Below, piece after piece: positions 1 through 64,000 of a DNA stretch of 64,000 nt. A program made the translations under genes and the position numbers. This stretch comes from Rhodopirellula baltica SH 1 (GTDB lineage Bacteria > Planctomycetota > Planctomycetia > Pirellulales > Pirellulaceae). Under the pieces are notes generated by a model that was given only the letters and a program-made list of their open reading frames with translations, ran no database searches and was not told where the DNA came from. The first letter of the stretch is position 1. Each line of letters begins with the position of its first letter. The DNA lies in NCBI RefSeq assembly GCF_000196115.1, contig NC_005027.1, positions 1,364,001 to 1,428,000 of the forward strand, in the 5' to 3' direction.

Positions 1-402
1 CAAGTCGATTGCAAGCACGACGCGGCCAAGTCGCGATAACTCAGTGGCGGCTCGGCCCGTTCCGCATCCCAAATCGAGCACCCAATTGTCTCGATCAGAA
101 AAAACTTTTTGGTCGGCCCGACCAACCTCCCCCTCGGTAGATTCCGCTGTCTGCCGGCCGGAATCGATAGATTCAAACACCTGACGCAAGAACGTCTGGT
201 CCAACGCACAGAGCGGCGTTTCCGCCACAAAAGCATCGTAGTGGTTGGCGATGGACCCTTGTTGGACGTATCGCCATGTTCCTGGTGCGACACCTGCTGG
301 GCGTCGCCATTGGGATTGTTCGATTCGGGTGGATGATTCCCGTCGATCGGGATGCGAGGACTCGGCTGGTGAAGCGATTTTTTCGGGCCGAGGATCGGTC
401 AT
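1..402 (-). CDS. Class I SAM-dependent methyltransferase, 3' part outside window
   Basis: The minus strand is open from an ATG at 402 to the left edge, 134 codons, with a stop just upstream at 463-465. Near the visible end it reads VLDLGCGTGRA followed by an acidic strand end (VVLAID), which is the classical motif I SAM-binding loop of Rossmann-fold methyltransferases. The stretch before it (WRYVQQGSIANHYDAFV) resembles the helix that precedes motif I in small-molecule methyltransferases. The first 40 or so residues are polar and probably disordered. The substrate cannot be told because the C-terminal half is missing. It is transcribed divergently from gap, with about 150 bases between the two starts. 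Confidence 0.75.
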   Translation of the reverse strand, partial: MTDPRPEKIASPAESSHPDRRESSTRIEQSQWRRPAGVAPGTWRYVQQGSIANHYDAFVAETPLCALDQTFLRQVFESIDSGRQTAESTEGEVGRADQKVFSDRDNWVLDLGCGTGRAATELSRLGRVVLAIDL

Positions 403-441
403 CGTGGCTGGTTCGATGTCAGTGGAATGGTTCGGGGGCTG

Positions 442-469
442 TTTCAAAATGGACTCGCGATCTTATAAT
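442..469 (+). promoter_or_regulatory. Candidate promoter for gap
   Basis: A perfect TATAAT lies at 464-469, about 80 bases before the gap start. A poor -35 candidate (TTTCAA, 442-447) sits 16 bases upstream of it. The match to a sigma-70 -10 box and the position before a gene expected to be highly expressed are the only support. The element overlaps the 5' side of the divergent methyltransferase gene's upstream region. Confidence 0.4.
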
Positions 470-493
470 CCGCGCCCGCAGCGGACTGGGTGA

Positions 494-1579
<1,086 letters not shown>

Positions 1580-1643
1580 GAGTGTGAAAGAGCCTCAGGA
1601 CCACAGCTCATCAGAGCAAAAGTTCTGAATTCCAATTCAAGCG

Positions 1644-1674
1644 CGGGGTGTGGTGATTCGGTCATCACACCCCG
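1644..1674 (+). terminator. Rho-independent-type terminator of gap
   Basis: A 13-bp stem (CGGGGTGTGGTGA pairing with TCATCACACCCCG, one G-U pair) closes a 5-base loop, followed by a T-rich stretch (TTTGCGTTTGATCTT). It lies 65 bases after the gap stop codon and before obgE. Confidence 0.8.
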
Positions 1675-1769
1675 TTTGCGTTTGATCTTACTCATGGCCA
1701 TACTCAACCTTTGATTCCGCTCCCCGCCTGTGGCCCTGTGCCACTGTGGTCCTTTCCACTCTGCATCCC

Positions 1770-2993
1770 ATGTTCTTTGATCGCGTTGAAATTGAGTTCC
1801 AAGCCGGCAAGGGCGGCGATGGCTGCATGAGCTTTCGCAAGGAAAAGTACGTTCCCAAGGGCGGTCCCGATGGGGGCGATGGCGGCCGGGGTGCGAGCAT
1901 CGTTTTGGAAGCTCGCCTGGGCGTGAACTCGTTGGCCCAATTCGCGACCCGAAAGTTCTTCCGAGCTGAAAAGGGTGGCTTCGGCATGGGGGCTCTTCGT
2001 CACGGCAGAAAGGGCCGCGAAATGCGTCTGTTTGTTCCTTGCGGGACGAGCATCATCGACGCGAAAGACGGCTTCGTCATCAAAGACCTGACTCAGGTCG
2101 GAGAAGAGTTTGTGATTTGCCGCGGAGGCAAAGGCGGTCACGGGAACGCTCGGTTCAAGACGCCGCAGAACCAGGCACCACGAGAACGCGAATTGGGCCA
2201 GCCCGGTGAAACGCGGCACGTGATCATGGAATTGAAATCGATCGCCGATGTGGGGCTGATCGGAAAACCAAACGCTGGCAAAAGCACTCTGCTTTCGCGG
2301 ATCAGCAGTGCTCGACCCGAAATCGCCGATTATCCGTTCACGACGAAGTATCCCAACCTCGGAATTGTCGACGTCGACATCGAGCGATCGTTCATCCTGG
2401 CTGACATTCCCGGGTTGATCGAAGGGGCCAGTGAAGGCATCGGGCTGGGACACGAGTTCCTGCGTCATGTTGAACGCGCCGGATTGCTGGTTCACCTGAT
2501 CGAGCCAACTCCGGTCGACGGCAGCGATCCGATCCAAAACTATGTCGCGATCCGCGAAGAGTTGCAGCATTACGACGAGTCGCTCGCTGATCGCGATGAA
2601 TTGGTGGTGATGACCAAGTGTGAATTGGACCCGGATGGAGAAGTCCGTGAGCAATTGCAAGCTTATTTTGACGAGCACCCGGCCAACCACGCTCGTGATC
2701 TGCGTTCGATCAGTGCCGCAACGGATGTGGGACTGAAAGAACTGGTTGGCGAAATCATGACTCGAGTCGCCAAGCGTCGCGAGGAAATGATCGAAGCGGG
2801 CATCACTCCAACTTTGATTCGCCAAGACGACGCTCCCGTGACACCCAAAAAAGAACGTCGCCTTCCACCTCACAAGGCTGCCGCAACGGGTGGCTTGTCG
2901 GATGAGGTGCAGGCACAAGATATCCAGGGTGCCGCTACGTTGTCCGACACTGGCAAAGTCGTGCCTGGCGAACGCCGCGATCGTTCGTCTTGA
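1770..2993 (+). CDS. obgE: Obg/CgtA family GTPase
   Basis: Ribosome-associated GTPase involved in 50S assembly and stress control. Starting at the ATG at 1770 gives [10 protein letters not shown], the usual Obg N-terminus; an in-frame GTG 24 bases earlier only adds residues without similarity. The 407-residue protein has the glycine-rich Obg fold (about 1-157), then a GTPase domain with P-loop GKPNAGKS (165-172), a YPFTT switch I region, DIPG (212-215) and an SAA G5 motif. The G4 motif reads MTKCELD instead of the common NKxD. The last 50 residues are a basic, low-complexity tail. coaX begins 16 bases after the stop, which suggests cotranscription. Confidence 0.96.
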
Positions 2994-3009
2994 AGCAGTC
3001 GGCAGGAAC

Positions 3010-3897
3010 ATGGCAGACGAGCAGTCCCCCGCGAATGAGCAACCGCTCCACGATGAATCGCCTTGCGATGTCGTGATGGTGCGAGTCGGCATCGATGTTG
3101 GCAACACCGCGATCAAGGTTGTCACTCAAGCATCGACCGCTGTCGAAGCGGCGCAGCCAGCAAGGACGCGAGGTCCACAGTTGCGATCGATTTCACTGCG
3201 TGATCCAGAGTGGATCACCAAGTGCATCGAGCACTTGCAAACGCTGGCGGAGAAGGTTGCGGCTTGTGAATCGCGAGAATGTGAATCCGTTTGCTATGAC
3301 GTTCGGGTCGCGAGTGTGAATCGTGGTTCGGCGGAACCGTTGGTGTTTGCTCTCGACGAAGCATTCTTCCAGTGCATTCGCGTGCGATTCGTGACGCATG
3401 AAGACGTTTCGATGCCAATCGATGTGAACTTCCCCGAACGAGTCGGGATCGATCGATTGCTCGGAGCGGAAGCTGCATTCCGGCGTCACGCGGCACCGTT
3501 GATTGTGGTCGATGCCGGAACCACGGTGACGGTCGATTTTGTTTCCGCCGAGGGAGTGTTTCGCGGCGGAGCGATCTTGCCTGGTTTGGAAATGCAGACC
3601 GCGGCACTCGCGGCCGGGACGGATGCGTTACCCAAACTCGATTGGGCATCCCACCGGTGTCGAGAGATGCCGGAGGGACCAGGCCGAGACACGGTCGCCG
3701 CGATGCGACTGGGCGTTCTCGCGTCGGTCGCGGGGGCCGTTGAACGACTGCTTCGTATCTACGGCGGTGCGGCAACTTTGGTCGTAACCGGTGGCGATGC
3801 GGGATGTTTGGTCGATGCCTTGCCAGCGGAATGCGACGCGGTGGAAGAACCTCATTTGGTCGCGCAAGCACTGTTGGATTTGATGCTGCACGAATAA
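3010..3897 (+). CDS. coaX: Type III pantothenate kinase
   Basis: Phosphorylates pantothenate in the first step of coenzyme A synthesis; type III enzymes belong to the ASKHA fold. The phosphate loop GIDVGNTAIKV follows about 23 residues after the chosen ATG, the family pair ERVGIDRLLGAEAAF is present, and VVDAGTTVTVDF with GGAILPGLEMQ forms the second nucleotide-binding region. VVTGGDAGCL lies near the end. The ATG at 3010 has AGGAA just before it; the ATG at 3076 would begin MVRVGIDVGNT and match the family N-terminus more tightly, so the true start is one of these two. An upstream in-frame extension overlaps obgE and is unlikely. Confidence 0.93.
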   Translation: MADEQSPANEQPLHDESPCDVVMVRVGIDVGNTAIKVVTQASTAVEAAQPARTRGPQLRSISLRDPEWITKCIEHLQTLAEKVAACESRECESVCYDVRVASVNRGSAEPLVFALDEAFFQCIRVRFVTHEDVSMPIDVNFPERVGIDRLLGAEAAFRRHAAPLIVVDAGTTVTVDFVSAEGVFRGGAILPGLEMQTAALAAGTDALPKLDWASHRCREMPEGPGRDTVAAMRLGVLASVAGAVERLLRIYGGAATLVVTGGDAGCLVDALPAECDAVEEPHLVAQALLDLMLHE

Positions 3898-4448
3898 GTG
3901 ACAGAGCTACTGCCGTTGAGAGCCCCCTAATGAGGGTCTTCGGGCAAGTCCCCTGCTAATCGCATTTCGGGCTCCAATCTTTGATGGACATAGCGGTTCT
4001 CGTTTCGCTAACAGGCGATTGGGTCCTTCGTTTGGGACCACGTGATCGCATTCTATGAGCCGAACCCTGGCGGCTTCCAAGCCAAAGCTTGCCGGTTATT
4101 CAGGCTTCAACGGTTGCACGATCGCCTGGTAGTTCGCGCAAACCTTTTTGAGCAGGAAAGCTTTTCCGGCATGGCCGACGAGGACGAAAGCAATCCTTGT
4201 CGACAGGCGGTCGCAACGAAGTTTTGGCAAGCTGAAATCGCAGCAACAATCGATAGCCAACACGTGCACCGCTGAAGACTGGCACCGATGGATCGCGTCT
4301 CATTGCTTTCCCCTCCCTAGCAATCGATGCGTGAACTGCGATGCGGCGGCCCTCTCGTCCAAGGATCCGGGCGAGACCCAAGGGGCCGCCGCCAGATTGA
4401 TCGCAATCACGTATTGAAAGCACGTCGAACACACTGGCGAACCCAACC
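3898..4448. other. 551-base intergenic region without a convincing gene
   Basis: No reading frame here has recognisable motifs. The only protein-like hint is on the minus strand: an ATG at 4303 preceded by AGGGAGGGG opens a 67-codon frame to 4100, but it is rich in Arg and Pro and I recognise no family, so I do not call it a gene. The other notable structure is a long inverted repeat at 4343-4392. There is no clear terminator after coaX. Confidence 0.4.
4343..4392. repeat. GC-rich inverted repeat upstream of the RNase-H-like gene
   Basis: GCGGCGGCCCT pairs with AGGGGCCGCCGC across about 27 bases that themselves contain CTCG/CGAG, giving a potential long stem of roughly 11 plus 4 bp. There is no adjoining T-run, so a leader structure or a dispersed palindrome is as likely as a terminator. 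Confidence 0.4.
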
Positions 4449-5171
4449 ATGATGGATCCTTTGCAATCCCTCGAAGAATTCGCGTCGATGACGTCCGAAT
4501 TCGGCGACCCCGATTTCAACCCACCACCCGCGAAACCTCGCGCTTCGTTTTTGCTGGTCGTGTCCGCTCACAGCACGTCGCTGACCGATGGTCGATGGCA
4601 ATTTGTGATCGAGACATCGGATGGCAAACCCGTGATGGAAGCGGACGATCAAGAATTTGGCGACTTGAACCGTTTGTCATTGCTGGCGGCGGTACGAGGC
4701 CTCGAAGCAATCGACGGTCCCTCGGGCATCACGCTGCTGAGTCACAACCGATACCTGATTCGATCACTGACTGATTCATTGCCGAGATGGCGCCGCAGCG
4801 ATTTCGTTTGGGATCACTTCGGCCGTCGTGTTGAAGTCCAGCACGCTGATCTGTGGCGACGCGTCGACCACGCTTTGGGAATCCACGAGGTTCAAGCGTG
4901 TTTGGTGACGTCGCGTCTGGTCAGTCGCAAACCCGAACACGTCACGCCCGATGGAGCGATTCCGGCGGCTGAAGTCGACGCTTCGGTTGCCCGCGGATCC
5001 ACCAAGTTGAATGGCGATTGGTCGAGAATCGACCAACCTCACTTAGGGCCGCCGGCTCCGAAATCCAGTCGGGCAGTTCCTACCGCCAACGATCGCCTGC
5101 GTGACTGGTTGCTGAGTACCGCAATTTCGGCCAACGGCATTCAACGATCCAACCCAATCAAAACGTCCTGA
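4449..5171 (+). CDS. RNase H-fold protein lacking the catalytic acidic residues
   Basis: The 240-residue protein follows the layout of ribonuclease HI: an N-terminal beta region (33-55), the helix LNRLSLLAAVRGLEAI (73-88) matching the NNRMELMAAIVALEAL helix, TLLSHNRYLIRSLT (95-108) matching the STDSQYVRQGIT region, and HADLWRRVDHALG (132-144) matching VDLWQRLDAALG. By this hand alignment the catalytic Glu48 is replaced by Ser77 and Asp70 by His99, and the first Asp (FTDGS) appears as SAH near residue 40. Hydrolysis of RNA:DNA hybrids is therefore doubtful. The polar C-terminal tail of about 80 residues is extra. No Shine-Dalgarno sequence is obvious, and ATG 4452 is an alternative start. Confidence 0.75.
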   Translation: MMDPLQSLEEFASMTSEFGDPDFNPPPAKPRASFLLVVSAHSTSLTDGRWQFVIETSDGKPVMEADDQEFGDLNRLSLLAAVRGLEAIDGPSGITLLSHNRYLIRSLTDSLPRWRRSDFVWDHFGRRVEVQHADLWRRVDHALGIHEVQACLVTSRLVSRKPEHVTPDGAIPAAEVDASVARGSTKLNGDWSRIDQPHLGPPAPKSSRAVPTANDRLRDWLLSTAISANGIQRSNPIKTS

Positions 5172-5231
5172 TTTCAGGCGTGTTTTTGCATTTTCGAACT
5201 CATTTTCAATCAATTCACTCGTAGTCCAGCC

Positions 5232-7442
5232 ATGAATTCGCAGCTTTCATTATCGACCATTCAGTCACTCGTGGATGGCAGTGTGGCGAACCCGGGTAGT
5301 TTGTTGGGCCGTCACCCTGTCAACTATCGGGGGCGAGAAGCCACATCCGTTCGCGTGTTGGAACCCAACGCAGAATCCGTGTGGCTGATCGATTCGGCAA
5401 GCGGTTTGCGACGTCCTATGCGACGGTTGCATCCCGGCGGATTCTTCGAAGCGATCTGCGATGAGCCCATCACCAAGCCCTCCACGTCCAGACTGCAAAT
5501 GATCGACAAGACCGGTAAAGAAATTAAGACGACGTCACCTTACACCGTCCCCAGCATTTTTAGTGACCTGGATCGCTATCTGATCGGTGAAGGTCGCCAC
5601 AATCAGTTGTACGAGCGACTCGGCGCGCAGCTCCGCGAAGTCGATGGCGTCAAAGGCGTCAACTTCGCCGTTTGGGCACCCAACGCTCGGTCAGTTCAGG
5701 TCGTCGGCGATTTCAATGGATGGGACGGACGCGGTCATGTCGCCCAGCCCGTCGAGTCGACTGGTATTTGGGAATTGTTCCTGCCCGGAGCAACAGTCGG
5801 TCAGAAATACAAGTTCCGAATCCAGACCCAGCACGGTCATTGGATGGACAAGTGCGACCCGATGGCATTCGCCGCCGAACTGCCACCGCTGACCGCGAAT
5901 ATCATCACGGACATCAACACGTACTCGTGGAATGATTCGGATTGGTTGCAGCAACGGGCCGAGATGGACCCGATGCACACTCCGATGAACGTTTACGAAG
6001 TTCATCTGGGCAGTTGGCAAAAGGGGCCCGGCCGAACCCACGGTTGGTTGGACTACCGAGACTTGGCAAAACGGTTGGTGGATTACTGTCACCGCATGAA
6101 TTTCACGCACGTAGAATTGATGCCAATCAGCGAGCACCCCTTCACTGGTTCATGGGGCTATCAAAGCGTTGGCTACTACGCGCCGACCAGCCGACACGGA
6201 TCGCCGGAAGACTTCATGTTCTTCGTCGATCACATGCACCAAAACGGCATTGGCGTTTTGATCGACTGGGTCCCAGCTCACTTCCCGAAAGACGATCACG
6301 GTCTGCGTCAGTTCGACGGTTCGGCGTTGTACGAGCATGCGGATCCGCGTCAGGGCGAGCACCCGGATTGGGGCACGATGATCTTCAACTTCGGTCGCAA
6401 CGAAGTGAAGAACTTCTTGATCGCCAACGCGTTGTTCTGGTTGGACAAGTACCACATCGATGGTCTGCGAGTCGACGCGGTCGCATCCATGTTGTACTTG
6501 GATTACAGCCGAGAAGACGGTGAGTGGATTCCGAACCGGTATGGCGGACGGGAGAACCTCGAGTCGATCGACTTCCTGCGTGATTTCAACATCGCGGTTC
6601 ATGAGAATCACCCCGGTGTGATCACGGCGGCGGAAGAGTCGACCGCGTGGCCGGGCGTTTCGCGTCCAACGTACGATGGCGGTCTTGGTTTCACTTACAA
6701 GTGGAACATGGGATGGATGAATGACACATTAAGCTACATGCGGAACGAACCGATTCACCGCAAGTTCCATCAGAATGAGCTGACGTTCAGTCTGATCTAT
6801 GCCTTCACCGAAAACTTCACGTTGCCACTATCGCACGATGAAGTGGTTCACGGCAAAGGGTCGTTGATCAGCCAAATGCCAGGAGACATGTGGCAGAAGT
6901 TCGCCAACCTGCGATTGTTGTACAGCTACATGTGGACTCACCCCGGCAAGAAGTTGCTCTTCATGGGCGGTGAAATCGCGCAGTGGACTGAGTGGAATGC
7001 GGACGATGGTCCTCAATGGGAATTGCTAGACTTCGACACGCACCGTGGAGTCCAACAATTGGTTGCCGACTTGAACAAGGTCGTGATTGAAAACCCTGCT
7101 CTGCACTGGCACGATTTCACAGGCGACGGCTTCGAGTGGATTGATGCTCACAACGCGGAAGACAGCGTTTTGGTCTACCTGCGAAAGGGTGCCGAAGGCG
7201 ATCCTCCGATCCTGGTTTGCAACAACTTCACGCCTGTCCCGCGAGACAACTATCGCGTTGGTGTGCCGGCACAAGGTTTCTGGAAAGAGATCTTCAACAG
7301 TGACGGCGAAGCGTATGGCGGATCAAACCTGGGCAACTATCCCGGATGTCAGACGACCGGCATTGAGCACCACGCTCGTCCGGACAGCATCGAAGTGACT
7401 CTGCCGCCACTGGGAACGACGATCCTGCGTTTGGAATCCTAG
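5232..7442 (+). CDS. glgB: 1,4-alpha-glucan branching enzyme (GH13, CBM48)
   Basis: Cytosolic glycogen branching enzyme that cuts alpha-1,4 chains and re-attaches them as alpha-1,6 branches. The 736 residues hold an N-terminal beta domain, a CBM48 module (VNFAVWAPNARSVQVVGDFN, 143-162) and a GH13 barrel. The catalytic nucleophile is Asp415 in GLRVDAVASM, the acid/base Glu468 lies in TAAEES, and the transition-state Asp536 is in LSHDEVVHGK. ELMPISEHPFTGSWGY (295-310) is typical of branching enzymes. No other glycogen gene is adjacent. It is followed by a palindromic repeat element rather than by a gene on the same strand. Confidence 0.97.
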   Translation: MNSQLSLSTIQSLVDGSVANPGSLLGRHPVNYRGREATSVRVLEPNAESVWLIDSASGLRRPMRRLHPGGFFEAICDEPITKPSTSRLQMIDKTGKEIKTTSPYTVPSIFSDLDRYLIGEGRHNQLYERLGAQLREVDGVKGVNFAVWAPNARSVQVVGDFNGWDGRGHVAQPVESTGIWELFLPGATVGQKYKFRIQTQHGHWMDKCDPMAFAAELPPLTANIITDINTYSWNDSDWLQQRAEMDPMHTPMNVYEVHLGSWQKGPGRTHGWLDYRDLAKRLVDYCHRMNFTHVELMPISEHPFTGSWGYQSVGYYAPTSRHGSPEDFMFFVDHMHQNGIGVLIDWVPAHFPKDDHGLRQFDGSALYEHADPRQGEHPDWGTMIFNFGRNEVKNFLIANALFWLDKYHIDGLRVDAVASMLYLDYSREDGEWIPNRYGGRENLESIDFLRDFNIAVHENHPGVITAAEESTAWPGVSRPTYDGGLGFTYKWNMGWMNDTLSYMRNEPIHRKFHQNELTFSLIYAFTENFTLPLSHDEVVHGKGSLISQMPGDMWQKFANLRLLYSYMWTHPGKKLLFMGGEIAQWTEWNADDGPQWELLDFDTHRGVQQLVADLNKVVIENPALHWHDFTGDGFEWIDAHNAEDSVLVYLRKGAEGDPPILVCNNFTPVPRDNYRVGVPAQGFWKEIFNSDGEAYGGSNLGNYPGCQTTGIEHHARPDSIEVTLPPLGTTILRLES

Positions 7443-7557
7443 CAGCCTGTTGATTTAGTCGTATACCGAGTGACAACAATTAGCCGATGGGCGTTAGCCC
7501 CGGTTGGCGTCTGACTAACCGCCGCTAACGCGGTGCGGCTCATTAAATCAACAGCCC
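7441..7557. repeat. Palindromic repeat element with terminal inverted repeats
   Basis: Seventeen bases at 7441-7457 (core CTGTTGATTTA) reappear inverted at 7544-7557 and beyond (core TAAATCAACAG) with two mismatches. Inside, AGCCGATGGGCGTTAGCCCC faces GCTAACGCGGTGCGGCT as a second imperfect inverted repeat around CGTTAGC. The roughly 115-base unit has no coding capacity, so it looks like a small non-autonomous mobile or REP-like element placed just after glgB. One copy was found in this window. Confidence 0.6.
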
Positions 7558-7641
7558 GCTAGGCCCGCGACCGGTTGGCGGAGACCCTTGACGTCGGTCG
7601 GCCACTCTTGGCCGACGTTTGAGATTGGCATGCACCGGGAA

Positions 7642-7661
7642 GACGGGCAAAAGTGCCCGTC
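7642..7661. terminator. Possible terminator hairpin downstream of the convergent pair
   Basis: GACGGGCA pairs with TGCCCGTC over a 4-base loop, 8 bp in total. It lies downstream of the minus-strand gene ending at 7720 and of glgB. No U-tract follows on either strand, so termination is only a guess. Confidence 0.3.
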
Positions 7662-7719
7662 ATGCGTGGAATGGTTGGCGACTTTTTGGGTGGATGAAGA
7701 CTTTGTCGCCGGACTTGGT

Positions 7720-8769
7720 TCAGGACTGTTGAGCCTTAGCGGCTTCCAAGTCTTCGAACGTTCGCAGGTGATAGTCGATGCCGACTTTGTCGAGCACGCG
7801 GCATAGACCGCGAGCGGCGATGCCAAATCCATCGGGACCGCTGAAGCCGCCGAATTGACCGCCACCACGAACGTGAGGTTCGAGGTCCAAGTAAATGCCT
7901 TCGACTCCGCGTCGTGACATTCGATCCGCGAGCGTTGGCAGGAACGTTTTAAGGTCTTCGAAGATGCGTTCGTGGGCGCTGTCGCCTTGGTCGGCCGGCA
8001 CAAAGTGACTGGCGGATTCTTCGTCGACGTGATCAACCCGGCCGTTCAGTGATGGGTCTTTGTAGTCCTTGATGTGCAGCCAACCGAGCGACGGTTTCAT
8101 CGCCTCGTACTGGGCGTAGACCTGATCCGATGTCAGACCCTGCATCACCATGTTGGCTCCATCAAAGATCGTGACGAGAGCTGGGTTGTTGACCTTCTCT
8201 GCGATCGCGGCAAGTAAGTCGCCGGTTTGGCCAACCAAGTTTGCTTCGACTTCCAAGCCAAACGTCAAACCACGTTTGTCGCACGCTTCAGCGATTTGCC
8301 CGAGTTGGTCGGAGACCTGATCGATGTGATCTTCGGGCGACGTGCCTTTGGGGTGATAGAACGAGAAACCGCGAAGCAATTTGCAGTCGAAGGCCTCCGC
8401 CCGATCGCAAGCAGTTTGCACGTCTTCGGCGAGGTATTTTTCAAATGGAATGAACTTGTTCGAAGTCCCATCCTCGACGTCCAGCAGCTTCACCTTGCCA
8501 ATCGGCGAGCCGATGCTGCTGACCGACATTCCATACTCTTTGTGCAGTTCCTGAAGCGTCTCAATTTCGGAAGGTTCCAGCATCATCACGTTTTTGATGC
8601 CATTTCCGACATCGACGAAACGAATCGAGTAGTGCTGAAGTCCGATGGCGGCCAGAGCTGCGAATTGCTCATTGGCTCTTTTTGAGAACGCGGATTCGTC
8701 GGCGAAACCAGACAGAATGACGGAGGACATGGCGCAGGCGGATTTTGTGAGGAAGGACGGGGAATTCAT
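7720..8769 (-). CDS. Sugar phosphate isomerase/epimerase-like TIM barrel protein
   Basis: The 349-residue protein has the xylose isomerase-like (AP endonuclease 2) barrel. Typical strand ends are LSGFADESAF at the start, LLRGFSFYHP, LTFGLEVEANLVG, VTIFDGANMV, LGWLHIKDYKD and GIYLDLEPHV, carrying the Glu, Asp and His residues that normally bind a divalent metal. Members isomerise or epimerise sugars or inositols; the substrate here is unknown. It follows queF on the same strand with a 12-base gap. The ATG at 8730 (MSSVILSGFADES) fits the family N-terminus better than the first ATG, and neither has a clear Shine-Dalgarno sequence. Confidence 0.85.
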   Translation of the reverse strand: MNSPSFLTKSACAMSSVILSGFADESAFSKRANEQFAALAAIGLQHYSIRFVDVGNGIKNVMMLEPSEIETLQELHKEYGMSVSSIGSPIGKVKLLDVEDGTSNKFIPFEKYLAEDVQTACDRAEAFDCKLLRGFSFYHPKGTSPEDHIDQVSDQLGQIAEACDKRGLTFGLEVEANLVGQTGDLLAAIAEKVNNPALVTIFDGANMVMQGLTSDQVYAQYEAMKPSLGWLHIKDYKDPSLNGRVDHVDEESASHFVPADQGDSAHERIFEDLKTFLPTLADRMSRRGVEGIYLDLEPHVRGGGQFGGFSGPDGFGIAARGLCRVLDKVGIDYHLRTFEDLEAAKAQQS

Positions 8770-8781
8770 GCCGTGATCAGA

Positions 8782-9147
8782 TCACGCTTCGTCGGGGTAG
8801 GTCACGATGATGTTGCTGTTCAGGCCGCCGCGTGGCGTCCATTTGCTCTCCACGGTGACTTTGCGAGGCTGGACGACGGCGACAAAGTCGTCCAGAATTC
8901 GGTTGGTGACTTGCTCGTAGAAAATTCCTTCGTTGCGAAATTTCTGCAAGTACATTTTCAAGCTCTTCAGCTCCACGCAAACACGGTCTGGGACGTACGT
9001 GAAAACGATCGTTCCATAGTCGGGTTGTCCCGTTTTCGGGCAAACCGACGTGAATTCCGGGCAATGATGCTCGATCGTGAAATTTCGTGTCGGGGCGGGG
9101 TTTTCAAAAACTTCGAGAGTGTCTCGAAAAGAGGCTGTGTCGCTCAC
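8782..9147 (-). CDS. queF: NADPH-dependent 7-cyano-7-deazaguanine reductase
   Basis: Reduces preQ0 to preQ1 in queuosine tRNA modification. At 121 residues this is the short, unimodular form. [13 protein letters not shown] carries the Cys36 that forms the thioimide and the conserved Asp43. The QueF signature follows as [19 protein letters not shown] and FYEQVTNRI. It is divergent from queE, another gene of the same pathway, with the two starts within about 35 bases if the TTG start of queE is right. The isomerase-like gene follows closely and may share its transcript. Confidence 0.96.
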
Positions 9148-9181
9148 GTGGTTTGGTTCACTTCTAGAAACGCGGTGTCGT

Positions 9182-9955
9182 TTGAAATCGGTCGATCATC
9201 CAGTCGATGTTTTACCCGCTGAGCACTCGGCGGAAACCCCCGGGGACGCACGCGCCTCGGAATCGTCGCTGCTGATTTCAGAAACCTTCGTCAGTCGTCA
9301 AGGCGAAGGCGAATTGACCGGCACCGAAAGCGTCTTCATCCGGACCAGTGGCTGCAATCTGCGGTGCTGGTTTTGCGACACGCCTTACGCGTCTTGGAAG
9401 CCCGAAGGAACGCGGCAAACGATCGAGGACTTGTTGCAATTGGTCGCGAAGTCAGGCGTGAAGCACGTGGTGCTGACCGGTGGAGAACCTTTGATTGCCA
9501 AGGGGATCGTCAGCTTGATCGATCAGTTGCGATCGGCGGGGAATCACGTGACGATTGAAACCGCTGGAACCGTCGACCCTGGTGCGAGATGCGATTTGCT
9601 GTCGCTCAGCCCCAAGCTGCGGGCAAGCACTCCAGACGCGAAGGATCACCCGCGCCTGGCAAAAATGCACGCTGAAAGGCGGTTGCCGATCAACACGATG
9701 AAGCAATTGATTCAATCCGCAGAAGCGACCCAGGTCAAATTTGTGGTCGATTCGGCCGATGAATTGCCTGAGATCGATGAGGTCGTGCGGCAATTGGAGA
9801 TCGCAGCGGATGCCGTGTATTTGATGCCGCAAGGGATCTCGGTCGAACAGCTGGACGCCGCACGGCCATGGTTGGAACCGATGGCGATCTCGCGAGGCTA
9901 TCAATATTGCGACCGCATGCAAATTCGTTGGTTCGGCAACCGCCGAGGAACCTGA
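9182..9955 (+). CDS. queE: 7-carboxy-7-deazaguanine synthase (radical SAM)
   Basis: Radical SAM enzyme that turns 6-carboxytetrahydropterin into 7-carboxy-7-deazaguanine, upstream of QueF in queuosine synthesis. The cluster motif is the QueE form CNLRCWFC (CX3CX2C), followed by [24 protein letters not shown] at the N-terminus binds substrate in the family, and [10 protein letters not shown] is the radical SAM GGE motif. The start is uncertain. A GTG at 9077 gives 292 residues but would overlap the start of divergent queF by about 70 bases; the TTG at 9182 gives 257 residues and avoids this. Neither has a good ribosome binding site. Confidence 0.93.
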
Positions 9956-10054
9956 TCGGCCTGGGCACCAATTCGCAAATTTTTTTGTGCGAGTGAATCG
10001 GTGCGAGAGAAGGCCCTGTTGGCGGGAAAGGGTTCGCGAGAAAGGTCTGTGCGC

Positions 10055-10087
10055 AAAAAAAACGGCGTCGTTTGAGAAACGACGCCG
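10055..10087 (-). terminator. Rho-independent terminator of the cupredoxin gene
   Basis: Read on the minus strand, CGGCGTCGTTT pairs with AAACGACGCCG over a 3-base loop (11 bp, no mismatch) and is followed by eight U residues. It lies about 30 bases after the stop codon at 10116. Confidence 0.9.
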
Positions 10088-10115
10088 ATCGAATGTTTGA
10101 TGTGGCGGTGTGGTC

Positions 10116-10889
10116 TTACAGCGACAAAGCGTCTGCTGGGACCAAGACGTCACCCAGATCGTTCATGCCGGGTTTGATGTCCAGCTCGAAGCGACTGCGA
10201 CGCCATGATTCCTTCCCACCGTCGATCGTGACTTCGTCGATTTTGCCGGCTTCGTGCGTAACGCGGAACATGACTTCGCCAGTTGGGATACCTTCGATGG
10301 TCAGCGTTCCGTCTTCACCGCTCACTGCAGCGTAAGGGTGTTCCAAAACCACGACGTAAGCACGCATCCAAGGGTGAATGTTGCACTCAACCGGAATTGC
10401 AGCCGGTTCTGGCTTTTCCAGAGCGACTTCTTTGTTAGCACCAGCTGGGATCATCAAGTTCTCGGCCTTGTTCGCGAAGAAATTCAAATTCGCGTTGTGA
10501 CCGACAGTATCGGGGTTGGTGATCTTCAGCGTGTCACCAGTTTGTGCGATCACGTAGTGAGGCTCAAAACGGCACTTGTCGTTGGCCAATTCGTGAGTGG
10601 CGTTCTTTGGAGCGACATCATCCAATTTGGTTCCGCCACGACCGGTGTAGACGTAGACCAAGACATTTTTGATGCCTTTCGTCTCCGAGTCGACCAACAA
10701 TTTTTCGTTGGGAATATCGTGCTGGCCGCAGAACGCGATGTCTTTGTTCGGTTCAATCAGCTCCACTTTGGGAGCGTCTTTGGAGTCGTAAACGAAACGC
10801 ATTTTCAACGTTCCGGTTTCGGCCATGGCCATCGATGCGGTCAGTGCACACGCAGCGGCGGTGCCAGCAATCAGAGGACGGATATTCAA
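10116..10889 (-). CDS. Secreted amicyanin-like cupredoxin domain protein
   Basis: Predicted periplasmic copper protein of 257 residues. A TTG at 10889 is the best start: GGAGAAA lies 5 bases upstream, and the result is a textbook signal peptide (NIRPLIAGTAAACALTASMAMA). The longer frame from 10994 lacks such features. A cupredoxin fold is suggested by His131 (DTVGHNANL) and the C-terminal loop CNIHPWM with Cys169, His172 and Met175, the short CX2HX2M spacing seen in amicyanin. A further domain (about 195-257: GTLTIEGIPTGEVMFRVTHE) resembles a carboxypeptidase-regulatory beta sandwich. An electron-transfer role is inferred; the partner is unknown. Its own terminator follows, so it is monocistronic. 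Confidence 0.8.
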   Translation of the reverse strand: MNIRPLIAGTAAACALTASMAMAETGTLKMRFVYDSKDAPKVELIEPNKDIAFCGQHDIPNEKLLVDSETKGIKNVLVYVYTGRGGTKLDDVAPKNATHELANDKCRFEPHYVIAQTGDTLKITNPDTVGHNANLNFFANKAENLMIPAGANKEVALEKPEPAAIPVECNIHPWMRAYVVVLEHPYAAVSGEDGTLTIEGIPTGEVMFRVTHEAGKIDEVTIDGGKESWRRSRFELDIKPGMNDLGDVLVPADALSL

Positions 10890-10997
10890 AGGGGTTTCTC
10901 CTAGAAGAACGATTGTTCGGTGTAGGTGGGTGACGACGTGACGATGCGTTTCGCAAAGCCTATCTGCGGGTGTCGTCGTCAGAAAGGTGGGCATTCC

Positions 10998-11003
10998 ATT
11001 GTA
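10998..11003 (-). promoter_or_regulatory. Possible -10 box for the cupredoxin gene
   Basis: TACAAT on the minus strand, about 110 bases before the TTG start. The sequence upstream has no convincing -35 box. Support is limited to the hexamer and its position. Confidence 0.25.
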
Positions 11004-11140
11004 TCAATCCGACAACGAAAGTCCAGGAATGGGGGGGCGAAACGCGAATGAATCATCAAGCAATCGACTTTGCCGCCGACGGATCTTGAAGTCCCTCACG
11101 CGGTCAGCCGACCCGGAAATCGAGCAGGTGAATGCACTCG

Positions 11141-13492
11141 TTATCTGAAACGAAATGAACTTGAAAGGAGTTCGTAGATTCTTTGCCAAACCGAAGCCGA
11201 TTCGACCGCGATTTTCACTCGCCCAGAGGCACCCGCGACGCATGTCGCGGGTGCTGTGACGGAATTGTCGATTGCAATTTCAATGACATAGCTGGTTCCC
11301 GGCGTCCGTGTCGCTTGATCAGCTCGGTGATGGTCTCGTCGGGGAGCGTCGATTCGTGGGTCGAAGGTTTCTTCGGAAATCTGAACAACCCGGCCGCGAA
11401 AAACTTGATTGGGCGAGGAGTCGCGAATCATCAAGGCTTCGTCGCCAAGCGAAATTCGTTGCCGCTGAACAGAGCGAACCACTACCTCGCCTCGCCATCG
11501 GATGCAGGGGGGCGTTTGTTGGTCAGCAAATGGCGGTTCTCCGAGTTGCGGTGATCGAACTGGGCGGGCAAATTCTGTGTCCAGTGAAGCGATACTCAGC
11601 AATTCAGTCCCCGCTTCGAGCAGGCATCCACCGTTTTCTTTGGATGTGGGAAAACCGGACCAAGATGCTAGCCGAACCGCGGTGCGATCCATCGCCGGAT
11701 TCAAGCCCGGCCCGATATCCAGTGGATTCGCATCGGCATCCAGCAAAGCGTCTGAAGCGGATTGCGGATTGCTTTGAGCGATTATCACGACGCCATCACA
11801 CGGAGCGGTGATCGTTAGCGAGTCACGTCGCCGAATTGCTGCTGCCAATCGGTCTCGCATTTCGTCCAGCAACGCTTCCGCGGCGGGCAGCTGCGAACTG
11901 GCTTCTGGGACCAGCGTCTGCGACGCACGCAATCCTTCGAGTCTCATCGTTTGTTGACGGACGTCACCTTCGGCTTCGAGAACCTCCAACTCGATTTCTG
12001 GATTGGACAGTTCTGCCAAGACATCGCCGCGGCGGACCGTTTGCCCCGGATCAACATGGATTTGGCTCAGAATGCCGGGTGAAGTCAGGTGCACACGGGT
12101 TTCTTGCTCCGGCAAGATGCGAACGGTGCTGTAGACATGACGCGGCAACGGAACCGTTCCGGCAAAGACAACCATGGCGAGCAGGGTGCACCATGCGATG
12201 GCTCGTCGGGGGCGAATGTTTCGGCGGTTCATAGGATTGTTCCAAAACCGACGCAGCCACACCAACCCAGCCCACAGCATGGAGGCCGCTGCGACGAGGG
12301 CGATTGCTTGGCCAATGATTTCTAACCCGTAGGGTCTCAGCGAGATCCAGATAAAACCGATGATGGTCGCCATCAAGACCCATCGATACGCAAGCGAAGT
12401 GACCGCATAGGCAAGCAACCACGTCGAACGTTCCGCGGGTTCGTGGGGAGCTCCCGTTTCCACACCCAAGAAAACTCGCGATAAAAACTGCCCCCATCGC
12501 CGTTGGGCTCGTTGAGCCAAGTTGGGCATGTCGGTCAAATCCGACAACAGATAGTACCCGTCGTATCGCAACAGCGGATTGGCGTTGAAAACGATTGTGC
12601 TGACTCCGCAAACGATCATCACGTGGGAAGCAATCGTGTGGGTCAGGCCCGCCGGCGTTCGAAGCCAAACCCACGCCGCGATGGATGCGATGAGAACTTC
12701 CGTGGCAATGCCCGCCAAAGCAACCGCCGCTCGTTGCACACGACTGGGAATCATCCACGATCCGCTGGTGTCGCAGTACAACGCGGGTGTGAAAACGAGC
12801 AGCATTGGACCGATCGACCGACACTTGGCACCAAATCGCTCTGACACCACAGCGTGCCCCAATTCGTGCGCGACTTTTGTGATAGCAACCACGACGGCCA
12901 AGATCATTGCGTTCTGCAGTGTCAACCACTCGTGTGATGCGGGCAATTCCGCAAGATAACGCTGGCGGTGAACCAGCATCATCACGGCTGCGGAAAGGAC
13001 CAACGCCAAATAAGCGAGCATGCCGAATGGAGCAAGCAACGGACGAACGATCGGCATCAGGATCCGCATGATCGGTGCTGGATCAACTCCAGGAAACCGC
13101 ATGAACAACCATTGTGATGCCATCGCCAAACGTTTTTGCCGGCGGTCCGCGTCCGCTCGCTGGAGCAAAGGTTCACCTTGCAAGGCCGACTGACTAACCG
13201 TCAATCCGCTTTCGTGAAAACGGAACAGCAACGCGTTGATTTGGTTGGGGCGAACGCGACGATTGGGATAGCGAGCCTGATACTCATCTCGCAAATCATC
13301 CAGGCTGCATTGCCCATCAAGTAACGTCAGCAGAAAGTATTCGTCTTCGCGAAGACGGTGATACTGTCCCGAGATCGCATCATGGACGACCGCCCAACCC
13401 GCATGACGATGAGAAACTCGAACCGCTTTCAGGCCGACTTTGTGGTGAATTCCGAGCGGCCGACGCGTTGAAGAATCAGTGCCGGTGTTCAT
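11141..13492 (-). CDS. M50 (site-2-type) metalloprotease fused to a HlyD-like adaptor domain
   Basis: Membrane protein of 783 residues. About 20-105 form a PqqD-like winged-helix domain (VHDAISGQYHRLREDEYFLL). Then come transmembrane segments around the zinc-binding motif HELGH (209-213) and the distal NANPLLRYDG (303-312), as in the peptide zinc metalloprotease group of family M50. After more membrane helices (about 365-460) the C-terminal 320 residues form a lipoyl/HlyD-like domain (GILSQIHVDPGQTVRRGDVLAEL). The ATG at 13492 overlaps the stop of the upstream adaptor gene as ATGA, so translation is coupled; a longer frame from 13528 is less likely. Its role is inferred to be export or processing of a peptide or other substrate across the inner membrane. 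Confidence 0.88.
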   Translation of the reverse strand: MNTGTDSSTRRPLGIHHKVGLKAVRVSHRHAGWAVVHDAISGQYHRLREDEYFLLTLLDGQCSLDDLRDEYQARYPNRRVRPNQINALLFRFHESGLTVSQSALQGEPLLQRADADRRQKRLAMASQWLFMRFPGVDPAPIMRILMPIVRPLLAPFGMLAYLALVLSAAVMMLVHRQRYLAELPASHEWLTLQNAMILAVVVAITKVAHELGHAVVSERFGAKCRSIGPMLLVFTPALYCDTSGSWMIPSRVQRAAVALAGIATEVLIASIAAWVWLRTPAGLTHTIASHVMIVCGVSTIVFNANPLLRYDGYYLLSDLTDMPNLAQRAQRRWGQFLSRVFLGVETGAPHEPAERSTWLLAYAVTSLAYRWVLMATIIGFIWISLRPYGLEIIGQAIALVAAASMLWAGLVWLRRFWNNPMNRRNIRPRRAIAWCTLLAMVVFAGTVPLPRHVYSTVRILPEQETRVHLTSPGILSQIHVDPGQTVRRGDVLAELSNPEIELEVLEAEGDVRQQTMRLEGLRASQTLVPEASSQLPAAEALLDEMRDRLAAAIRRRDSLTITAPCDGVVIIAQSNPQSASDALLDADANPLDIGPGLNPAMDRTAVRLASWSGFPTSKENGGCLLEAGTELLSIASLDTEFARPVRSPQLGEPPFADQQTPPCIRWRGEVVVRSVQRQRISLGDEALMIRDSSPNQVFRGRVVQISEETFDPRIDAPRRDHHRADQATRTPGTSYVIEIAIDNSVTAPATCVAGASGRVKIAVESASVWQRIYELLSSSFRFR

Positions 13493-15618
13493 GTTCGAAA
13501 CCGAAACAAAACGTTGCGGTGGAACCAAGCGACCACGTCATCCAGTGCACTGGAAAGATAGCGACGACGGCCACAAACGATCTTTGCGGTAACCTCGGCA
13601 TCCCCACGGAAGCCGCCATCCGGAATGGTGTCGATGTCGGCGACTAAGTCCACCATGTTGCGGCCATCGGCACGTTTGCGAGCGACGCCTCCGATCGCGG
13701 ACAGATTCGCATGGAACGTCTCGGTCGGTCGCGTTTCGATGGCGAATTGAACGGGAAGATTCAATCCCGCCGCGTGACGTTCGATGACTTCGCCAGCGCG
13801 AGTTTCCTCCAGCTTCAGCTCCAACTCCCACGGTCCGTCGCGCTGAACGATCGCGAATAATCGGTCGCCGCGAGACACCGGCCGATCTTTCAGCCGTTCG
13901 TTCAATCGCCAACCGACTATCTGGCCATCAAAGGGGGCTTTCACGGAAAGCATGTCCTTCATCTCACGATTGATTTGCAATCGTTTGTTGAGTGAATCGA
14001 TTTGGTTCTCGAGCGTTTGTTGTTCAAGGATGCTCTGTGCCGAATCGCGAGAATCGTCGGATGCGGCCAGCAACATCGCTCGCACAGAACTCAACTTTTC
14101 AGTGGCGGTCGCGAGCTGTCCCGACAACGCCTGGGCTTCGCGGGTGAGTTCCGGATTCTCGAGCTGGACCAAAACGTCACCCTGGCGAACGACGTCGCCA
14201 TCTTTCACCTTCAATTCGTTAACGACGCCGTCGATCCCAGCAAACATAGCTTGCCGAACCGCGGGACGAGCCAGCCCGGTCGCAACAACATGATGATCGA
14301 CTTGAATGAACCAACCGGCCAACAAGCCGACTGCCAACAACATGCAACCAGCCAGGATCCAGTGGCGGGTGACTCGGCGAGTTGCGGCCGCTGCCGGGCG
14401 TCGAACCGGCAACGCGAACACACTGTCATAGCGAATCGCATTGCTGATGGCGGAGGACGACTCTTCGGCGACTTCCACCATTGCCGGGGTGATTGATGTC
14501 GATGGTTCGCCCGAGAATGTTTCCAGCATCAGCATCGCAATCGGCATCGGCTGGCGACGCTGTTTTTCGCGAGTCTCCTGATCCGATTCGTTGCACGTGT
14601 TTTCACCCGCAGCAACTCTCGTGTCGTCGACCGATTCGAACAGCGGAATCATCAACACCGACAACACCCCGGATTCGTCCAAGTAGGTTTCAAGCGGTGG
14701 AACCAGTTGCGGTGACATCGATGCGGGATCAATCGTGTCCGCGTCGGCCGACGGTGGCAAGGTCAATGGTCGCTTCAAAACCGAAACAGCGTCGGCCAAT
14801 TGATTCATCGAGCGAACCAGTGGCGAGCGCAGGTCGATCACCGATGAACCGCTGATCGCGGCAACTTGGTATCGAGGCCGTCGTGCCGACGGATTCTTGG
14901 CGAGTAACACGACGGATCGTTCGCAGGGCAATAACCGAGGAAGTTCTGACGCGATGCGGTACGCGGTTGCCGTGGGACTTAAGTCAGAATGGAATGCTCG
15001 CAGCGCCGATCGAATTCCGCGAGAAGAATCCAACGAGTTCGAGATTGATTTCGAACCCGCATCGGGGACTGACAACGTTTGGGAACCCAATTGCGGAGTT
15101 TGTGATTCCGCATCCGCTTCGCCCATCGTTTGACGCGCGGCGGTAGAAATTTCTGCTAGCGACCTCATCTCGGAAAGCATCTGCCCGGCGGGCAATTGCG
15201 AGCCATGAATGATCAAGAGATTCGCAAACTGCGGTGCCGGCAAGATCTCGACACCCAACGCAGTGACACTGGCCGCGGTGGACTGGTGCGATGGTTCGTT
15301 TTTATCTCGGGCGATTTCGAATGATGCGACCGATGGCGTGAGCGCGCCTAACTGTTCTCTCAGTTTCTCACGGTCCAAGCTCGCAGCAATCGATTCACTG
15401 CGAATGAGCATGCGGGGTTGCGGGAACGACGAGTCTTGAACTGCCACCACCGCCGCATCGAATGTTTCGGCCAAGTGCGTCGCCAAGCGATGAAGAAAGT
15501 CGGCTTGGTCACGTGACTCATTCGCGATTCGCTCGACCGTCTGGTGCGTCGACATCGTCTCCGCATCGGATTCACCCGACGGGACGGAAGCGGTTGTGGA
15601 AGCATCTAAACGGTTCAT
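13489..15618 (-). CDS. GAF-domain protein fused to a HlyD-family periplasmic adaptor
   Basis: 709 residues. Two N-terminal regions look like GAF sensor domains (about 30-165, and 200-400 with YLDESGVLSVLMIPLFES and AISNAIRYDSV). A single transmembrane helix (419-438) follows, and then a periplasmic HlyD adaptor: a lipoyl half-motif (GIDGVVNELKVKDGDVVRQGD, 461-481, shown only in part by its core VKDGDVVRQGD), a coiled-coil hairpin, and the second half (APFDGQIVGWRLNERL). HlyD proteins link inner-membrane exporters to outer-membrane channels. The GAF part would sit in the cytosol, so the protein could couple ligand sensing to export. It is translationally coupled to the M50-HlyD gene. No TolC-like gene is in the window. 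Confidence 0.85.
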   Translation of the reverse strand: MNRLDASTTASVPSGESDAETMSTHQTVERIANESRDQADFLHRLATHLAETFDAAVVAVQDSSFPQPRMLIRSESIAASLDREKLREQLGALTPSVASFEIARDKNEPSHQSTAASVTALGVEILPAPQFANLLIIHGSQLPAGQMLSEMRSLAEISTAARQTMGEADAESQTPQLGSQTLSVPDAGSKSISNSLDSSRGIRSALRAFHSDLSPTATAYRIASELPRLLPCERSVVLLAKNPSARRPRYQVAAISGSSVIDLRSPLVRSMNQLADAVSVLKRPLTLPPSADADTIDPASMSPQLVPPLETYLDESGVLSVLMIPLFESVDDTRVAAGENTCNESDQETREKQRRQPMPIAMLMLETFSGEPSTSITPAMVEVAEESSSAISNAIRYDSVFALPVRRPAAAATRRVTRHWILAGCMLLAVGLLAGWFIQVDHHVVATGLARPAVRQAMFAGIDGVVNELKVKDGDVVRQGDVLVQLENPELTREAQALSGQLATATEKLSSVRAMLLAASDDSRDSAQSILEQQTLENQIDSLNKRLQINREMKDMLSVKAPFDGQIVGWRLNERLKDRPVSRGDRLFAIVQRDGPWELELKLEETRAGEVIERHAAGLNLPVQFAIETRPTETFHANLSAIGGVARKRADGRNMVDLVADIDTIPDGGFRGDAEVTAKIVCGRRRYLSSALDDVVAWFHRNVLFRFRT

Positions 15619-15699
15619 GCCCCCAGCATAATCAAGCCCCCCGAAAGTGTGGGGGGGGGCGGTTGTGTCAGCATTTGAAGGCTCGACTTCGGTCGAGGA

Positions 15700-16779
15700 T
15701 CACTCCAGTTGAGCGAATCGGCCGTCGGATCCGCACGCGAAGAGCTTTGTTTTTCCCGCTGACAAACAGTGAAAGCCAATGTCTGACAAGGATGTCCAGT
15801 TCGTTCCATCATGAGACAAATCGGTTCCGGCTGGACCGACGGCGATCAATGCTCTGGCGAGCGGGCTGGCTTCGGGGATCGCCATGACGTCACTGCGGAA
15901 GGATTCTGGTTGACCCGCGACACGTTGCCAAGTTGCTCCGTCATCCAGGCTAATGCAGGCCGTGACCTTCGACGTTTCGGAAGCTCGGTAATCTCCGCCT
16001 ACGCAGATCAGAGGTTTCGTGGCGTCAACTTCGGCGATGGCCGGCCCCTGGCAAATTGCGAAAATGCCTGCGGCTTGCGAGCTTGGCATGGGGACAGGAA
16101 TAGCATCCCACGGCTGATCCCAACCCAACCGTTTGTACAGCCGACTAGTTTCGGATTCTGCACCTCCGGTGCCGAACCACAACTGGCCGTCCGGACCAAG
16201 CAACAACGATGAGTTGCTGGCCGCGAAGGCTGCTTCACCAGGGCGAGCAAGCGGGATCCCGTTGGTTACCTTTCGCCATGATTTGCCACCGTCGTTGGTT
16301 TCCACCACAAGCAACCGACCATCGACCGGATCGCTCACCGCCATGCCGCGATCCGCATCCCAAAATTGCATCGCATCAAAGAACGCCGATTCTGATTCGG
16401 CGCGATAGGTTTCCTTCCAAGTCGCTCCACCATCTTCGGTTCGTAACAACACGGCCGGCGTTCCCGCACTGGCAATGCATGCGACGTTTGCACTGAAGGC
16501 GCAGACGCAGCGAAATTCAAGACCATCAAAACCGGCGGGGCCGCAAGGTTGCCAAGTCTCTCCACCATCGATCGAGCGAATCACGGTGGCCTCCGCTCCA
16601 CTGGCCCAGATCACATCGTCATCCACCGCAGAGAGCCCCCGCAAGCTGACGTTCGTTCCGGTTTCGCTCACGTTCCAATTGGAAGACACGACATCCGCAG
16701 CGACCAAGAGGCGAGGGGGCAAAATCGCCATCGCGAGAAGGATGAAGCAGCGAACGGCGACGCATTGCTTTGAAAACAT
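15700..16779 (-). CDS. Secreted BNR/Asp-box beta-propeller protein
   Basis: 359 residues with an N-terminal signal peptide (hydrophobic CFILLAMAILPPRLLVAA). Several Asp-box motifs (S/T-x-D-x-G-x-T-W) are visible: SIDGGETW, TEDGGATW, TNDGGKSW and SLDDGATW, at about 45-80-residue spacing, as in sialidase-like and Ycf48-like propellers. No catalytic residues of sialidases are evident, so a binding or assembly role is more likely than hydrolysis. It precedes the GAF-HlyD gene by 81 bases on the same strand. That gap holds a C-run/G-run hairpin (15637-15659), so cotranscription is possible but not certain. Confidence 0.85.
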   Translation of the reverse strand: MFSKQCVAVRCFILLAMAILPPRLLVAADVVSSNWNVSETGTNVSLRGLSAVDDDVIWASGAEATVIRSIDGGETWQPCGPAGFDGLEFRCVCAFSANVACIASAGTPAVLLRTEDGGATWKETYRAESESAFFDAMQFWDADRGMAVSDPVDGRLLVVETNDGGKSWRKVTNGIPLARPGEAAFAASNSSLLLGPDGQLWFGTGGAESETSRLYKRLGWDQPWDAIPVPMPSSQAAGIFAICQGPAIAEVDATKPLICVGGDYRASETSKVTACISLDDGATWQRVAGQPESFRSDVMAIPEASPLARALIAVGPAGTDLSHDGTNWTSLSDIGFHCLSAGKTKLFACGSDGRFAQLE

Positions 16780-16842
16780 TGAATTGGTTCGTTGACGAGG
16801 ATCGCAGGTGGAGAACTGATTCTACGCGATGCACTCAGAACG

Positions 16843-16880
16843 AAAAAACGCGGCTCAGCGAATGATCGCTGCACCGCGTT
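16843..16880 (-). terminator. Rho-independent terminator of xylA
   Basis: On the minus strand AACGCGG and CCGCGTT pair around an inner CAGCGA/TCGCTG stem, followed by a run of six U residues. It lies about 65 bases after the xylA stop codon and separates xylA from the BNR gene. Confidence 0.8.
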
Positions 16881-16945
16881 CTAAATGGAATGGTCACTCC
16901 CTGACGCTCAATGACGTGTCTCGGGAGCCGATCTGCTTCGTTCGA

Positions 16946-18265
16946 TCAAACGCGATCGATGTACTTATTGATCATGTGCTCGAGGTACTCTTGGCGGCCG
17001 CTTTGGTTTGCGTCGACGTCGCCCTTCTCGAGCATGTAAGCTTCCAGTTCCGCGAAGCCGACTTCACCGGCTTCGATCTTGGCACCGATTCCGGAATCCC
17101 AAGTCGAGTAGCGGTTCTTCACGAAATCGGCCAATTCGCCGCTGGCACGAATCGCAGCAGCGATCTTCAAACCTTTCGCGAACGCGTCCATTCCGCCGAT
17201 GTGAGCGTGGAACAAATCGATGGGCTCGAAAGATTCACGACGCACCTTGGCGTCGAAGTTCACGCCACCGGTGCCGATCCCGCCGTGCTTCAGAATCATC
17301 AGCATGGTTTGGGTGGTCAGGTAGTAATCGGTTGGGAATTGGTCGGTGTCCCAACCCAACAACAAATCACCCGTGTTGGCGTCGATGCTGCCCAGTCCAC
17401 CTTGTATGCCCGCGTAATCGAGCTCGTGCATCATCGTGTGACCCGCCAACGTCGCGTGGTTGGTTTCGATGTTGAGCTTGAAGTGCGAATCCAGATCGTA
17501 GGCTCGCAGGAAGTTCATGCACGCGGCCGCGTCGCTGTCGTACTGGTGCTTGGTAGGCTCTTTCGGTTTGGGCTCGATCAAGAACTGACCGTCGAATCCG
17601 ATCGACTTGGCGTAGTCGACTGCCATGTGGAAGAACTTGGCCAAATGGTCCAGTTCTCGTTTCATGTCGGTGTTGTAAAGGTTTTGGTAACCTTCGCGGC
17701 CGCCCCAGAACACATAGTTTTCGCCGCCCAGACGCTTGGTGACTTCCAAAGCCTTTTTGACTTGAGCACCGGCGTAAGCGAACACGTCCGCGTTGCAGCT
17801 CGTCGCGGCACCGTGCATGAAGCGTGGGTTGCTGAACATGTTGGCGGTGCCCCACAGCAATTTCACGCCGGTCGCTTTTTGCTGTTCTTCCAGCACATCG
17901 GCAACCGCGTCGAGATTCGCGTGGGTTTCTCGCAAGTTGGCTCCTTCGGGGGCCACATCGCGGTCGTGCCACGCGTAGTAAGGAGCCTGCAGTTTGGTGA
18001 ACAACTCAAAAGCAACGACGGCACGCTTTTGTGCGTTTTCGACGCTTTCAGATCCGTTGTCCCAAGGCCGAACCGCCGTTCCGGGGCCGAATGGGTCTGC
18101 ACCGGTTCCTCGGAACGTGTGCCAGTAGACGATGCTGAACCGCATGTGGTCCTTCATCGTTTTTCCTTCGATGACTTCGTCGGGGTTGTACCAGCGGAAG
18201 GCAAGCGGATTGTCGGACTGAGGGCCTTCGTACTGAATGACGGGAACATCGGGGAAAGCGGTCAT
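16946..18265 (-). CDS. xylA: Xylose isomerase
   Basis: Interconverts D-xylose and D-xylulose (and glucose/fructose) in the cytosol with two divalent metal ions. From the ATG at 18265 the protein has 439 residues, the length of class II xylose isomerases, and begins [14 protein letters not shown]; an upstream TTG at 18310 would add 15 unrelated residues. Signature regions are [12 protein letters not shown] with the catalytic His, [29 protein letters not shown] and [36 protein letters not shown] carries the second metal site. No xylulokinase or transporter gene is adjacent. A terminator follows. Confidence 0.97.
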
Positions 18266-18829
18266 CAAACGGATTCCGTGTGTGGCTGCGAGGTGAAAAG
18301 GGCAAGTCAATGGAATGCACCAATATCAGAAGTTGGCGGAAACGCGACAAGGGGGTGAAACCGGTTTCAGTCTCGCAGTGGTGCCGGAATGGACTTTCCG
18401 GTTCCGTTTAGGGCGACGAAAACGCTGCCAGCGGGTCGGCGAGGTGTTCTCGGACCTGGTCAGGCGGCCGTCGCAGCCGCTGGCCGCGCATTTCGGGGGG
18501 ATCGAAGCGAGCTGGAGTTCACGGTTTGCGGCCGATAGCCACTTTTGCTCGGCGTGATCGATTGCCAAATCCGAAGAGTTTCTGGGTGTCCCTGCGTCGA
18601 TGGAGGTCGTGTAGTCTGACTTCACCCTCCCAAAAGGAGGGTGATGACATACGTGTGGCAATTCAACAGCTTAGAAACTGCACGACCTCGATGACTGGAG
18701 AATCCACTAGATTTGTTGTTCGCCGGTGGGCTGATCGAATCCAGATTGCCAATTTTGCTTCGGACTGCGAAACTGGCGTCCAGCGTCCCGCCGCCTGGAG
18801 GTGGTGGCTTTCGAAACTCGCACCGGCAA
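18266..18829. other. 564-base region between xylA and the MurB-like gene
   Basis: The region separates two divergent genes. It contains a clean hairpin at 18622-18644 (TCACCCTCC pairing with GGAGGGTGA over CAAAA, 9 bp) without a T-run. Short frames are present, including an in-frame extension of the MurB-like gene back to 18713, but none has recognisable motifs or a ribosome binding site. Promoters for both flanking genes must lie here; I could not place them with confidence. Confidence 0.45.
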
Positions 18830-19747
18830 ATGAACGACGTGTCCTCTGCTCCCTCTGAATCGCTTACCGAATATTTCCCCGAAGACCTGCTGCATGTGGT
18901 CCGCGAAAACCAACCACTGCGTGAAACGTTGTGGTTGGGCATTGGCGGCCCCGCACGCTTCCTAGCCGAACCGGTCGAAATCGATCAGATCGAAAAACTT
19001 TACACCGCCGCTCGCGAAAAGCAGTTGGCTCTGCGTGTCCTTGGACAAGGCAGCAACGTGCTGGTTCGAGAAGCCGGATTTGATGGGTTGGTCATCAAGT
19101 TGTCCGCTCCCGCGACCAGTGGGCTGGAAATCCAGGGCCAAAAACTAGTCGCCGGTGCGGGAGCCAAGCTGACTCACGCGGTGATCAAAACGGTCGGTGA
19201 AGGATTGGGCGGACTGGAACACTTGGTCGGAATCCCTGGCAGTATCGGAGCAGCCGTCGTCGGGAACGTCTCAGCGGAAGGTCGCGACATCGGATCGGTC
19301 GTGGAGTCGATTGAGATCATCGATGAAGAAGGCAAACGCAAAACGCTCACGGGCGACGAAGCCGGGTTCGCTCACCGTCAATCCACTTTGATGGGAACCG
19401 TGGTTCTGTCCGTCACGTTTAACTTGGAACCCAAGGACGTTTCGGCACTCACGAAACGCATGCAAAAGTTGTGGATCCATCGTGGCCAGCGCCGTCCATC
19501 GGAATCCAATCGCATCGCAATGCCGTTCATCGATCCCGATTCCATTTCGGCGTGCGAGTTGATCAATAGCACCGGACTGGCGGGAATTCGTGAGGGCGAC
19601 GTGTCGCTCGATTCGGCGGCACCGCACTACTTGATCGCCCACGAAAACGCGACCAGCGATCAATGCGTGAAACTGATCGGGCGGGTACGCGAACAAGTCT
19701 TGATGCAAACCGGGATCGACTTGCAGTTGAATCTGCAAATTTGGTAA
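18830..19747 (+). CDS. MurB-like FAD protein with altered active-site residues
   Basis: MurB reduces UDP-GlcNAc-enolpyruvate to UDP-MurNAc in peptidoglycan synthesis. The 305-residue protein keeps the FAD-binding parts: LGIGGPARFLAEP (36-48), VLGQGSNVLVREAGFDGLVI (70-89) and GGLEHLVGIPGSIGAAVVGN (127-146). In my hand alignment the proton-donor Ser of the AGSxFxNP motif is Met231 in IAMPFIDP, the C-terminal catalytic Glu is Asn301 in LQLNLQIW, and the FxYRxS motif is FAHRQS. It may therefore be a MurB relative with a changed role. The start at 18830 gives the family-sized protein; the frame upstream carries no similarity. The FtsQ-like gene starts 10 bases after the stop. Confidence 0.85.
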   Translation: MNDVSSAPSESLTEYFPEDLLHVVRENQPLRETLWLGIGGPARFLAEPVEIDQIEKLYTAAREKQLALRVLGQGSNVLVREAGFDGLVIKLSAPATSGLEIQGQKLVAGAGAKLTHAVIKTVGEGLGGLEHLVGIPGSIGAAVVGNVSAEGRDIGSVVESIEIIDEEGKRKTLTGDEAGFAHRQSTLMGTVVLSVTFNLEPKDVSALTKRMQKLWIHRGQRRPSESNRIAMPFIDPDSISACELINSTGLAGIREGDVSLDSAAPHYLIAHENATSDQCVKLIGRVREQVLMQTGIDLQLNLQIW

Positions 19748-19757
19748 CCGTACTCGG

Positions 19758-20642
19758 ATGACCGAGTCGCCCCCGTCCGAAAAACGACCACGATTGATCC
19801 GGCGCAAGCGCGGACTGGAAGTGGAACAACCATCCACGATGGTGGGATGGGTCCGCGGAATGATCGCCGCGCCAGCGGTTTTGTCGATCCTGTGGCCCGC
19901 GATCCTGTTGGTCGTTGGCTACGCCGCCTGGCAAACTTGGGGAGCCAAGTACGTCGCGGTGACTTATCACGGGATCGATCCCCAAAAGATTTCTGTGACG
20001 TCGCCACCGGAATACGTGCGGACGGACATCGTTGATGTTGTCTACACCGAAACCGCGATGAAGGACATGTCGCTGCTGGACAAGCAAGTGTCCGCAAAAG
20101 TGGCTTCTGCGTTTGCGAGTCACCCGTGGGTGCAGCGTGTTGTCGGCGTGCGAAAGAAAGCAAACGGCCGACTCGACGTGCGTTTGAATTATCGATTGCC
20201 CGTTGCCATGGTCTACGTTGATGATCCCAAAACCGGACCTGGTTTTTTGGTGGTTGATGGCGAAGGCACTTTGTTGCCCAGCGACTTTGCACCCTCCGAA
20301 ACCGATCACTATCTGCACATCATTGTTCCAGGTGCTTATCACACCGGCGGGCTAGGTTCGCCTTTTGGTGACACCCGAGTTCATTCCGCCGCGTTGTTGG
20401 CTCGATTGCTTGCACCCCATCGCATCGAGCTGAAATTGAAAAGCATCGGGGTGCATGGCGATTTGCGGCAAAACCCGATCGTTCAGCTCGAAATCGCGAA
20501 TGAGGATGGCGAACGTTGGTTCTGGGGCAGTCCTCCCGGCGAAGAGGTTGCTGGCGAATTGCCCGCAACGATGAAGTTGCAAGCCATGTTGGCCGGAGTG
20601 CCAACTGGATCGGATTTACGACAAGTTCAACTTCAGCCGTAG
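19758..20642 (+). CDS. FtsQ-like division protein (POTRA plus beta domain)
   Basis: 294 residues: a basic cytosolic tail, one transmembrane helix (about 37-58) and an extracytoplasmic part. Residues 64-152 fit an FtsQ POTRA domain, ending SHPWVQRVVGVRKKANGRLDV then RLNYRLPVAMVY, and FLVVDGEGTLLP (163-174) matches the FtsQ beta-domain opening (lvDxxGxvl). FtsQ is an inner-membrane member of the divisome and commonly lies after murB in the division/cell-wall cluster; here it follows the MurB-like gene by 10 bases. Similarity is weak at the level of single residues, so the name rests on topology, motif order and context. Confidence 0.7.
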   Translation: MTESPPSEKRPRLIRRKRGLEVEQPSTMVGWVRGMIAAPAVLSILWPAILLVVGYAAWQTWGAKYVAVTYHGIDPQKISVTSPPEYVRTDIVDVVYTETAMKDMSLLDKQVSAKVASAFASHPWVQRVVGVRKKANGRLDVRLNYRLPVAMVYVDDPKTGPGFLVVDGEGTLLPSDFAPSETDHYLHIIVPGAYHTGGLGSPFGDTRVHSAALLARLLAPHRIELKLKSIGVHGDLRQNPIVQLEIANEDGERWFWGSPPGEEVAGELPATMKLQAMLAGVPTGSDLRQVQLQP

Positions 20643-20714
20643 CAAGCAAAGCATCACCGGCTCAGCTAATATCTTCCCTTCGCAGTCAATTCACCTCGCG
20701 GAAGGAATGTTCAC

Positions 20715-22346
20715 TTGGTCCGGATTCATCTCGCATTGTTGTTTGTTCTCACGCTTTGTTGCGTGAATCTGTTCTCGGCGGATCGTCCCAATGTGTTGGT
20801 GGCGATATCGGACGACCAGTCCTTCCCGCACACGTCGGCGTACGGATATCAAGCGATTCAAACGCCGGCCTTTGATCGCGTTGCAAAGACGGGAGTCTTG
20901 TTCAACAACGCCTTCACACCCTCGCCAGGATGCAGCCCCATGCGTGCTGCATTCTTGACCGGACGCAATATTTGGCAGATCGAACACGCCGGGACTCATG
21001 CCAGTTCCTTTGCGAGCAAGTACGAGGTCTATCAGGACCGGCTTGAGAACGCGGGCTACTTCGTTGGGTACACCGGCAAAGGTTGGGGGCCGGGAAACTG
21101 GAAAATCAGCGATCGTTCGAGGAACCCTGCCGGGCCATCGTTTTCGTCAAAGAAGTCGAAGGCTCCCGGCGGAATCAGCGGCAACGATTACGCAGCCAAT
21201 TTTGACGAGTTTTTGAAGGCCCGGCCGGACGACAAGCCTTTCAGCTTTTGGTTCGGATGTCATGAACCGCATCGTGTGTTCGAGAAAGGCATCGGGCTGA
21301 AAAATGGGCTGGATCCGTCCAAGGTCGTTGTGCCCGCTTTCTTGCCCGACACGCCCGAGATTCGAAGCGACATCCTGGACTACTGTTTCGAGATCCAGTG
21401 GTTTGACCAGCATTTAGGCCGAATGCTTGATTCGCTTGAAAAAGCGGGAGAGCTCGACAACACGATCGTGATCGTGACCAGCGACAACGGCATGGCGTTT
21501 CCGCGGGCCAAAGCAAACGTTTATGAATATGGCATCCACATGCCTCTGGCGATCAGTTGGCCGAGCGGCGCGAAGGGTGGACGCGTGGTCGATGACCTGG
21601 TGAATTTGATCGACGTGACGGTGACCATCTACGACGCGACCGAGGTCCAACCGCCTGAGAAGACACCGCTGAGTGGTCGCAGTTTGGTCGAGCTGCTTCG
21701 GTCCGACCAAGACGGAATCGTCGAGCCGACTCGTGACGCTGTTTTCTCCGGCCGCGAAAGGCATTCTTCGGTGCGGTATGAATCGCTCGGGTATCCTCAA
21801 CGATGCATCCGAACGGACCAATACCTCTATATCCGCAACTTCCGTCCGGAACGTTGGCCGGCTGGTGCACCCCAGAAATTTGGTGCGGGAAGTTACCCGA
21901 AAACCAATGTCGTCTTGGCCAAAGAGTTGGGGCCGATGCACGAAGGCTATCACGACATCGATGGTTCGCCTTCGTTGTCGTTCTTGGTCGAAAACCGCGA
22001 CGACGCGGAGCTCGCCAAGTATTTGCAGTCGGCGGTTGCCAAGCGACCTGCAGATGAACTTTACGACATCCAATCAGATCCCGCTTGTTTGAACGATCTG
22101 TCGGCCAAACCTGATTTCGCAGAGATCAAAGCCGGCTTGAGCAAGCGTTTGAATGATTACTTGACCAAGACAAACGATCCGCGAGTGTCAGGTCCGGATG
22201 GCGGTGACATTTGGGAAACCTATCCGCGATACAGCGGTTTGCGTTGGTTCCCCGAACCTGAGTGGGCAAAGCAGTCACCGGATCGCGTGCCAAAGATGGA
22301 CTGGTTGGAACAGCGTCGGCCCAAGGTACAGGTGAGCGACAAGTGA
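20715..22346 (+). CDS. Secreted sulfatase (FGly type)
   Basis: 543 residues with a signal peptide (hydrophobic LALLFVLTLCCVNLFSA). Type I sulfatases hydrolyse sulfate esters using a formylglycine made from Cys or Ser in C/S-x-P-x-R; here it is Cys73 in CSPMRAAFLTG. The metal-binding pair ISDDQ (31-35), the GYTGKG region and TSDNG complete the alkaline-phosphatase-superfamily active site. The start is TTG at 20715: GGAAGG lies 9 bases before it, whereas the nearby ATG at 20707 is out of frame. The true substrate is unknown; marine planctomycete sulfatases usually act on algal polysaccharides. The FtsQ-like gene upstream ends 72 bases before. Confidence 0.93.
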   Translation: MVRIHLALLFVLTLCCVNLFSADRPNVLVAISDDQSFPHTSAYGYQAIQTPAFDRVAKTGVLFNNAFTPSPGCSPMRAAFLTGRNIWQIEHAGTHASSFASKYEVYQDRLENAGYFVGYTGKGWGPGNWKISDRSRNPAGPSFSSKKSKAPGGISGNDYAANFDEFLKARPDDKPFSFWFGCHEPHRVFEKGIGLKNGLDPSKVVVPAFLPDTPEIRSDILDYCFEIQWFDQHLGRMLDSLEKAGELDNTIVIVTSDNGMAFPRAKANVYEYGIHMPLAISWPSGAKGGRVVDDLVNLIDVTVTIYDATEVQPPEKTPLSGRSLVELLRSDQDGIVEPTRDAVFSGRERHSSVRYESLGYPQRCIRTDQYLYIRNFRPERWPAGAPQKFGAGSYPKTNVVLAKELGPMHEGYHDIDGSPSLSFLVENRDDAELAKYLQSAVAKRPADELYDIQSDPACLNDLSAKPDFAEIKAGLSKRLNDYLTKTNDPRVSGPDGGDIWETYPRYSGLRWFPEPEWAKQSPDRVPKMDWLEQRRPKVQVSDK

Positions 22347-22487
22347 TGTGGTGGAAGGACACGAGCCTCAGGTTCCTCACCGGGCGGCTTGCGCCGCACC
22401 GCTAAGATCGTCTTTTAGTGTTCACGCCTTCCTCAGTAAAGAAGCATTCAATCGAGACGGAACTCGATCCGCGTTCGGTGCGGTGAA

Positions 22488-23995
22488 CTATTCGATCACC
22501 GCGTTTTGTTCGCGAACGTCGGCGTAGACGATCGCGGACAGCCATACCAAACAGATGACTTGTCCGACCAAAGCAGCCACCGCGATCGCGATCGCCCCGT
22601 AGGATCCGACGAACGCGGCGGTCAATCCCAGCATGACGACGGAAGCAACGATGCGGCATCGGATCGGCGCGAGCGGTTTGCCTCGGCCTTTGACGTAGCT
22701 GTCCAACCCTTGCAAGATGCCTTTGATCGCGGACACCGGTGCGAGCCACCAAGCGAACACAATGGCGGGTGCAAATTCTTCGCCATAAACGAGCTTCACC
22801 AACGGTCCGATCAAGATGATGAAGGCGATGGTGGAAACGGTTTGAATCGCGATGGAGCCACCAAGAATTCGGTGCACGTCCGATGTTCGCAGTCGTTTGC
22901 TGCGATCCGCCGCGGTATTGAACAAGTAAATGCCCAGCGTGTTAGGAATCACCGTCAACGGATAGACGACAGGAACCATCGCTGCGTAAAAGCCCTGCGT
23001 TAGAAGTGGAACCAACCACATCACGAGCAACAATCCAATCGCTCGGAAAGGTCCGTCGCCAACATGGAAACGCCGTAGGGGCGGCTTTCTTTCAAAAGTT
23101 GTTTGACAGGCGGTTCGCTGTTGCCCGTGGCTAGTTTGGGGAGTCCGATCACACAGGCGGCCATTGAGATTGCCGATGCGATGACGAACAACACGCAAGC
23201 CAAATTCAGCGTCACGTCGGTCACGAAGGCAGCAACCAGCAGCAATGCGGGAAACGCGGCGGCGGAAACGAATCGACGCACGTTGTACTTCGAGAAGTCA
23301 CCTGCCCCGCGATCGACCGCGGTCATGATCAGCATCACGTGTTGGCCGATAACGCTGAACGCGCACAAGCAACCCAGCGACATCAGATAGGCTTTCTCGT
23401 CGGGCAACGCGATCACATTGCAGAGCACAACCAATCCGGTCGTCACGACGCCGGTGGTCAAGCCCAACCACATCGCCGCCCGTCGAAGTTTGATCGTCTC
23501 AACCGTCCGATCGGCGGCGTAACGGCAGATGACTTCCACGCCGCCGAACAAACCGATGTAGAGCAGCATCTGCACATACAGAACGGTCGTCGCGTATTCG
23601 CCTCGGCCGACCGGTCCGAGCAGTCGGGCCAACAAGATGCCTTGGCCCATCTGCAACGCCACGATTCCAAAGGCAAAGCCGACTGTCTGGGCAAACGAAA
23701 ACGCTTTGGCGAACTTGCTCGGGGGAGCAGCGTTGCCGGCATCATTGTCGGAAGGAGCCTGATCGGCGATTGCCGGACCGGGGACAGCCTCGCCGGAGCT
23801 GGTCAATCCAGCGTCCGCGTTTGCCGGAGACACGGAGCAATCGCCAACCATTGGCTCGCCGCAATTGGACTGACTGGCGATGGTCTCGGCAGTGCCAACT
23901 GTTGCCACGCGGTCGTCTGACGCCCCAGACCGATCGCTCAGAATGCTGGAGTCACCTGTGGAAGATGAGTCGTTAGAGGTTCGATCGGATGGCAT
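22488..23995 (-). pseudogene. Polysaccharide flippase (MATE/Wzx-like), interrupted by a frameshift
   Basis: Two overlapping minus-strand frames together make one flippase-like membrane protein of about 502 residues. Frame one (from ATG 23995) encodes a polar 95-residue N-terminal region, then GFAFGIVALQMGQGILLARLLGP and more helices, and ends LSERLDCCS at a TGA (23021-23023). The next frame takes over with LLLVMWLVPLLTQGFYAAMV and continues to the stop at 22488. Restoring one base in GATTGTTG near 23028-23035 would rejoin them as SERLDLLLVMW. This is either a real inactivating -1 frameshift or a sequencing error. Such proteins flip lipid-linked glycans. It follows the FHA gene by 47 bases and may be cotranscribed. 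Confidence 0.8.
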
Positions 23996-24042
23996 GTTGC
24001 GGAGCAGTATAGTTGCGATCAGTGCATCCGCTTGAGGCCTGG

Positions 24043-25056
24043 TCAGTCGATTCCGTCAACGATTCGAACTTCCGGACCCTGCCAAAACTGCATCGCTTGG
24101 TACCCGCCGAAGACGAAGACGGCGATCGTCATCGCAAAGGCGGCGTAGATCTTCACCTTGTCCCAGTCGACTCGGTTCAGAATGCTCGTTGTGGCTGCAC
24201 CTTTTACTTTTGCAGAGGGGGGCGATCCCGAGCCGCGTTTGTTTGTGGCGGCGCCTCTACCTGATGACGTTTGATCGGGCGGTTCCGCCGCATCGTCGTC
24301 GATAAATTCTTCGTCGTGGTCGAAGAATTCTGAATCAGGACGTGATGGTTCAGGATTGGAGGTTTTGGCGCGAATATCGTCGTAGCGTGCTTCGCGAGCG
24401 ACGGTGTCTTCGGCTTCCAAAAACGACGCGATGTCGACTTCCTGCCATGCTTCTCCTTGCAGCAACGAAACGGTGGGCGACTCGGAGACCGCCCGAGTTG
24501 AATTGGCTTGTCTCGCCGAATGGTCTCGGTTTGCCCGCTTCGCGTCATCTTCGTCTTCGAAGCCGGACGCGGTGTCAAATCCGCGTTCGTTCACCACCGT
24601 GTCTTCTCTTGGGTCGATGGCGGCGATGTGCTTGCGTGCCGCATTTTCTTGCGACTCGATCACCAATCCAAATGCGATTTTGCCGCATCTCAATTCTGCG
24701 CCGTCGACGAGTTCGATCCAGGTCCGACTTGGAATGCGGGTTCCGTTGACTCGCGTTCCCGCGGAACTGTCGAGATCGAAGATTCGGAACCGTGGCTCGG
24801 AATCGGCCGGCGTTTCCCAGTGCAGCAAGCAGTGTTTTCGACTCACCGAGCGGCTCTTCGGCCGGATTTGGCAAACGCGATCGCGACCGATCATGTAGTA
24901 CCCCGATCGAATCTCCGCGACCATACCGGCCCGGCTGCCGGTTGCCAAAATCAATTGTGCGGAGCTATCGGTCACCAGATTCTGTCGGTTGTGCATCGGA
25001 GGGAGGGATCCGGTCCGACCACCAATGGGCCGCCCCGCTACTGCGGTTTTGATCAT
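24043..25056 (-). CDS. FHA-domain protein with C-terminal membrane anchor
   Basis: 337 residues. An FHA phosphothreonine-binding domain occupies about 35-140, with the conserved GRD (57-59), SRKH and NGT elements. A long acidic, probably disordered linker follows (about 145-300), and one transmembrane helix near the C-terminus (IYAAFAMTIAVFVFGGYQAM). The topology puts the FHA domain in the cytosol. The gene directly follows a membrane-anchored Ser/Thr kinase (29-base gap), whose phosphorylated targets or autophosphorylation sites it may bind. The ATG at 24996 (MHNRQNLV) is an alternative start. Confidence 0.88.
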   Translation of the reverse strand: MIKTAVAGRPIGGRTGSLPPMHNRQNLVTDSSAQLILATGSRAGMVAEIRSGYYMIGRDRVCQIRPKSRSVSRKHCLLHWETPADSEPRFRIFDLDSSAGTRVNGTRIPSRTWIELVDGAELRCGKIAFGLVIESQENAARKHIAAIDPREDTVVNERGFDTASGFEDEDDAKRANRDHSARQANSTRAVSESPTVSLLQGEAWQEVDIASFLEAEDTVAREARYDDIRAKTSNPEPSRPDSEFFDHDEEFIDDDAAEPPDQTSSGRGAATNKRGSGSPPSAKVKGAATTSILNRVDWDKVKIYAAFAMTIAVFVFGGYQAMQFWQGPEVRIVDGID

Positions 25057-25085
25057 AACAAAAACAAGTCAATATTGCCGGGGTT

Positions 25086-26600
25086 TCAACCGCCGTTGAT
25101 GATGACGATCTCTTTGCCACTCTCGGTGGCTTTAATTTTCGGTGCCGCCGGCGCATCCGGTTTCGCGATCGTGTAAACGGCCATCCCCAGCACTGTCATC
25201 AGGGCGATAACAGCGATCGCCAACCCCATCCCCAGCATCAACGTCTGATTTTGATTGGAATTGGATCCGGTGGATGAATGATTGTTTGATGCCAGGCCAG
25301 CACGCGGCGGCGGTGGGCTAGACAATCCAGACGTTGATCTGGGGAATGCACTTGGTGTGGTCGCGACACCGATATCGGGCAGCGTGCTGAAATCAAACTC
25401 GCTCGAATCCTGCCACGTTTCGTCAGCATCTGAGCCATTGAAAATCGACTGGTCATCCATCGTCGCTTGATAGAGTTGACCTTCGTCGGTCGTGTCCGAT
25501 GTCGACGCGATCGCGGCGAGCGGTTGATGGTTCTTCTGTTTCAGTCCGGCCGAGCGGCGGATGCGATCGAATTGGCCGATCAAATCCACGGCAGATGGCG
25601 GACGATCGGCGGGTTTCTTGGCCATCATCCGAGTCAGCAAACTTGCCAGTGGTGCGGGGCAATCCGGACGCAGCTTGCGAACGTCGGGCACGGGGGCGGT
25701 CTGATGTTTAGCCAGTCGTTGTGCCACTGTGTCACCTTTGTACGGTGGACGACCGGTCAGCAGAAAGAACAACGTGCATCCGAGCGAATAGATGTCCGCT
25801 CTGGCATCGACGCTGTGACTGTTGAGAGCCTGTTCCGGTGCGACAAAGTCGGCTGTTCCGGTCAGCCGACGTTTGCCGGTATCGCCCGAACCTTCCGACC
25901 ATCCGATGCGAGCCAGACCCATGTCGCTGACCTTCACCACGCCATCGGATCGCAACATCAAGTTGGACGGTTTGATATCGCGGTGAATGATTCCTCGCTC
26001 GTGAGCGTGAGCCAATCCGCCGGTGGCTTGATACATCGCATCAATCGCGGCGGCGATCGACATCACGCCATCGCGAGCGACGACTTGATGCAAATCGATC
26101 CCGTCGATGTATTCCATCACGATGTAGAGTTTGCCGTTGGACTGATTGAAGTCGTACGCGCGAACAATGTTTGGATGGTCAAGTTGGGCCGATGCACGAG
26201 CCTCTTCTTGAAAGCGTTGAATTCGGCGTTCGTCACGGCTGGAGTCTGAGTTCAAGATCTTCAGCGCCATCTGACGCTTCATGACACTGTGTTCACCCAG
26301 ATAGACCATCCCCATGCCGCCTTTGCCGAGCGGGCGAAGCAGTTTGTAGGCACCTAGAAAGAAGCCTTTGCTCTTGCCGGCAAGCAACTTGCTGGATTGC
26401 CATCGCGTCAGCAAACCTGCGTTCTGCATGCCATCGGCGAGACGCTGCGGAGTGAACCGGGTGTCGTCGGTCATCAGAGAAGCAACGACTGTTTTGATCT
26501 CGTCCAGTGTCACCACACCGGCAGCGATGGATCGCCGCACGAGTGCACGGGACTCTTCATCTAGGATGGGCGCAGAGGCGGGAGGGCTCTCGGCAGACAT
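25086..26600 (-). CDS. Membrane-anchored Ser/Thr protein kinase (PknB-like)
   Basis: 504 residues. An N-terminal helical segment (about 10-75) of the kind common in planctomycete kinases precedes a Hanks-type kinase domain (85-350): GKGGMG (92-97), the ATP-binding Lys114 in MALKIL, HRDIKPSN (206-213), DMG (226-228, in place of DFG), and TADFVAPEQ as the activation segment end. A Ser/Thr/Pro-rich linker and one transmembrane helix (LMLGMGLAIAVIALMTVLGM) end in a short extracytoplasmic tail. Unlike PknB it has no PASTA repeats. It precedes the FHA gene, which suggests a kinase and phospho-reader pair. Confidence 0.95.
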   Translation of the reverse strand: MSAESPPASAPILDEESRALVRRSIAAGVVTLDEIKTVVASLMTDDTRFTPQRLADGMQNAGLLTRWQSSKLLAGKSKGFFLGAYKLLRPLGKGGMGMVYLGEHSVMKRQMALKILNSDSSRDERRIQRFQEEARASAQLDHPNIVRAYDFNQSNGKLYIVMEYIDGIDLHQVVARDGVMSIAAAIDAMYQATGGLAHAHERGIIHRDIKPSNLMLRSDGVVKVSDMGLARIGWSEGSGDTGKRRLTGTADFVAPEQALNSHSVDARADIYSLGCTLFFLLTGRPPYKGDTVAQRLAKHQTAPVPDVRKLRPDCPAPLASLLTRMMAKKPADRPPSAVDLIGQFDRIRRSAGLKQKNHQPLAAIASTSDTTDEGQLYQATMDDQSIFNGSDADETWQDSSEFDFSTLPDIGVATTPSAFPRSTSGLSSPPPPRAGLASNNHSSTGSNSNQNQTLMLGMGLAIAVIALMTVLGMAVYTIAKPDAPAAPKIKATESGKEIVIINGG

Positions 26601-26758
26601 AAAGACATCGCATCAATGAGAGGTGAACCGGTCGTGTCAGTTTACCAATCGACACCCGGTTTTGCGAAGGAACACACTCTCTCGTTTCGACCGTAAAACC
26701 CGCGGTTTATCGTCGATGACGATGAAGTTTTGATGAACATTGTTTCGAATGGGTCCGC

Positions 26759-27589
26759 TCATTCGATCACGTCGGGTTCTTCCACCTGAAACACTTCGTC
26801 GGGGTAGTCGACTCGGCAAAGGAACAACCCTTGAGGCGGCGCGGTCGGGCCTGCCATTTTGCGGTCGCGGCTGGCCAGGACCTCATCGATCCAGTTAGGC
26901 GATTTCTTCCCTCGGCCGACCTCCAGCATGGTGCCCATCAGGTTGCGAACCATGTTGTAGAGGAAACCTTCTCCATCGATTTCAAAACACCAGTGCTCGC
27001 CCTCCAGTTCCGCTCCGGTTGGTCCGGTGGCAACGCGAGGAATCCAACGAGCCGAATGGATTGTCCGAACGGTCGACGGTCGTTCAGCGCCGGTTCCCTG
27101 AAACGCTTTGAAATCGTGACGCCCGACGAACTTTGCCGCTGCCGATTGCATTGCCGAATGATCAATCGGACCACCAACGCGATTGACAAAGCGATTCGCG
27201 AATGGATCGCGACTGCCACCGACTTGAACGAGATACTGATACTGCTTTCCCGTCGCATCGGCGATGGGATGAAATCGTTCGCGAGTCTCACGGACCGCTT
27301 TGACGCGAATGTCGTTTGGCAGTTTGCTGTTGATCGCGCGCTGCAGGGCAACCGTGTCGGCCTTCCAAACCGGTAATACACATCGAGCTACCTGCCCGAT
27401 CGCATGAACTCCCGCGTCAGTTCGGCCACTGCCCAAGACTCGCACCGGACGACCAGCCAACGGTCGAATGACGCGTTCCAGTTCGGATTGAATCGACCGC
27501 TGTTCAGGCTGGACTTGCCAGCCACAATATTCGGTACCGTCGTAAGCGACCGTCAGATGAAACGTGCGAGGGCGATCGTTGGCTTGCAA
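26759..27589 (-). CDS. truA: tRNA pseudouridine(38-40) synthase
   Basis: Converts uridines 38-40 of the anticodon stem-loop to pseudouridine. The 276-residue protein has [15 protein letters not shown] (14-28), the catalytic Asp58 in [14 protein letters not shown], the [15 protein letters not shown] region, and [19 protein letters not shown], all characteristic of TruA. Its length is normal. It is monocistronic as far as can be seen, with 158 bases to the kinase gene downstream, and it is divergent from a small unknown gene that begins 28 bases away. Confidence 0.97.
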
Positions 27590-27616
27590 TTCATTTCTCT
27601 TTGGAACCGGTTCTCA

Positions 27617-28078
27617 ATGACTCACCGCATTCGATTGCGACGCCCCTGGACCCGCGAAATTTTCTGCGATGGCCAGTCGGTGCATCGAGCGGAACGCATG
27701 GACGTTCCGGACACGTCGGGTGCATCCGAGGTTCCTACGGGCAATGATGTGCCCGGGCAGGTAACCCGGTCGGAGTATCATGCCATCTATCGACGGCATT
27801 TCAATTGCCCCACTGGATTGGAAGACGGTGATCAGGTGTCAATCGAAATTGACCCGGAACCGAATCAGCGTTTTGTGGTGCGACTGAATGAACAGGAGAT
27901 CGGCACAAACGACCTGGCGGGGATGCAGGTTGAAACCGCCAGCGAAGCAATCCGACTGCCACTTCCGAAGCCGTTGTTGGGGCAGAATCAAATCGAGATC
28001 GAGTTGCGATCCAACGAGGCATCGAGTCCGCCGCTTTGCGTCTCAGAAGTCGCCCTACGAATTGATGCGGCGGTATGA
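27617..28078 (+). CDS. Conserved-looking hypothetical protein, beta-rich
   Basis: From the ATG at 27617 the protein has 153 residues; a longer frame from 27404 would overlap truA and is rejected. I do not recognise the family. The sequence alternates polar and hydrophobic residues with strands such as QVSIEIDPE, RFVVRLNEQEI and NQIEIELRSN, and ends VSEVALRID, which suggests a beta-sandwich of the carbohydrate-binding or galactose-binding-like type. There is no signal peptide or membrane segment. It is divergent from truA with 27 bases between the starts. Confidence 0.6.
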   Translation: MTHRIRLRRPWTREIFCDGQSVHRAERMDVPDTSGASEVPTGNDVPGQVTRSEYHAIYRRHFNCPTGLEDGDQVSIEIDPEPNQRFVVRLNEQEIGTNDLAGMQVETASEAIRLPLPKPLLGQNQIEIELRSNEASSPPLCVSEVALRIDAAV

Positions 28079-28162
28079 CGAGAGTGGCTTACATTCCCAG
28101 TCTGTGCTCGCACCGGATAGCTTTAGATTGCTCCACCGGATGGGAACCAACACCACGTTTGT

Positions 28163-29629
28163 TTACAGGTGTTGTTCGATCAACCGGATCATTGATTGAG
28201 AAGATTCAACCGCTCCGACGGTGGTTGTCTTTGGAAACAACAACTTAGGAATCGTTCCGGCGCCCGCACGCTGGTAAAGCTGCACGTGTTTCTGGATGTA
28301 CTCGGTAGGAGTCGGACCGCTGACGATCGATTTCAGCTTGGCTTCGTCAACGATCTTCGATGCATGCGACAACGCTTGCGAATAGTTGGACTTGGACTCG
28401 AACAGGAACGAATGGAAATCGGCAAACTTTTCTCGGTCGACCAACCAAACCGCGACGGCTAGCTTTGCCAAATCACAAGCTTCGCGATGCGAAGCGTGCG
28501 TGCTCTTGATCTCAGGATTGCATTGGCCATCAAGTGGAACCGGCAACATGATGACGGCCAATCGGTCACCAAAGTGTTGTTCGGCGGCCTTGAGTGATTC
28601 GTGAGTCCGTTGGCAATGCGGGCATGTGTAATCGAACATTTCGACAAAAACCATTTCCGCGTCTGGCTTTCCAACGAGCGGCCAATCTTTGGTTGTCAAT
28701 CGAACACCACCCAAGATTTCCGCGGTCTTTGGAGTGTCCGATGCGGAGTCCACTTCCGCCGAAAGCAACGACGCTGGGTTCACCATTGCCATTGCGAAAC
28801 GAGCCGCATCGAATTCAGCGACTTGGCTGATCAAACGGTTTGCTTCATTGATGTTGCTGACCGATTCGGGTGGAGCAAACAGTCCATCGATGACTTCACC
28901 TTTTGCAGAAGCATCGCCGGCCGGTGCTTCGAATACGCCAGGTGCGGCGAATGTTTCAGAACCATCATTTGCTCCAGGAGCACTGAAGGTCGCCGGTTGA
29001 GCGGTGTGTTCGATCACTTCAAATGTCGGTGGTGGTTCCGTGGCGACTTGCAGCGTGATCAACACAGCCAAGCCTGCCGCTGCGGCGGGAGCGACGTATC
29101 GAAGTGATGGAGCATGAGTCGGACGGCTGAACAGATACGTGCCGGCCAACACCAATCCGGCGATATGAGCGACCATGCAATATGGGCACAGGTGACCAAG
29201 TGCGAAGATTTGAAGACCCAGGAACCACAACGCCGCACCACCAGCCGTCAGAGCCGCAACGCCCAGAGCACCCGTGCGAACTCGTTTCCAGAACAGGCTG
29301 ATCGGACGGAACAAAAGCAACGAGATGACGGACAGGTGAGTCAGAATCGCTGGGACGCTGACCGGCACGGTGGCAACTTTCGACCAACGACTGTGCAACA
29401 CATGCCCGCAATCAAAGACACTTCCGCCGGAACAGCCTGCGACCGGTGACGAGGTGAATGAGGTGTACGCCAGGTAACTGCTCGTCACCAAAGCAATGAC
29501 GCTGCACGCCAACATTGTCCACCATGCAGTCACTCGGATACGAGGCACCGCACCGCTCGTCGGCATCCTCCAATTGAGGGGCGATTGAGGTTGGCGGTTG
29601 ACCGAGGAGTGCAGATCGACAGTGGCCAT
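28163..29629 (-). CDS. VKOR-DsbA fusion, disulfide-forming system
   Basis: 488 residues. The first part (about 30-190) is a bacterial vitamin K epoxide reductase homologue with several membrane helices, the loop cysteines Cys66 and Cys74, and the quinone-side CPYC (148-151). A 120-residue linker leads to a thioredoxin-fold domain with CPHC (336-339) and CNPEIKSTHASHREACDLAKLAV, as in DsbA/DsbG-like oxidoreductases. VKOR reoxidises the thioredoxin partner using quinone, replacing DsbB; having both on one chain makes the relay self-contained. The ATG at 29629 is used. It would serve secreted proteins such as the cysteine-bearing cytochromes and sulfatases encoded nearby. Confidence 0.93.
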   Translation of the reverse strand: MATVDLHSSVNRQPQSPLNWRMPTSGAVPRIRVTAWWTMLACSVIALVTSSYLAYTSFTSSPVAGCSGGSVFDCGHVLHSRWSKVATVPVSVPAILTHLSVISLLLFRPISLFWKRVRTGALGVAALTAGGAALWFLGLQIFALGHLCPYCMVAHIAGLVLAGTYLFSRPTHAPSLRYVAPAAAAGLAVLITLQVATEPPPTFEVIEHTAQPATFSAPGANDGSETFAAPGVFEAPAGDASAKGEVIDGLFAPPESVSNINEANRLISQVAEFDAARFAMAMVNPASLLSAEVDSASDTPKTAEILGGVRLTTKDWPLVGKPDAEMVFVEMFDYTCPHCQRTHESLKAAEQHFGDRLAVIMLPVPLDGQCNPEIKSTHASHREACDLAKLAVAVWLVDREKFADFHSFLFESKSNYSQALSHASKIVDEAKLKSIVSGPTPTEYIQKHVQLYQRAGAGTIPKLLFPKTTTVGAVESSQSMIRLIEQHL

Positions 29630-29949
29630 GATGGATCCAAAGAAAAGTCTGGTGGGAAATCTTGTTGCGGTGGATCATCGGAATTGCAGGTTGTGTGCCA
29701 ATGCGATACGCCGCCATTCAAAATCCAGCAAATCCCGGCAATTGCACGGATTGCAGTGCTCACGGGCGTCGGTGCGACCATTGAACGACCAATTTGAAAG
29801 CAAATGAACCATCCGCAGATGTCCGAGAGGCGTTCGTCTTAGGCCCGGTAGAATTCACCTGAAACGCTTGTCGTCAAAAGTGTCGCATTTTCTGCTTGTG
29901 ACCGTCTCAATTTGGGAAGGGGCGGCGAGCTGGGCGAGATCGTTAGACT
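29630..29949. other. 320-base intergenic region, nothing recognised
   Basis: It lies upstream of the VKOR gene and downstream of the AraC-type gene, both on the minus strand. Short frames exist on both strands but have no motifs, and I found no clear hairpin or promoter. Confidence 0.4.
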
Positions 29950-30714
29950 TCAGCCAAGAGGGCTGTAGGTTCGTCGGTATTCGGTCGGAGTGATGCCCGT
30001 CGACGCTTTGAATTGCCGTGTCAGATGGCTTTGGTCGTAAAACCCGGTGGAGGCGGCAATGCTGCCGATCGCTTCCTGTGTCGACTCGAGCAAATGTCTG
30101 GCGACACCAACTCGGACTTCGCGGATGTAGTGGTTCGGCGTGATTCCAAACAGCCGAATGAATTCGCGGTGCAGCTGGCTGGGTGACAAGTTGGCTTCCC
30201 GTGCCAAGTCCGCGACCGCGATTTGTTCGCCATAATTTTGTGTCACGAACTGAACCACCTTGAGCAACCGCAAATGTCCGCTCTCGGGGGCATCCGAATC
30301 ATGGTAGGGCCGCTTGACTCCCGCCAAAGCAACCACGTCGCCGGCTTGATTGAGCAACGGAATCTTATTGCAGGAATAGATCTGAGGGACACCGCGGCTG
30401 TCGGGAACCAGCCAAATTTGATCCGTCAAAGTCTCGCCCGAAGCGACCACACGTCGATCCTCCTCGATGTACTGAGTTGCCGTTGCCGGTGGAAAGAAAT
30501 CGAGGTCGGTTTTGCCAATGATCGACGATTCATCCTCGACGCCAACGACGCGGCACACCACGCGATTGGCCCGTAGATAGCGTCCGTCAGCCGCTTTGAC
30601 GTACATATAGACTTGCGGCAAATAGTCGAACAGCTCCAAACAGGCCATCGGGTTGGCAATGCTGTCAAAAAGATCGGTTCGCCAGTGGTTGATGTCAGAT
30701 AGTGCTTTTGTCAT
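29950..30714 (-). CDS. PAS-domain AraC/XylS family transcriptional regulator
   Basis: 254 residues. About 25-140 form a PAS domain (YMYVKAADGRYLRANRVVC, IIGKTDLDFFPP, NKIPLLNQAGDVVALAGVKR). The C-terminal 105 residues are an AraC DNA-binding domain with two helix-turn-helix units: IAVADLAREANLSPSQLHREFIRLFG and IGSIAASTGFYDQSHLTRQF (each given in part), ending with the family signature FKASTGITPTEYRR. PAS-AraC fusions are frequent in planctomycetes beside sugar- or sulfate-ester-degradation genes. It is divergent from the PSCyt1/DUF1549 genes with 230 bases between, so those are its likely target. Confidence 0.93.
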   Translation of the reverse strand: MTKALSDINHWRTDLFDSIANPMACLELFDYLPQVYMYVKAADGRYLRANRVVCRVVGVEDESSIIGKTDLDFFPPATATQYIEEDRRVVASGETLTDQIWLVPDSRGVPQIYSCNKIPLLNQAGDVVALAGVKRPYHDSDAPESGHLRLLKVVQFVTQNYGEQIAVADLAREANLSPSQLHREFIRLFGITPNHYIREVRVGVARHLLESTQEAIGSIAASTGFYDQSHLTRQFKASTGITPTEYRRTYSPLG

Positions 30715-30944
30715 GCGAGGATTTTACAAATCAATGCAACGAATCGGCAAGACACGGACGAATCGGTTGACAATAATGAATGACTGGTGGCGGCGGCCTC
30801 GAGATCAGCGGCTTCGAGATCATTCGTTCCGACCTTGCCGTCGCTGCCCCGCCTTTCGTCGAGTGCTCGCCATCATGCGAGTGAACTCGCAAAGCGACCT
30901 CCCTCCCGTCGCTGATTTGTCTCCTATCCGGTCACGCAGATTGA

Positions 30945-33900
30945 ATGAGTGAACTCATCGTCCATGATCTTCGAAGTTTGAACGATTCACCGATTGGCTT
31001 GATTGGGTGTGCGCATTCGTTCGAAACAACCGAGCTGTCTGAATCGCATCCGCATCCACCCGCGGAGAGTTCTCGATTCTTTGGCAATCCGGTCTGTGTC
31101 ATCCTTCTCACGTCGCTTGGTTGGATTATCACCTCGCTCGTCAGTGTGACTGCTCTGCAAGCGGATGACGTTTCTTTCTCCCGCGATGTTTTGCCGGTCT
31201 TATCGGACCGATGCTTTCATTGCCACGGTCCTGACGAAGGCAACCGTGAGGCGGATCTGCGGTTGGATGTCGAGTCGGCCGCCAAAGAGGATCGTGGCGG
31301 ATACGCCGCGGTTCAGCCTGGTGATTTGGACAACAGCGAAATTTGGTCTCGGATCATTTCTGACGATGAAGACACGTTGATGCCGCCTCCAGATTCACAT
31401 CGTAAACCGTTGTCGGAGAAAGAACGCGAAGCGATTCGACAATGGATTGCTGAAGGAGCACCCTGGGGCAAGCATTGGTCTTTTGAGAAATTGACTCGGC
31501 CTGAGGTTCCTGAGTCCGATAGCGAGGAGTCCGACTCAAATCCCATTGACGCATTCGTTGCTGACAAACTTGCCGAAAACGAATTGTCACTCAGTCAGCC
31601 TGCTGATCCAATCACACAGCTTCGCCGGCTTTCGTTTGACTTGACCGGCATGTCGCCGACACCCGACCAGATCGCTCGGCTAAGTGACGCCACTGACGAA
31701 ACCCGAGAAGAAGTCTGGAAGAGCGTCGTCAAGGAATGCCTCGAATCACCGCATCACGCCGAACGCATGGCTATGTGGTGGCTCGATGCCGCGCGGTATT
31801 CCGATTCGGATGGTTTCCAACAAGACGGCACTCGCGAAAACTGGCCTTGGCGTGATTGGGTGATCGATCAATTCGCCAACAATCGGCCGTTCGACGAATT
31901 CACGATCGAGCAGTTCGCCGGTGACTTGTTGCCAGACGCGACCGCGGAACAAAAACTGGCGACGTGTTTTCATCGCAATCACATGACCAATGGCGAAGGC
32001 GGACGCGACCCCGAAGAATCTCGCATCGACTATGTCATCGATCGAGTCAACACGACCGGAACGGTTTGGTTGGGGCTGACGCTTGGTTGTGTGCAATGTC
32101 ACACGCACAAGTTCGATCCGATCACGCACCACGATTACTACTCATTGTCAGCGTTCTTCAACAGCATTGATGAAGATGGCAATGCTGGGATGCGAGCCAA
32201 ACCGTATCTGGAATTCGAGTCGCCCAAGGTCGATCCTCAAGCCGAAGAGTTTGCGACGTTTGTTGAGGAGTGCGTAAAAGCTGAAGTCGCCGAAAAACAG
32301 CGAGCTGTTGAACGCTTCGATACCTGGCTGTCCGAATTCCAAATCGACCCACCAGCGGAACACTCGGTGTGGCACACGCCATCGCCAAAGCTAAACAGCA
32401 GCGAAGGGACCGAATTCGACATCCAGGACGATCGCATCGTTCAAACGAAAGGGCCGACGCCGGTCCAAGACGACTACCGCGTGGTCATGCAGATACCTGA
32501 TGACATGCCGCGTGTTACTGGGGTTCGCATCGAAGTCTTCCCGCACGAATCACATGTTGACGGACGGTTTTCACGTGACGGAAATGGCGAGTTCACGCTA
32601 ACCAGCGTTCTGGCGATGGGCCGTCGAGATGGCAGTCCCTCGGAAAGCCAGTTAGAGTTTGTTCGTGCCAAGGCGGACTTTGAATCAGATGAAGAACGCA
32701 AGACAGAATGGGACAAACGTTACGCGAAAATCAACAAGACGCTCAACGACGACGCTCGGGACGGTTGGACAACCGAAGGAGCCGAAGATATTCAGCCACA
32801 CGTCGGTGTGTATGAGCTTGCCGAACCATGGGACGTCCAACCCGGCGATCGATTCGTCGTTTTGATGCGTCAACGTTCCACTCACGGCCATGCAAACATC
32901 GGACGCTTCCGAGTTTCGTTGTGCTCGGAGTTTGGCGAAACCGTTCGCCGCGTGGATGGTGGCTCCCCCAAGGCTGAGTTGGTTCAAGCATTGAACAAGC
33001 ACCGAGATGACGAAACCGTCGATGAGTCAGATGCCAAACTAATTGACGACGAACTTCGCAAACGTTTGCTGGAACAATTCTTAATCGCTGATTTGGAATA
33101 CCAAGACGCCAGCGGACGATTGAAACGAGCTCAAAAGCAACTCGCCGATTTGAAGAACCAAGCCAAACCTCGCAAGGTGATGGTCTTGAGCGAACGGGAG
33201 GAACCTCGCGAAACTCACGTGCTGTTGCGAGGAGTTTGGGATGCGAAAGGCGATGTCGTTGAACGAACCGTTCTGCCGAGCGTGCTGGAATGGCCCGCCG
33301 AGAAGACTCGCACTCGTTTGGATTTGGCCAATTGGATTGTCGATCCCGAGAACCCACTGACCGCTCGTGTGATGGCCAATCACATGTGGCAATTGATGTT
33401 TGGTGCCGGTTTGGTGCGAACGCCGGGTGACTTTGGTTTGCAAGGCGAACTGCCAACGCATCCAAAACTGCTTGATTGGTTGGCGGTGGAACTGATCGAA
33501 AGCGATTGGGATCTGCGGCATCTGCTACGACTGATCGCGACCAGTAAAACGTATCGACAAAGCAGCGTCATTTCACCGGAGTTGTTGGAACTCGACCCCG
33601 AAAACCGTTTGCTTGCACGAGCACCCCGGTTCCGTTTGCCTGCTTGGATGATTCGCGACAATGCATTGCGAGTCTCGGGATTGCTCGATCCAACCGTCGG
33701 CGGCCCGCCCGTGTATCCCTATCAACCGCCGGGCGTATGGGCGGAGATCACCATGGGACGGTTTGACTATCAACCTAGCCTCGGTTCTAGGCAGTACCGA
33801 CGGACGATCTACGCGTTCTGGCGTCGCAGCAGTGCACCGACGTTTCTGTTCGATAGTGCCCAGCGTCGCGTTTGCGAAGTCGGCGTGCGACGCACGAACA

Positions 33901-34250
33901 CTCCGCTGCATGCACTGACGTTGATGAATGACGCGACCATGTTGGAAGCGTCCCGAGCATTCGCGGATTCACTCGTGAAGCAATCCGACGCATCCGCTTG
34001 GGCTGATCAAGCAAATTATCTATCCACCCAAGTATTGTCTCGCCCGCTCAGCGACGACGAATGCGAGGCGTTGCGAATGGTTTGGACGCGAACAGATGAC
34101 TACTACGGCGATCACGTTGACCAGGCAATCGAGTTTTGCACCGTCGGCCAGATGGAGTCGCCCGATGCTAGCGTAGCTGCCAAAACCGCGGCTTGGATGA
34201 CGACCGCCAGTTTGATTCTGAACTTAGACGAAGCCATGACGCGTGAATGA
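30945..34250 (+). CDS. PSCyt1-DUF1549-DUF1553 cytochrome-containing protein, copy 1
   Basis: 1101 residues, secreted or anchored by a hydrophobic segment at about 49-72. The PSCyt1 domain begins with the haem motif CFHCH (90-94). DUF1549 (PSCyt2) follows with a second CXXCH, CVQCHTHKFDP. The C-terminal third is DUF1553 (PSD1), recognised by NPLTARVMANHMWQLMFG and RQSSVISPE. These proteins are almost confined to Planctomycetes and relatives and their reaction is unknown; two haem sites suggest electron transfer. The 50-residue segment before the hydrophobic part is unusually long and could mean a later start. The DUF1501 gene follows closely. Confidence 0.93.
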   Translation: MSELIVHDLRSLNDSPIGLIGCAHSFETTELSESHPHPPAESSRFFGNPVCVILLTSLGWIITSLVSVTALQADDVSFSRDVLPVLSDRCFHCHGPDEGNREADLRLDVESAAKEDRGGYAAVQPGDLDNSEIWSRIISDDEDTLMPPPDSHRKPLSEKEREAIRQWIAEGAPWGKHWSFEKLTRPEVPESDSEESDSNPIDAFVADKLAENELSLSQPADPITQLRRLSFDLTGMSPTPDQIARLSDATDETREEVWKSVVKECLESPHHAERMAMWWLDAARYSDSDGFQQDGTRENWPWRDWVIDQFANNRPFDEFTIEQFAGDLLPDATAEQKLATCFHRNHMTNGEGGRDPEESRIDYVIDRVNTTGTVWLGLTLGCVQCHTHKFDPITHHDYYSLSAFFNSIDEDGNAGMRAKPYLEFESPKVDPQAEEFATFVEECVKAEVAEKQRAVERFDTWLSEFQIDPPAEHSVWHTPSPKLNSSEGTEFDIQDDRIVQTKGPTPVQDDYRVVMQIPDDMPRVTGVRIEVFPHESHVDGRFSRDGNGEFTLTSVLAMGRRDGSPSESQLEFVRAKADFESDEERKTEWDKRYAKINKTLNDDARDGWTTEGAEDIQPHVGVYELAEPWDVQPGDRFVVLMRQRSTHGHANIGRFRVSLCSEFGETVRRVDGGSPKAELVQALNKHRDDETVDESDAKLIDDELRKRLLEQFLIADLEYQDASGRLKRAQKQLADLKNQAKPRKVMVLSEREEPRETHVLLRGVWDAKGDVVERTVLPSVLEWPAEKTRTRLDLANWIVDPENPLTARVMANHMWQLMFGAGLVRTPGDFGLQGELPTHPKLLDWLAVELIESDWDLRHLLRLIATSKTYRQSSVISPELLELDPENRLLARAPRFRLPAWMIRDNALRVSGLLDPTVGGPPVYPYQPPGVWAEITMGRFDYQPSLGSRQYRRTIYAFWRRSSAPTFLFDSAQRRVCEVGVRRTNTPLHALTLMNDATMLEASRAFADSLVKQSDASAWADQANYLSTQVLSRPLSDDECEALRMVWTRTDDYYGDHVDQAIEFCTVGQMESPDASVAAKTAAWMTTASLILNLDEAMTRE

Positions 34251-34329
34251 GTTTCACCAATCCATTCATGTCAAAGATCAAACGTCACGGCAAACAATCA
34301 TAAGACGCCGCCTTTCATTCAAAGATCCA

Positions 34330-35763
34330 ATGCATCACCAAGAAACCCATCTGCAGCTCGGTCGGCGTAGCTTCCTTTCGCAAGCCGGCTTTAACTTCGG
34401 TGCTCTCGCCGCGGGTGCGATGCTGGGCGACGAGCTGGCCGCCAGCGAGTTGAAGTCCAGCCTGCCGCACTTCGCGCCCAAAGCCAAACGCGTGATCTTC
34501 TTGACCCAATCCGGCGGTCCTTCGCAGATTGAGTTGTTCGATCACAAACCAGAGCTGCCAAAGCTGGCCGGTACCGAACTGCCCGATAGTGTCCGCCAGG
34601 GCCAACGGCTTACCGGGATGACCAAGAACCAAAAGCAATTGATTCTGCCAGCGATCACAAAATTTCACCGCCACGGTGATTGCGGACGATTGGTTGGCGA
34701 ATGGTTACCGCATATCGGTGCAATCTCCGACGATTTGTGCTTTGTGAAATCGATGGTCACTGATGAGATCAATCACGCACCGGCGATGACAAAATTCTTG
34801 ACCGGTCACCAGCTCCCCGGTCGACCCAGCTTTGGTGCCTGGGCGAGCTATGGTTTGGGCAGCATGAATAGCAATCTGCCCGATTACGTCGTGCTGATTT
34901 CAAAAATGAAGCGGCCCAGTGATCAACCTCTTTATGACCATTATTGGGGCAGCGGGTTTCTTCCGTCCAAACATCAGGGCGTCAAGCTGCGTAGTGCAAA
35001 GGATCCGGTTCTGTATTTGAACGACCCCGATGGCTTTCCACGGGAATTGCGTCGTGAAATGCTGGACGGATTGGCGGGGATGAACCGTCTGCACCACACT
35101 GAAACTTTGGATCCCGAAATCGAGACCCGTATCGCTCAATATGAGATGGCGTTTCGGATGCAAACCAGCATTCCGGATCTGACTGACTTGAGTGATGAGT
35201 CCGACGAGACATTTGAAATGTACGGTCCCGATTCGCGTCGGCCGGGCAGCTACGCCGCCAACTGCATTTTGGCTCGGCGTTTGGCCGAGCGTGACGTGCG
35301 GTTCATTCAATTGTTTCATCCCGATTGGGACCACCATTCGCGGCTGAGTTCCTGGTGCGTTTCGCGATGCGTTGATACCGACCAACCCAGTGCCGCGTTG
35401 GTCAAAGACTTGAAGCAACGCGGTTTGCTCGACGACACGTTGATCATTTGGGGCGGCGAATTCGGACGCGGAGTCGCTGGTCAAGGCAAATGGGATTCAC
35501 CCGAAGCCGGTCGCGATCACCATCCCCGCTGCTTCACGATTTGGATGGCCGGGGCTGGTATCAAGCCCGGAACGTCATACGGGCAGACGGATGACTTCAG
35601 TTACAACGTTGTCGAAAATCCGGTTCATGTACGTGACTTACACGCCACAGCACTTCATGTGTTGGGCATCGACCACGAGCGTTTCACCCACCGCTATCAA
35701 GGTCTCGATTTCAAATTGACTGGGGTGGAATCGTCCAACGTCGTTGATGACATCTTGGCATAA
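34330..35763 (+). CDS. DUF1501 protein with Tat signal, partner of copy 1
   Basis: 477 residues from the ATG at 34330. The N-terminus has a twin-arginine signal (LGRRSFLSQAGFNFGALAAGAML). The DUF1501 fold is related to the alkaline phosphatase/sulfatase superfamily; visible marks are VIFLTQSGGPSQIELFDHKP, INHAPAMTKFLTG, DDTLIIWGGEFGRG and GRDHHPRCFTIWMAG. Its activity is not established. An in-frame GTG at 34243 would overlap the upstream stop codon and add 29 residues, so coupling to the cytochrome gene remains possible. It always accompanies the DUF1549/DUF1553 partner in planctomycetes as far as I know. Confidence 0.93.
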   Translation: MHHQETHLQLGRRSFLSQAGFNFGALAAGAMLGDELAASELKSSLPHFAPKAKRVIFLTQSGGPSQIELFDHKPELPKLAGTELPDSVRQGQRLTGMTKNQKQLILPAITKFHRHGDCGRLVGEWLPHIGAISDDLCFVKSMVTDEINHAPAMTKFLTGHQLPGRPSFGAWASYGLGSMNSNLPDYVVLISKMKRPSDQPLYDHYWGSGFLPSKHQGVKLRSAKDPVLYLNDPDGFPRELRREMLDGLAGMNRLHHTETLDPEIETRIAQYEMAFRMQTSIPDLTDLSDESDETFEMYGPDSRRPGSYAANCILARRLAERDVRFIQLFHPDWDHHSRLSSWCVSRCVDTDQPSAALVKDLKQRGLLDDTLIIWGGEFGRGVAGQGKWDSPEAGRDHHPRCFTIWMAGAGIKPGTSYGQTDDFSYNVVENPVHVRDLHATALHVLGIDHERFTHRYQGLDFKLTGVESSNVVDDILA

Positions 35764-35832
35764 CTTTCGCAGCTTCGCTTGGATGGTTTTTGTTTGGCCG
35801 CTTTTCCCTCTCACCGTTCCTTCGATGCTTTC

Positions 35833-38748
35833 ATGACTCATTGGATCAAAACAGTTGGCCTGCTCAGCGTGCTGAGTGGATTCGGCGTGGTCGCTCACGG
35901 TGACGAGGGCGAACATTCCGGTCAGGATGCAGCGCACACCCATGCGGAAGCTTTGCCGGAAACGATCGATTTCAACGAACACATCCGTCCGATTTTTAAC
36001 TCTCACTGCGTCGCGTGTCATGGTGGAGTGAAGCAGGCAGGTGATCTGTCGTTTGTCTATCGCGACAAGGTTCTGCCGCCGGATGGTTGGGTGGTGGAAC
36101 CAGGAGATCCTGATGAGTCGATCGTGATCGAACGAATCACGACCGACGATGAATCGGTGATCATGCCGCCCGCGGAACACGGACCGCCACTTCCAGAGTA
36201 CGAAGTTCAACTGATTCGGCGATGGATCGAGCAAGGTGCAAAATGGGGCGAGCACTGGGCGTACGAAAAACCTGCACGCCCCGCCGTGCCCGATGTCGCC
36301 AACGTTGATTGGTGTCGACAAGCGACGGACCGATTTATCTTGGCAAAGTTGGAAGAAAATGGCATCTCACCGGCCGCCGATGAAGTTCCAACGCGTTGGT
36401 TGCGACGAGCTTCATTGGACTTGATCGGTTTGCCACCCACGCCCGACGAAGTGACCGCCTTCGAGGCGGCGATCGAAGCACAGCAAGAACATGCGTACGA
36501 AGATGCTGTCGATCGGCTACTGAATCGTCCCGAGTTCGGCGAACGATGGGCCAGCGTTTGGTTGGATCAAATTCGCTACGCCGATTCGAAGGGTCTCGGA
36601 CTCGATGCTCCTCGAAAAGCATGGAAGTATCGCGACTGGGTGATCGATGCGTTCAATCGAGACATGCCCTATGACGAATTCACCATTCGCCAGATCGCGG
36701 GCGACTTGTTGCCCGATCCCACTATTGAAGATTACGTCGCGACCGCCGCCCAACGACTCACGCAATCGAACGAAGAGGGCGGGACCGATGACGAAGAGTT
36801 TCGAATCGAGGCGATTCTTGATCGCGTCAACACGACTTGGCAGGTTTGGCAAGGAGTCACATTTGGATGCGTGCAATGCCACAGCCATCCGTATGACCCG
36901 TTCGAACATGACGAGTACTACGAATTCGCGGCGTTCTTCAACAACACCACGGACTCGGACTTGGACGAAGATTGGCCGGTGTTGAAGGTGCCGGTTGATT
37001 CGGCTCACTACGATCAAGCGGCCAAGCTCGATTCGCAGATCCGCCCTTTGCAACGGAACATTTGGGCTCAGGAGTACGAACTGCTCTCAGATGAAACTCG
37101 TTGGAAACCGCTGACCGGCCTGGCGGCTTCGACCAACAAGGCCACGCAAGTCGCTGTGGAAACGGTCGGTGATCATGACGAATACCACACCGTCGGAACC
37201 GTAGCTCGAAACACGGACATCACACTTCGGTCGCCTTTGCCAAAGTCCGTCGATTCACTCACTGCGATCCGTTTCACGGGCATGCCGCTGGACCCCGAAA
37301 AGGCGGTTGCCGATTCGGAATGGGGATTTGTCCTTTCGCACGTCGAAGCCAAGTTAATTCCTGCCGATGGCGGCGAACCGACACCGATCGAATTCGCCGA
37401 TGTGATTTCCGATGAGCCTGATCCGTTCCATGATCCCAACGGCAGTCTCAACGATGAATCGAATCACGGATTCGCCGCGTACACACGCATTCACTACCCC
37501 CGCTCCGCCGCGTTCTTGCTGAAGGAAGCTTTGGCTGTCAGCGAGGGATCGCAAATCGAATTCACGATCAAGCACCGGATCTACTTGCTGTCCGCTTTCT
37601 CGTTGGTCACTCGTCGAGGGCATTTGGCGGTATCGAGCGATCCAGAGTTCCAAGCGTTGTTGACGGATCAGTCCCTGCAGGATCAACGAAAAGAACTTGC
37701 CGAATTGAAATCTCGACGCGACAAGATTGAAACCACGACGGTGCCGATTTTGGCCGAACGAGAGTCGCACTTGGCTCGACCCAGCCACGTGTTCATTCGC
37801 GGTCTGTTTTTGACGAAGGACAAGCAAGTCCAACCCGACACACCGCAGGCCTTCCCGCCTTTGTCGGCCGGCGATCAACCGCCGCGGTTGGCTCTCGCAC
37901 GTTGGTTGGTCAGCGATGAGAACCCGCTGACCGCGCGGGTCGCGGTGAACCGAGTTTGGGCTCAGCTTTTTGGAATTGGCTTGGTGGCAACAGAGGAAGA
38001 CTTTGGTTCTTCCGGAGAGGCACCATCGCACCCGGCTTTGCTCGATGAGTTGGCGTTGCGTTTCAAAGACACTCACCAGTGGAAATTCAAACCGCTTATT
38101 CGAGAAATGGTGCTGTCTCGGACTTATCGGCAATCCAGTGTCGTTCGAGATGATCTGATGGACGTGGATCCGGCCAATCGGTTGTTGGCACGTGGTCCCC
38201 GACACCGTTTGGATGCCGAGACCGTTCGCGATCAAGCTCTCGCGATCTCTGGATTGTTGAGCGACAAGATGCACGGGCCGCCGGTTCATCCACCCATCCC
38301 CGACGGTGTTTGGACTCCGTTTGCATCTTGGGACAAATGGAATACTGCGAAGGTTGATGACGGGAATCGCTATCGACGTTCGCTTTATACCTACACCAAA
38401 CGCAGCATTCCGTTCCCCATGTTCGCGGCCTTTGACGCTCCGTCGCGAGAATTTTGCACGCCTCGCAGGCTACGGTCCAACACTCCGGTCCAAGCCCTGA
38501 TGACGCTCAACGATCAAACTTTCGCGGAGTGTGCCAATGCCTTCGCCGCTCACATGAGAACGTTGTCCGACGATCCTTCGGAACAAATCCGGTTGGGTTT
38601 TGTTCGTGTAGCGTGCCGAGAGCCTTCCGGTGGCGAACTTGATGAATTGGTCGGACTGCATCAACAACTTGGCCAATTGAATACCGGCGATCCCCTGGCG
38701 ATGGTTGCCAATGTGCTTTTGAACCTCGATGAGGTCTTGATGAAATGA
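35833..38748 (+). CDS. PSCyt1-DUF1549-DUF1553 cytochrome-containing protein, copy 2
   Basis: 971 residues from the ATG at 35833, which gives a signal peptide ([23 protein letters not shown]); a frame from 35779 lacks one. The order is the same as in copy 1: haem motif CVACH (59-63), DUF1549 with [11 protein letters not shown], and DUF1553 with [18 protein letters not shown] and RQSSVVRDD. The two copies differ strongly in the central region, so the duplication is old or the pair was assembled from paralogues. It starts 69 bases after the first DUF1501 gene and its last codons overlap the second DUF1501 start, pointing to a four-gene operon. Confidence 0.94.
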
Positions 38749-40271
38749 TTGACTTCCAAACCATGCATTCAACGAATAACGCTTCGCGGAAATCGCTAGC
38801 ATCGGAGCTCTACGCTGGCTCGTTGCAACACTCGACGCGTCGACACTTCCTGCGTGATTCCACGTTGGGTCTGGGCGCGATTTGGATGGCGATGCAGCAG
38901 AACCAGGCATCGGCGCGAAACGTCGTGGTCCCTCAGCATTCACCAACGAATCCGCTCAGCCCGATCAAGCCGCCGCTACCGGCGAAGGTCAAGCGTGTCA
39001 TTTTCCTGCACATGATTGGCGCCCCCAGCCAACTGGAGTTGTTCGACTACAAACCGGAACTGAAACGACTCGATGGCAAAGATTGCCCGCAATCCTTTTT
39101 GGAGGGCAAGCGTTTCGCGTTCATCCAAGGCACGCCCAAAATGCTGGGGCCGCAGTATCCGTTCGAGCAACACGGTGAGTCGGGAGCTTGGGTTTCCGAT
39201 CGGATGCCACATTTGGCAAAACAGGTCGACGACATCTGTTTCATCAAATCGATGCAGACAGATCAATTCAATCATGGGCCTGCGCAACTGATGGTCCACA
39301 CCGGGCAAACTCGGATGGGCAATCCATCGATCGGATCTTGGGTCACGTGGGGATTGGGCAGCGAGAACGAAGATCTTCCCGGCTACATGGTGTTGTTGTC
39401 GGGCGGTCGGTTGCCTCGAGTTGGCAAAGCCCTGTGGAGTTCCGGATTCTTGCCTTCGGTTTACCAGGGCGTCCAGTGTCGATCCAAAGGCGATCCGGTG
39501 TTGAATATTTCCGACCCGCAGGGCACGACTCGAGAAGCCCGACGAGCGATGTTGGATTCGCTCAATCGTCTCAATCAAACTTCTCACGAAACGTTTGGGG
39601 ACCCCGAGACCATCACTCGAATTGCCCAGTACGAGATGGCGTTTCGAATGCAATCGGCGGTGCCCGATGCGATGGATATTTCCAAGGAACCACAACACGT
39701 CCTGGACAGCTACGGTGCCGAGCCCGGCAAGGAATCATTCGCCAACAACTGTTTGCTCGCCCGACGATTGGCTCAGCAAGGCGTTCGGTTCATTCAGCTT
39801 TACGACTGGGGTTGGGACTCGCACGGTGCCGGAAAAGACGAAGCGCTAAACGAAGGCTTCAAAGACAAGTGCAAACAAGTCGACCAGCCCACCGCTGCGT
39901 TGCTTGCCGATTTGAAGGCCAACGGAATGCTCGAGGACACGCTCGTGATTTGGAGCGGCGAATTCGGCCGCACGCCGATGCGTGAGAACCGTGGCGGGAC
40001 CGAGATGACCTTCGTCGGTCGGGATCACAACCCGTCCGCATTCACGCTGTGGATGGCTGGCGGCGGTGTCAAAAAAGGAGTGACGTATGGCGAATCAGAC
40101 GAAGTGGGCTACACCGCGGCAGTTGATCCGGTTCATCTGCGAGACTTCCACGCGACGTTGTTGCATTTGCTCGGGTTTGACCATCAGAGCCTTGTCTATC
40201 CGTTCCAAGGTCTGGATCAAAAGCTGACCGGCGTCAAACCAGCCCAAGTGGTTCAAGGCATTCTCGCATGA
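38745..40271 (+). CDS. DUF1501 protein, partner of copy 2
   Basis: 508 residues. The ATG at 38745 overlaps the preceding stop as ATGA, so translation is coupled. A Tat-type signal ([21 protein letters not shown]) begins around residue 30; the ATG at 38763 is an alternative. DUF1501 marks are [47 protein letters not shown] and [17 protein letters not shown]. It keeps the HxxP/GEFGR/DHN residues expected for a metal site in this superfamily. Its biochemical role is unknown; the pairing with a haem protein suggests a shared extracytoplasmic process. Confidence 0.94.
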
Positions 40272-40426
40272 GGAAGTGAGCCAGGTTGATTGGGTATATG
40301 GCTGCTTTGGCGAGCCATTGCCTTTCCGGGACAATCGGGATCGCCAGGTGAGACCTGGCCTACGTTGATTTGCGATTTGCATTCGAGAATTTGCACTTTG
40401 GAATCACCCCGTTTCAAGATGATGCC

Positions 40427-41920
40427 TTACCGACGCCCTTCCAATTTCTTTTCCATTGCGCGAAGTTTCGCGTCCAATCTTTTGATCACTGCCTGCGAGC
40501 CCGGATTGCGGATCAGATTCACTGTTTCATCTGGATCCGTCGTTAGGTCGTAGAACTCGTCGCAGCCTTCATTGTGTCGATCGCGGATCAGCTTGTATTC
40601 CGGCGTGCGATAGCCGCGGAGCGATGCGACGGCGTAGTTGATCATGTCGTACTCGAAGTACTGGGCTTGGTCCCAGTCGTCCTGTAGTTCACCCTTCAAC
40701 AGTGGCGACAAATCGCGGCCGGGCAAGTCTTTGGCTGATGAGCCATCGCCGGCGATCGCACATAATGTCGGGAACCAATCCAAATGCGATGCGGTGGCTT
40801 CGATCACGGCCGAAGGTTTGACCACGCCCGGCCAACGGACGATTGCCGGTACTCGCAGTGAATGGTCATAAAGATTTGGTCGGTATTTGTCCGAGATCAC
40901 TCGGGTACCTTGGTGAAATTTGCCTGGTGGCTTTTGCCTGGTCGCCCAGATCCCGTTTCCTTTGTGGTAGATCCCGTGATGGCCCATGTTGAACCCGTGA
41001 TCCGAGGTGAAGATCACAATGGTGTTGGACGTCAGTTCTTGTGCATCGAGCGTTTTCAGCAACCGCCCAAGATTGCGATCGACTCCTGACGTGCTCGCCA
41101 AGTACTCCTTCATCTTCTTGCGAACCCAGTCCGTATCAAGGTCCGGGTATTGAGGGATCGTTGGATCCATCTCTTCGTATGGCTGCCAGTCTTCGGGTGC
41201 GACAGGCAACCACCGACCGTGAGGTGCTCGGGTGGACAGGCACAAGAAGAAGGGGCGGTCAGCGTTTTGTTCCACGAAATCAATCGCATGATCGGTCAAG
41301 ATATCAGTGGTCAAACCTTGGAACTGTTGAACCTTTCCGTTGAGTTCCAATTCGGGGTTGTCTGGCGTCGTTCCACCTCCCGTCAAACCCATGAACGAAT
41401 CAAATCCGTGTCGCGTCGGGTGCTTCCCCGAATCGCCGTTCGCTGTCCAATCACCGAGGTGCCATTTGCCGACCAAACCGGTTGTGTATCCCTGTTGCTG
41501 CATCACTTCCGCGAAAGTCACGGTGTTGTCGGGATCCAAATGAATCGGTGAATCGGGATCGTAGAGTTTGTGTCCGGGTTGTGGGATAAAATCCTTGATC
41601 CCCAGTTCGCTGGCGTAGCGACCCGTCATCAAAGTTGCGCGAGCGGGACTGCACACCGGCGTGGTGCAAAAGAAATTGCGAAAGACGGCACCTTCGGCCG
41701 CCAAACGATCCATGTTCGGCGTCGAGGGAATTGGCACGTCCGAAAACTGCCCCGATCGAACCGCTTCCGCGAACGCCCAGGGTGCTTGGTCGTCGGTCAG
41801 TACCAACACCACGTTGGGTTTCGCGGCCCAAGCCGTACCGGCCGAGAGTGTGCCCAGTACACATACGCACCCGAGCAAGCCAACTGACATGGCTTGTCGG
41901 AGAATCGAGTCAATCATCAT
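40427..41920 (-). CDS. Secreted sulfatase (FGly type)
   Basis: 497 residues from the first of two adjacent ATG codons at 41920. The signal peptide (SVGLLGCVCVLGTLSAGTAWA) is followed by PNVVLVLTDDQ with the metal-binding Asp pair. The formylglycine precursor is Cys90 in CSPARATLMTG, and GLVGKWHLGDW, TSDHGFNMGHHG and a C-terminal substrate-recognition domain complete the family pattern. A longer frame to 42121 has no signal-like features. It is convergent with the DUF1501 gene and divergent from the GH16 gene (268 bases between starts), which fits joint attack on a sulfated glycan. Confidence 0.95.
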   Translation of the reverse strand: MMIDSILRQAMSVGLLGCVCVLGTLSAGTAWAAKPNVVLVLTDDQAPWAFAEAVRSGQFSDVPIPSTPNMDRLAAEGAVFRNFFCTTPVCSPARATLMTGRYASELGIKDFIPQPGHKLYDPDSPIHLDPDNTVTFAEVMQQQGYTTGLVGKWHLGDWTANGDSGKHPTRHGFDSFMGLTGGGTTPDNPELELNGKVQQFQGLTTDILTDHAIDFVEQNADRPFFLCLSTRAPHGRWLPVAPEDWQPYEEMDPTIPQYPDLDTDWVRKKMKEYLASTSGVDRNLGRLLKTLDAQELTSNTIVIFTSDHGFNMGHHGIYHKGNGIWATRQKPPGKFHQGTRVISDKYRPNLYDHSLRVPAIVRWPGVVKPSAVIEATASHLDWFPTLCAIAGDGSSAKDLPGRDLSPLLKGELQDDWDQAQYFEYDMINYAVASLRGYRTPEYKLIRDRHNEGCDEFYDLTTDPDETVNLIRNPGSQAVIKRLDAKLRAMEKKLEGRR

Positions 41921-42188
41921 GATCAAAGCAGCATTCGAACATTGTCGGTGAGTCATTGGATAGAGCGGCAGATAATATCCTCCCAAGTCAACGGTTGCGC
42001 TCGAGCGGCGGAGCAGTTTTGCCAAGTCAATCGTTCTCGTTCGCCTCGAAGTGTGGTTCTCGGATTGCCCGCACCTTTGTGACTTCGCGAATGCCTGTTT
42101 CGACGGGCTCCTTGGTATCATCTAGATCGTTCGAGCTTGTCGGCTTGTTTTCTGCTTTGATGACCCATCATGTATCCGTTGGACTGAA

Positions 42189-43112
42189 ATGTTTCGTACT
42201 CTCACGCTGCTCTTGGTCATCTTCGGTGCACCGTCGTTTGCATGGTCACAGTCCAACGAAAATTCGAAACCCTTGACCGCGAAGCCGGGAGAAAAGTGGG
42301 CGATCAAATGGAATCGATCGGACGATTTCAATCGTGACTCGGTTGATTGGAAGAAGTGGAACAAGAATCCCGAAAACTTTGGTGCGTGGACTTGGGACAA
42401 TGAAACAAATGCAGTCGCCGCAAACGGCGTGCTCACGCTAACGGTCCGCCGATTGAGGCAGGACGACACCAAGGCATCTCGGCGGGATCAAAGCGGAAAT
42501 CCGACGCCGTTCACTTCCGCGATGCTGAAGTCCTACGCGGTAGGGACGTACGGATACTACGAAGCGAGAATCAAGGGTTCGCCTGTGTTTCCCGGCGTGT
42601 GCCCTTCGTTTTGGATGTACAGCAAAATCGACGACTCGATCATCGAGAAAGAAGCGGTTCGCTACAGCGAGATTGACGTCGTGGAGATGTCTCAGCGAGG
42701 AAATCGTATTGAGGGAAACGAACGGATCATGGATCACAATCTCCACTCGATCTTGTCCAACGGAACCGGCGGCATCGCGGGCAGAAGTTGGCAACGCCCC
42801 AACGACGCGAGATTTAAAGCGACCCAAGCGATTGAGTATCACGCTCCATTCGATCCTGGGCAGGACTTTCACACCTATGGATGCAACGTCGGACGTGATG
42901 AAATCATTTGGTACGTCGATGGGATCGAGGTCGGGCGGCAAGAGAACACGTTTTGGCACCGGGAGATGAACGTTGCAATCTCGCTGGGTTTGCGTGAGCC
43001 ATATGCGGTGTTCGGCAACAATCGTTTGCGTGCCAACGAGTCACATCCGGCGACCGAATTCCCAACCAACATGCAAATCGACTATGTCCGGGTGTGGGAA
43101 CTGGATGAGTGA
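42189..43112 (+). CDS. Secreted GH16 family glycoside hydrolase
   Basis: 307 residues with a signal peptide (FRTLTLLLVIFGAPSFAWS). The GH16 active site is the beta-bulge form E-x-D-x-x-E: Glu161, Asp163 and Glu166 in SEIDVVEM, with Glu161 the expected nucleophile and Glu166 the acid/base. The flanking GYYEARIKGSPVFPGVCPSFW (start only: GYYEARIKG) and NMQIDYVRVWEL are typical of the jelly-roll fold. The same bulge form occurs in agarases, porphyranases and kappa-carrageenases, so an algal galactan is the likely substrate class. Position between two sulfatase genes supports this. It cannot be assigned to a specific polysaccharide. Confidence 0.93.
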   Translation: MFRTLTLLLVIFGAPSFAWSQSNENSKPLTAKPGEKWAIKWNRSDDFNRDSVDWKKWNKNPENFGAWTWDNETNAVAANGVLTLTVRRLRQDDTKASRRDQSGNPTPFTSAMLKSYAVGTYGYYEARIKGSPVFPGVCPSFWMYSKIDDSIIEKEAVRYSEIDVVEMSQRGNRIEGNERIMDHNLHSILSNGTGGIAGRSWQRPNDARFKATQAIEYHAPFDPGQDFHTYGCNVGRDEIIWYVDGIEVGRQENTFWHREMNVAISLGLREPYAVFGNNRLRANESHPATEFPTNMQIDYVRVWELDE

Positions 43113-43237
43113 CCGTGAAGTGTGCTTGGCCGCATGGACCAATTCTTCTACGAGATAGGTTTCTTTGGATCACCATGCGAGCCTGAAAGACAATTGGTAT
43201 TCTTTATCACTTCCATTTTCGATCGCAGGTGATTCCG

Positions 43238-43564
43238 ATGAACGAACCGAGTCCGTATCAGTCGTCTGAAATGGCCCCTCAGAACGAAGTCTTGCTGACC
43301 GATAGTGGTTATTCGATCGGCGAAGGGCAAATCGCTCTGGCTTGGTTTCTGTTTGTCGTTGTGGCGACCATTGGCGGGGCTGTCGCCGGCGCGTTCGCAG
43401 GTGCTTTCATTGGAGGCGTTCTCGGTGGTTTGGGTCAGCCCACACAAGCGATGCGAATCGCCAGTGCATTGGCGGGATTTTTTGCTGGACTGCCGGTTTC
43501 GTGGCTGACCTTTCGATGGCAAGTTCGACGACTTCTGGCAAAAGCTTCCGCTACATCCAATTAA
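43238..43564 (+). CDS. Small planctomycete-type membrane protein with PYQS motif
   Basis: 108 residues. AGGTGA stands 6 bases before the ATG at 43238. The N-terminus NEPSPYQSSE resembles the NPYQSP motif at the start of many planctomycete membrane proteins. Two hydrophobic segments follow (about 33-70 and 75-95) with a strong Gly/Ala pattern, GGAVAGAFAGAFIGGVLGGLG, typical of helix-packing or glycine-zipper segments. The C-terminus is basic. I do not recognise a family function. Confidence 0.7.
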   Translation: MNEPSPYQSSEMAPQNEVLLTDSGYSIGEGQIALAWFLFVVVATIGGAVAGAFAGAFIGGVLGGLGQPTQAMRIASALAGFFAGLPVSWLTFRWQVRRLLAKASATSN

Positions 43565-43712
43565 CGACAATGGTGATATTTGGTACCTGGTTCAGTCCAA
43601 AGCCATCCGCATCGACAACCGCAATAGTCGTTACGCGGTCACCTGAGCCAGAACGGTATGCTGTTTGTGTCGAACTTGGATTGACTTGTTGAACGTGAAG
43701 TCGGGAACTGAG

Positions 43713-44162
43713 ATGAGTCTTGACTATGAGAGACGCGGACAGTTCGCTCTGGTTCTCGCAACTGTGAGGCGGACGCAATCTCTGCCCGGCGGTGAAATCC
43801 GCGGTCTGCCCAATGGACGTGTTGTCGGCGGATTGAAAGGATTTCATTTGTTCGCGTGTCAGCTCGCCGAGGCCGAAAAAGAAGATCAGCACGGGCGGAC
43901 ACACAAATCGTTGGACCAGGTGACTCAATTGAGAAACGAATTCAACGTGATCGCGAGTCGTTGGCAATCATCGATGGCCGGATTGTTGCAAGGCATCCGG
44001 TCGGGCCAGGACGTGAAAAACTTGGAACGTCTCAAGCGGATGAAAGCAGCACAGCTCGAGATGGGGCGATTGATCGACACCGCTCAAAAGGCATTCAAGG
44101 ATTTGATTGCTAATTTGAACACTGCCGAGTCCGACGCCGGGAAGAATACGTGCGATGAATGA
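43713..44162 (+). CDS. Hypothetical protein with C-terminal coiled coil
   Basis: 149 residues from the ATG at 43713. The C-terminal half (about 65-140) is predominantly helical with heptad-like hydrophobic spacing (VTQLRNEFNVIASRW, LERLKRMKAAQLEMGRLI). The N-terminal half has no known motif. There is no signal peptide or membrane segment. The last codons overlap the next gene's ATG by 8 bases, which is the main reason to believe it is translated. Another frame on the opposite strand is open here but lacks such support. Confidence 0.45.
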   Translation: MSLDYERRGQFALVLATVRRTQSLPGGEIRGLPNGRVVGGLKGFHLFACQLAEAEKEDQHGRTHKSLDQVTQLRNEFNVIASRWQSSMAGLLQGIRSGQDVKNLERLKRMKAAQLEMGRLIDTAQKAFKDLIANLNTAESDAGKNTCDE

Positions 44163-44655
44163 TAGAGCGTCACCGAGCGTGACGACCCAACGGATGAAAA
44201 CGATTGAACACCCGGCAAGTGACAGCGTCTTAAATCCATATCAAAGCCCGCCTGAGTGCACGGAGATTGTTGAAAGCGATCCCGATCAGAGCATGTTTGA
44301 GCGGGAGCGTAGCTTTGCGGTGCCGCTCTTGATCTTGTCGACGGTTGCTCTGTTCATCAGTCTGACTGGGACGCCGACGGCAAATCTATTGCGGTCTTAC
44401 CCGTTAAGATTGAATGGGTATCTCGCTTACGTTTTGGCGATCGTGGTGCATTTTGTTCAGTGGTTCGGTGCACGCAGCATGTTCGCGGGTAGGAAAAGGG
44501 CGTTGTCCTATCTCGCTGCGATTCTGTGCTCCATTCCGATTCTGTCCCCGCTTGTCGCTTTCGGGGTCCCATTCGGCATGATGGCAGTCGTTGCGCTGAT
44601 CCTCGGCGATGTTGGTGTTAAAGGAAAACGAATTCCCGCCACTTTGGATTCATAG
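44155..44655 (+). CDS. Hypothetical membrane protein with NPYQSP motif
   Basis: 166 residues. NPYQSPPE occurs at about 27-34, followed by three or four hydrophobic helices (SFAVPLLILSTVALFISLTG, GYLAYVLAIVVHFVQWFG, AAILCSIPILSPLVAFGVPF and MMAVVALILG). The family has no assigned function. The NPYxSP motif before membrane helices recurs in planctomycete proteins. It overlaps the preceding gene by 8 bases, so the two are probably cotranslated, and together with 43238-43564 it may form a three-gene unit after the GH16 gene. Confidence 0.7.
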   Translation: MNDRASPSVTTQRMKTIEHPASDSVLNPYQSPPECTEIVESDPDQSMFERERSFAVPLLILSTVALFISLTGTPTANLLRSYPLRLNGYLAYVLAIVVHFVQWFGARSMFAGRKRALSYLAAILCSIPILSPLVAFGVPFGMMAVVALILGDVGVKGKRIPATLDS

Positions 44656-44842
44656 GACCGAGTTGTTTAATCTGAGGTCGTTCTATGTTTCAGCGATCCA
44701 GGGAACTCGCGTCGTTTGATTACGGACAGCCTGGTGAGCGATTTTGACGTTTGCCACGGTTGATCATGGAAACCGTGGCTAGCGCCATGCGGCTGATATG
44801 TCGAGCGTCAACAAGAGGTCATGTTGGCGATGGACGCTTGGA

Positions 44843-46375
44843 TCAAAAGTCAGATTTCGCCGAAGGTGCCTTTTCCGAAAGGTTGAAATGCTTGATTAGG
44901 CTTTGTGAGTGTTGTTGGACAACGTCGGGGAATTGGACGGCAACGTTTTGGCTCTCGTTTGGGTCGTTCCGATGATCGTAGAGTTCTTCGGCGATGACAT
45001 GGTGGTCTTGGATGGATCTCCACTGGGTATATCGCCAGTCGGCAGTTCGGACGGAGTATCCCAAAGCGACCCACTTCTCGCGTGGTGCATAGAACGGATG
45101 TTGGTGCTGAGTGAACGCGGCGGTCTTGAGCGTTTGATTGGGGTTTATCAGCAGCGATGAGAGGTCGTCACCTTCGAGATTTTCGGGCAAGTCGTTTGCG
45201 ATACCGGCGAGCGAAGTGAGCGTTGGGTAAAGGTCGACCAACTCGGTCAAGCAATCGGTTCGGGGCTGCGTTCGGTCGACTCGTGGATCGGCGATGATGA
45301 GTGGCACTCGAGCGTCGAGTTCGAAGTTGCTGGTTTTGCCCCACAAGGTCTTCTCACCAATATGGAATCCGTGGTCCGAGACAAACGCGACGATGGTGTC
45401 GTTGTCGTGGCCACTTGCTTCGAGGGCATTCAGAATTAGTCCGACTTGAGCGTCGAGAAAACTGATCGAGGCGTAATAGCCGTGGCGAAGATGCCGTTTC
45501 AACTCCGGTGACAATTCGGCTTCCTTGGGGATTCCATCGTATCCGTGCAACTCACGCGAAATGTGCATCGCGATATCGGGGACATCAACCGGACTGGTTT
45601 CGAGCTGGGGTGATGAAATCTCATCAGGATCGTAGAGGTCCCAGTACTTCTTTGGTGCAACGAATGGCAAATGGGGACGCCAAAAGCCGACGCCTAAAAA
45701 GAATGGTGCCGCGTCGTCGGGGTAGTCACGGATGACGGAGGCTGCCAAACGAGCGATTTGGCCATCGCGGTAGGCTGTGTCGGGAACGTCGAGTGTCTCG
45801 GTCGCGGGAGCCTTTTTTAGCTTGCGAGCACGGAGAGCGACGGGCGTATTGGAATGCACCGTGTCGGCAGCATGCGTTCCCGCGTGCAAGACTTCGTCCA
45901 TGGACCAAGATTGGCGGTCTTGGGTGTCGCCCATGTTGTGGAAGATTTTGCCAATGTCCTGGCAATAGTAACCATGGTTTTTGAAATGTTGAGGCAGCGT
46001 GACCAATGACGCGCCGTTCGGAGCGGTCTCGCGAAAACTTTTGCGAAGGTCATCGACACCCACCGTCGTGGGGCGGAGTCCGGTCAGGAATGATGAACGC
46101 GACGGATTGCAGACGGCTTGTTGGCAGTAGGCTCGATCGAATACCAGCCCGCGGTTCGCGAGAGCGTCCAAGTTCGGCGTGATCGCGTTGGGATCGCCGT
46201 AAGGACCGATCGCACAATTCAAATCGTCGGCGACGATCAATAGGACGTTGGGACGATCATCGCCGAGTGCTGGTCGGAGGAACAGCGCTGCGATGGCGAG
46301 CGGAGCGAACAGTCGGCAAGTCGTCGCGATGTGATTGAAAGCGATCTTCGGTGAAAACGACAACAAACTGGTCAC
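44843..46375 (-). CDS. Secreted sulfatase, iduronate-2-sulfatase-like
   Basis: 510 residues with a signal peptide ending near ALGDD (39-40). PNVLLIVADDLN carries the metal-binding Asp pair, and the formylglycine precursor is Cys89 in CNPSRSSFLTG, the CxPSR form. DIGKIFHN, FFLGVGFWRPHLPF and VSDHGFHIGEKTLWGK are typical of the iduronate-2-sulfatase-like subfamily (S1_7 type). The bacterial members act on various sulfated glycans, so the name does not fix the substrate. It is convergent with the NPYQSP genes and separated from the rhomboid gene by 149 bases on the same strand. Confidence 0.94.
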   Translation of the reverse strand: MTSLLSFSPKIAFNHIATTCRLFAPLAIAALFLRPALGDDRPNVLLIVADDLNCAIGPYGDPNAITPNLDALANRGLVFDRAYCQQAVCNPSRSSFLTGLRPTTVGVDDLRKSFRETAPNGASLVTLPQHFKNHGYYCQDIGKIFHNMGDTQDRQSWSMDEVLHAGTHAADTVHSNTPVALRARKLKKAPATETLDVPDTAYRDGQIARLAASVIRDYPDDAAPFFLGVGFWRPHLPFVAPKKYWDLYDPDEISSPQLETSPVDVPDIAMHISRELHGYDGIPKEAELSPELKRHLRHGYYASISFLDAQVGLILNALEASGHDNDTIVAFVSDHGFHIGEKTLWGKTSNFELDARVPLIIADPRVDRTQPRTDCLTELVDLYPTLTSLAGIANDLPENLEGDDLSSLLINPNQTLKTAAFTQHQHPFYAPREKWVALGYSVRTADWRYTQWRSIQDHHVIAEELYDHRNDPNESQNVAVQFPDVVQQHSQSLIKHFNLSEKAPSAKSDF

Positions 46376-46524
46376 CTGGCGTCAAACGGGGAGCAAACAT
46401 GAGTTACGGAGTTTGCCCACAAGTTTAGCTGAACCGTTCGACAGTCGGAGGTTGACTGCCGGAGCGGCGCCGAAGCGGCTTGATCCGGCATACCCGGATG
46501 CTTTGACGTTGTGACGACGGTTCG

Positions 46525-47514
46525 TCAGATGCTCTTGGGGGCTAATGCAGCGACAGCCATCCCGGTCAGAAGGCCACCAACGTGAGCACCGTTGGCGATG
46601 CCCTGTATCAGTGGTGTCATGCAAGCAAACATAAACCCGAGCATCAAATAAACATTGAACGGCGGGATGCCCACTGGATACGAAGGTTGGAAGCGAGGTC
46701 GAATCCATATGAATCCGAAAACGCCGAACACCGCTCCGGATGCACCAACCGCCATGGGGCTTTCGAGCCAGTCCGGCAAGACGACTTGAACAATCATGCC
46801 GATGATATGCGAAGCAAGCAGCAACGATCCAAGAAACCACGAGCCGTGCAAACGCTCAACGACGCTGCCAAGAGTGAACAACGCCATCATGTTGAACACC
46901 AAGTGCATCGTCGAGCCATGCAGAAAGGCTGGTGTGACCAACCGCCAGATCTCGCCCTTTTTGATCGAGACCCATGCGTCACCCGTCGTGGCATAATCGA
47001 TTGGGCTCGCAAAATTCAGAGCCACGACTAGTTTTTCTCGAGCGGTGAGTTGTTCGCCTCGGACCTCTGGGGGAGAGTTGATTTGCTCGAGAATCACTGA
47101 CAGATCCAACTGCGGATTGAAGTCCGTCGAAACGCTGGCGATCCCACAGATGATGATCATGCCGATGACGACAGGGATATTGCCGGTTCTTGCAGTCCGG
47201 CCACCAAAAGCACCTGACGTCCCTCGCAGTTTCTTCTGTGCTTTTTGTTGCAAAGCGAGTTTGCGTTTCTTTTCCGCTTCCTCTTCCTTTCGCAGGCGTG
47301 CGGCTTCGGCGGTGACGTCAAACTTTGCCGCGCCGGGTGACTGTTTGAACTCATCCATGGCTTCTCGGGCCGTCGCGACATCTTTCTCGTCGCGAATCCA
47401 GATATCATGGGAGCTTTCGTCGTGGTCGACTTTCGCAGGGATCTTCAGGGTCTGCAGATAGTCGTTGAATTGGTCCGCCAGTTTGGGATCGGAAAAATTG
47501 CCGATTCGCCGCAT
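46525..47514 (-). CDS. Rhomboid-family intramembrane serine protease
   Basis: 329 residues from the ATG at 47514. Residues 1-60 form a small soluble domain (RRIGNFSDPKLADQFNDYL) found in front of many bacterial rhomboids, followed by a charged Lys/Glu-rich linker. The rhomboid core starts at about 112, has a membrane-embedded HLVFNMMALFTLG helix, the catalytic Ser259 in GASGAVFG and His311 in NGAHVGG. It should cleave transmembrane proteins; targets are unknown. A start at 47547 would overlap the divergent dehydrogenase gene, and the chosen start leaves 11 bases between them. Confidence 0.92.
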   Translation of the reverse strand: MRRIGNFSDPKLADQFNDYLQTLKIPAKVDHDESSHDIWIRDEKDVATAREAMDEFKQSPGAAKFDVTAEAARLRKEEEAEKKRKLALQQKAQKKLRGTSGAFGGRTARTGNIPVVIGMIIICGIASVSTDFNPQLDLSVILEQINSPPEVRGEQLTAREKLVVALNFASPIDYATTGDAWVSIKKGEIWRLVTPAFLHGSTMHLVFNMMALFTLGSVVERLHGSWFLGSLLLASHIIGMIVQVVLPDWLESPMAVGASGAVFGVFGFIWIRPRFQPSYPVGIPPFNVYLMLGFMFACMTPLIQGIANGAHVGGLLTGMAVAALAPKSI

Positions 47515-47525
47515 ATCAATCTTTC

Positions 47526-50500
47526 TTGTTCGAAACGAAAATGACATCCATGTTCTACGTTGATCACGTCAAAATTGCACGGGTGGGGACACAGCACGGC
47601 GGGGCTCAGCAAACGCCGAAATCCCGCCAAACGCGTGAGTGGACATGGGTGAGCTGTTTGTTCACGTTCGTTGTGCTGGGTTTGCCCGCGGCGGCGGATG
47701 ATTTCCCCACCCCAATCAACACGGAACCTCTCGCAGAATTAAACGCCGACGGCAAGCTCGCCGGGCCCCCTCTGTTGTCTCCGCGAGAAGCAGCCGATTC
47801 GCTGGAGATGCCCGCGGGATTCACCGCAACGGTGTTTGCGAGTGAACCAGACGTGCAAAACCCAATTGATTTGGCCTGGGACCGGAAGGGCCAACTGTGG
47901 GTTGCGGAGAATTACACCTATGGTCAGCGTGGTGTTTCCTGGCGAGACGACCAACGCGATCGCGTGTTGGTGTTCAAGGACGAAAATCTTGACGGAGTCG
48001 CTGAGTCACGTTCTGTATTTTTGGATTCAGTGAGTCATTTGACCAGCGTCGAAGTGGGGCGAGGCGGCGTGTGGTTGATGTGCCCGCCGCAATTGTTGTT
48101 TGTTCCTGATGCTGACGGGGACGCGGTTCCCGATGGTCCTCCACAAGTCATCTTGGATGGGTTCACGATCGCGGAGCAGAACTATCACAATCTGGCCAAC
48201 GGTTTGAGGTTCGGGCCGGACGGCTGGCTGTACGGACGTTGCGGTGGATCTTGTCCGGGGCGAATCGGCTTGCCAGGAACACCCGATGAGAACCGGACGG
48301 CACTTGAAGGTGGCATTTGGCGATACAACGTGGAAACGCGTCACTTCGAAGTGCTCTGCCATGGCACCACCAACCCTTGGGGTCATGACTTTGATCGCAA
48401 CGGAGAGTTGTTCTTCATCAACACCGTCAACGGCCATCTGTGGCATGGCATCCACGGTGCCCACTTCCACCGACCATTCACCTTGGATCCGAACCCCAAT
48501 GCCTACGAGTTGATCGATCAGCACGCCGATCACTACCACTTTGACACGTCCGGCAAATGGCAAGATTCACGCGATGGAGCGGCGAACGATTACGGCGGCG
48601 GACACGCTCACGTTGGCATGATGATTTACCAAGAGTCGACTTGGCCGACCGAGTACCAAGACGATTTGTACACGTTGAACTTCCACGGGCGTCGCGTGAA
48701 CCGCGAACGATTGGAGCCTCATGGAACGGGGTATGTCGGCAAGCACGAGAAAGACCTGTTCCTGAGCGACGATGTTTGGTTCCGCGGGATGGAAATGTCC
48801 GCAGGCCCGGATGGCAACGTGATTGTTTTGGACTGGGCGGACTTGGGCGAATGCCATGAACACTCGGGAGTCCACCGATCCAGCGGTCGCATCTTTCAAA
48901 TTCGTTACGAAGCCGGGACGCCAGACAACGTGGCCGATCGGTTGACGAAGCTGAACGAACCTGGAATCAACGTTGAGCAAACGATCGCGTTCCAGCTCGG
49001 TGGCGACCGTTGGTTCTCGCACCAGTCGCGTTTGCAGGTCGCTGAGGCTGTTGCCAGCGGAGCGGACGCAAGCGAGCTGAACGCGGAGTTGGTCAAATGG
49101 TTCGAAGATTACGATTCGACCGATCCACAGCAACGTTTGCGAATGCTCTGGACGCTCAATGTTTCTGGCGGACTGACTCGCAAAACGTTGCTCGAAAGTG
49201 TTGCCGATCCATCGCCGCACGTCCGTTCGTGGTGCTTTCGATTGATGGCGCAACACTGGCCGATTGACGATGTGTTTGGACCGACGTCGGCGAGTGTGGC
49301 AGCCGAGGAGAAGGTGCATGACGAATACCGTGCTTATTCGAGCGATATCCTGTCGCATGCGGAGGCCGATGTTGCTTCGGTACGATTGACGCTCGCGTCG
49401 ATTCTGCAGCGTTTGCCTTTGGGTTCGCGAGGTGACTTAGCGGACTTCTTGACGGAATTGGATTCTGGCATCGAGGACGCTGACGATCACAACCAAGGAT
49501 TGATGATTTGGTACGGCCTGATGTCGAGTGCGGAGAAGCATCCCGACGAGTTGCTCTTTGGCGGTGAGCAGTGCCAAATCCCAACGACCACACGACTCAT
49601 TTCGCGAGCCTTGGCGGAAAGAGTCGACCAGCATCCGAAGGAATTTTCGCGTTTGGTGACGTCGGTGACTCGACGGCTTCGCGGTGATCACGACTTGGAT
49701 GGCAAACCCAACGTGGCGTGCGCAGAAGCGTTTCTGGACGGTGTGTCAGCCGGAATCGTGGGAGTCCGAAAGGCTGAGCGACCGGAGGATTGGAGCGATT
49801 TTCAAACCGTGTTGTCGGCTCACGAAGAGTTGCAAACCAAGCACGCCGAGACGCTTCGGAAATTGAACACATTGTTTGGCGAAGGCCAAAGTGTCGGCGA
49901 GATGGCGATGATCGCTGGTGATGCGAACGCAGATGTCTTGGAACGATTGGCTGCGGTCCGCGGTTTGATCGAAACCAGAGGGGCAGATGATGCCATCGCC
50001 GATTCATACATCGTTCGATTAGCAATGCCACTAATCAAGGACCCTCGCGTTAATGCAAAGTTGGCTCCGGCGTTGTCGACCATTGAGTTGCCCGAAGTGG
50101 GAAGTTTGTTGCTCGACAACCTGAATCGATTTCGTGCACCGCGGCGATCGGGCGTGGTGGGGCTCCTCTGTTCCCGGGACGTTTTCGCCGACGTGCTGTT
50201 GACAGCGATTGAGCAAAAGAAGCGTCCCAAGGACATTTTGACCGCTTCTCATGTGCGAACGATTCTTTCACTTGAGAACAATGCGTTGACCGAGCGAGTC
50301 GAAAACGTTTGGGGGCGAATCAAGGACACGCCTGACGATCGCAAACAAGAAATCGACCGTTGGACGCAATCTTTGACACGTGAACGATTGAGTCGGGCAG
50401 ATTTGCCAGCCGGCCGGGCTTTGTTTCAAACCGCGTGTGCGAACTGTCACCAATTGTTCGGAACCGGAAACAAGGTCGGACCGGATTTGACGGGGGCTCA

Positions 50501-50822
50501 GCGGAGCGATCTTGGATATCTGTTGCACAACATCGTTGACCCTGATTCGGTGGTCGGGGCAGATTACCGTGCGACCAAGATTGTCACTGTGGATGGAAGG
50601 CTGTTGGTCGGTTTGGTGACTCAACGAACGCGGCAGACCACGACAATCGTTGCTGCCGATCAGACGTGGGTTCTGCCCAACGATGACATCGAACTGGAGT
50701 CGGTGACTGAGCAATCACCGATGCCAAGCGGTTTGTTGCAACCGATGACGGAGCAGCAGGTGGTCGACTTGATCGGATACCTGAAGAGCCCGACCCAAGT
50801 CGCGTTGCCGGACGGGAAGTAG
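47526..50822 (+). CDS. PVC-type haem-binding membrane-bound dehydrogenase
   Basis: 1098 residues. After a long polar N-terminus and a signal-like helix (CLFTFVVLGLPAAA, 44-57) comes a beta-propeller sugar-dehydrogenase-like domain (PQNPIDLAWDRKGQLWVAENY region to about 480; HDFDRNGELFF, GPDGNVIVLDWADLGE). A HEAT-like helical part follows (about 500-940), and the C-terminal cytochrome c has the haem motif CANCH in FQTACANCHQLFGTGNKVGPDL (core shown). The combination is characteristic of Planctomycetes, Verrucomicrobia and Chlamydiae relatives. Oxidation of a sugar or sugar alcohol is inferred. A GTG at 47649 would give a shorter signal peptide and may be the real start. Confidence 0.92.
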   Translation: MFETKMTSMFYVDHVKIARVGTQHGGAQQTPKSRQTREWTWVSCLFTFVVLGLPAAADDFPTPINTEPLAELNADGKLAGPPLLSPREAADSLEMPAGFTATVFASEPDVQNPIDLAWDRKGQLWVAENYTYGQRGVSWRDDQRDRVLVFKDENLDGVAESRSVFLDSVSHLTSVEVGRGGVWLMCPPQLLFVPDADGDAVPDGPPQVILDGFTIAEQNYHNLANGLRFGPDGWLYGRCGGSCPGRIGLPGTPDENRTALEGGIWRYNVETRHFEVLCHGTTNPWGHDFDRNGELFFINTVNGHLWHGIHGAHFHRPFTLDPNPNAYELIDQHADHYHFDTSGKWQDSRDGAANDYGGGHAHVGMMIYQESTWPTEYQDDLYTLNFHGRRVNRERLEPHGTGYVGKHEKDLFLSDDVWFRGMEMSAGPDGNVIVLDWADLGECHEHSGVHRSSGRIFQIRYEAGTPDNVADRLTKLNEPGINVEQTIAFQLGGDRWFSHQSRLQVAEAVASGADASELNAELVKWFEDYDSTDPQQRLRMLWTLNVSGGLTRKTLLESVADPSPHVRSWCFRLMAQHWPIDDVFGPTSASVAAEEKVHDEYRAYSSDILSHAEADVASVRLTLASILQRLPLGSRGDLADFLTELDSGIEDADDHNQGLMIWYGLMSSAEKHPDELLFGGEQCQIPTTTRLISRALAERVDQHPKEFSRLVTSVTRRLRGDHDLDGKPNVACAEAFLDGVSAGIVGVRKAERPEDWSDFQTVLSAHEELQTKHAETLRKLNTLFGEGQSVGEMAMIAGDANADVLERLAAVRGLIETRGADDAIADSYIVRLAMPLIKDPRVNAKLAPALSTIELPEVGSLLLDNLNRFRAPRRSGVVGLLCSRDVFADVLLTAIEQKKRPKDILTASHVRTILSLENNALTERVENVWGRIKDTPDDRKQEIDRWTQSLTRERLSRADLPAGRALFQTACANCHQLFGTGNKVGPDLTGAQRSDLGYLLHNIVDPDSVVGADYRATKIVTVDGRLLVGLVTQRTRQTTTIVAADQTWVLPNDDIELESVTEQSPMPSGLLQPMTEQQVVDLIGYLKSPTQVALPDGK

Positions 50823-50908
50823 GTGGGCGTTTGTTGCGATGGAGCAGCACTCGATCCGAATTCTGGCGAATCCGGCTACGGTTGAACGGTAGGTTTGTTG
50901 CTTAGCAC

Positions 50909-51775
50909 CTAGTTTTCGAACTCGGTGTCGCTGAGTTCGAAGACGACCTGGACTGACGCGGAGAGTGTCATCAGGCCAGCTTCGATTGAGCCGCCCGAGG
51001 ATTCGGATCCAAACAATTGCATGCTGGTGCTGAATGGATCGGAACCTCGGGATGTTTCCTGAACGCTCAGCACGCGAGCGACTTTGGCATCGAGGGCTCC
51101 CGCCATGTCACTGGCCTTTTCACGCGCGGCAGCGATCGCTTTGATGCGAGCGGCGCGGCGATGTTGAATCTGATCGGAGTTCATCCACTGGATACCAGCG
51201 ATGGAGTTGACTCCGCGTTCCAGGATTCCGGTGTAGACCGTTTCAAACTGCTTGATGTCTCGGACCATGATCGTCAACTGCCGGCTGGCCGAATATCCGA
51301 TGGGTTGGTTCTTCTGCAGTTGATCACGAATGTTTGAGGTGGGAGCTTGGTTTGGAGCGACTTGCTGTGGCGTTGAGTCGCCAAAAAGATCGTCGAGCCC
51401 TTGCGACTGCTGCACCGCGTAGGTTTGCTTTGCGTATTGCCCCTTTTGACCTTTTGGGTAAATGGGTGAAAGCACGATTGATTCCGTACGTATGTCCTTG
51501 GCTTCGATCCCTCGGCTCTTCAGAAACTGCACCACGCGGTTGACTTGCTCGGAGGTTCTGCGGGCCGCGTCGGTTACCTCTTCCTCCCGTGACTCAATCG
51601 CGAAACGCAACGTCACGCTGTCGGGTGCAACCTTTGTGTCGGCGGTGGCGTGCACGGTTAATTTCGACCGAGTGTCGATGCCTTCATCCGCGATGCAGTG
51701 CGTCAACGGCAGGGCAGTGGTCGCGGTGATCGCCGCAATGATCACACGGGATTTCCAAACGTTGCGAATTGACAT
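50909..51775 (-). CDS. Secreted SIMPL-domain protein (DUF541)
   Basis: 288 residues from the ATG at 51775, which has AAGGAG 7 bases upstream; the frame to 51817 is rejected. A signal peptide (RVIIAAITATTALPLTHCIA) precedes the SIMPL domain: LTVHATADTKVAPDSVTLRF, then ARRTSEQVNRVVQFLKSRGI and a second repeat with RAARIKAIAAAREKASDMAGAL. These are the strands and helices typical of the BP26/SIMPL family, which form channel-like oligomers of unknown role. A low-complexity Gln-rich insertion (about 125-160) is unusual. It follows the dehydrogenase gene in convergent orientation. Confidence 0.93.
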   Translation of the reverse strand: MSIRNVWKSRVIIAAITATTALPLTHCIADEGIDTRSKLTVHATADTKVAPDSVTLRFAIESREEEVTDAARRTSEQVNRVVQFLKSRGIEAKDIRTESIVLSPIYPKGQKGQYAKQTYAVQQSQGLDDLFGDSTPQQVAPNQAPTSNIRDQLQKNQPIGYSASRQLTIMVRDIKQFETVYTGILERGVNSIAGIQWMNSDQIQHRRAARIKAIAAAREKASDMAGALDAKVARVLSVQETSRGSDPFSTSMQLFGSESSGGSIEAGLMTLSASVQVVFELSDTEFEN

Positions 51776-51912
51776 GCGAGGGCTCCTTGGATGGGGAAGA
51801 ACCAGTGGGGCCCTCATTCTAGTGCATCCGCCAGCAATGGACTTTCACTCAGTTAATCCTTTGAATCCGATGCACCCAGTCAACGTCGCTGGTCTCAGAG
51901 GTGAGAGCATTT

Positions 51913-52470
51913 TTATCCGATCGACGTTTGAAATTCACGTATGAATTGTTGGACGACCGGACGATTGGTCAGCCGTGGATTGATATGAGGACGCTTTTCC
52001 AACAGCCAAGCTTGAGCCTGTTCGGGAGTCATCTCTTTATGAGCAATCAGCCAACAAATCGCGATGGTGGCACTACGAGCCCGACCGGCTTTGCAGTGAA
52101 TGTAGACTGCTTTGCCTGATTCGACATTTCGTTGAATGAAGGCGACACCCGTGATCACGTCTTGCAGACTGGGGTGCGTGAAGTCGGTAATCGGCAGATG
52201 CAGTTGCTCGATGTCGTGTTTGGAATACTCATCGACGGGCCCGACATACTCTTCGCAAGTGTTGACGACACCGCCGACATTGAGTTCCGCCATTTGCGGG
52301 ACGTCACGAGCGAAAGGTCGAGCACCGACGATTACCAACGGATCGATCCAGTCAAACCAATTGCGGACTTTGAGAACACGTCCCAGCAACATGTTCCACC
52401 ACAACGTCGGGAGGAACACGATGCGGGCGTACAATCGCCTCAGCCAACCGGACTGGATGGGACCGCTCAC
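51913..52470 (-). CDS. PTPMT1-like dual-specificity phosphatase, candidate PGP phosphatase
   Basis: 185 residues. The P-loop is HCKAGRARSAT, with catalytic Cys126 and Arg132 and a general acid Asp96 in ITDFTHP. This loop is nearly that of mitochondrial PTPMT1, which removes the phosphate from phosphatidylglycerophosphate in cardiolipin synthesis, and the C-terminal helix EKRPHINPRLTNRPVVQQF also matches that group. A PTPMT1-like phosphatase has been described from Rhodopirellula, to my knowledge. The GTG start overlaps the lpd stop codon as GTGA, so it is translationally coupled to lpd. A short hydrophobic stretch (FLPTLWWNMLLG) near the N-terminus may bind membrane. Confidence 0.88.
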   Translation of the reverse strand: MSGPIQSGWLRRLYARIVFLPTLWWNMLLGRVLKVRNWFDWIDPLVIVGARPFARDVPQMAELNVGGVVNTCEEYVGPVDEYSKHDIEQLHLPITDFTHPSLQDVITGVAFIQRNVESGKAVYIHCKAGRARSATIAICWLIAHKEMTPEQAQAWLLEKRPHINPRLTNRPVVQQFIREFQTSIG

Positions 52471-53891
52471 GCCGTGTGGATCGCTCGATCGTCGATGGCC
52501 AAAGCGGCTTCGTGCACCGCTTCGGACAGGGTTGGGTGAGCGTGGCAGGTGCGGGCGATGTCTTCGCTGCTGGCACCAAATTCCATTGCGGCGGCGGCTT
52601 CCGCAATCATGTCGCCGGCACGCGGGCCGATGATGTGCACGCCGAGCACTCGATCGGTGGCGGCGTCGGCGAGAATTTTAACTCGGCCATCGATGTCGCC
52701 CAATGTGCGGGCTCGGCCGTTGGCCCCCAGAGGACAGACACCCTTGTTGTATTCGATGCCGGCTTCCTTCAGTTCTTCTTCCGTTTTGCCGACCATCGCG
52801 ATTTCGGGGTGGGTGAAGACGATCGCGGGGATCACTTCATAATTCATTTCGGAGGCGATGCCGGCCATCTGTTCGACGCAGACAATGCCTTCTTCCATGG
52901 CTTTGTGAGCCAGCATGGCACCGCCGATGCAATCGCCGATGGCGTAGATTCCGGTCACCGATGTCTCGAATTGGTGATTGACTTGGATGAAGCCTCGTTC
53001 GTCGAGCTTCACGCCGGCTTCCTCGAGTCCCATGCTCTTGGTTGCGGGAGCGCGGCCGGTGGCCAATAGCACTCGGTCACAACGAATCGTTTCGCCGTTT
53101 TTGATTTTAATGACGCACGGCTTCTTGTCGCCTGGCTTCGGATCCACTTTGGCGGATGCCACGAACGTTCCCGTTCGAATGTCCATGCCTTGTTTCTTGA
53201 AGCTGCGATGAGCCAAGGTGGCCATTTCCTTGTCGAGACCCGGCATGATGCGGTCGAAGGCTTCCAGGACGATCACGTTGCTGCCCAGCCGGTTCCAGAC
53301 GCTGCCGAGTTCCAACCCGATGTATCCGCCGCCGATGACAACCAACTCTTCGGGCACTTCGGGGAAGGACAACGCCGTGGTGCTGTTTCCGATTCGGTCG
53401 CCGTCTTCTTCGACGAAGGGAAGCTGTGCTGGGACACTGCCGGGGCACAGCATGATTTGGTCGGCGGTGACCAAAGTCGGCTGATCTTCGGCCGCACCTT
53501 CGCTGGGCGTGATTTCGATGCTGTCCACATCGCGAAGGCGGCCTCGACCGTGATAGGCGGTCACACCCCGGCGATCGAACAGCATGTCAATTCCACCGGT
53601 CAGCGATTCGACGATCTTCTCTTTGCGTTTCATCATCACGTCGAGATCGACTTCGACGTTGCTGACATTCAGCCCGTGATCGGCGAACTTATGCTGGGCT
53701 TCTTCATACAGGTGGCTGGATTCCAACAAAGCTTTGCTGGGGATGCACCCGACGCGTACGCACGTCCCACCAAAGCGAGGGTTGTCGTCGATGCAGGCAA
53801 CGTCGATGCCGAGCTGTGCTGCGCGAATGGCGGCGACATATCCGGCTGGGCCACCGCCCAAAATGACGAGTTCGTGACGAGCCGTTTTCAT
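52467..53891 (-). CDS. lpd: Dihydrolipoyl dehydrogenase
   Basis: E3 component of 2-oxo acid dehydrogenase complexes; reoxidises dihydrolipoamide with FAD and NAD+. 474 residues: FAD motif GGGPAG (12-17), redox disulfide Cys44/Cys49 in GGTCVRVGCIPSK, NAD-binding GGGYIGLELGS, LLATGRAP, and the C-terminal dimer motif HAHPTLSEAVHEAAL with the catalytic His-Glu pair. VGAN-type spacing and length are normal. No E1 or E2 gene lies beside it. The downstream phosphatase overlaps the stop codon by a GTGA. Confidence 0.97.
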   Translation of the reverse strand: MKTARHELVILGGGPAGYVAAIRAAQLGIDVACIDDNPRFGGTCVRVGCIPSKALLESSHLYEEAQHKFADHGLNVSNVEVDLDVMMKRKEKIVESLTGGIDMLFDRRGVTAYHGRGRLRDVDSIEITPSEGAAEDQPTLVTADQIMLCPGSVPAQLPFVEEDGDRIGNSTTALSFPEVPEELVVIGGGYIGLELGSVWNRLGSNVIVLEAFDRIMPGLDKEMATLAHRSFKKQGMDIRTGTFVASAKVDPKPGDKKPCVIKIKNGETIRCDRVLLATGRAPATKSMGLEEAGVKLDERGFIQVNHQFETSVTGIYAIGDCIGGAMLAHKAMEEGIVCVEQMAGIASEMNYEVIPAIVFTHPEIAMVGKTEEELKEAGIEYNKGVCPLGANGRARTLGDIDGRVKILADAATDRVLGVHIIGPRAGDMIAEAAAAMEFGASSEDIARTCHAHPTLSEAVHEAALAIDDRAIHTA

Positions 53892-54199
53892 AGCAATTGA
53901 GTTGGAGTGCGTGGCGAGAATCGTTGCAAATCAGGATGAATTGTCAGATACGCGAAGCGGTTTGTCGACCGGAGCGCAGTTGCTTTGCTGAGACAGAAAT
54001 CCGGTGCGGCCGAGCATCACAAAACCAGTTGTCCGTGAGACGCAGCCGAAAGCTGCTGGCCATATCTCATCAAATGCACCCGTCTGCTGAGAGAAATTCT
54101 CTCAAGCTTGGACGTGCAGGTTCATGTGCAGCGGCGGATGCGGAATGAGATCCTGTTCACGTAATCAGACACGGGGAGTGCCGAAAACGTTCGCCCTGC
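53892..54199. other. 308-base intergenic region with one small palindrome
   Basis: It separates lpd from the lipoprotein gene, both on the minus strand. A near-perfect palindrome TGAGAGAAATTCTCTCA lies at 54088-54104, which could be a regulator site or a weak stem. I saw no reading frame with recognisable features and no clear promoter. Confidence 0.4.
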
Positions 54200-54865
54200 T
54201 CATTGGCTGGCGATTGCCCCGTCCATCGCGATCGTGTCCGCGAAGTCGTATGGGTGGAACACCCGGCCGATGCGTTCGGCCAGCATCTGCAGATAAAGCT
54301 TGCGGAATTTCGACTCGGTCGTTTCGCTGGTGTACTGACCCGCCGTTGAGGGGAACATGAACTCGTCGATCTCTTTCCGAAAGACAACGGATTCGGTTTC
54401 CACGTCGAGGACGGTCAAAGTCACAGCGGCGGATCCGCGATAAAGTGTCGCACCTTCGCGAAGCTTCATGCCGGTCAGTTCAATCGCCAAGACCTTTTCA
54501 GCATCGACGCCTTTGCCGATGTCCAAGAAGTCCGTGTTTTCCCAACCATGGGTGTCGCGGAACTCTTGGATCTCGTCTTCGCGTACCAGGCTGATGTTTT
54601 TGATTTTGGTGAGCAATATGTCGCTGACTTTTCGTGACAAAGTCCGTGCGGCGATGTCTTCGCTGTATTGGCTTCGGTCGGTGAAGGTCACAACCGCGAC
54701 CTTCGAATCCTTGAGTGCTTCGCATTCCGCAGGGACTTGGTCGGCACCGACAGCGTGCATCAAGTTTGACATCAAACCCAAGCAACCGGTTTGAGTGGTC
54801 AACAGAAGGCCGGAAATCAGCAACGACGAAACGGTGCAAATGAGAGCGGTGGATCGAGCTGGCAT
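54200..54865 (-). CDS. Predicted lipoprotein of unknown function
   Basis: 221 residues from the ATG at 54865, which gives a lipoprotein signal peptide with lipobox-like TQTGC (about residues 24-28). The mature part starts with a segment KVAVVTFTDRSQYSEDIAART, then ISLVREDEIQEF and AEKVLAIELTGMKLREGATLYRG, a pattern like the nucleotide-independent TolB-N/CsgG/FlgO-type domain that sits in the periplasm on envelope proteins. I cannot name a family with confidence. A longer frame from 54964 lacks a signal. It has no neighbour of clear related function; 151 bases separate it from the next gene upstream. Confidence 0.7.
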   Translation of the reverse strand: MPARSTALICTVSSLLISGLLLTTQTGCLGLMSNLMHAVGADQVPAECEALKDSKVAVVTFTDRSQYSEDIAARTLSRKVSDILLTKIKNISLVREDEIQEFRDTHGWENTDFLDIGKGVDAEKVLAIELTGMKLREGATLYRGSAAVTLTVLDVETESVVFRKEIDEFMFPSTAGQYTSETTESKFRKLYLQMLAERIGRVFHPYDFADTIAMDGAIASQ

Positions 54866-55016
54866 GATGAACGTCGGAGGGCAAGCGGCGGGGAATACAA
54901 CCGGAAACTTGGTCGTAAGCACTGCCAGCAATTCGACGCCACCCCAATCCGACGCAGTTCGCAAATTGCGAACGAAATTCAGACAGGAAAGCTTCCCGCG
55001 AGGATTCCCATCCCCG

Positions 55017-55817
55017 CTACAAAACGACCGGGGCGACGATCAATTCGCGTTCGATTTGGAACAGCGTGACCTGCCAATCGGATTCATCTTTGTCGCGAGA
55101 TGGATTCCATTGCAATTCAATCTGGATCACGTTGTCGAACTGTCCGGTCGGATCTCGCCAGTACGTGTCGACTTTTTCTCGTCCGTACTTCTGGAAGACG
55201 CGAGGGCGACGGTCGAGTTCCCACGGGATCTCTGGACCGAGTCGTTTGACATCCGAATAAGGACCGGCGCGAAACGACTCAAGCTGTTCTTGGGCGGATT
55301 GATCCAGCTTGTAGGCCGCGTCCAGTTTCATCGTTGAAACTTGGCGGTTGGGAGCCGATTTTTGCAACTCCAGCGCCAACGCTTCTTCGCCATTGGCCGC
55401 CAGTTCGAGGTACTGCTGAGCGAAGTAGGTCGCTTGGTCGCCCAGCGTTCGGTATTTCAGGTAGTGCACAAAGAAGCCGGTCGAACCGAACAAGCACGCC
55501 AGCGCCAAACCGATTCTGGCGACGGTGGTCCCAACCGGTTTCGCCTTTCCGGCGTGCTTTCGCAGCGCAAACAAGCAGATCACAATCGCCAAAGCGGGCA
55601 GCACAAGCATGGGCTTGGCAACCGCGGCGGTGAAGCTGGCGAGCGAGAGCAGAAGCCCGATGAAGGCACTGATGCGAACTGGGGCGACGTCTTCAACCAC
55701 GACCGCTTCGTAGCCCGATTCGGCTCCCATTCTGGGAACATCCCGTTCGCGATTGGCGGCGGTGGCTTTCGCGGCACCGCCCAAAAACAACGACTTGGAC
55801 GATTCAGGCTGGTTCAT
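55017..55817 (-). CDS. Hypothetical membrane protein
   Basis: 266 residues. A polar N-terminus of about 48 residues is followed by three hydrophobic segments at roughly 49-67, 68-86 and 97-115 (ISAFIGLLLSLASFTAAVA, MLVLPALAIVICLFAL, IGLALACLFGSTGFFVHYL). The remaining 150 residues are soluble and beta/alpha mixed, ending in an aromatic-rich QIELQWNPSR and DWQVTLFQIERELIV. No family is recognised. It starts 50 bases after the stop of lpxB on the same strand and may be cotranscribed with it. Confidence 0.75.
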   Translation of the reverse strand: MNQPESSKSLFLGGAAKATAANRERDVPRMGAESGYEAVVVEDVAPVRISAFIGLLLSLASFTAAVAKPMLVLPALAIVICLFALRKHAGKAKPVGTTVARIGLALACLFGSTGFFVHYLKYRTLGDQATYFAQQYLELAANGEEALALELQKSAPNRQVSTMKLDAAYKLDQSAQEQLESFRAGPYSDVKRLGPEIPWELDRRPRVFQKYGREKVDTYWRDPTGQFDNVIQIELQWNPSRDKDESDWQVTLFQIERELIVAPVVL

Positions 55818-55867
55818 TTCGGCGAGGTTACGAAAAGAGGACCGCGGGGGAAGTGGGACCCGGGCTG

Positions 55868-57121
55868 TTACGCAGCGTCTCGCATTTGGGTTTGCATGCC
55901 GAAGGAATTCTTTTCGGGGAGCGTTTCGAGGTCGCCAAACAGCTTGGATCGCAGCAATTCCGCGGCTCGTTGAGACGCCCCCGGACGGGCGTGTTCATCT
56001 CGCAGTTTCTGCAGGTCTCGCCGGATTTTCGCGTAGTAGAAGCTGTCTTGCAGCATCGCTCGCATGGTTTCGGTCAGGAAATCGACCGCGGGTGCCGGGT
56101 CGCCGACCGATATGAACTCGGGAAAGAGTTTGCGTCCAGCCATCAGGTTTGGAAGCGTGACGCTGTCGATCTTCAGAACGCGTTTGCCGACGGCGTGCAG
56201 CACTCGTCCGACGCGGTAAATCACCGCTGCGGGAGTTTCGCGAGCCAGCAATTCCAGGCTGACGCTGCCGCTGACCATCATCGCACAATGGGCGGCTTCG
56301 ATGATTTCGGATGTGCAATCGACGTAAAAGTCGATTGGCAAATCTTTGTCTTCTTCGGACAGTTGCTCGCGGCACCAAAGGCATTGTTTGTCGCGATACG
56401 CGGCGACGGCGAACCGCACGTTTTCACCCGACTGGCTCAATTCGCGGTCCAGTCGCCGGATGGTTTCCAGTTGAATGGGGAAGTTCGCCCGGACTTCGTG
56501 ATCACGTGAACCAGGCAGGACCGCGACGACGCGATCGCCCGAGTTTTGCTGGCTTTGAAAGCGACGCATGACCGCGGTGTCAAGTTTTTGTTCGGCGACG
56601 GCATCAAAGAACGGGTGCCCGACGAGGCTGACCGGGATTTGATGACGATTGAAAAACGATTGCTCGACGGGCAAGACGGCGACCACGTGATCGACGCTGC
56701 GTTTCATTTTGCGAACTCGCCATGCACCCCACGCCCAAAGTTGCGGCGGGCAATAGTAGTGAACCGGAATGCCGTACTTCTTGGCTCGTTTTGCGATGTG
56801 CCAATTGAATCCGGGGAAATCGACCAGAACGACCGAGTCCACTGATCCGGAGCGGAAAATGTCTTCGGCTTGGTCGGCAAAGCGGAAAAATTCACGAAGC
56901 TTTGGAAGGACCTCCACAATTCCGACAACGGCGTGCCGAGTCAGGTCCAAGTCGACGCGGCAACCGGCCGCCAGCATCGAGGGGCCGCCAAAACCACGGC
57001 AAATGATTCGTTCGTCGTTTCGCATCGCCATACCACCGGGATTCGCCAATTGACGAATCAATCGAGCGGCGTGTTGGTCACCGCTGGGTTCCCCGACGGA
57101 AAAAAAGATGGTCTTGGTCAC
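55868..57121 (-). CDS. lpxB: Lipid-A-disaccharide synthase
   Basis: GT19 glycosyltransferase joining UDP-2,3-diacylglucosamine and lipid X into the lipid A disaccharide at the inner membrane. 417 residues from a GTG at 57121, beginning VTKTIFFSVGEPSGDQHAA, the family N-terminus; a TTG 30 bases earlier is possible. Further marks are FGGPSMLAAGCRVD, VVLVDFPGFNWHIAKRAKKYG, YYCPPQLWAWGAWRVRKMKR, LPGSRDHEVRANFPI and the C-terminal SGSVSLELLARETPAAVIYRVG-type region (core shown: GSVSLELL). It implies a lipid A-containing outer membrane. No other lpx gene is in the window. Confidence 0.95.
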   Translation of the reverse strand: MTKTIFFSVGEPSGDQHAARLIRQLANPGGMAMRNDERIICRGFGGPSMLAAGCRVDLDLTRHAVVGIVEVLPKLREFFRFADQAEDIFRSGSVDSVVLVDFPGFNWHIAKRAKKYGIPVHYYCPPQLWAWGAWRVRKMKRSVDHVVAVLPVEQSFFNRHQIPVSLVGHPFFDAVAEQKLDTAVMRRFQSQQNSGDRVVAVLPGSRDHEVRANFPIQLETIRRLDRELSQSGENVRFAVAAYRDKQCLWCREQLSEEDKDLPIDFYVDCTSEIIEAAHCAMMVSGSVSLELLARETPAAVIYRVGRVLHAVGKRVLKIDSVTLPNLMAGRKLFPEFISVGDPAPAVDFLTETMRAMLQDSFYYAKIRRDLQKLRDEHARPGASQRAAELLRSKLFGDLETLPEKNSFGMQTQMRDAA

Positions 57122-57290
57122 GTGTGACGGTCCCCGGCGATCGTGGAGCAAAGTTCAACGTGGGGATATAGGAAATCACGCTTTGGCAACGCAAGTTCGA
57201 TCCGCTCTTGCCACTCCGCCAAGCCAACGATACGCTTCGAAATGTTGAACAGGATGTTTCACACCGTGATGGTCAAGGAGGCCGATTCGG

Positions 57291-59312
57291 ATGCGAAAAA
57301 ATGGACCCCATGAGGCAAGTAGCCTCTCTGCAACGCATCCCACGGCGTCGCTTTTTGGCTCCGGTTCGGATGAGTCATCGGCTGGCGACGCGACGATATC
57401 GATGTCCAACCGTGATGCGGTCCCGGACTCGGTCGTCGAACCTCTTTTTGCATCGTCGCAGTCTGCCGGCGGAGCAAATTCTCCCGGCGGAGCAGATCCC
57501 GCGGCCGGTGAGCAGGCAGCCGCCGAGAAGTCGGCAACCAACTGGTCTCGGCGAATCCCGCGTTTGCGAACGGATTCACGAGTCTGGCGTTTGGCTCCAC
57601 GTGGCAAGTTCCCCAAGATCGGTTCGATTCAAGTCAAACTGTTGACCGGGACGCTGGTCTTGGTCGCTTTGGTGATCACGCTCGGCGGCGTTGGGATTGT
57701 CGGGCTGTACCAGTATCGAAACTTGGCCGACGCGATCAGTTCGCGAGCCAAGGAGTTGCCGATGGCAACGCAAATTGCTCAAGCCGCCGCGAAAGCACGC
57801 GACAGCAACACGCGTCTGTGCCAGATGCGTGCTCAGGCAACCATGATCGATCCCTTTGGAATGCCGCACTCCAATTTGCAGATGGAGAACGACGAATTCC
57901 ACAACACCATCAACGAGTTGGATTCGGCGCTTGGTCGATATTCCACCATGGTGACGGCGAAGATCGAACAACCTCAAGAAGTGGAGGCTGGTTCGACGCT
58001 GATCAATCCTGAAACTCAGCTCGCCTCTCTGGACACCATCCGGAGCATCTTGACTGAGATTCAAAAGAATCAAAACAACCTGGACTATCTGGTCATCGAT
58101 CGTCGGTCCAGTCGAAACAAAATGGGCGAGACGCTCGATGAATTGGTCGGAAAGACGCGGGCTCACCTGGTTTTGATTCACGGTCAAATGGCGGCGTTCA
58201 GTGACCACGTCAAAGGCCGATATCGACTTGGGATCGGGATCGCTTGGGTGGCCTTTGCCGCCGCGATGGTCATCGCCGCTGTGATGGTTTGGGTTTTTCA
58301 AACCAGCGTGTTGGCGCCGTTCAATAACCTTGTCATCGGTGCCCGTTTGGTCTCACGCGGCCAGTTTGGGCATCGGATCGATTTGGGAACGGGCGATGAG
58401 CTTGGCGAGTTAGCAGTCATTCTCAACGAGATGACCGATCGCTTTCAAAACAGCATGGCTCACATCGAAAAGATGTGTGACGAATTGGATCAAGAAGTGA
58501 AGGTGCGATCCCAAGAAGTGATTCGCAACGAACAACTCGCCGGCGTCGGTTTCTTGGCGGCCGGGTTCGCTCATGAAATCAACAATCCGATGGCCGCGAT
58601 TGCTTGGAGCGCCGAAGCGATCGAATCGCGGATGAACGACTTGATGATGTTGCCCGACGACGAGCGATTGCTCGACAGCGAGATGACTGAAAATTGGCGT
58701 GAGAACTTGCAACGTATTGAGGGCGAAGCGTTCCGGTGCAAATCAATCATCGAAAAGATGTTGCTGTTCAGCCGTATGGGACAAGTCGAGAAAACTTCGT
58801 TCGATATTGTGCCGTTGGTCAACGACGTGATCGAAATGGTCGGAACACTCGGAAAATACAAGTGCCAATCGCTGCGGTTGTTCGGCGACGAAACAGCGAT
58901 TGTTTATGCCAATGATCAAGAGATTCGCCAAGTTATCTTGAACTTGGTGACCAATGCCCTGGAGAGTGTGGATTGCGACGGCGACGTGAGTATCTATATC
59001 CACCAAGGCCCCAAGACATCGACCGTTCGCGTAAAGGACACCGGTTGCGGGATGTCCGCGGAAGTTCAGGCTCACTTGTTTGAACCATTCTTCACTCGGC
59101 GTCGCGATGGTACCGGGACCGGATTGGGACTCAGTATTTCGCACCGAATTGTTTGTCAGCACGGTGGCCAGTTGAGTGCTCGCAGCGAAGGCGAGAATCG
59201 CGGCAGCGAATTTGAATTGCGATTGCCAATCGCTGCCATCACCGAAGAAGTCACCTCACCCGCGTATGAAAGTTGGAAGTTCCAAGATGCCCAGCAAACC
59301 CAAGCAGCCTAA
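57291..59312 (+). CDS. Sensor histidine kinase with HAMP domain
   Basis: 673 residues. AAGGAGG stands about 10 bases before the ATG. A Ser/Ala/Gly-rich cytosolic N-terminus (about 1-110) leads to a first membrane helix (VKLLTGTLVLVALVITLGGVG, 115-135 in part), a helical extracytoplasmic sensor region (140-310), a second helix (313-338), HAMP (341-392), and a HisKA domain with the phospho-accepting His428 in FAHEINNPMAAI. The HATPase_c domain follows (NLVTNALESVD, VKDTGCGMSAEVQAHLFEPF, GTGLGLSI). The regulator gene overlaps its last 26 bases. The ligand is unknown. Confidence 0.95.
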   Translation: MRKNGPHEASSLSATHPTASLFGSGSDESSAGDATISMSNRDAVPDSVVEPLFASSQSAGGANSPGGADPAAGEQAAAEKSATNWSRRIPRLRTDSRVWRLAPRGKFPKIGSIQVKLLTGTLVLVALVITLGGVGIVGLYQYRNLADAISSRAKELPMATQIAQAAAKARDSNTRLCQMRAQATMIDPFGMPHSNLQMENDEFHNTINELDSALGRYSTMVTAKIEQPQEVEAGSTLINPETQLASLDTIRSILTEIQKNQNNLDYLVIDRRSSRNKMGETLDELVGKTRAHLVLIHGQMAAFSDHVKGRYRLGIGIAWVAFAAAMVIAAVMVWVFQTSVLAPFNNLVIGARLVSRGQFGHRIDLGTGDELGELAVILNEMTDRFQNSMAHIEKMCDELDQEVKVRSQEVIRNEQLAGVGFLAAGFAHEINNPMAAIAWSAEAIESRMNDLMMLPDDERLLDSEMTENWRENLQRIEGEAFRCKSIIEKMLLFSRMGQVEKTSFDIVPLVNDVIEMVGTLGKYKCQSLRLFGDETAIVYANDQEIRQVILNLVTNALESVDCDGDVSIYIHQGPKTSTVRVKDTGCGMSAEVQAHLFEPFFTRRRDGTGTGLGLSISHRIVCQHGGQLSARSEGENRGSEFELRLPIAAITEEVTSPAYESWKFQDAQQTQAA

Positions 59313-60672
59313 AGCCGACGGCATGCACATTCTTTTCGCGGACGATGAACCTCAGTTGCAAAAACTGATGGGCACCGAGTTGCCGCGAATGGGATACCGC
59401 GTGACCGTTTGCCCCGACGGGCCAACGGCCGTCGATGTTTTGTCGAAAGAACCAATCGATTGCCTTTTGGTTGATCTCGATATGCCGGGGATGAGCGGAA
59501 TCGAAGTCATCGCTCGCGCCCGCGAAATTCGGCCGGAGATCGAAGCGGTGATCATGACGGGCAACCCCAGTCAAGAAACCGCGATCGAAGCGCTTCGTCA
59601 CGGCACATTTGACTATTTGATGAAGCCCTGCCGACTGGCTGAGATCTCGGCTTTGATGGGACGAGTGAGCGAACGTCGTGAGTGGAACCGTTTGGTCGCT
59701 GCACTTCGGCATCGATTGCAGCGTGCCGAAGGCGATTCCGATTTGATCGGTGAGAACCAATCGATGCACGCGGTTCGCAAACTGATCGCCAAGGTCGCAC
59801 CGACTGAATCAACCGTTTTGATTCGTGGCGAAACGGGATGCGGCAAAGAGTTGGTCGCTCGTGCGATCGCTGACGAGAGTCTTCGCAGTGAGCAGCCATT
59901 CGTCGCAATCAACTGTGGTGCGTTGCCGGAAACGTTGATCGAAAGCGAACTGTTCGGGCACGTCAAAGGTGCGTTTACCGGAGCAGACTCTGGACGGATG
60001 GGATTGTTCGAAGTCGCCAGTGGTGGAACGTTGTTCCTTGACGAAGTTGGTGAGCTTCCGTTGGCCGTTCAAGCAAAATTGCTTCGCGTTCTGGAGACCG
60101 GTGACATCCGTCGACTCGGCGACAATCAAAGCATCAAGGTGGACGTGCGTGTGGTTTGCGCAACTCACCGCGATTTGGAAAAAATGGTGACTGAAGGCAC
60201 GTTCCGCGAAGACTTGATGTTCCGCATCAACACGTTCGAGCTACGGCTTCCGGCGCTTCGCGATCGTATCGATGATTTGCCTGCGCTGGCGGAGCACTTG
60301 CTGCGTCGGCATCGTGCTGATGGTACCAGCGGCCAGTTGTTCACCGAGGCGGCGATGGCTGAGTTGCAATCGCATCAATGGCCCGGCAACGTTCGCGAGC
60401 TTGCCAACGTGATCGAGCACGCTTCGGTGTTATGTGATGCACTTCCGATCGATGTGGAGCATTTGCCTCAGCACTTTGCTCGCCGTCAGCTTCGAGCTGA
60501 TTTGGCCGATACCGCTCCGATGACGATGCGTGAGATCGAATTGCGTGCGATCGAGAGAGCGATGACTCGCCACAACGGTAACAAGAAGGCCGTGGCGGAA
60601 GAGCTCGGTATGTCGCTGAAGACGCTCTACAACAAGTTGAACGCGGCATCGGAAGCTTCCGAAGCCGCCTAG
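59287..60672 (+). CDS. NtrC-family sigma-54-dependent response regulator
   Basis: 461 residues from the ATG at 59287 (GGAAG just upstream), overlapping the histidine kinase gene by 26 bases. Receiver domain: acidic pocket FADDEPQ (18-23), phospho-acceptor Asp63 in [12 protein letters not shown], and MKPC. The AAA+ domain has GETGCGKE (Walker A), the sigma-54-contacting GAFTGAD, and [14 protein letters not shown] (Walker B). A Fis-type helix-turn-helix closes the protein ([20 protein letters not shown], then [12 protein letters not shown]). It should activate sigma-54 promoters upon phosphorylation by the adjacent kinase. ATG 59323 is a later alternative start. Confidence 0.95.
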
Positions 60673-60703
60673 CTCGTGTGTCACAAGATCGTTGAATCAA
60701 CAT

Positions 60704-60771
60704 CCGTACGACGGACTTCCAAGTCCGTCGAGGTGAATGACTTTCGACGGACTTGGAAGTCCATCGTACGG
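60704..60771. repeat. 27-bp inverted repeat with internally palindromic arms
   Basis: The arm at 60704-60730 (CCGTACGACGGACTTCCAAG then TCCGTCG) returns inverted at 60745-60771 with one mismatch, around a 14-base loop. Each arm also contains its own palindrome GGACTTCCAAGTCC. The element lies between the response regulator stop and the sulfatase start. I recall similar CAAGTCCGTCGTACG sequences as dispersed repeats in Rhodopirellula genomes, but I cannot count copies here. Confidence 0.75.
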
Positions 60772-60906
60772 GGAATTGGTCGATGGCTGGCCCGTCTATT
60801 CGTCGGGATTTGGTTGACATCGGCGTTTGGGGTTAAGATATTTGCGCCGCCGCGATTTCGGATTGTCGGCTCACACACGCAAACATCCCCTTCCCGCCCG
60901 GTTTTT

Positions 60907-62343
60907 ATGAAAAGTTCTCTTAGAACCATTGCCACCGTTCTCGCGGTTGCCTTGGTCCCCGTTCTCGCGCACGCTGAGACGAAGTCGCCCAATTTCCTGA
61001 TTGTGATGGCGGACGATTGCACGTACAACGATCTGCCAATGTACGGCGGCGAGAACGCGAAAACGCCGAACCTGGAGCGGCTCGCGAAAGAAGGGATGAC
61101 ATTCGATCGGGCGTTCCTCGCCGAAGCGATTTGCCAGCCTTGTCGTGCCGAGTTGTATTCGGGCTTGTATCCGATGCGAAACGGTTGCAATTGGAATCAC
61201 TCCGCCAGTCGCCGTGACATCGAGAGCATGCCTCAGCATCTTGCTCGAGTCGGCTATCGAGTCGGGTTGGCCGGCAAGGTTCATGTGTCGCCGGAATCAG
61301 CCTTCCCGTTTGAGAGGGTTGATGGGTGCGACAAAAACTGTGTTCGCAATCCGACTCAAGAAATGCAGTTGGACTCCATTGGCGAGTTTATGTCTCGCGA
61401 GGACGGCCAGCCGTTTTGTTTGGTGGTCGCGTTGGTGGAGCCGCATGTGCCGTGGGTGATGGGCGACGCGAGTGCGTACCCGCCACGCAAATTGAAGTTG
61501 CCGCCGAACATTGGCGACACGCCCGAAACTCGGTCGGCGTTTGGGCGGTATCTGGCTGAGATCACTTACATGGATGATCAGTTTGGCCAGATCATGAATG
61601 AACTCGAGGAAGTTGGAGAGTCAGGCGATACGATCGTGTTGTTCACTTCCGAGCAGGGCTCTCAGTTCCCAGGCAACAAGTGGACGAACTACAACACCGG
61701 CGTTCACACAGCATTGATCGCAAAGTGGCCGGGCATGATCGTGCCGGGAACCAGGACAGACGCTCTGGTGCAATACGCCGATGTGTTGCCAACGTTGATG
61801 GATCTGGCTGGTGCCGAGTATCAACCAGAAACGTTCGACGGGGCTTCCTTCGCCCATGTGCTAAGACATGAGAAAGATGCCCATCGCGAATATGCCTACG
61901 GGACGCACAACAATATTCCTGAAGGTCCGTCCTATCCGATTCGATCCATCACCGATGGGCGTTATCACTACATCCGCAATCTGCAGAACGAGAACCTGTA
62001 CATCGAAAAGCACTTGATGGGCGTCAAAGGCAACGGTGAGCTGAACAACAAGTATTGGCAGACCTGGGTGTTTCAGTGCTTTGAACAGCCTGAGCTACTT
62101 CGTCTGATCCAGCGATACCAGTTGCGCCCGAAAGAGGAGCTCTATGATCTTGCCAACGATCCGTATGAGATGACCAATCTGATCAACGACGAAGGGTTGG
62201 CTGGAGTCCGCGAGGAGTTGGGCCGAGAGCTGGAGCGTTGGATGGAATCGCAGGGCGATCCGGGAGCGGAACAGGATACAAACGAGTCCCTGCGAGCAGC
62301 CAAGCGTGGCGAGCATCGGTTCGGAGTTGGAACCGAAGGGTAA
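60907..62343 (+). CDS. Secreted sulfatase (FGly type)
   Basis: 478 residues from the ATG at 60907, which gives a signal peptide (SLRTIATVLAVALVPVLAHA). A frame open back to 60676 reads through the palindromic repeat and is rejected. PNFLIVMADDC carries the metal-binding Asp pair; the formylglycine precursor is Cys76 in CQPCRAELYSGLYP, so the motif has a second Cys in the fourth position. VGLAGKVHV and FTSEQGSQFPGNKW (Ser-Glu-Gln instead of the usual SDNG/SDHG) are also unusual. It follows the two-component genes on the same strand. The substrate is unknown. Confidence 0.9.
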   Translation: MKSSLRTIATVLAVALVPVLAHAETKSPNFLIVMADDCTYNDLPMYGGENAKTPNLERLAKEGMTFDRAFLAEAICQPCRAELYSGLYPMRNGCNWNHSASRRDIESMPQHLARVGYRVGLAGKVHVSPESAFPFERVDGCDKNCVRNPTQEMQLDSIGEFMSREDGQPFCLVVALVEPHVPWVMGDASAYPPRKLKLPPNIGDTPETRSAFGRYLAEITYMDDQFGQIMNELEEVGESGDTIVLFTSEQGSQFPGNKWTNYNTGVHTALIAKWPGMIVPGTRTDALVQYADVLPTLMDLAGAEYQPETFDGASFAHVLRHEKDAHREYAYGTHNNIPEGPSYPIRSITDGRYHYIRNLQNENLYIEKHLMGVKGNGELNNKYWQTWVFQCFEQPELLRLIQRYQLRPKEELYDLANDPYEMTNLINDEGLAGVREELGRELERWMESQGDPGAEQDTNESLRAAKRGEHRFGVGTEG

Positions 62344-62383
62344 GGTGGGACGTAGGCGATCGGGGCCCCCGATCGCATCCGAG

Positions 62384-62590
62384 AAGGTCGACTGAGAGGC
62401 CTCAGTCGACTACACAGGGAAAGGTCGACTTTGAGGCCTCAGTCGAATACACGCGGGAAGGTTGAACGAGGGGCCTCAATCGACTACACGCGGGAAGGTC
62501 GACCGAGAGGCCTCGGTCGACGACGTGATTTTCGACTGGAGGCTTTGGTTGATTGCGGGACGCGACTGGGAGGCCCCAGTCGCATACGAG
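62384..62590. repeat. Tandem array of 37-base palindromic units
   Basis: Four units start at 62384, 62421, 62458 and 62495, exactly 37 bases apart, each with the pattern AAGGTCGAnnnAGAGGCCTC then nnTCGACTACACGCGGG. Two shorter, decayed units follow near 62528 and 62558. Within a unit GTCGACTGAG and CTCAGTCGAC pair over AGGC, a 10-bp hairpin, and compensatory changes keep the pairing (CCGAG with CTCGG in unit four). The array fills the space between the convergent sulfatase and zwf genes. It has no spacers of variable sequence, so it is not CRISPR. Its role is unknown; transcription termination for both genes is plausible. Confidence 0.85.
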
Positions 62591-62594
62591 CTGC

Positions 62595-64000
62595 TTAAAT
62601 AACTGGGCAGACGTCGAACCATTCGCGTTTTTGGTCGAACAGCCACTGCGAGCATTCTTCGGGGCCCCAAAGGCCGGTTTGGTACGTGTGCAGTGGCGGA
62701 GCGGCCGGGCTTCGCCACGCTTCGATGATTGGATCGATGATGCTCCAGGCCAGTTCGACTTCGTCGCCGCGAGCAAAGAGGCTGGCGTCGCCTTGCACCG
62801 CGTCCAGCAGCAGTCGCTGATAGGCGTCGGGCATTTCTTGGCCGCCGATCGAATCTTGGAAGTTGAAGTCCAAGTGGTTGGTTCGCGTCTTCATTCCGGC
62901 GTCGGCAACCTTGGTTTCGAAGTGCAATTGGATGCCTTCGGCCGGTTGGACTTGAATGACCAATCGGTTGCCAAGTTTGTTCTCCTTCTTCGATCCGCCA
63001 AACAATTGGTGCGGAACGTTTTTGAACTGGATCACGATCTGGGTCGTTCGGCATGACATGCCTTTGCCGCTTCGCAAGAAGAACGGCACGCCCTGCCATC
63101 GCCAGTTGTCGCAGTACAGTTTCAACGCGGCAAAGGTTTCCGTTTGGCTGTTCGCCGGGACGCCTTCCTCTTGCAGGTAGCCGTCGTACTGGCCGCGAAC
63201 GGTTTGAGATGCGAAGTCGCCACCCGTCATCTTGCGAACACTGTGCAACACTTTGACTTTCTCATCGCGAACCAAAGCGGCGTCAAATTTCGCCGGCGGT
63301 TCCATCGCCGTGATCATCATCAGTTGCAGAATATGATTCTGGAACATGTCGCGGAGGATTCCGCTGTTGTCGTAGTAGCCAGCTCGCCGGCCGATGACGA
63401 CTTCTTCGGCCACGGTGATTTGCACGTGGTCGATGTAGTTCCGGTTCCACAGCGGTTCGAAGATACTGTTGGCAAAACGCAACGCGAAAATGTTCTGTAC
63501 GGTTTCTTTGCCGAGGTAATGATCGATCCGGTAGATCTGATCTTCGCGAAAAACGTTGTGGATCGATTCGTTCAGACGCTGGGCCGTTTTCAGATCCGTG
63601 CCGAACGGTTTCTCGATGATCACCCGTCGCGGTCCGGTTTTGTCGCAGGCGAGTCCCGCGGCCCCGAGTTGCTGGATCGCTTCTTCGTACAACTGTGGCA
63701 TGGTCGACAGGTAGTAGACTCGACCGGTCGATTTGCCTTCTTCGATTTCATCCAAAAACGTCGCCAGCGATTGAAACGACTCTGCGTCTTTGATGTCGCC
63801 GGGCTGGTAGTAGATGTTCGGTGCGAATGATTCCCAGGCTTCTTCGCTGAAAGACTTGCCGACAAATTTGGCGGTGGTTTCGCGAAGCGATTTTCGCCAC
63901 TCGGAATGTTCGTAGGGACTTCGCGAAACACCGACAATGCGAGTCGAGTCGGGCAGGCGTCCGCGTGAGAAGAGTCGGAAGAGTGCCGGGACCAGTTTGC
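62595..64000 (-). CDS. zwf: Glucose-6-phosphate dehydrogenase, 5' part outside window
   Basis: Oxidises glucose-6-phosphate to 6-phosphogluconolactone with NADP+ in the pentose phosphate pathway. The frame runs from the right edge to the stop at 62595 (about 467 codons). At the edge it begins inside the dinucleotide-binding region (KLVPALFRLFSRGRLPD). The active site has RIDHYLGKETVQN with the conserved His and Lys, and RVIIEKPFGTDL binds substrate. The segment YYDNSGILRDMFQNHILQL and the C-terminal beta domain are typical. Only the first 20 or so residues, including the GASGDLTxRKL loop start, are missing. The palindrome array lies just beyond the stop codon. Confidence 0.96.
   Translation of the reverse strand, partial: KLVPALFRLFSRGRLPDSTRIVGVSRSPYEHSEWRKSLRETTAKFVGKSFSEEAWESFAPNIYYQPGDIKDAESFQSLATFLDEIEEGKSTGRVYYLSTMPQLYEEAIQQLGAAGLACDKTGPRRVIIEKPFGTDLKTAQRLNESIHNVFREDQIYRIDHYLGKETVQNIFALRFANSIFEPLWNRNYIDHVQITVAEEVVIGRRAGYYDNSGILRDMFQNHILQLMMITAMEPPAKFDAALVRDEKVKVLHSVRKMTGGDFASQTVRGQYDGYLQEEGVPANSQTETFAALKLYCDNWRWQGVPFFLRSGKGMSCRTTQIVIQFKNVPHQLFGGSKKENKLGNRLVIQVQPAEGIQLHFETKVADAGMKTRTNHLDFNFQDSIGGQEMPDAYQRLLLDAVQGDASLFARGDEVELAWSIIDPIIEAWRSPAAPPLHTYQTGLWGPEECSQWLFDQKREWFDVCPVI

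Follow-up and report, generated by a model that had tools for sequence, protein, structure and literature searches.

A GAF-HlyD adaptor and a site-2 protease-HlyD fusion of Rhodopirellula baltica as a probable gate for LEPR-tagged surface proteins

RESULTS

The window, a stretch of 64,000 nucleotides from the single-contig, 7,145,576-bp genome of Rhodopirellula baltica SH 1, carries on its minus strand two overlapping genes (positions are those of the window unless stated otherwise). The first gene (13489..15618) encodes a 709-residue protein recognized by its open reading frame (ORF), a Pfam HlyD match, and an AF2 model with fold matches. Its first GAF-like domain (residues 24 to 172; 15103..15549), delimited by AF2 secondary structure, and its second (residues 189 to 400; 14419..15054) fall within an alignment to the tandem GAF region of PDE5A that spans residues 18 to 400. 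A single membrane helix (residues ~416 to 438; 14305..14373), seen as a hydropathy peak and as a helix in the AF2 model, leads into a HlyD/MacA-type periplasmic adaptor region (residues 439 to 696; 13531..14304). The second gene (11141..13492), supported by its ORF and translation, Pfam, and AF2, encodes a 783-residue fusion that begins with a predicted RRE/PqqD-like leader-binding domain (residues 13 to 100; 13193..13456). An RseP-like intramembrane protease domain follows (residues 187 to 382; 12347..12934), with the zinc motif HELGH (residues 209 to 213; 12854..12868) and a second site-2 protease motif in invariant alignment columns, NANPLLRYDGY (residues 303 to 313; 12554..12586). The protein ends in its own HlyD/MacA-type adaptor region (residues 448 to 775; 11168..12151). 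Stop and start codons of the two genes share the four bases ATGA (13489..13492), and translational coupling through this overlap is likely.

ORF, Pfam, and AF2 analyses thus reproduced what the initial annotation had described of the pair, namely, the HlyD regions, the membrane helix, the PqqD-like domain, the HELGH motif, and the ATGA overlap. The GAF folds that it had proposed were borne out by the predicted structure; no Pfam GAF model matched the 709-residue protein at an E value of ≤0.1, and the assignment rests on the predicted fold because Pfam alone gave no match. By AF2 fold matching, the N-terminal domain of the 783-residue protein has an RRE fold, which fold comparison places among folds known from leader-peptide complexes, and the protease part combines HExxH, a DG motif, and an RseP fold. 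The RRE, GAF, and protease folds were read from AF2 models of longer chains rather than of isolated domains, and the absence of a fold from a structure-match list was not taken as evidence against it. When the family M50 proteins were compared row by row in the alignment, HExxH was present in all 53 and DGY in 52; the Thalassospira M50 protein lacks a DG[YFW] motif.

As initially stated, no ABC or RND transporter lies beside the pair: Pfam found neither domain in the ten neighboring ORFs (three of which had no match at all), nor was an OEP/TolC protein found among them. A third HlyD protein is likewise absent in cis. No tagged gene (see below), SecA gene, or TolC gene is near; the closest tag match is 102 kb away, and the closest non-housekeeping SecA gene is 312 kb away. 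A Ycf48/BNR propeller protein is encoded upstream on the minus strand (15700-16779), but it keeps this place in close relatives only and adjoins the pair in just 4 of 13 window-type loci, and we rejected it as a partner. On the other side lies a radical-SAM protein (9077-9955) that, with QueF as its neighbor, also scores as a queuosine-type gene; we read it as QueE.

A search with the window M50 protein revealed five further M50-HlyD proteins in the R. baltica genome, each accompanied by one to four partner genes (HlyD-type proteins, OEP, or SecA). All five loci encode a HlyD protein whose N-terminal part is long, and Pfam recognizes a GAF domain there only in the paralogue at locus L009; four include a stand-alone HlyD gene, three an OEP/TolC gene, and one a 683-residue SecA-like ATPase. 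Genome-wide, we counted two non-housekeeping SecA genes and 13 OEP frames, of which three adjoin other M50 operons. The SecA encoded at ~1.06 Mb is 61 to 65% identical to five SecA proteins of own09-type operons and 49% identical to a sixth. The own10 M50 gene is immediately followed, on the opposite strand, by the gene for a 1,922-residue Ser/Thr-kinase-type protein (L010:11812-17580). Separately, one 1,013-residue database protein (P0140) unites SecA and OEP (TolC) domains, being either a fusion or a gene-calling artifact.

That the two genes are conserved together, as the initial annotation required, was apparent at two scales. They are adjacent in 12 of the 13 window-type loci, and in the wider planctomycete family, counted over the 57 loci with more than 4.3 kb of upstream sequence in the genome scan, a GAF-HlyD gene lies upstream of the M50 gene in 51 by tblastn and in 47 by ORF picking. 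By ORF picking, a stand-alone HlyD gene precedes the M50 gene in 41 of the 57; the tblastn count of 51 is an upper bound, since that search may pick up the HlyD portion of GAF-HlyD proteins as well. Among the 46 planctomycete M50 loci with longer flanks, eight contain SecA and two contain OEP. The window pair itself is 59 to 83% identical across the five closest species, with both frames intact and the catalytic motifs present. The pair is split in genome G010 (L023), given that the GAF-HlyD match carries an internal TAG and the M50 gene sits on another contig.

A candidate substrate class emerged from the proteins encoded beside such loci. The available part of PMC8567305 cites Studholme 2004 for a putative export signal at the N terminus of R. 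baltica cell-surface proteins, the motif RRLxxExLExRxLLA, and adds a similar motif in 52 Tuwongella genes, with 20 of the products detected by proteomics; PMC10868602, in the portion available, describes a Vibrio protein of ~8,000 residues that starts with LEPR-XLL. This tag is modeled by PF07595 and NF012209 (cutoff, 17 bits). In R. baltica, tagged giants abut two of the six M50 loci. A 7,729-residue open frame with the tag LEDRVLLSGE (L149; minus strand of the genome contig, up to ~875758), scoring 27.2 bits with NF012209, lies divergently beside the L012 operon, and a 2,517-residue frame beside the L013 operon reaches 14.3 bits, below the 17-bit cutoff. The association was quantified in 12 one-contig genomes comprising 57 M50 loci, 109 tag matches (E ≤ 0.5), and 26 non-housekeeping SecA genes. 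Tag matches within 15 kb of an M50 gene numbered 15 of 109, against 2.1 expected, and the excess was larger for tagged frames of at least 2,000 residues (11 of 29 versus 0.7 expected). Half of the non-housekeeping SecA genes (13 of 26) lie at most 5.4 kb from an M50-HlyD gene, where 0.65 would be expected within 15 kb. Counted from the machine side, 14 of the 57 M50 loci have a tag match within 15 kb and 43 do not. At the 13 SecA-M50 loci, a tagged neighbor is present in eight (six by NF012209 and two more by pattern) and absent by both methods in five. Across frames of 300 residues or more from 80 loci (314,323 residues in total), the strict tag pattern occurs three times, always near an N terminus.

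Tag and machine also co-occur across 195 planctomycete genomes. M50-HlyD was found in 28 of 31 LEPR-positive genomes versus 29 of 164 LEPR-negative genomes (Fisher test, P = 6.9e-15, relatedness ignored) and, outside the class to which the window belongs, in 18 of 21 tag-positive versus 13 of 147 tag-negative genomes (P = 3e-13, relatedness again ignored). No tag match (E ≤ 0.05) was found in 29 of the 57 M50-positive genomes, and three tag-positive genomes had no M50 match; such M50 absences are soft because the profile search scored just five candidates per genome.

Related loci are also carried by proteobacterial plasmids. A tblastn search of plasmids with an R. baltica M50 query returned 81 records, and the surroundings of 14, whose M50 proteins share 22.6 to 29.9% identity with the query, were inspected. 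A large neighboring protein bears a LEPR-type tag in nine of the 14 and lacks it in two. Ten of the loci are annotated and include upstream sequence, in which the upstream neighbor measures 1,412 to 12,918 residues in nine cases and 492 in one; eight of these are tagged (Pontibrevibacter, Alisedimentitalea, Mesorhizobium, Methylosinus, Pseudosulfitobacter, Azospirillum, Thalassospira, and Kosakonia), and no tag was seen in the Phyllobacterium and Magnetospirillum neighbors. The Tistrella locus has a tagged 1,893-residue frame downstream. In the Ensifer and Cupriavidus loci a large frame extends beyond the retrieved stretch, and the Rhizobium johnstonii locus begins at the record edge. The Alisedimentitalea giant (8,148 residues; L130) had been a candidate tagless case, which we rejected on finding LEPRLLL in the in-frame stretch upstream of position 825 (minus strand), before the annotated start; that start is probably too late. 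The records themselves name three of the plasmid neighbors as LEPR-XLL domain proteins and one as a DUF4347 protein. Some plasmid operons contain a SecA-type gene and others do not; in the latter, SecA would have to work in trans, if it takes part. As further observations on these plasmids, in four operons from alphaproteobacteria (L124, L126, L127, and L136) a small DUF3467 gene separates the giant gene from those of the adaptors, SapC-family genes occur in operon L128 and beside operon L130, and the M50-HlyD query also matched plasmid records of Escherichia (18) and Citrobacter (8).

A specific client of the window pair was sought in its closest sister operon (L030, genome G040), whose M50 protein joins the window-type clade with a support of 100 in a tree built by a quick method with SH-aLRT support only. 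This operon encodes, along with HlyD, OEP, GAF-HlyD, and M50 proteins, a tagged protein of 1,395 residues that begins LEPRVMLAGDAG. Over 1,022 residues it is 55% identical to its R. baltica orthologue, a 1,277-residue protein (genome positions 1269214-1273044, 102 kb from the window pair), with which it shares DUF4347, CBM60, Calx-beta, legume lectin, and GSDH domains. The LEPR tag of the 1,277-residue protein scores 23.4 bits with NF012209 at residues 46 to 69 and 29.2 bits in the genome search, above the cutoff of 17. Among 40 genomes, 12 have a match to this protein of at least 1,361 bits, and they are the same 12 that have a window-type GAF-HlyD protein (E = 2.4e-107 or better); in the other 28, the best match to the 1,277-residue protein does not exceed 126.5 bits (one genome has none), and the best GAF-HlyD E value is 2.7e-58. 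In G010, where the pair is split, the 1,277-residue protein is matched in two pieces. Two congeners, G005 and G007, lack both the pair and the 1,277-residue protein; as the two are sisters, with pair-bearing species around them in the tree, they represent one joint loss rather than two, and the split of 12 and 28 genomes thus reflects few events, approximately a single gain and a single loss, each shared, so that the Fisher value of 1.8e-10 overstates independence. Beyond the 40 genomes, G066 has both the pair and the 1,277-residue protein. We therefore lean, by a modest degree, toward the window pair serving the 1,277-residue protein. A second R. baltica protein, of 714 residues (genome positions 2042479-2044620), bears the same tag subtype, is matched at full length in six of the 40 genomes, all of them pair positive, and is likely a further client. 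In ten tagged proteins the maximal 11-residue hydropathy within the first 90 residues was 0.75 to 1.84, compared with 2.05 to 2.69 in the same region of five proteins for which Sec signals are expected; without a strong hydrophobic core, a classical signal peptide is unlikely in the tagged proteins.

The tags fall into dialects that follow the type of operon. The adjoining tags of own12-type operons read DF-x(2-4)-LEDR[VI]LLSGE in all four inspected, those of the four own13-clade operons having a tag contain L[FLM]SA[TV]P, and FD-type tags occur at two sister operons. The window-type clade and its sister are associated with the pattern W-x(1-4)-[LM]E[PQES]R-x-[ML]LA[AG]D, which is seen in 19 of the 44 tags from the five genomes that have either clade (2 in G000, 2 in G002, 3 in G023, 2 in G040, and 10 in G066) and in none of 65 tags from the seven genomes that have neither, the pattern having been drawn after inspection of 8 of the 12 genomes; four genomes were added later, namely, G018, G076, and G077, with none of 46 tags matching, and the close relative G002, with two of five. 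The ten such proteins in G066 alone are a marked expansion of likely clients. The W...LEPR[LM]MLA[AG]D form is a distinct subtype reported here. Agreement between tag subtype and M50 clade would be expected if the M50 protein contained a tag reader, and for adjacent genes linked inheritance would produce it as well; the window pair and its predicted client, unlike the adjacent cases, are unlinked.

DISCUSSION

Taken as a family, the M50/GAF-HlyD loci quite likely export LEPR-tagged proteins. For the window pair itself, we consider it probable, with somewhat less assurance, that the two proteins form an inner-membrane, tag-reading gate for a large LEPR-tagged lectin-type protein and hand it to TolC; the motor would probably be a SecA-like ATPase. 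The RRE domain would bind the LEPR tag in the cytosol, the site-2 protease would clip or release the tag or act as a gate at the membrane, and a conduit would be formed by TolC together with the HlyD-type adaptors, while the GAF tandem could switch the gate in response to a cytosolic ligand. At the window locus, the components acting in trans may be the SecA encoded at ~1.06 Mb, one of the 13 TolC-type frames, and a stand-alone HlyD protein. We thus infer, as the initial annotation did, a role in export, but its suggestion that the protease-adaptor might be the entire export machine is not supported, given that the operons of relatives can add a third HlyD protein, TolC, and a SecA-like ATPase.

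The initial annotation had also envisaged a peptide as the substrate. A RiPP-like unit of this kind, in which the RRE domain binds a short precursor, the protease cuts it, and the two adaptors export it, would be in keeping with the match of the RRE fold to lasso-peptide B1 proteins and with the 179.8 bits that the M50 part scores with the daptide protease model NF041824; that score, however, is under the model cutoff of 300 bits, no RiPP enzyme was recognized in the ten neighboring ORFs apart from the radical-SAM protein mentioned above, and the tag-sharing neighbors in related operons are ~700 to 13,000 residues long, which argues against a small substrate and leaves this reading highly improbable. 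We also regard as very unlikely a signaling or quality-control unit in which a GAF-sensed ligand controls cleavage of membrane proteins and the HlyD parts serve only for docking. A GAF tandem joined to an RseP-like fold, with no exporter recognized in the ten ORFs beside it, would suit such a role, but both proteins carry HlyD adaptor regions and in relatives both can accompany TolC and SecA.

Another possibility accepts the tag link for the family but takes the window pair to be a drifting, clientless duplicate or a spare for the own09-type machine. It draws on the lack of HlyD, TolC, and a tagged neighbor at the window, unlike the sister operon, on the two congeners that live without the pair, and on the separation of the two genes in G010. 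Against it stand the two intact frames, which retain their catalytic motifs and 59 to 83% identity in the five closest species, and the absence of the tagged orthologue wherever the pair is lost; we hold this explanation to be unlikely. Returning to the tag-reading gate, the dialects raise the further possibility, which we put forward tentatively, that several SecA-driven machines operate in parallel in each planctomycete cell, each RRE-protease gate reading one LEPR dialect (DF..LEDRxLLSG, L[FL]SATP, FD[AG]V, W...LEPRLMLAGD, or the generic ExLExRxLLA) and the window pair reading W...LMLAGD. With one dialect per gate, the M50-HlyD proteins would be address readers that sort large adhesins and lectins to the surface with no need of a classical signal peptide.

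If the proposed link is correct, the export signal proposed for R. baltica in 2004 and the SecA/type-I-like locus described in 2015 are two halves of one pathway, and a route to the surface would be explained for proteins of up to ~13,000 residues in planctomycetes and on proteobacterial plasmids. The locus itself was already described: PMC4452313 (2015), in the part available, reports secondary SecA_DEAD genes with M50, GAF-HlyD, HlyD, and sometimes OEP genes in Planctomycetes, Verrucomicrobia, and Proteobacteria as a type-I-secretion-like arrangement, proposes SecA as the ATPase, M50 as the membrane part, and GAF as the regulator, and terms the broader role “completely unknown.” Its main text contains none of the terms “lepr,” “pqqd,” and “baltica,” and the part available names no substrate; likewise, the available part of PMC8567305 names no export machine for the LEPR-XLL tag. 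Our full-text search of the literature, excluding preprints, found no paper joining the LEPR tag to the SecA/M50 machine and none on M50 together with HlyD in type I or planctomycete secretion, and the papers matching DUF4347 looked unrelated, going by titles. What is new is the tie between the SecA/M50/GAF-HlyD/TolC family and N-terminal LEPR-XLL proteins.

Compared with the locus of PMC4452313, as far as its available text describes it, the window pair shares the M50-HlyD gene and the adjoining GAF-HlyD gene but has no SecA, OEP, or third HlyD gene in cis; it is a relative and not a complete member, since the secondary SecA_DEAD gene is not in the locus. The LEPR-XLL (NF012209) proteins, which include the 1,277-residue protein, stand to it as the proposed client family. 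With RseP-type site-2 proteases, the 783-residue protein has in common HExxH, DG motifs, and the RseP fold, and it differs from them by the fused RRE-like domain and HlyD adaptor. Its N-terminal fold is that of lasso-peptide B1 and other RRE proteins, here fused to a membrane protease-adaptor and with the start of a large protein as the proposed ligand. Finally, the pair resembles MacAB-TolC and ABC type I secretion systems in its MacA-like adaptor folds and in the TolC partner of its relatives, but it pairs these adaptors with an intramembrane protease and, in relatives, with a SecA-like ATPase.
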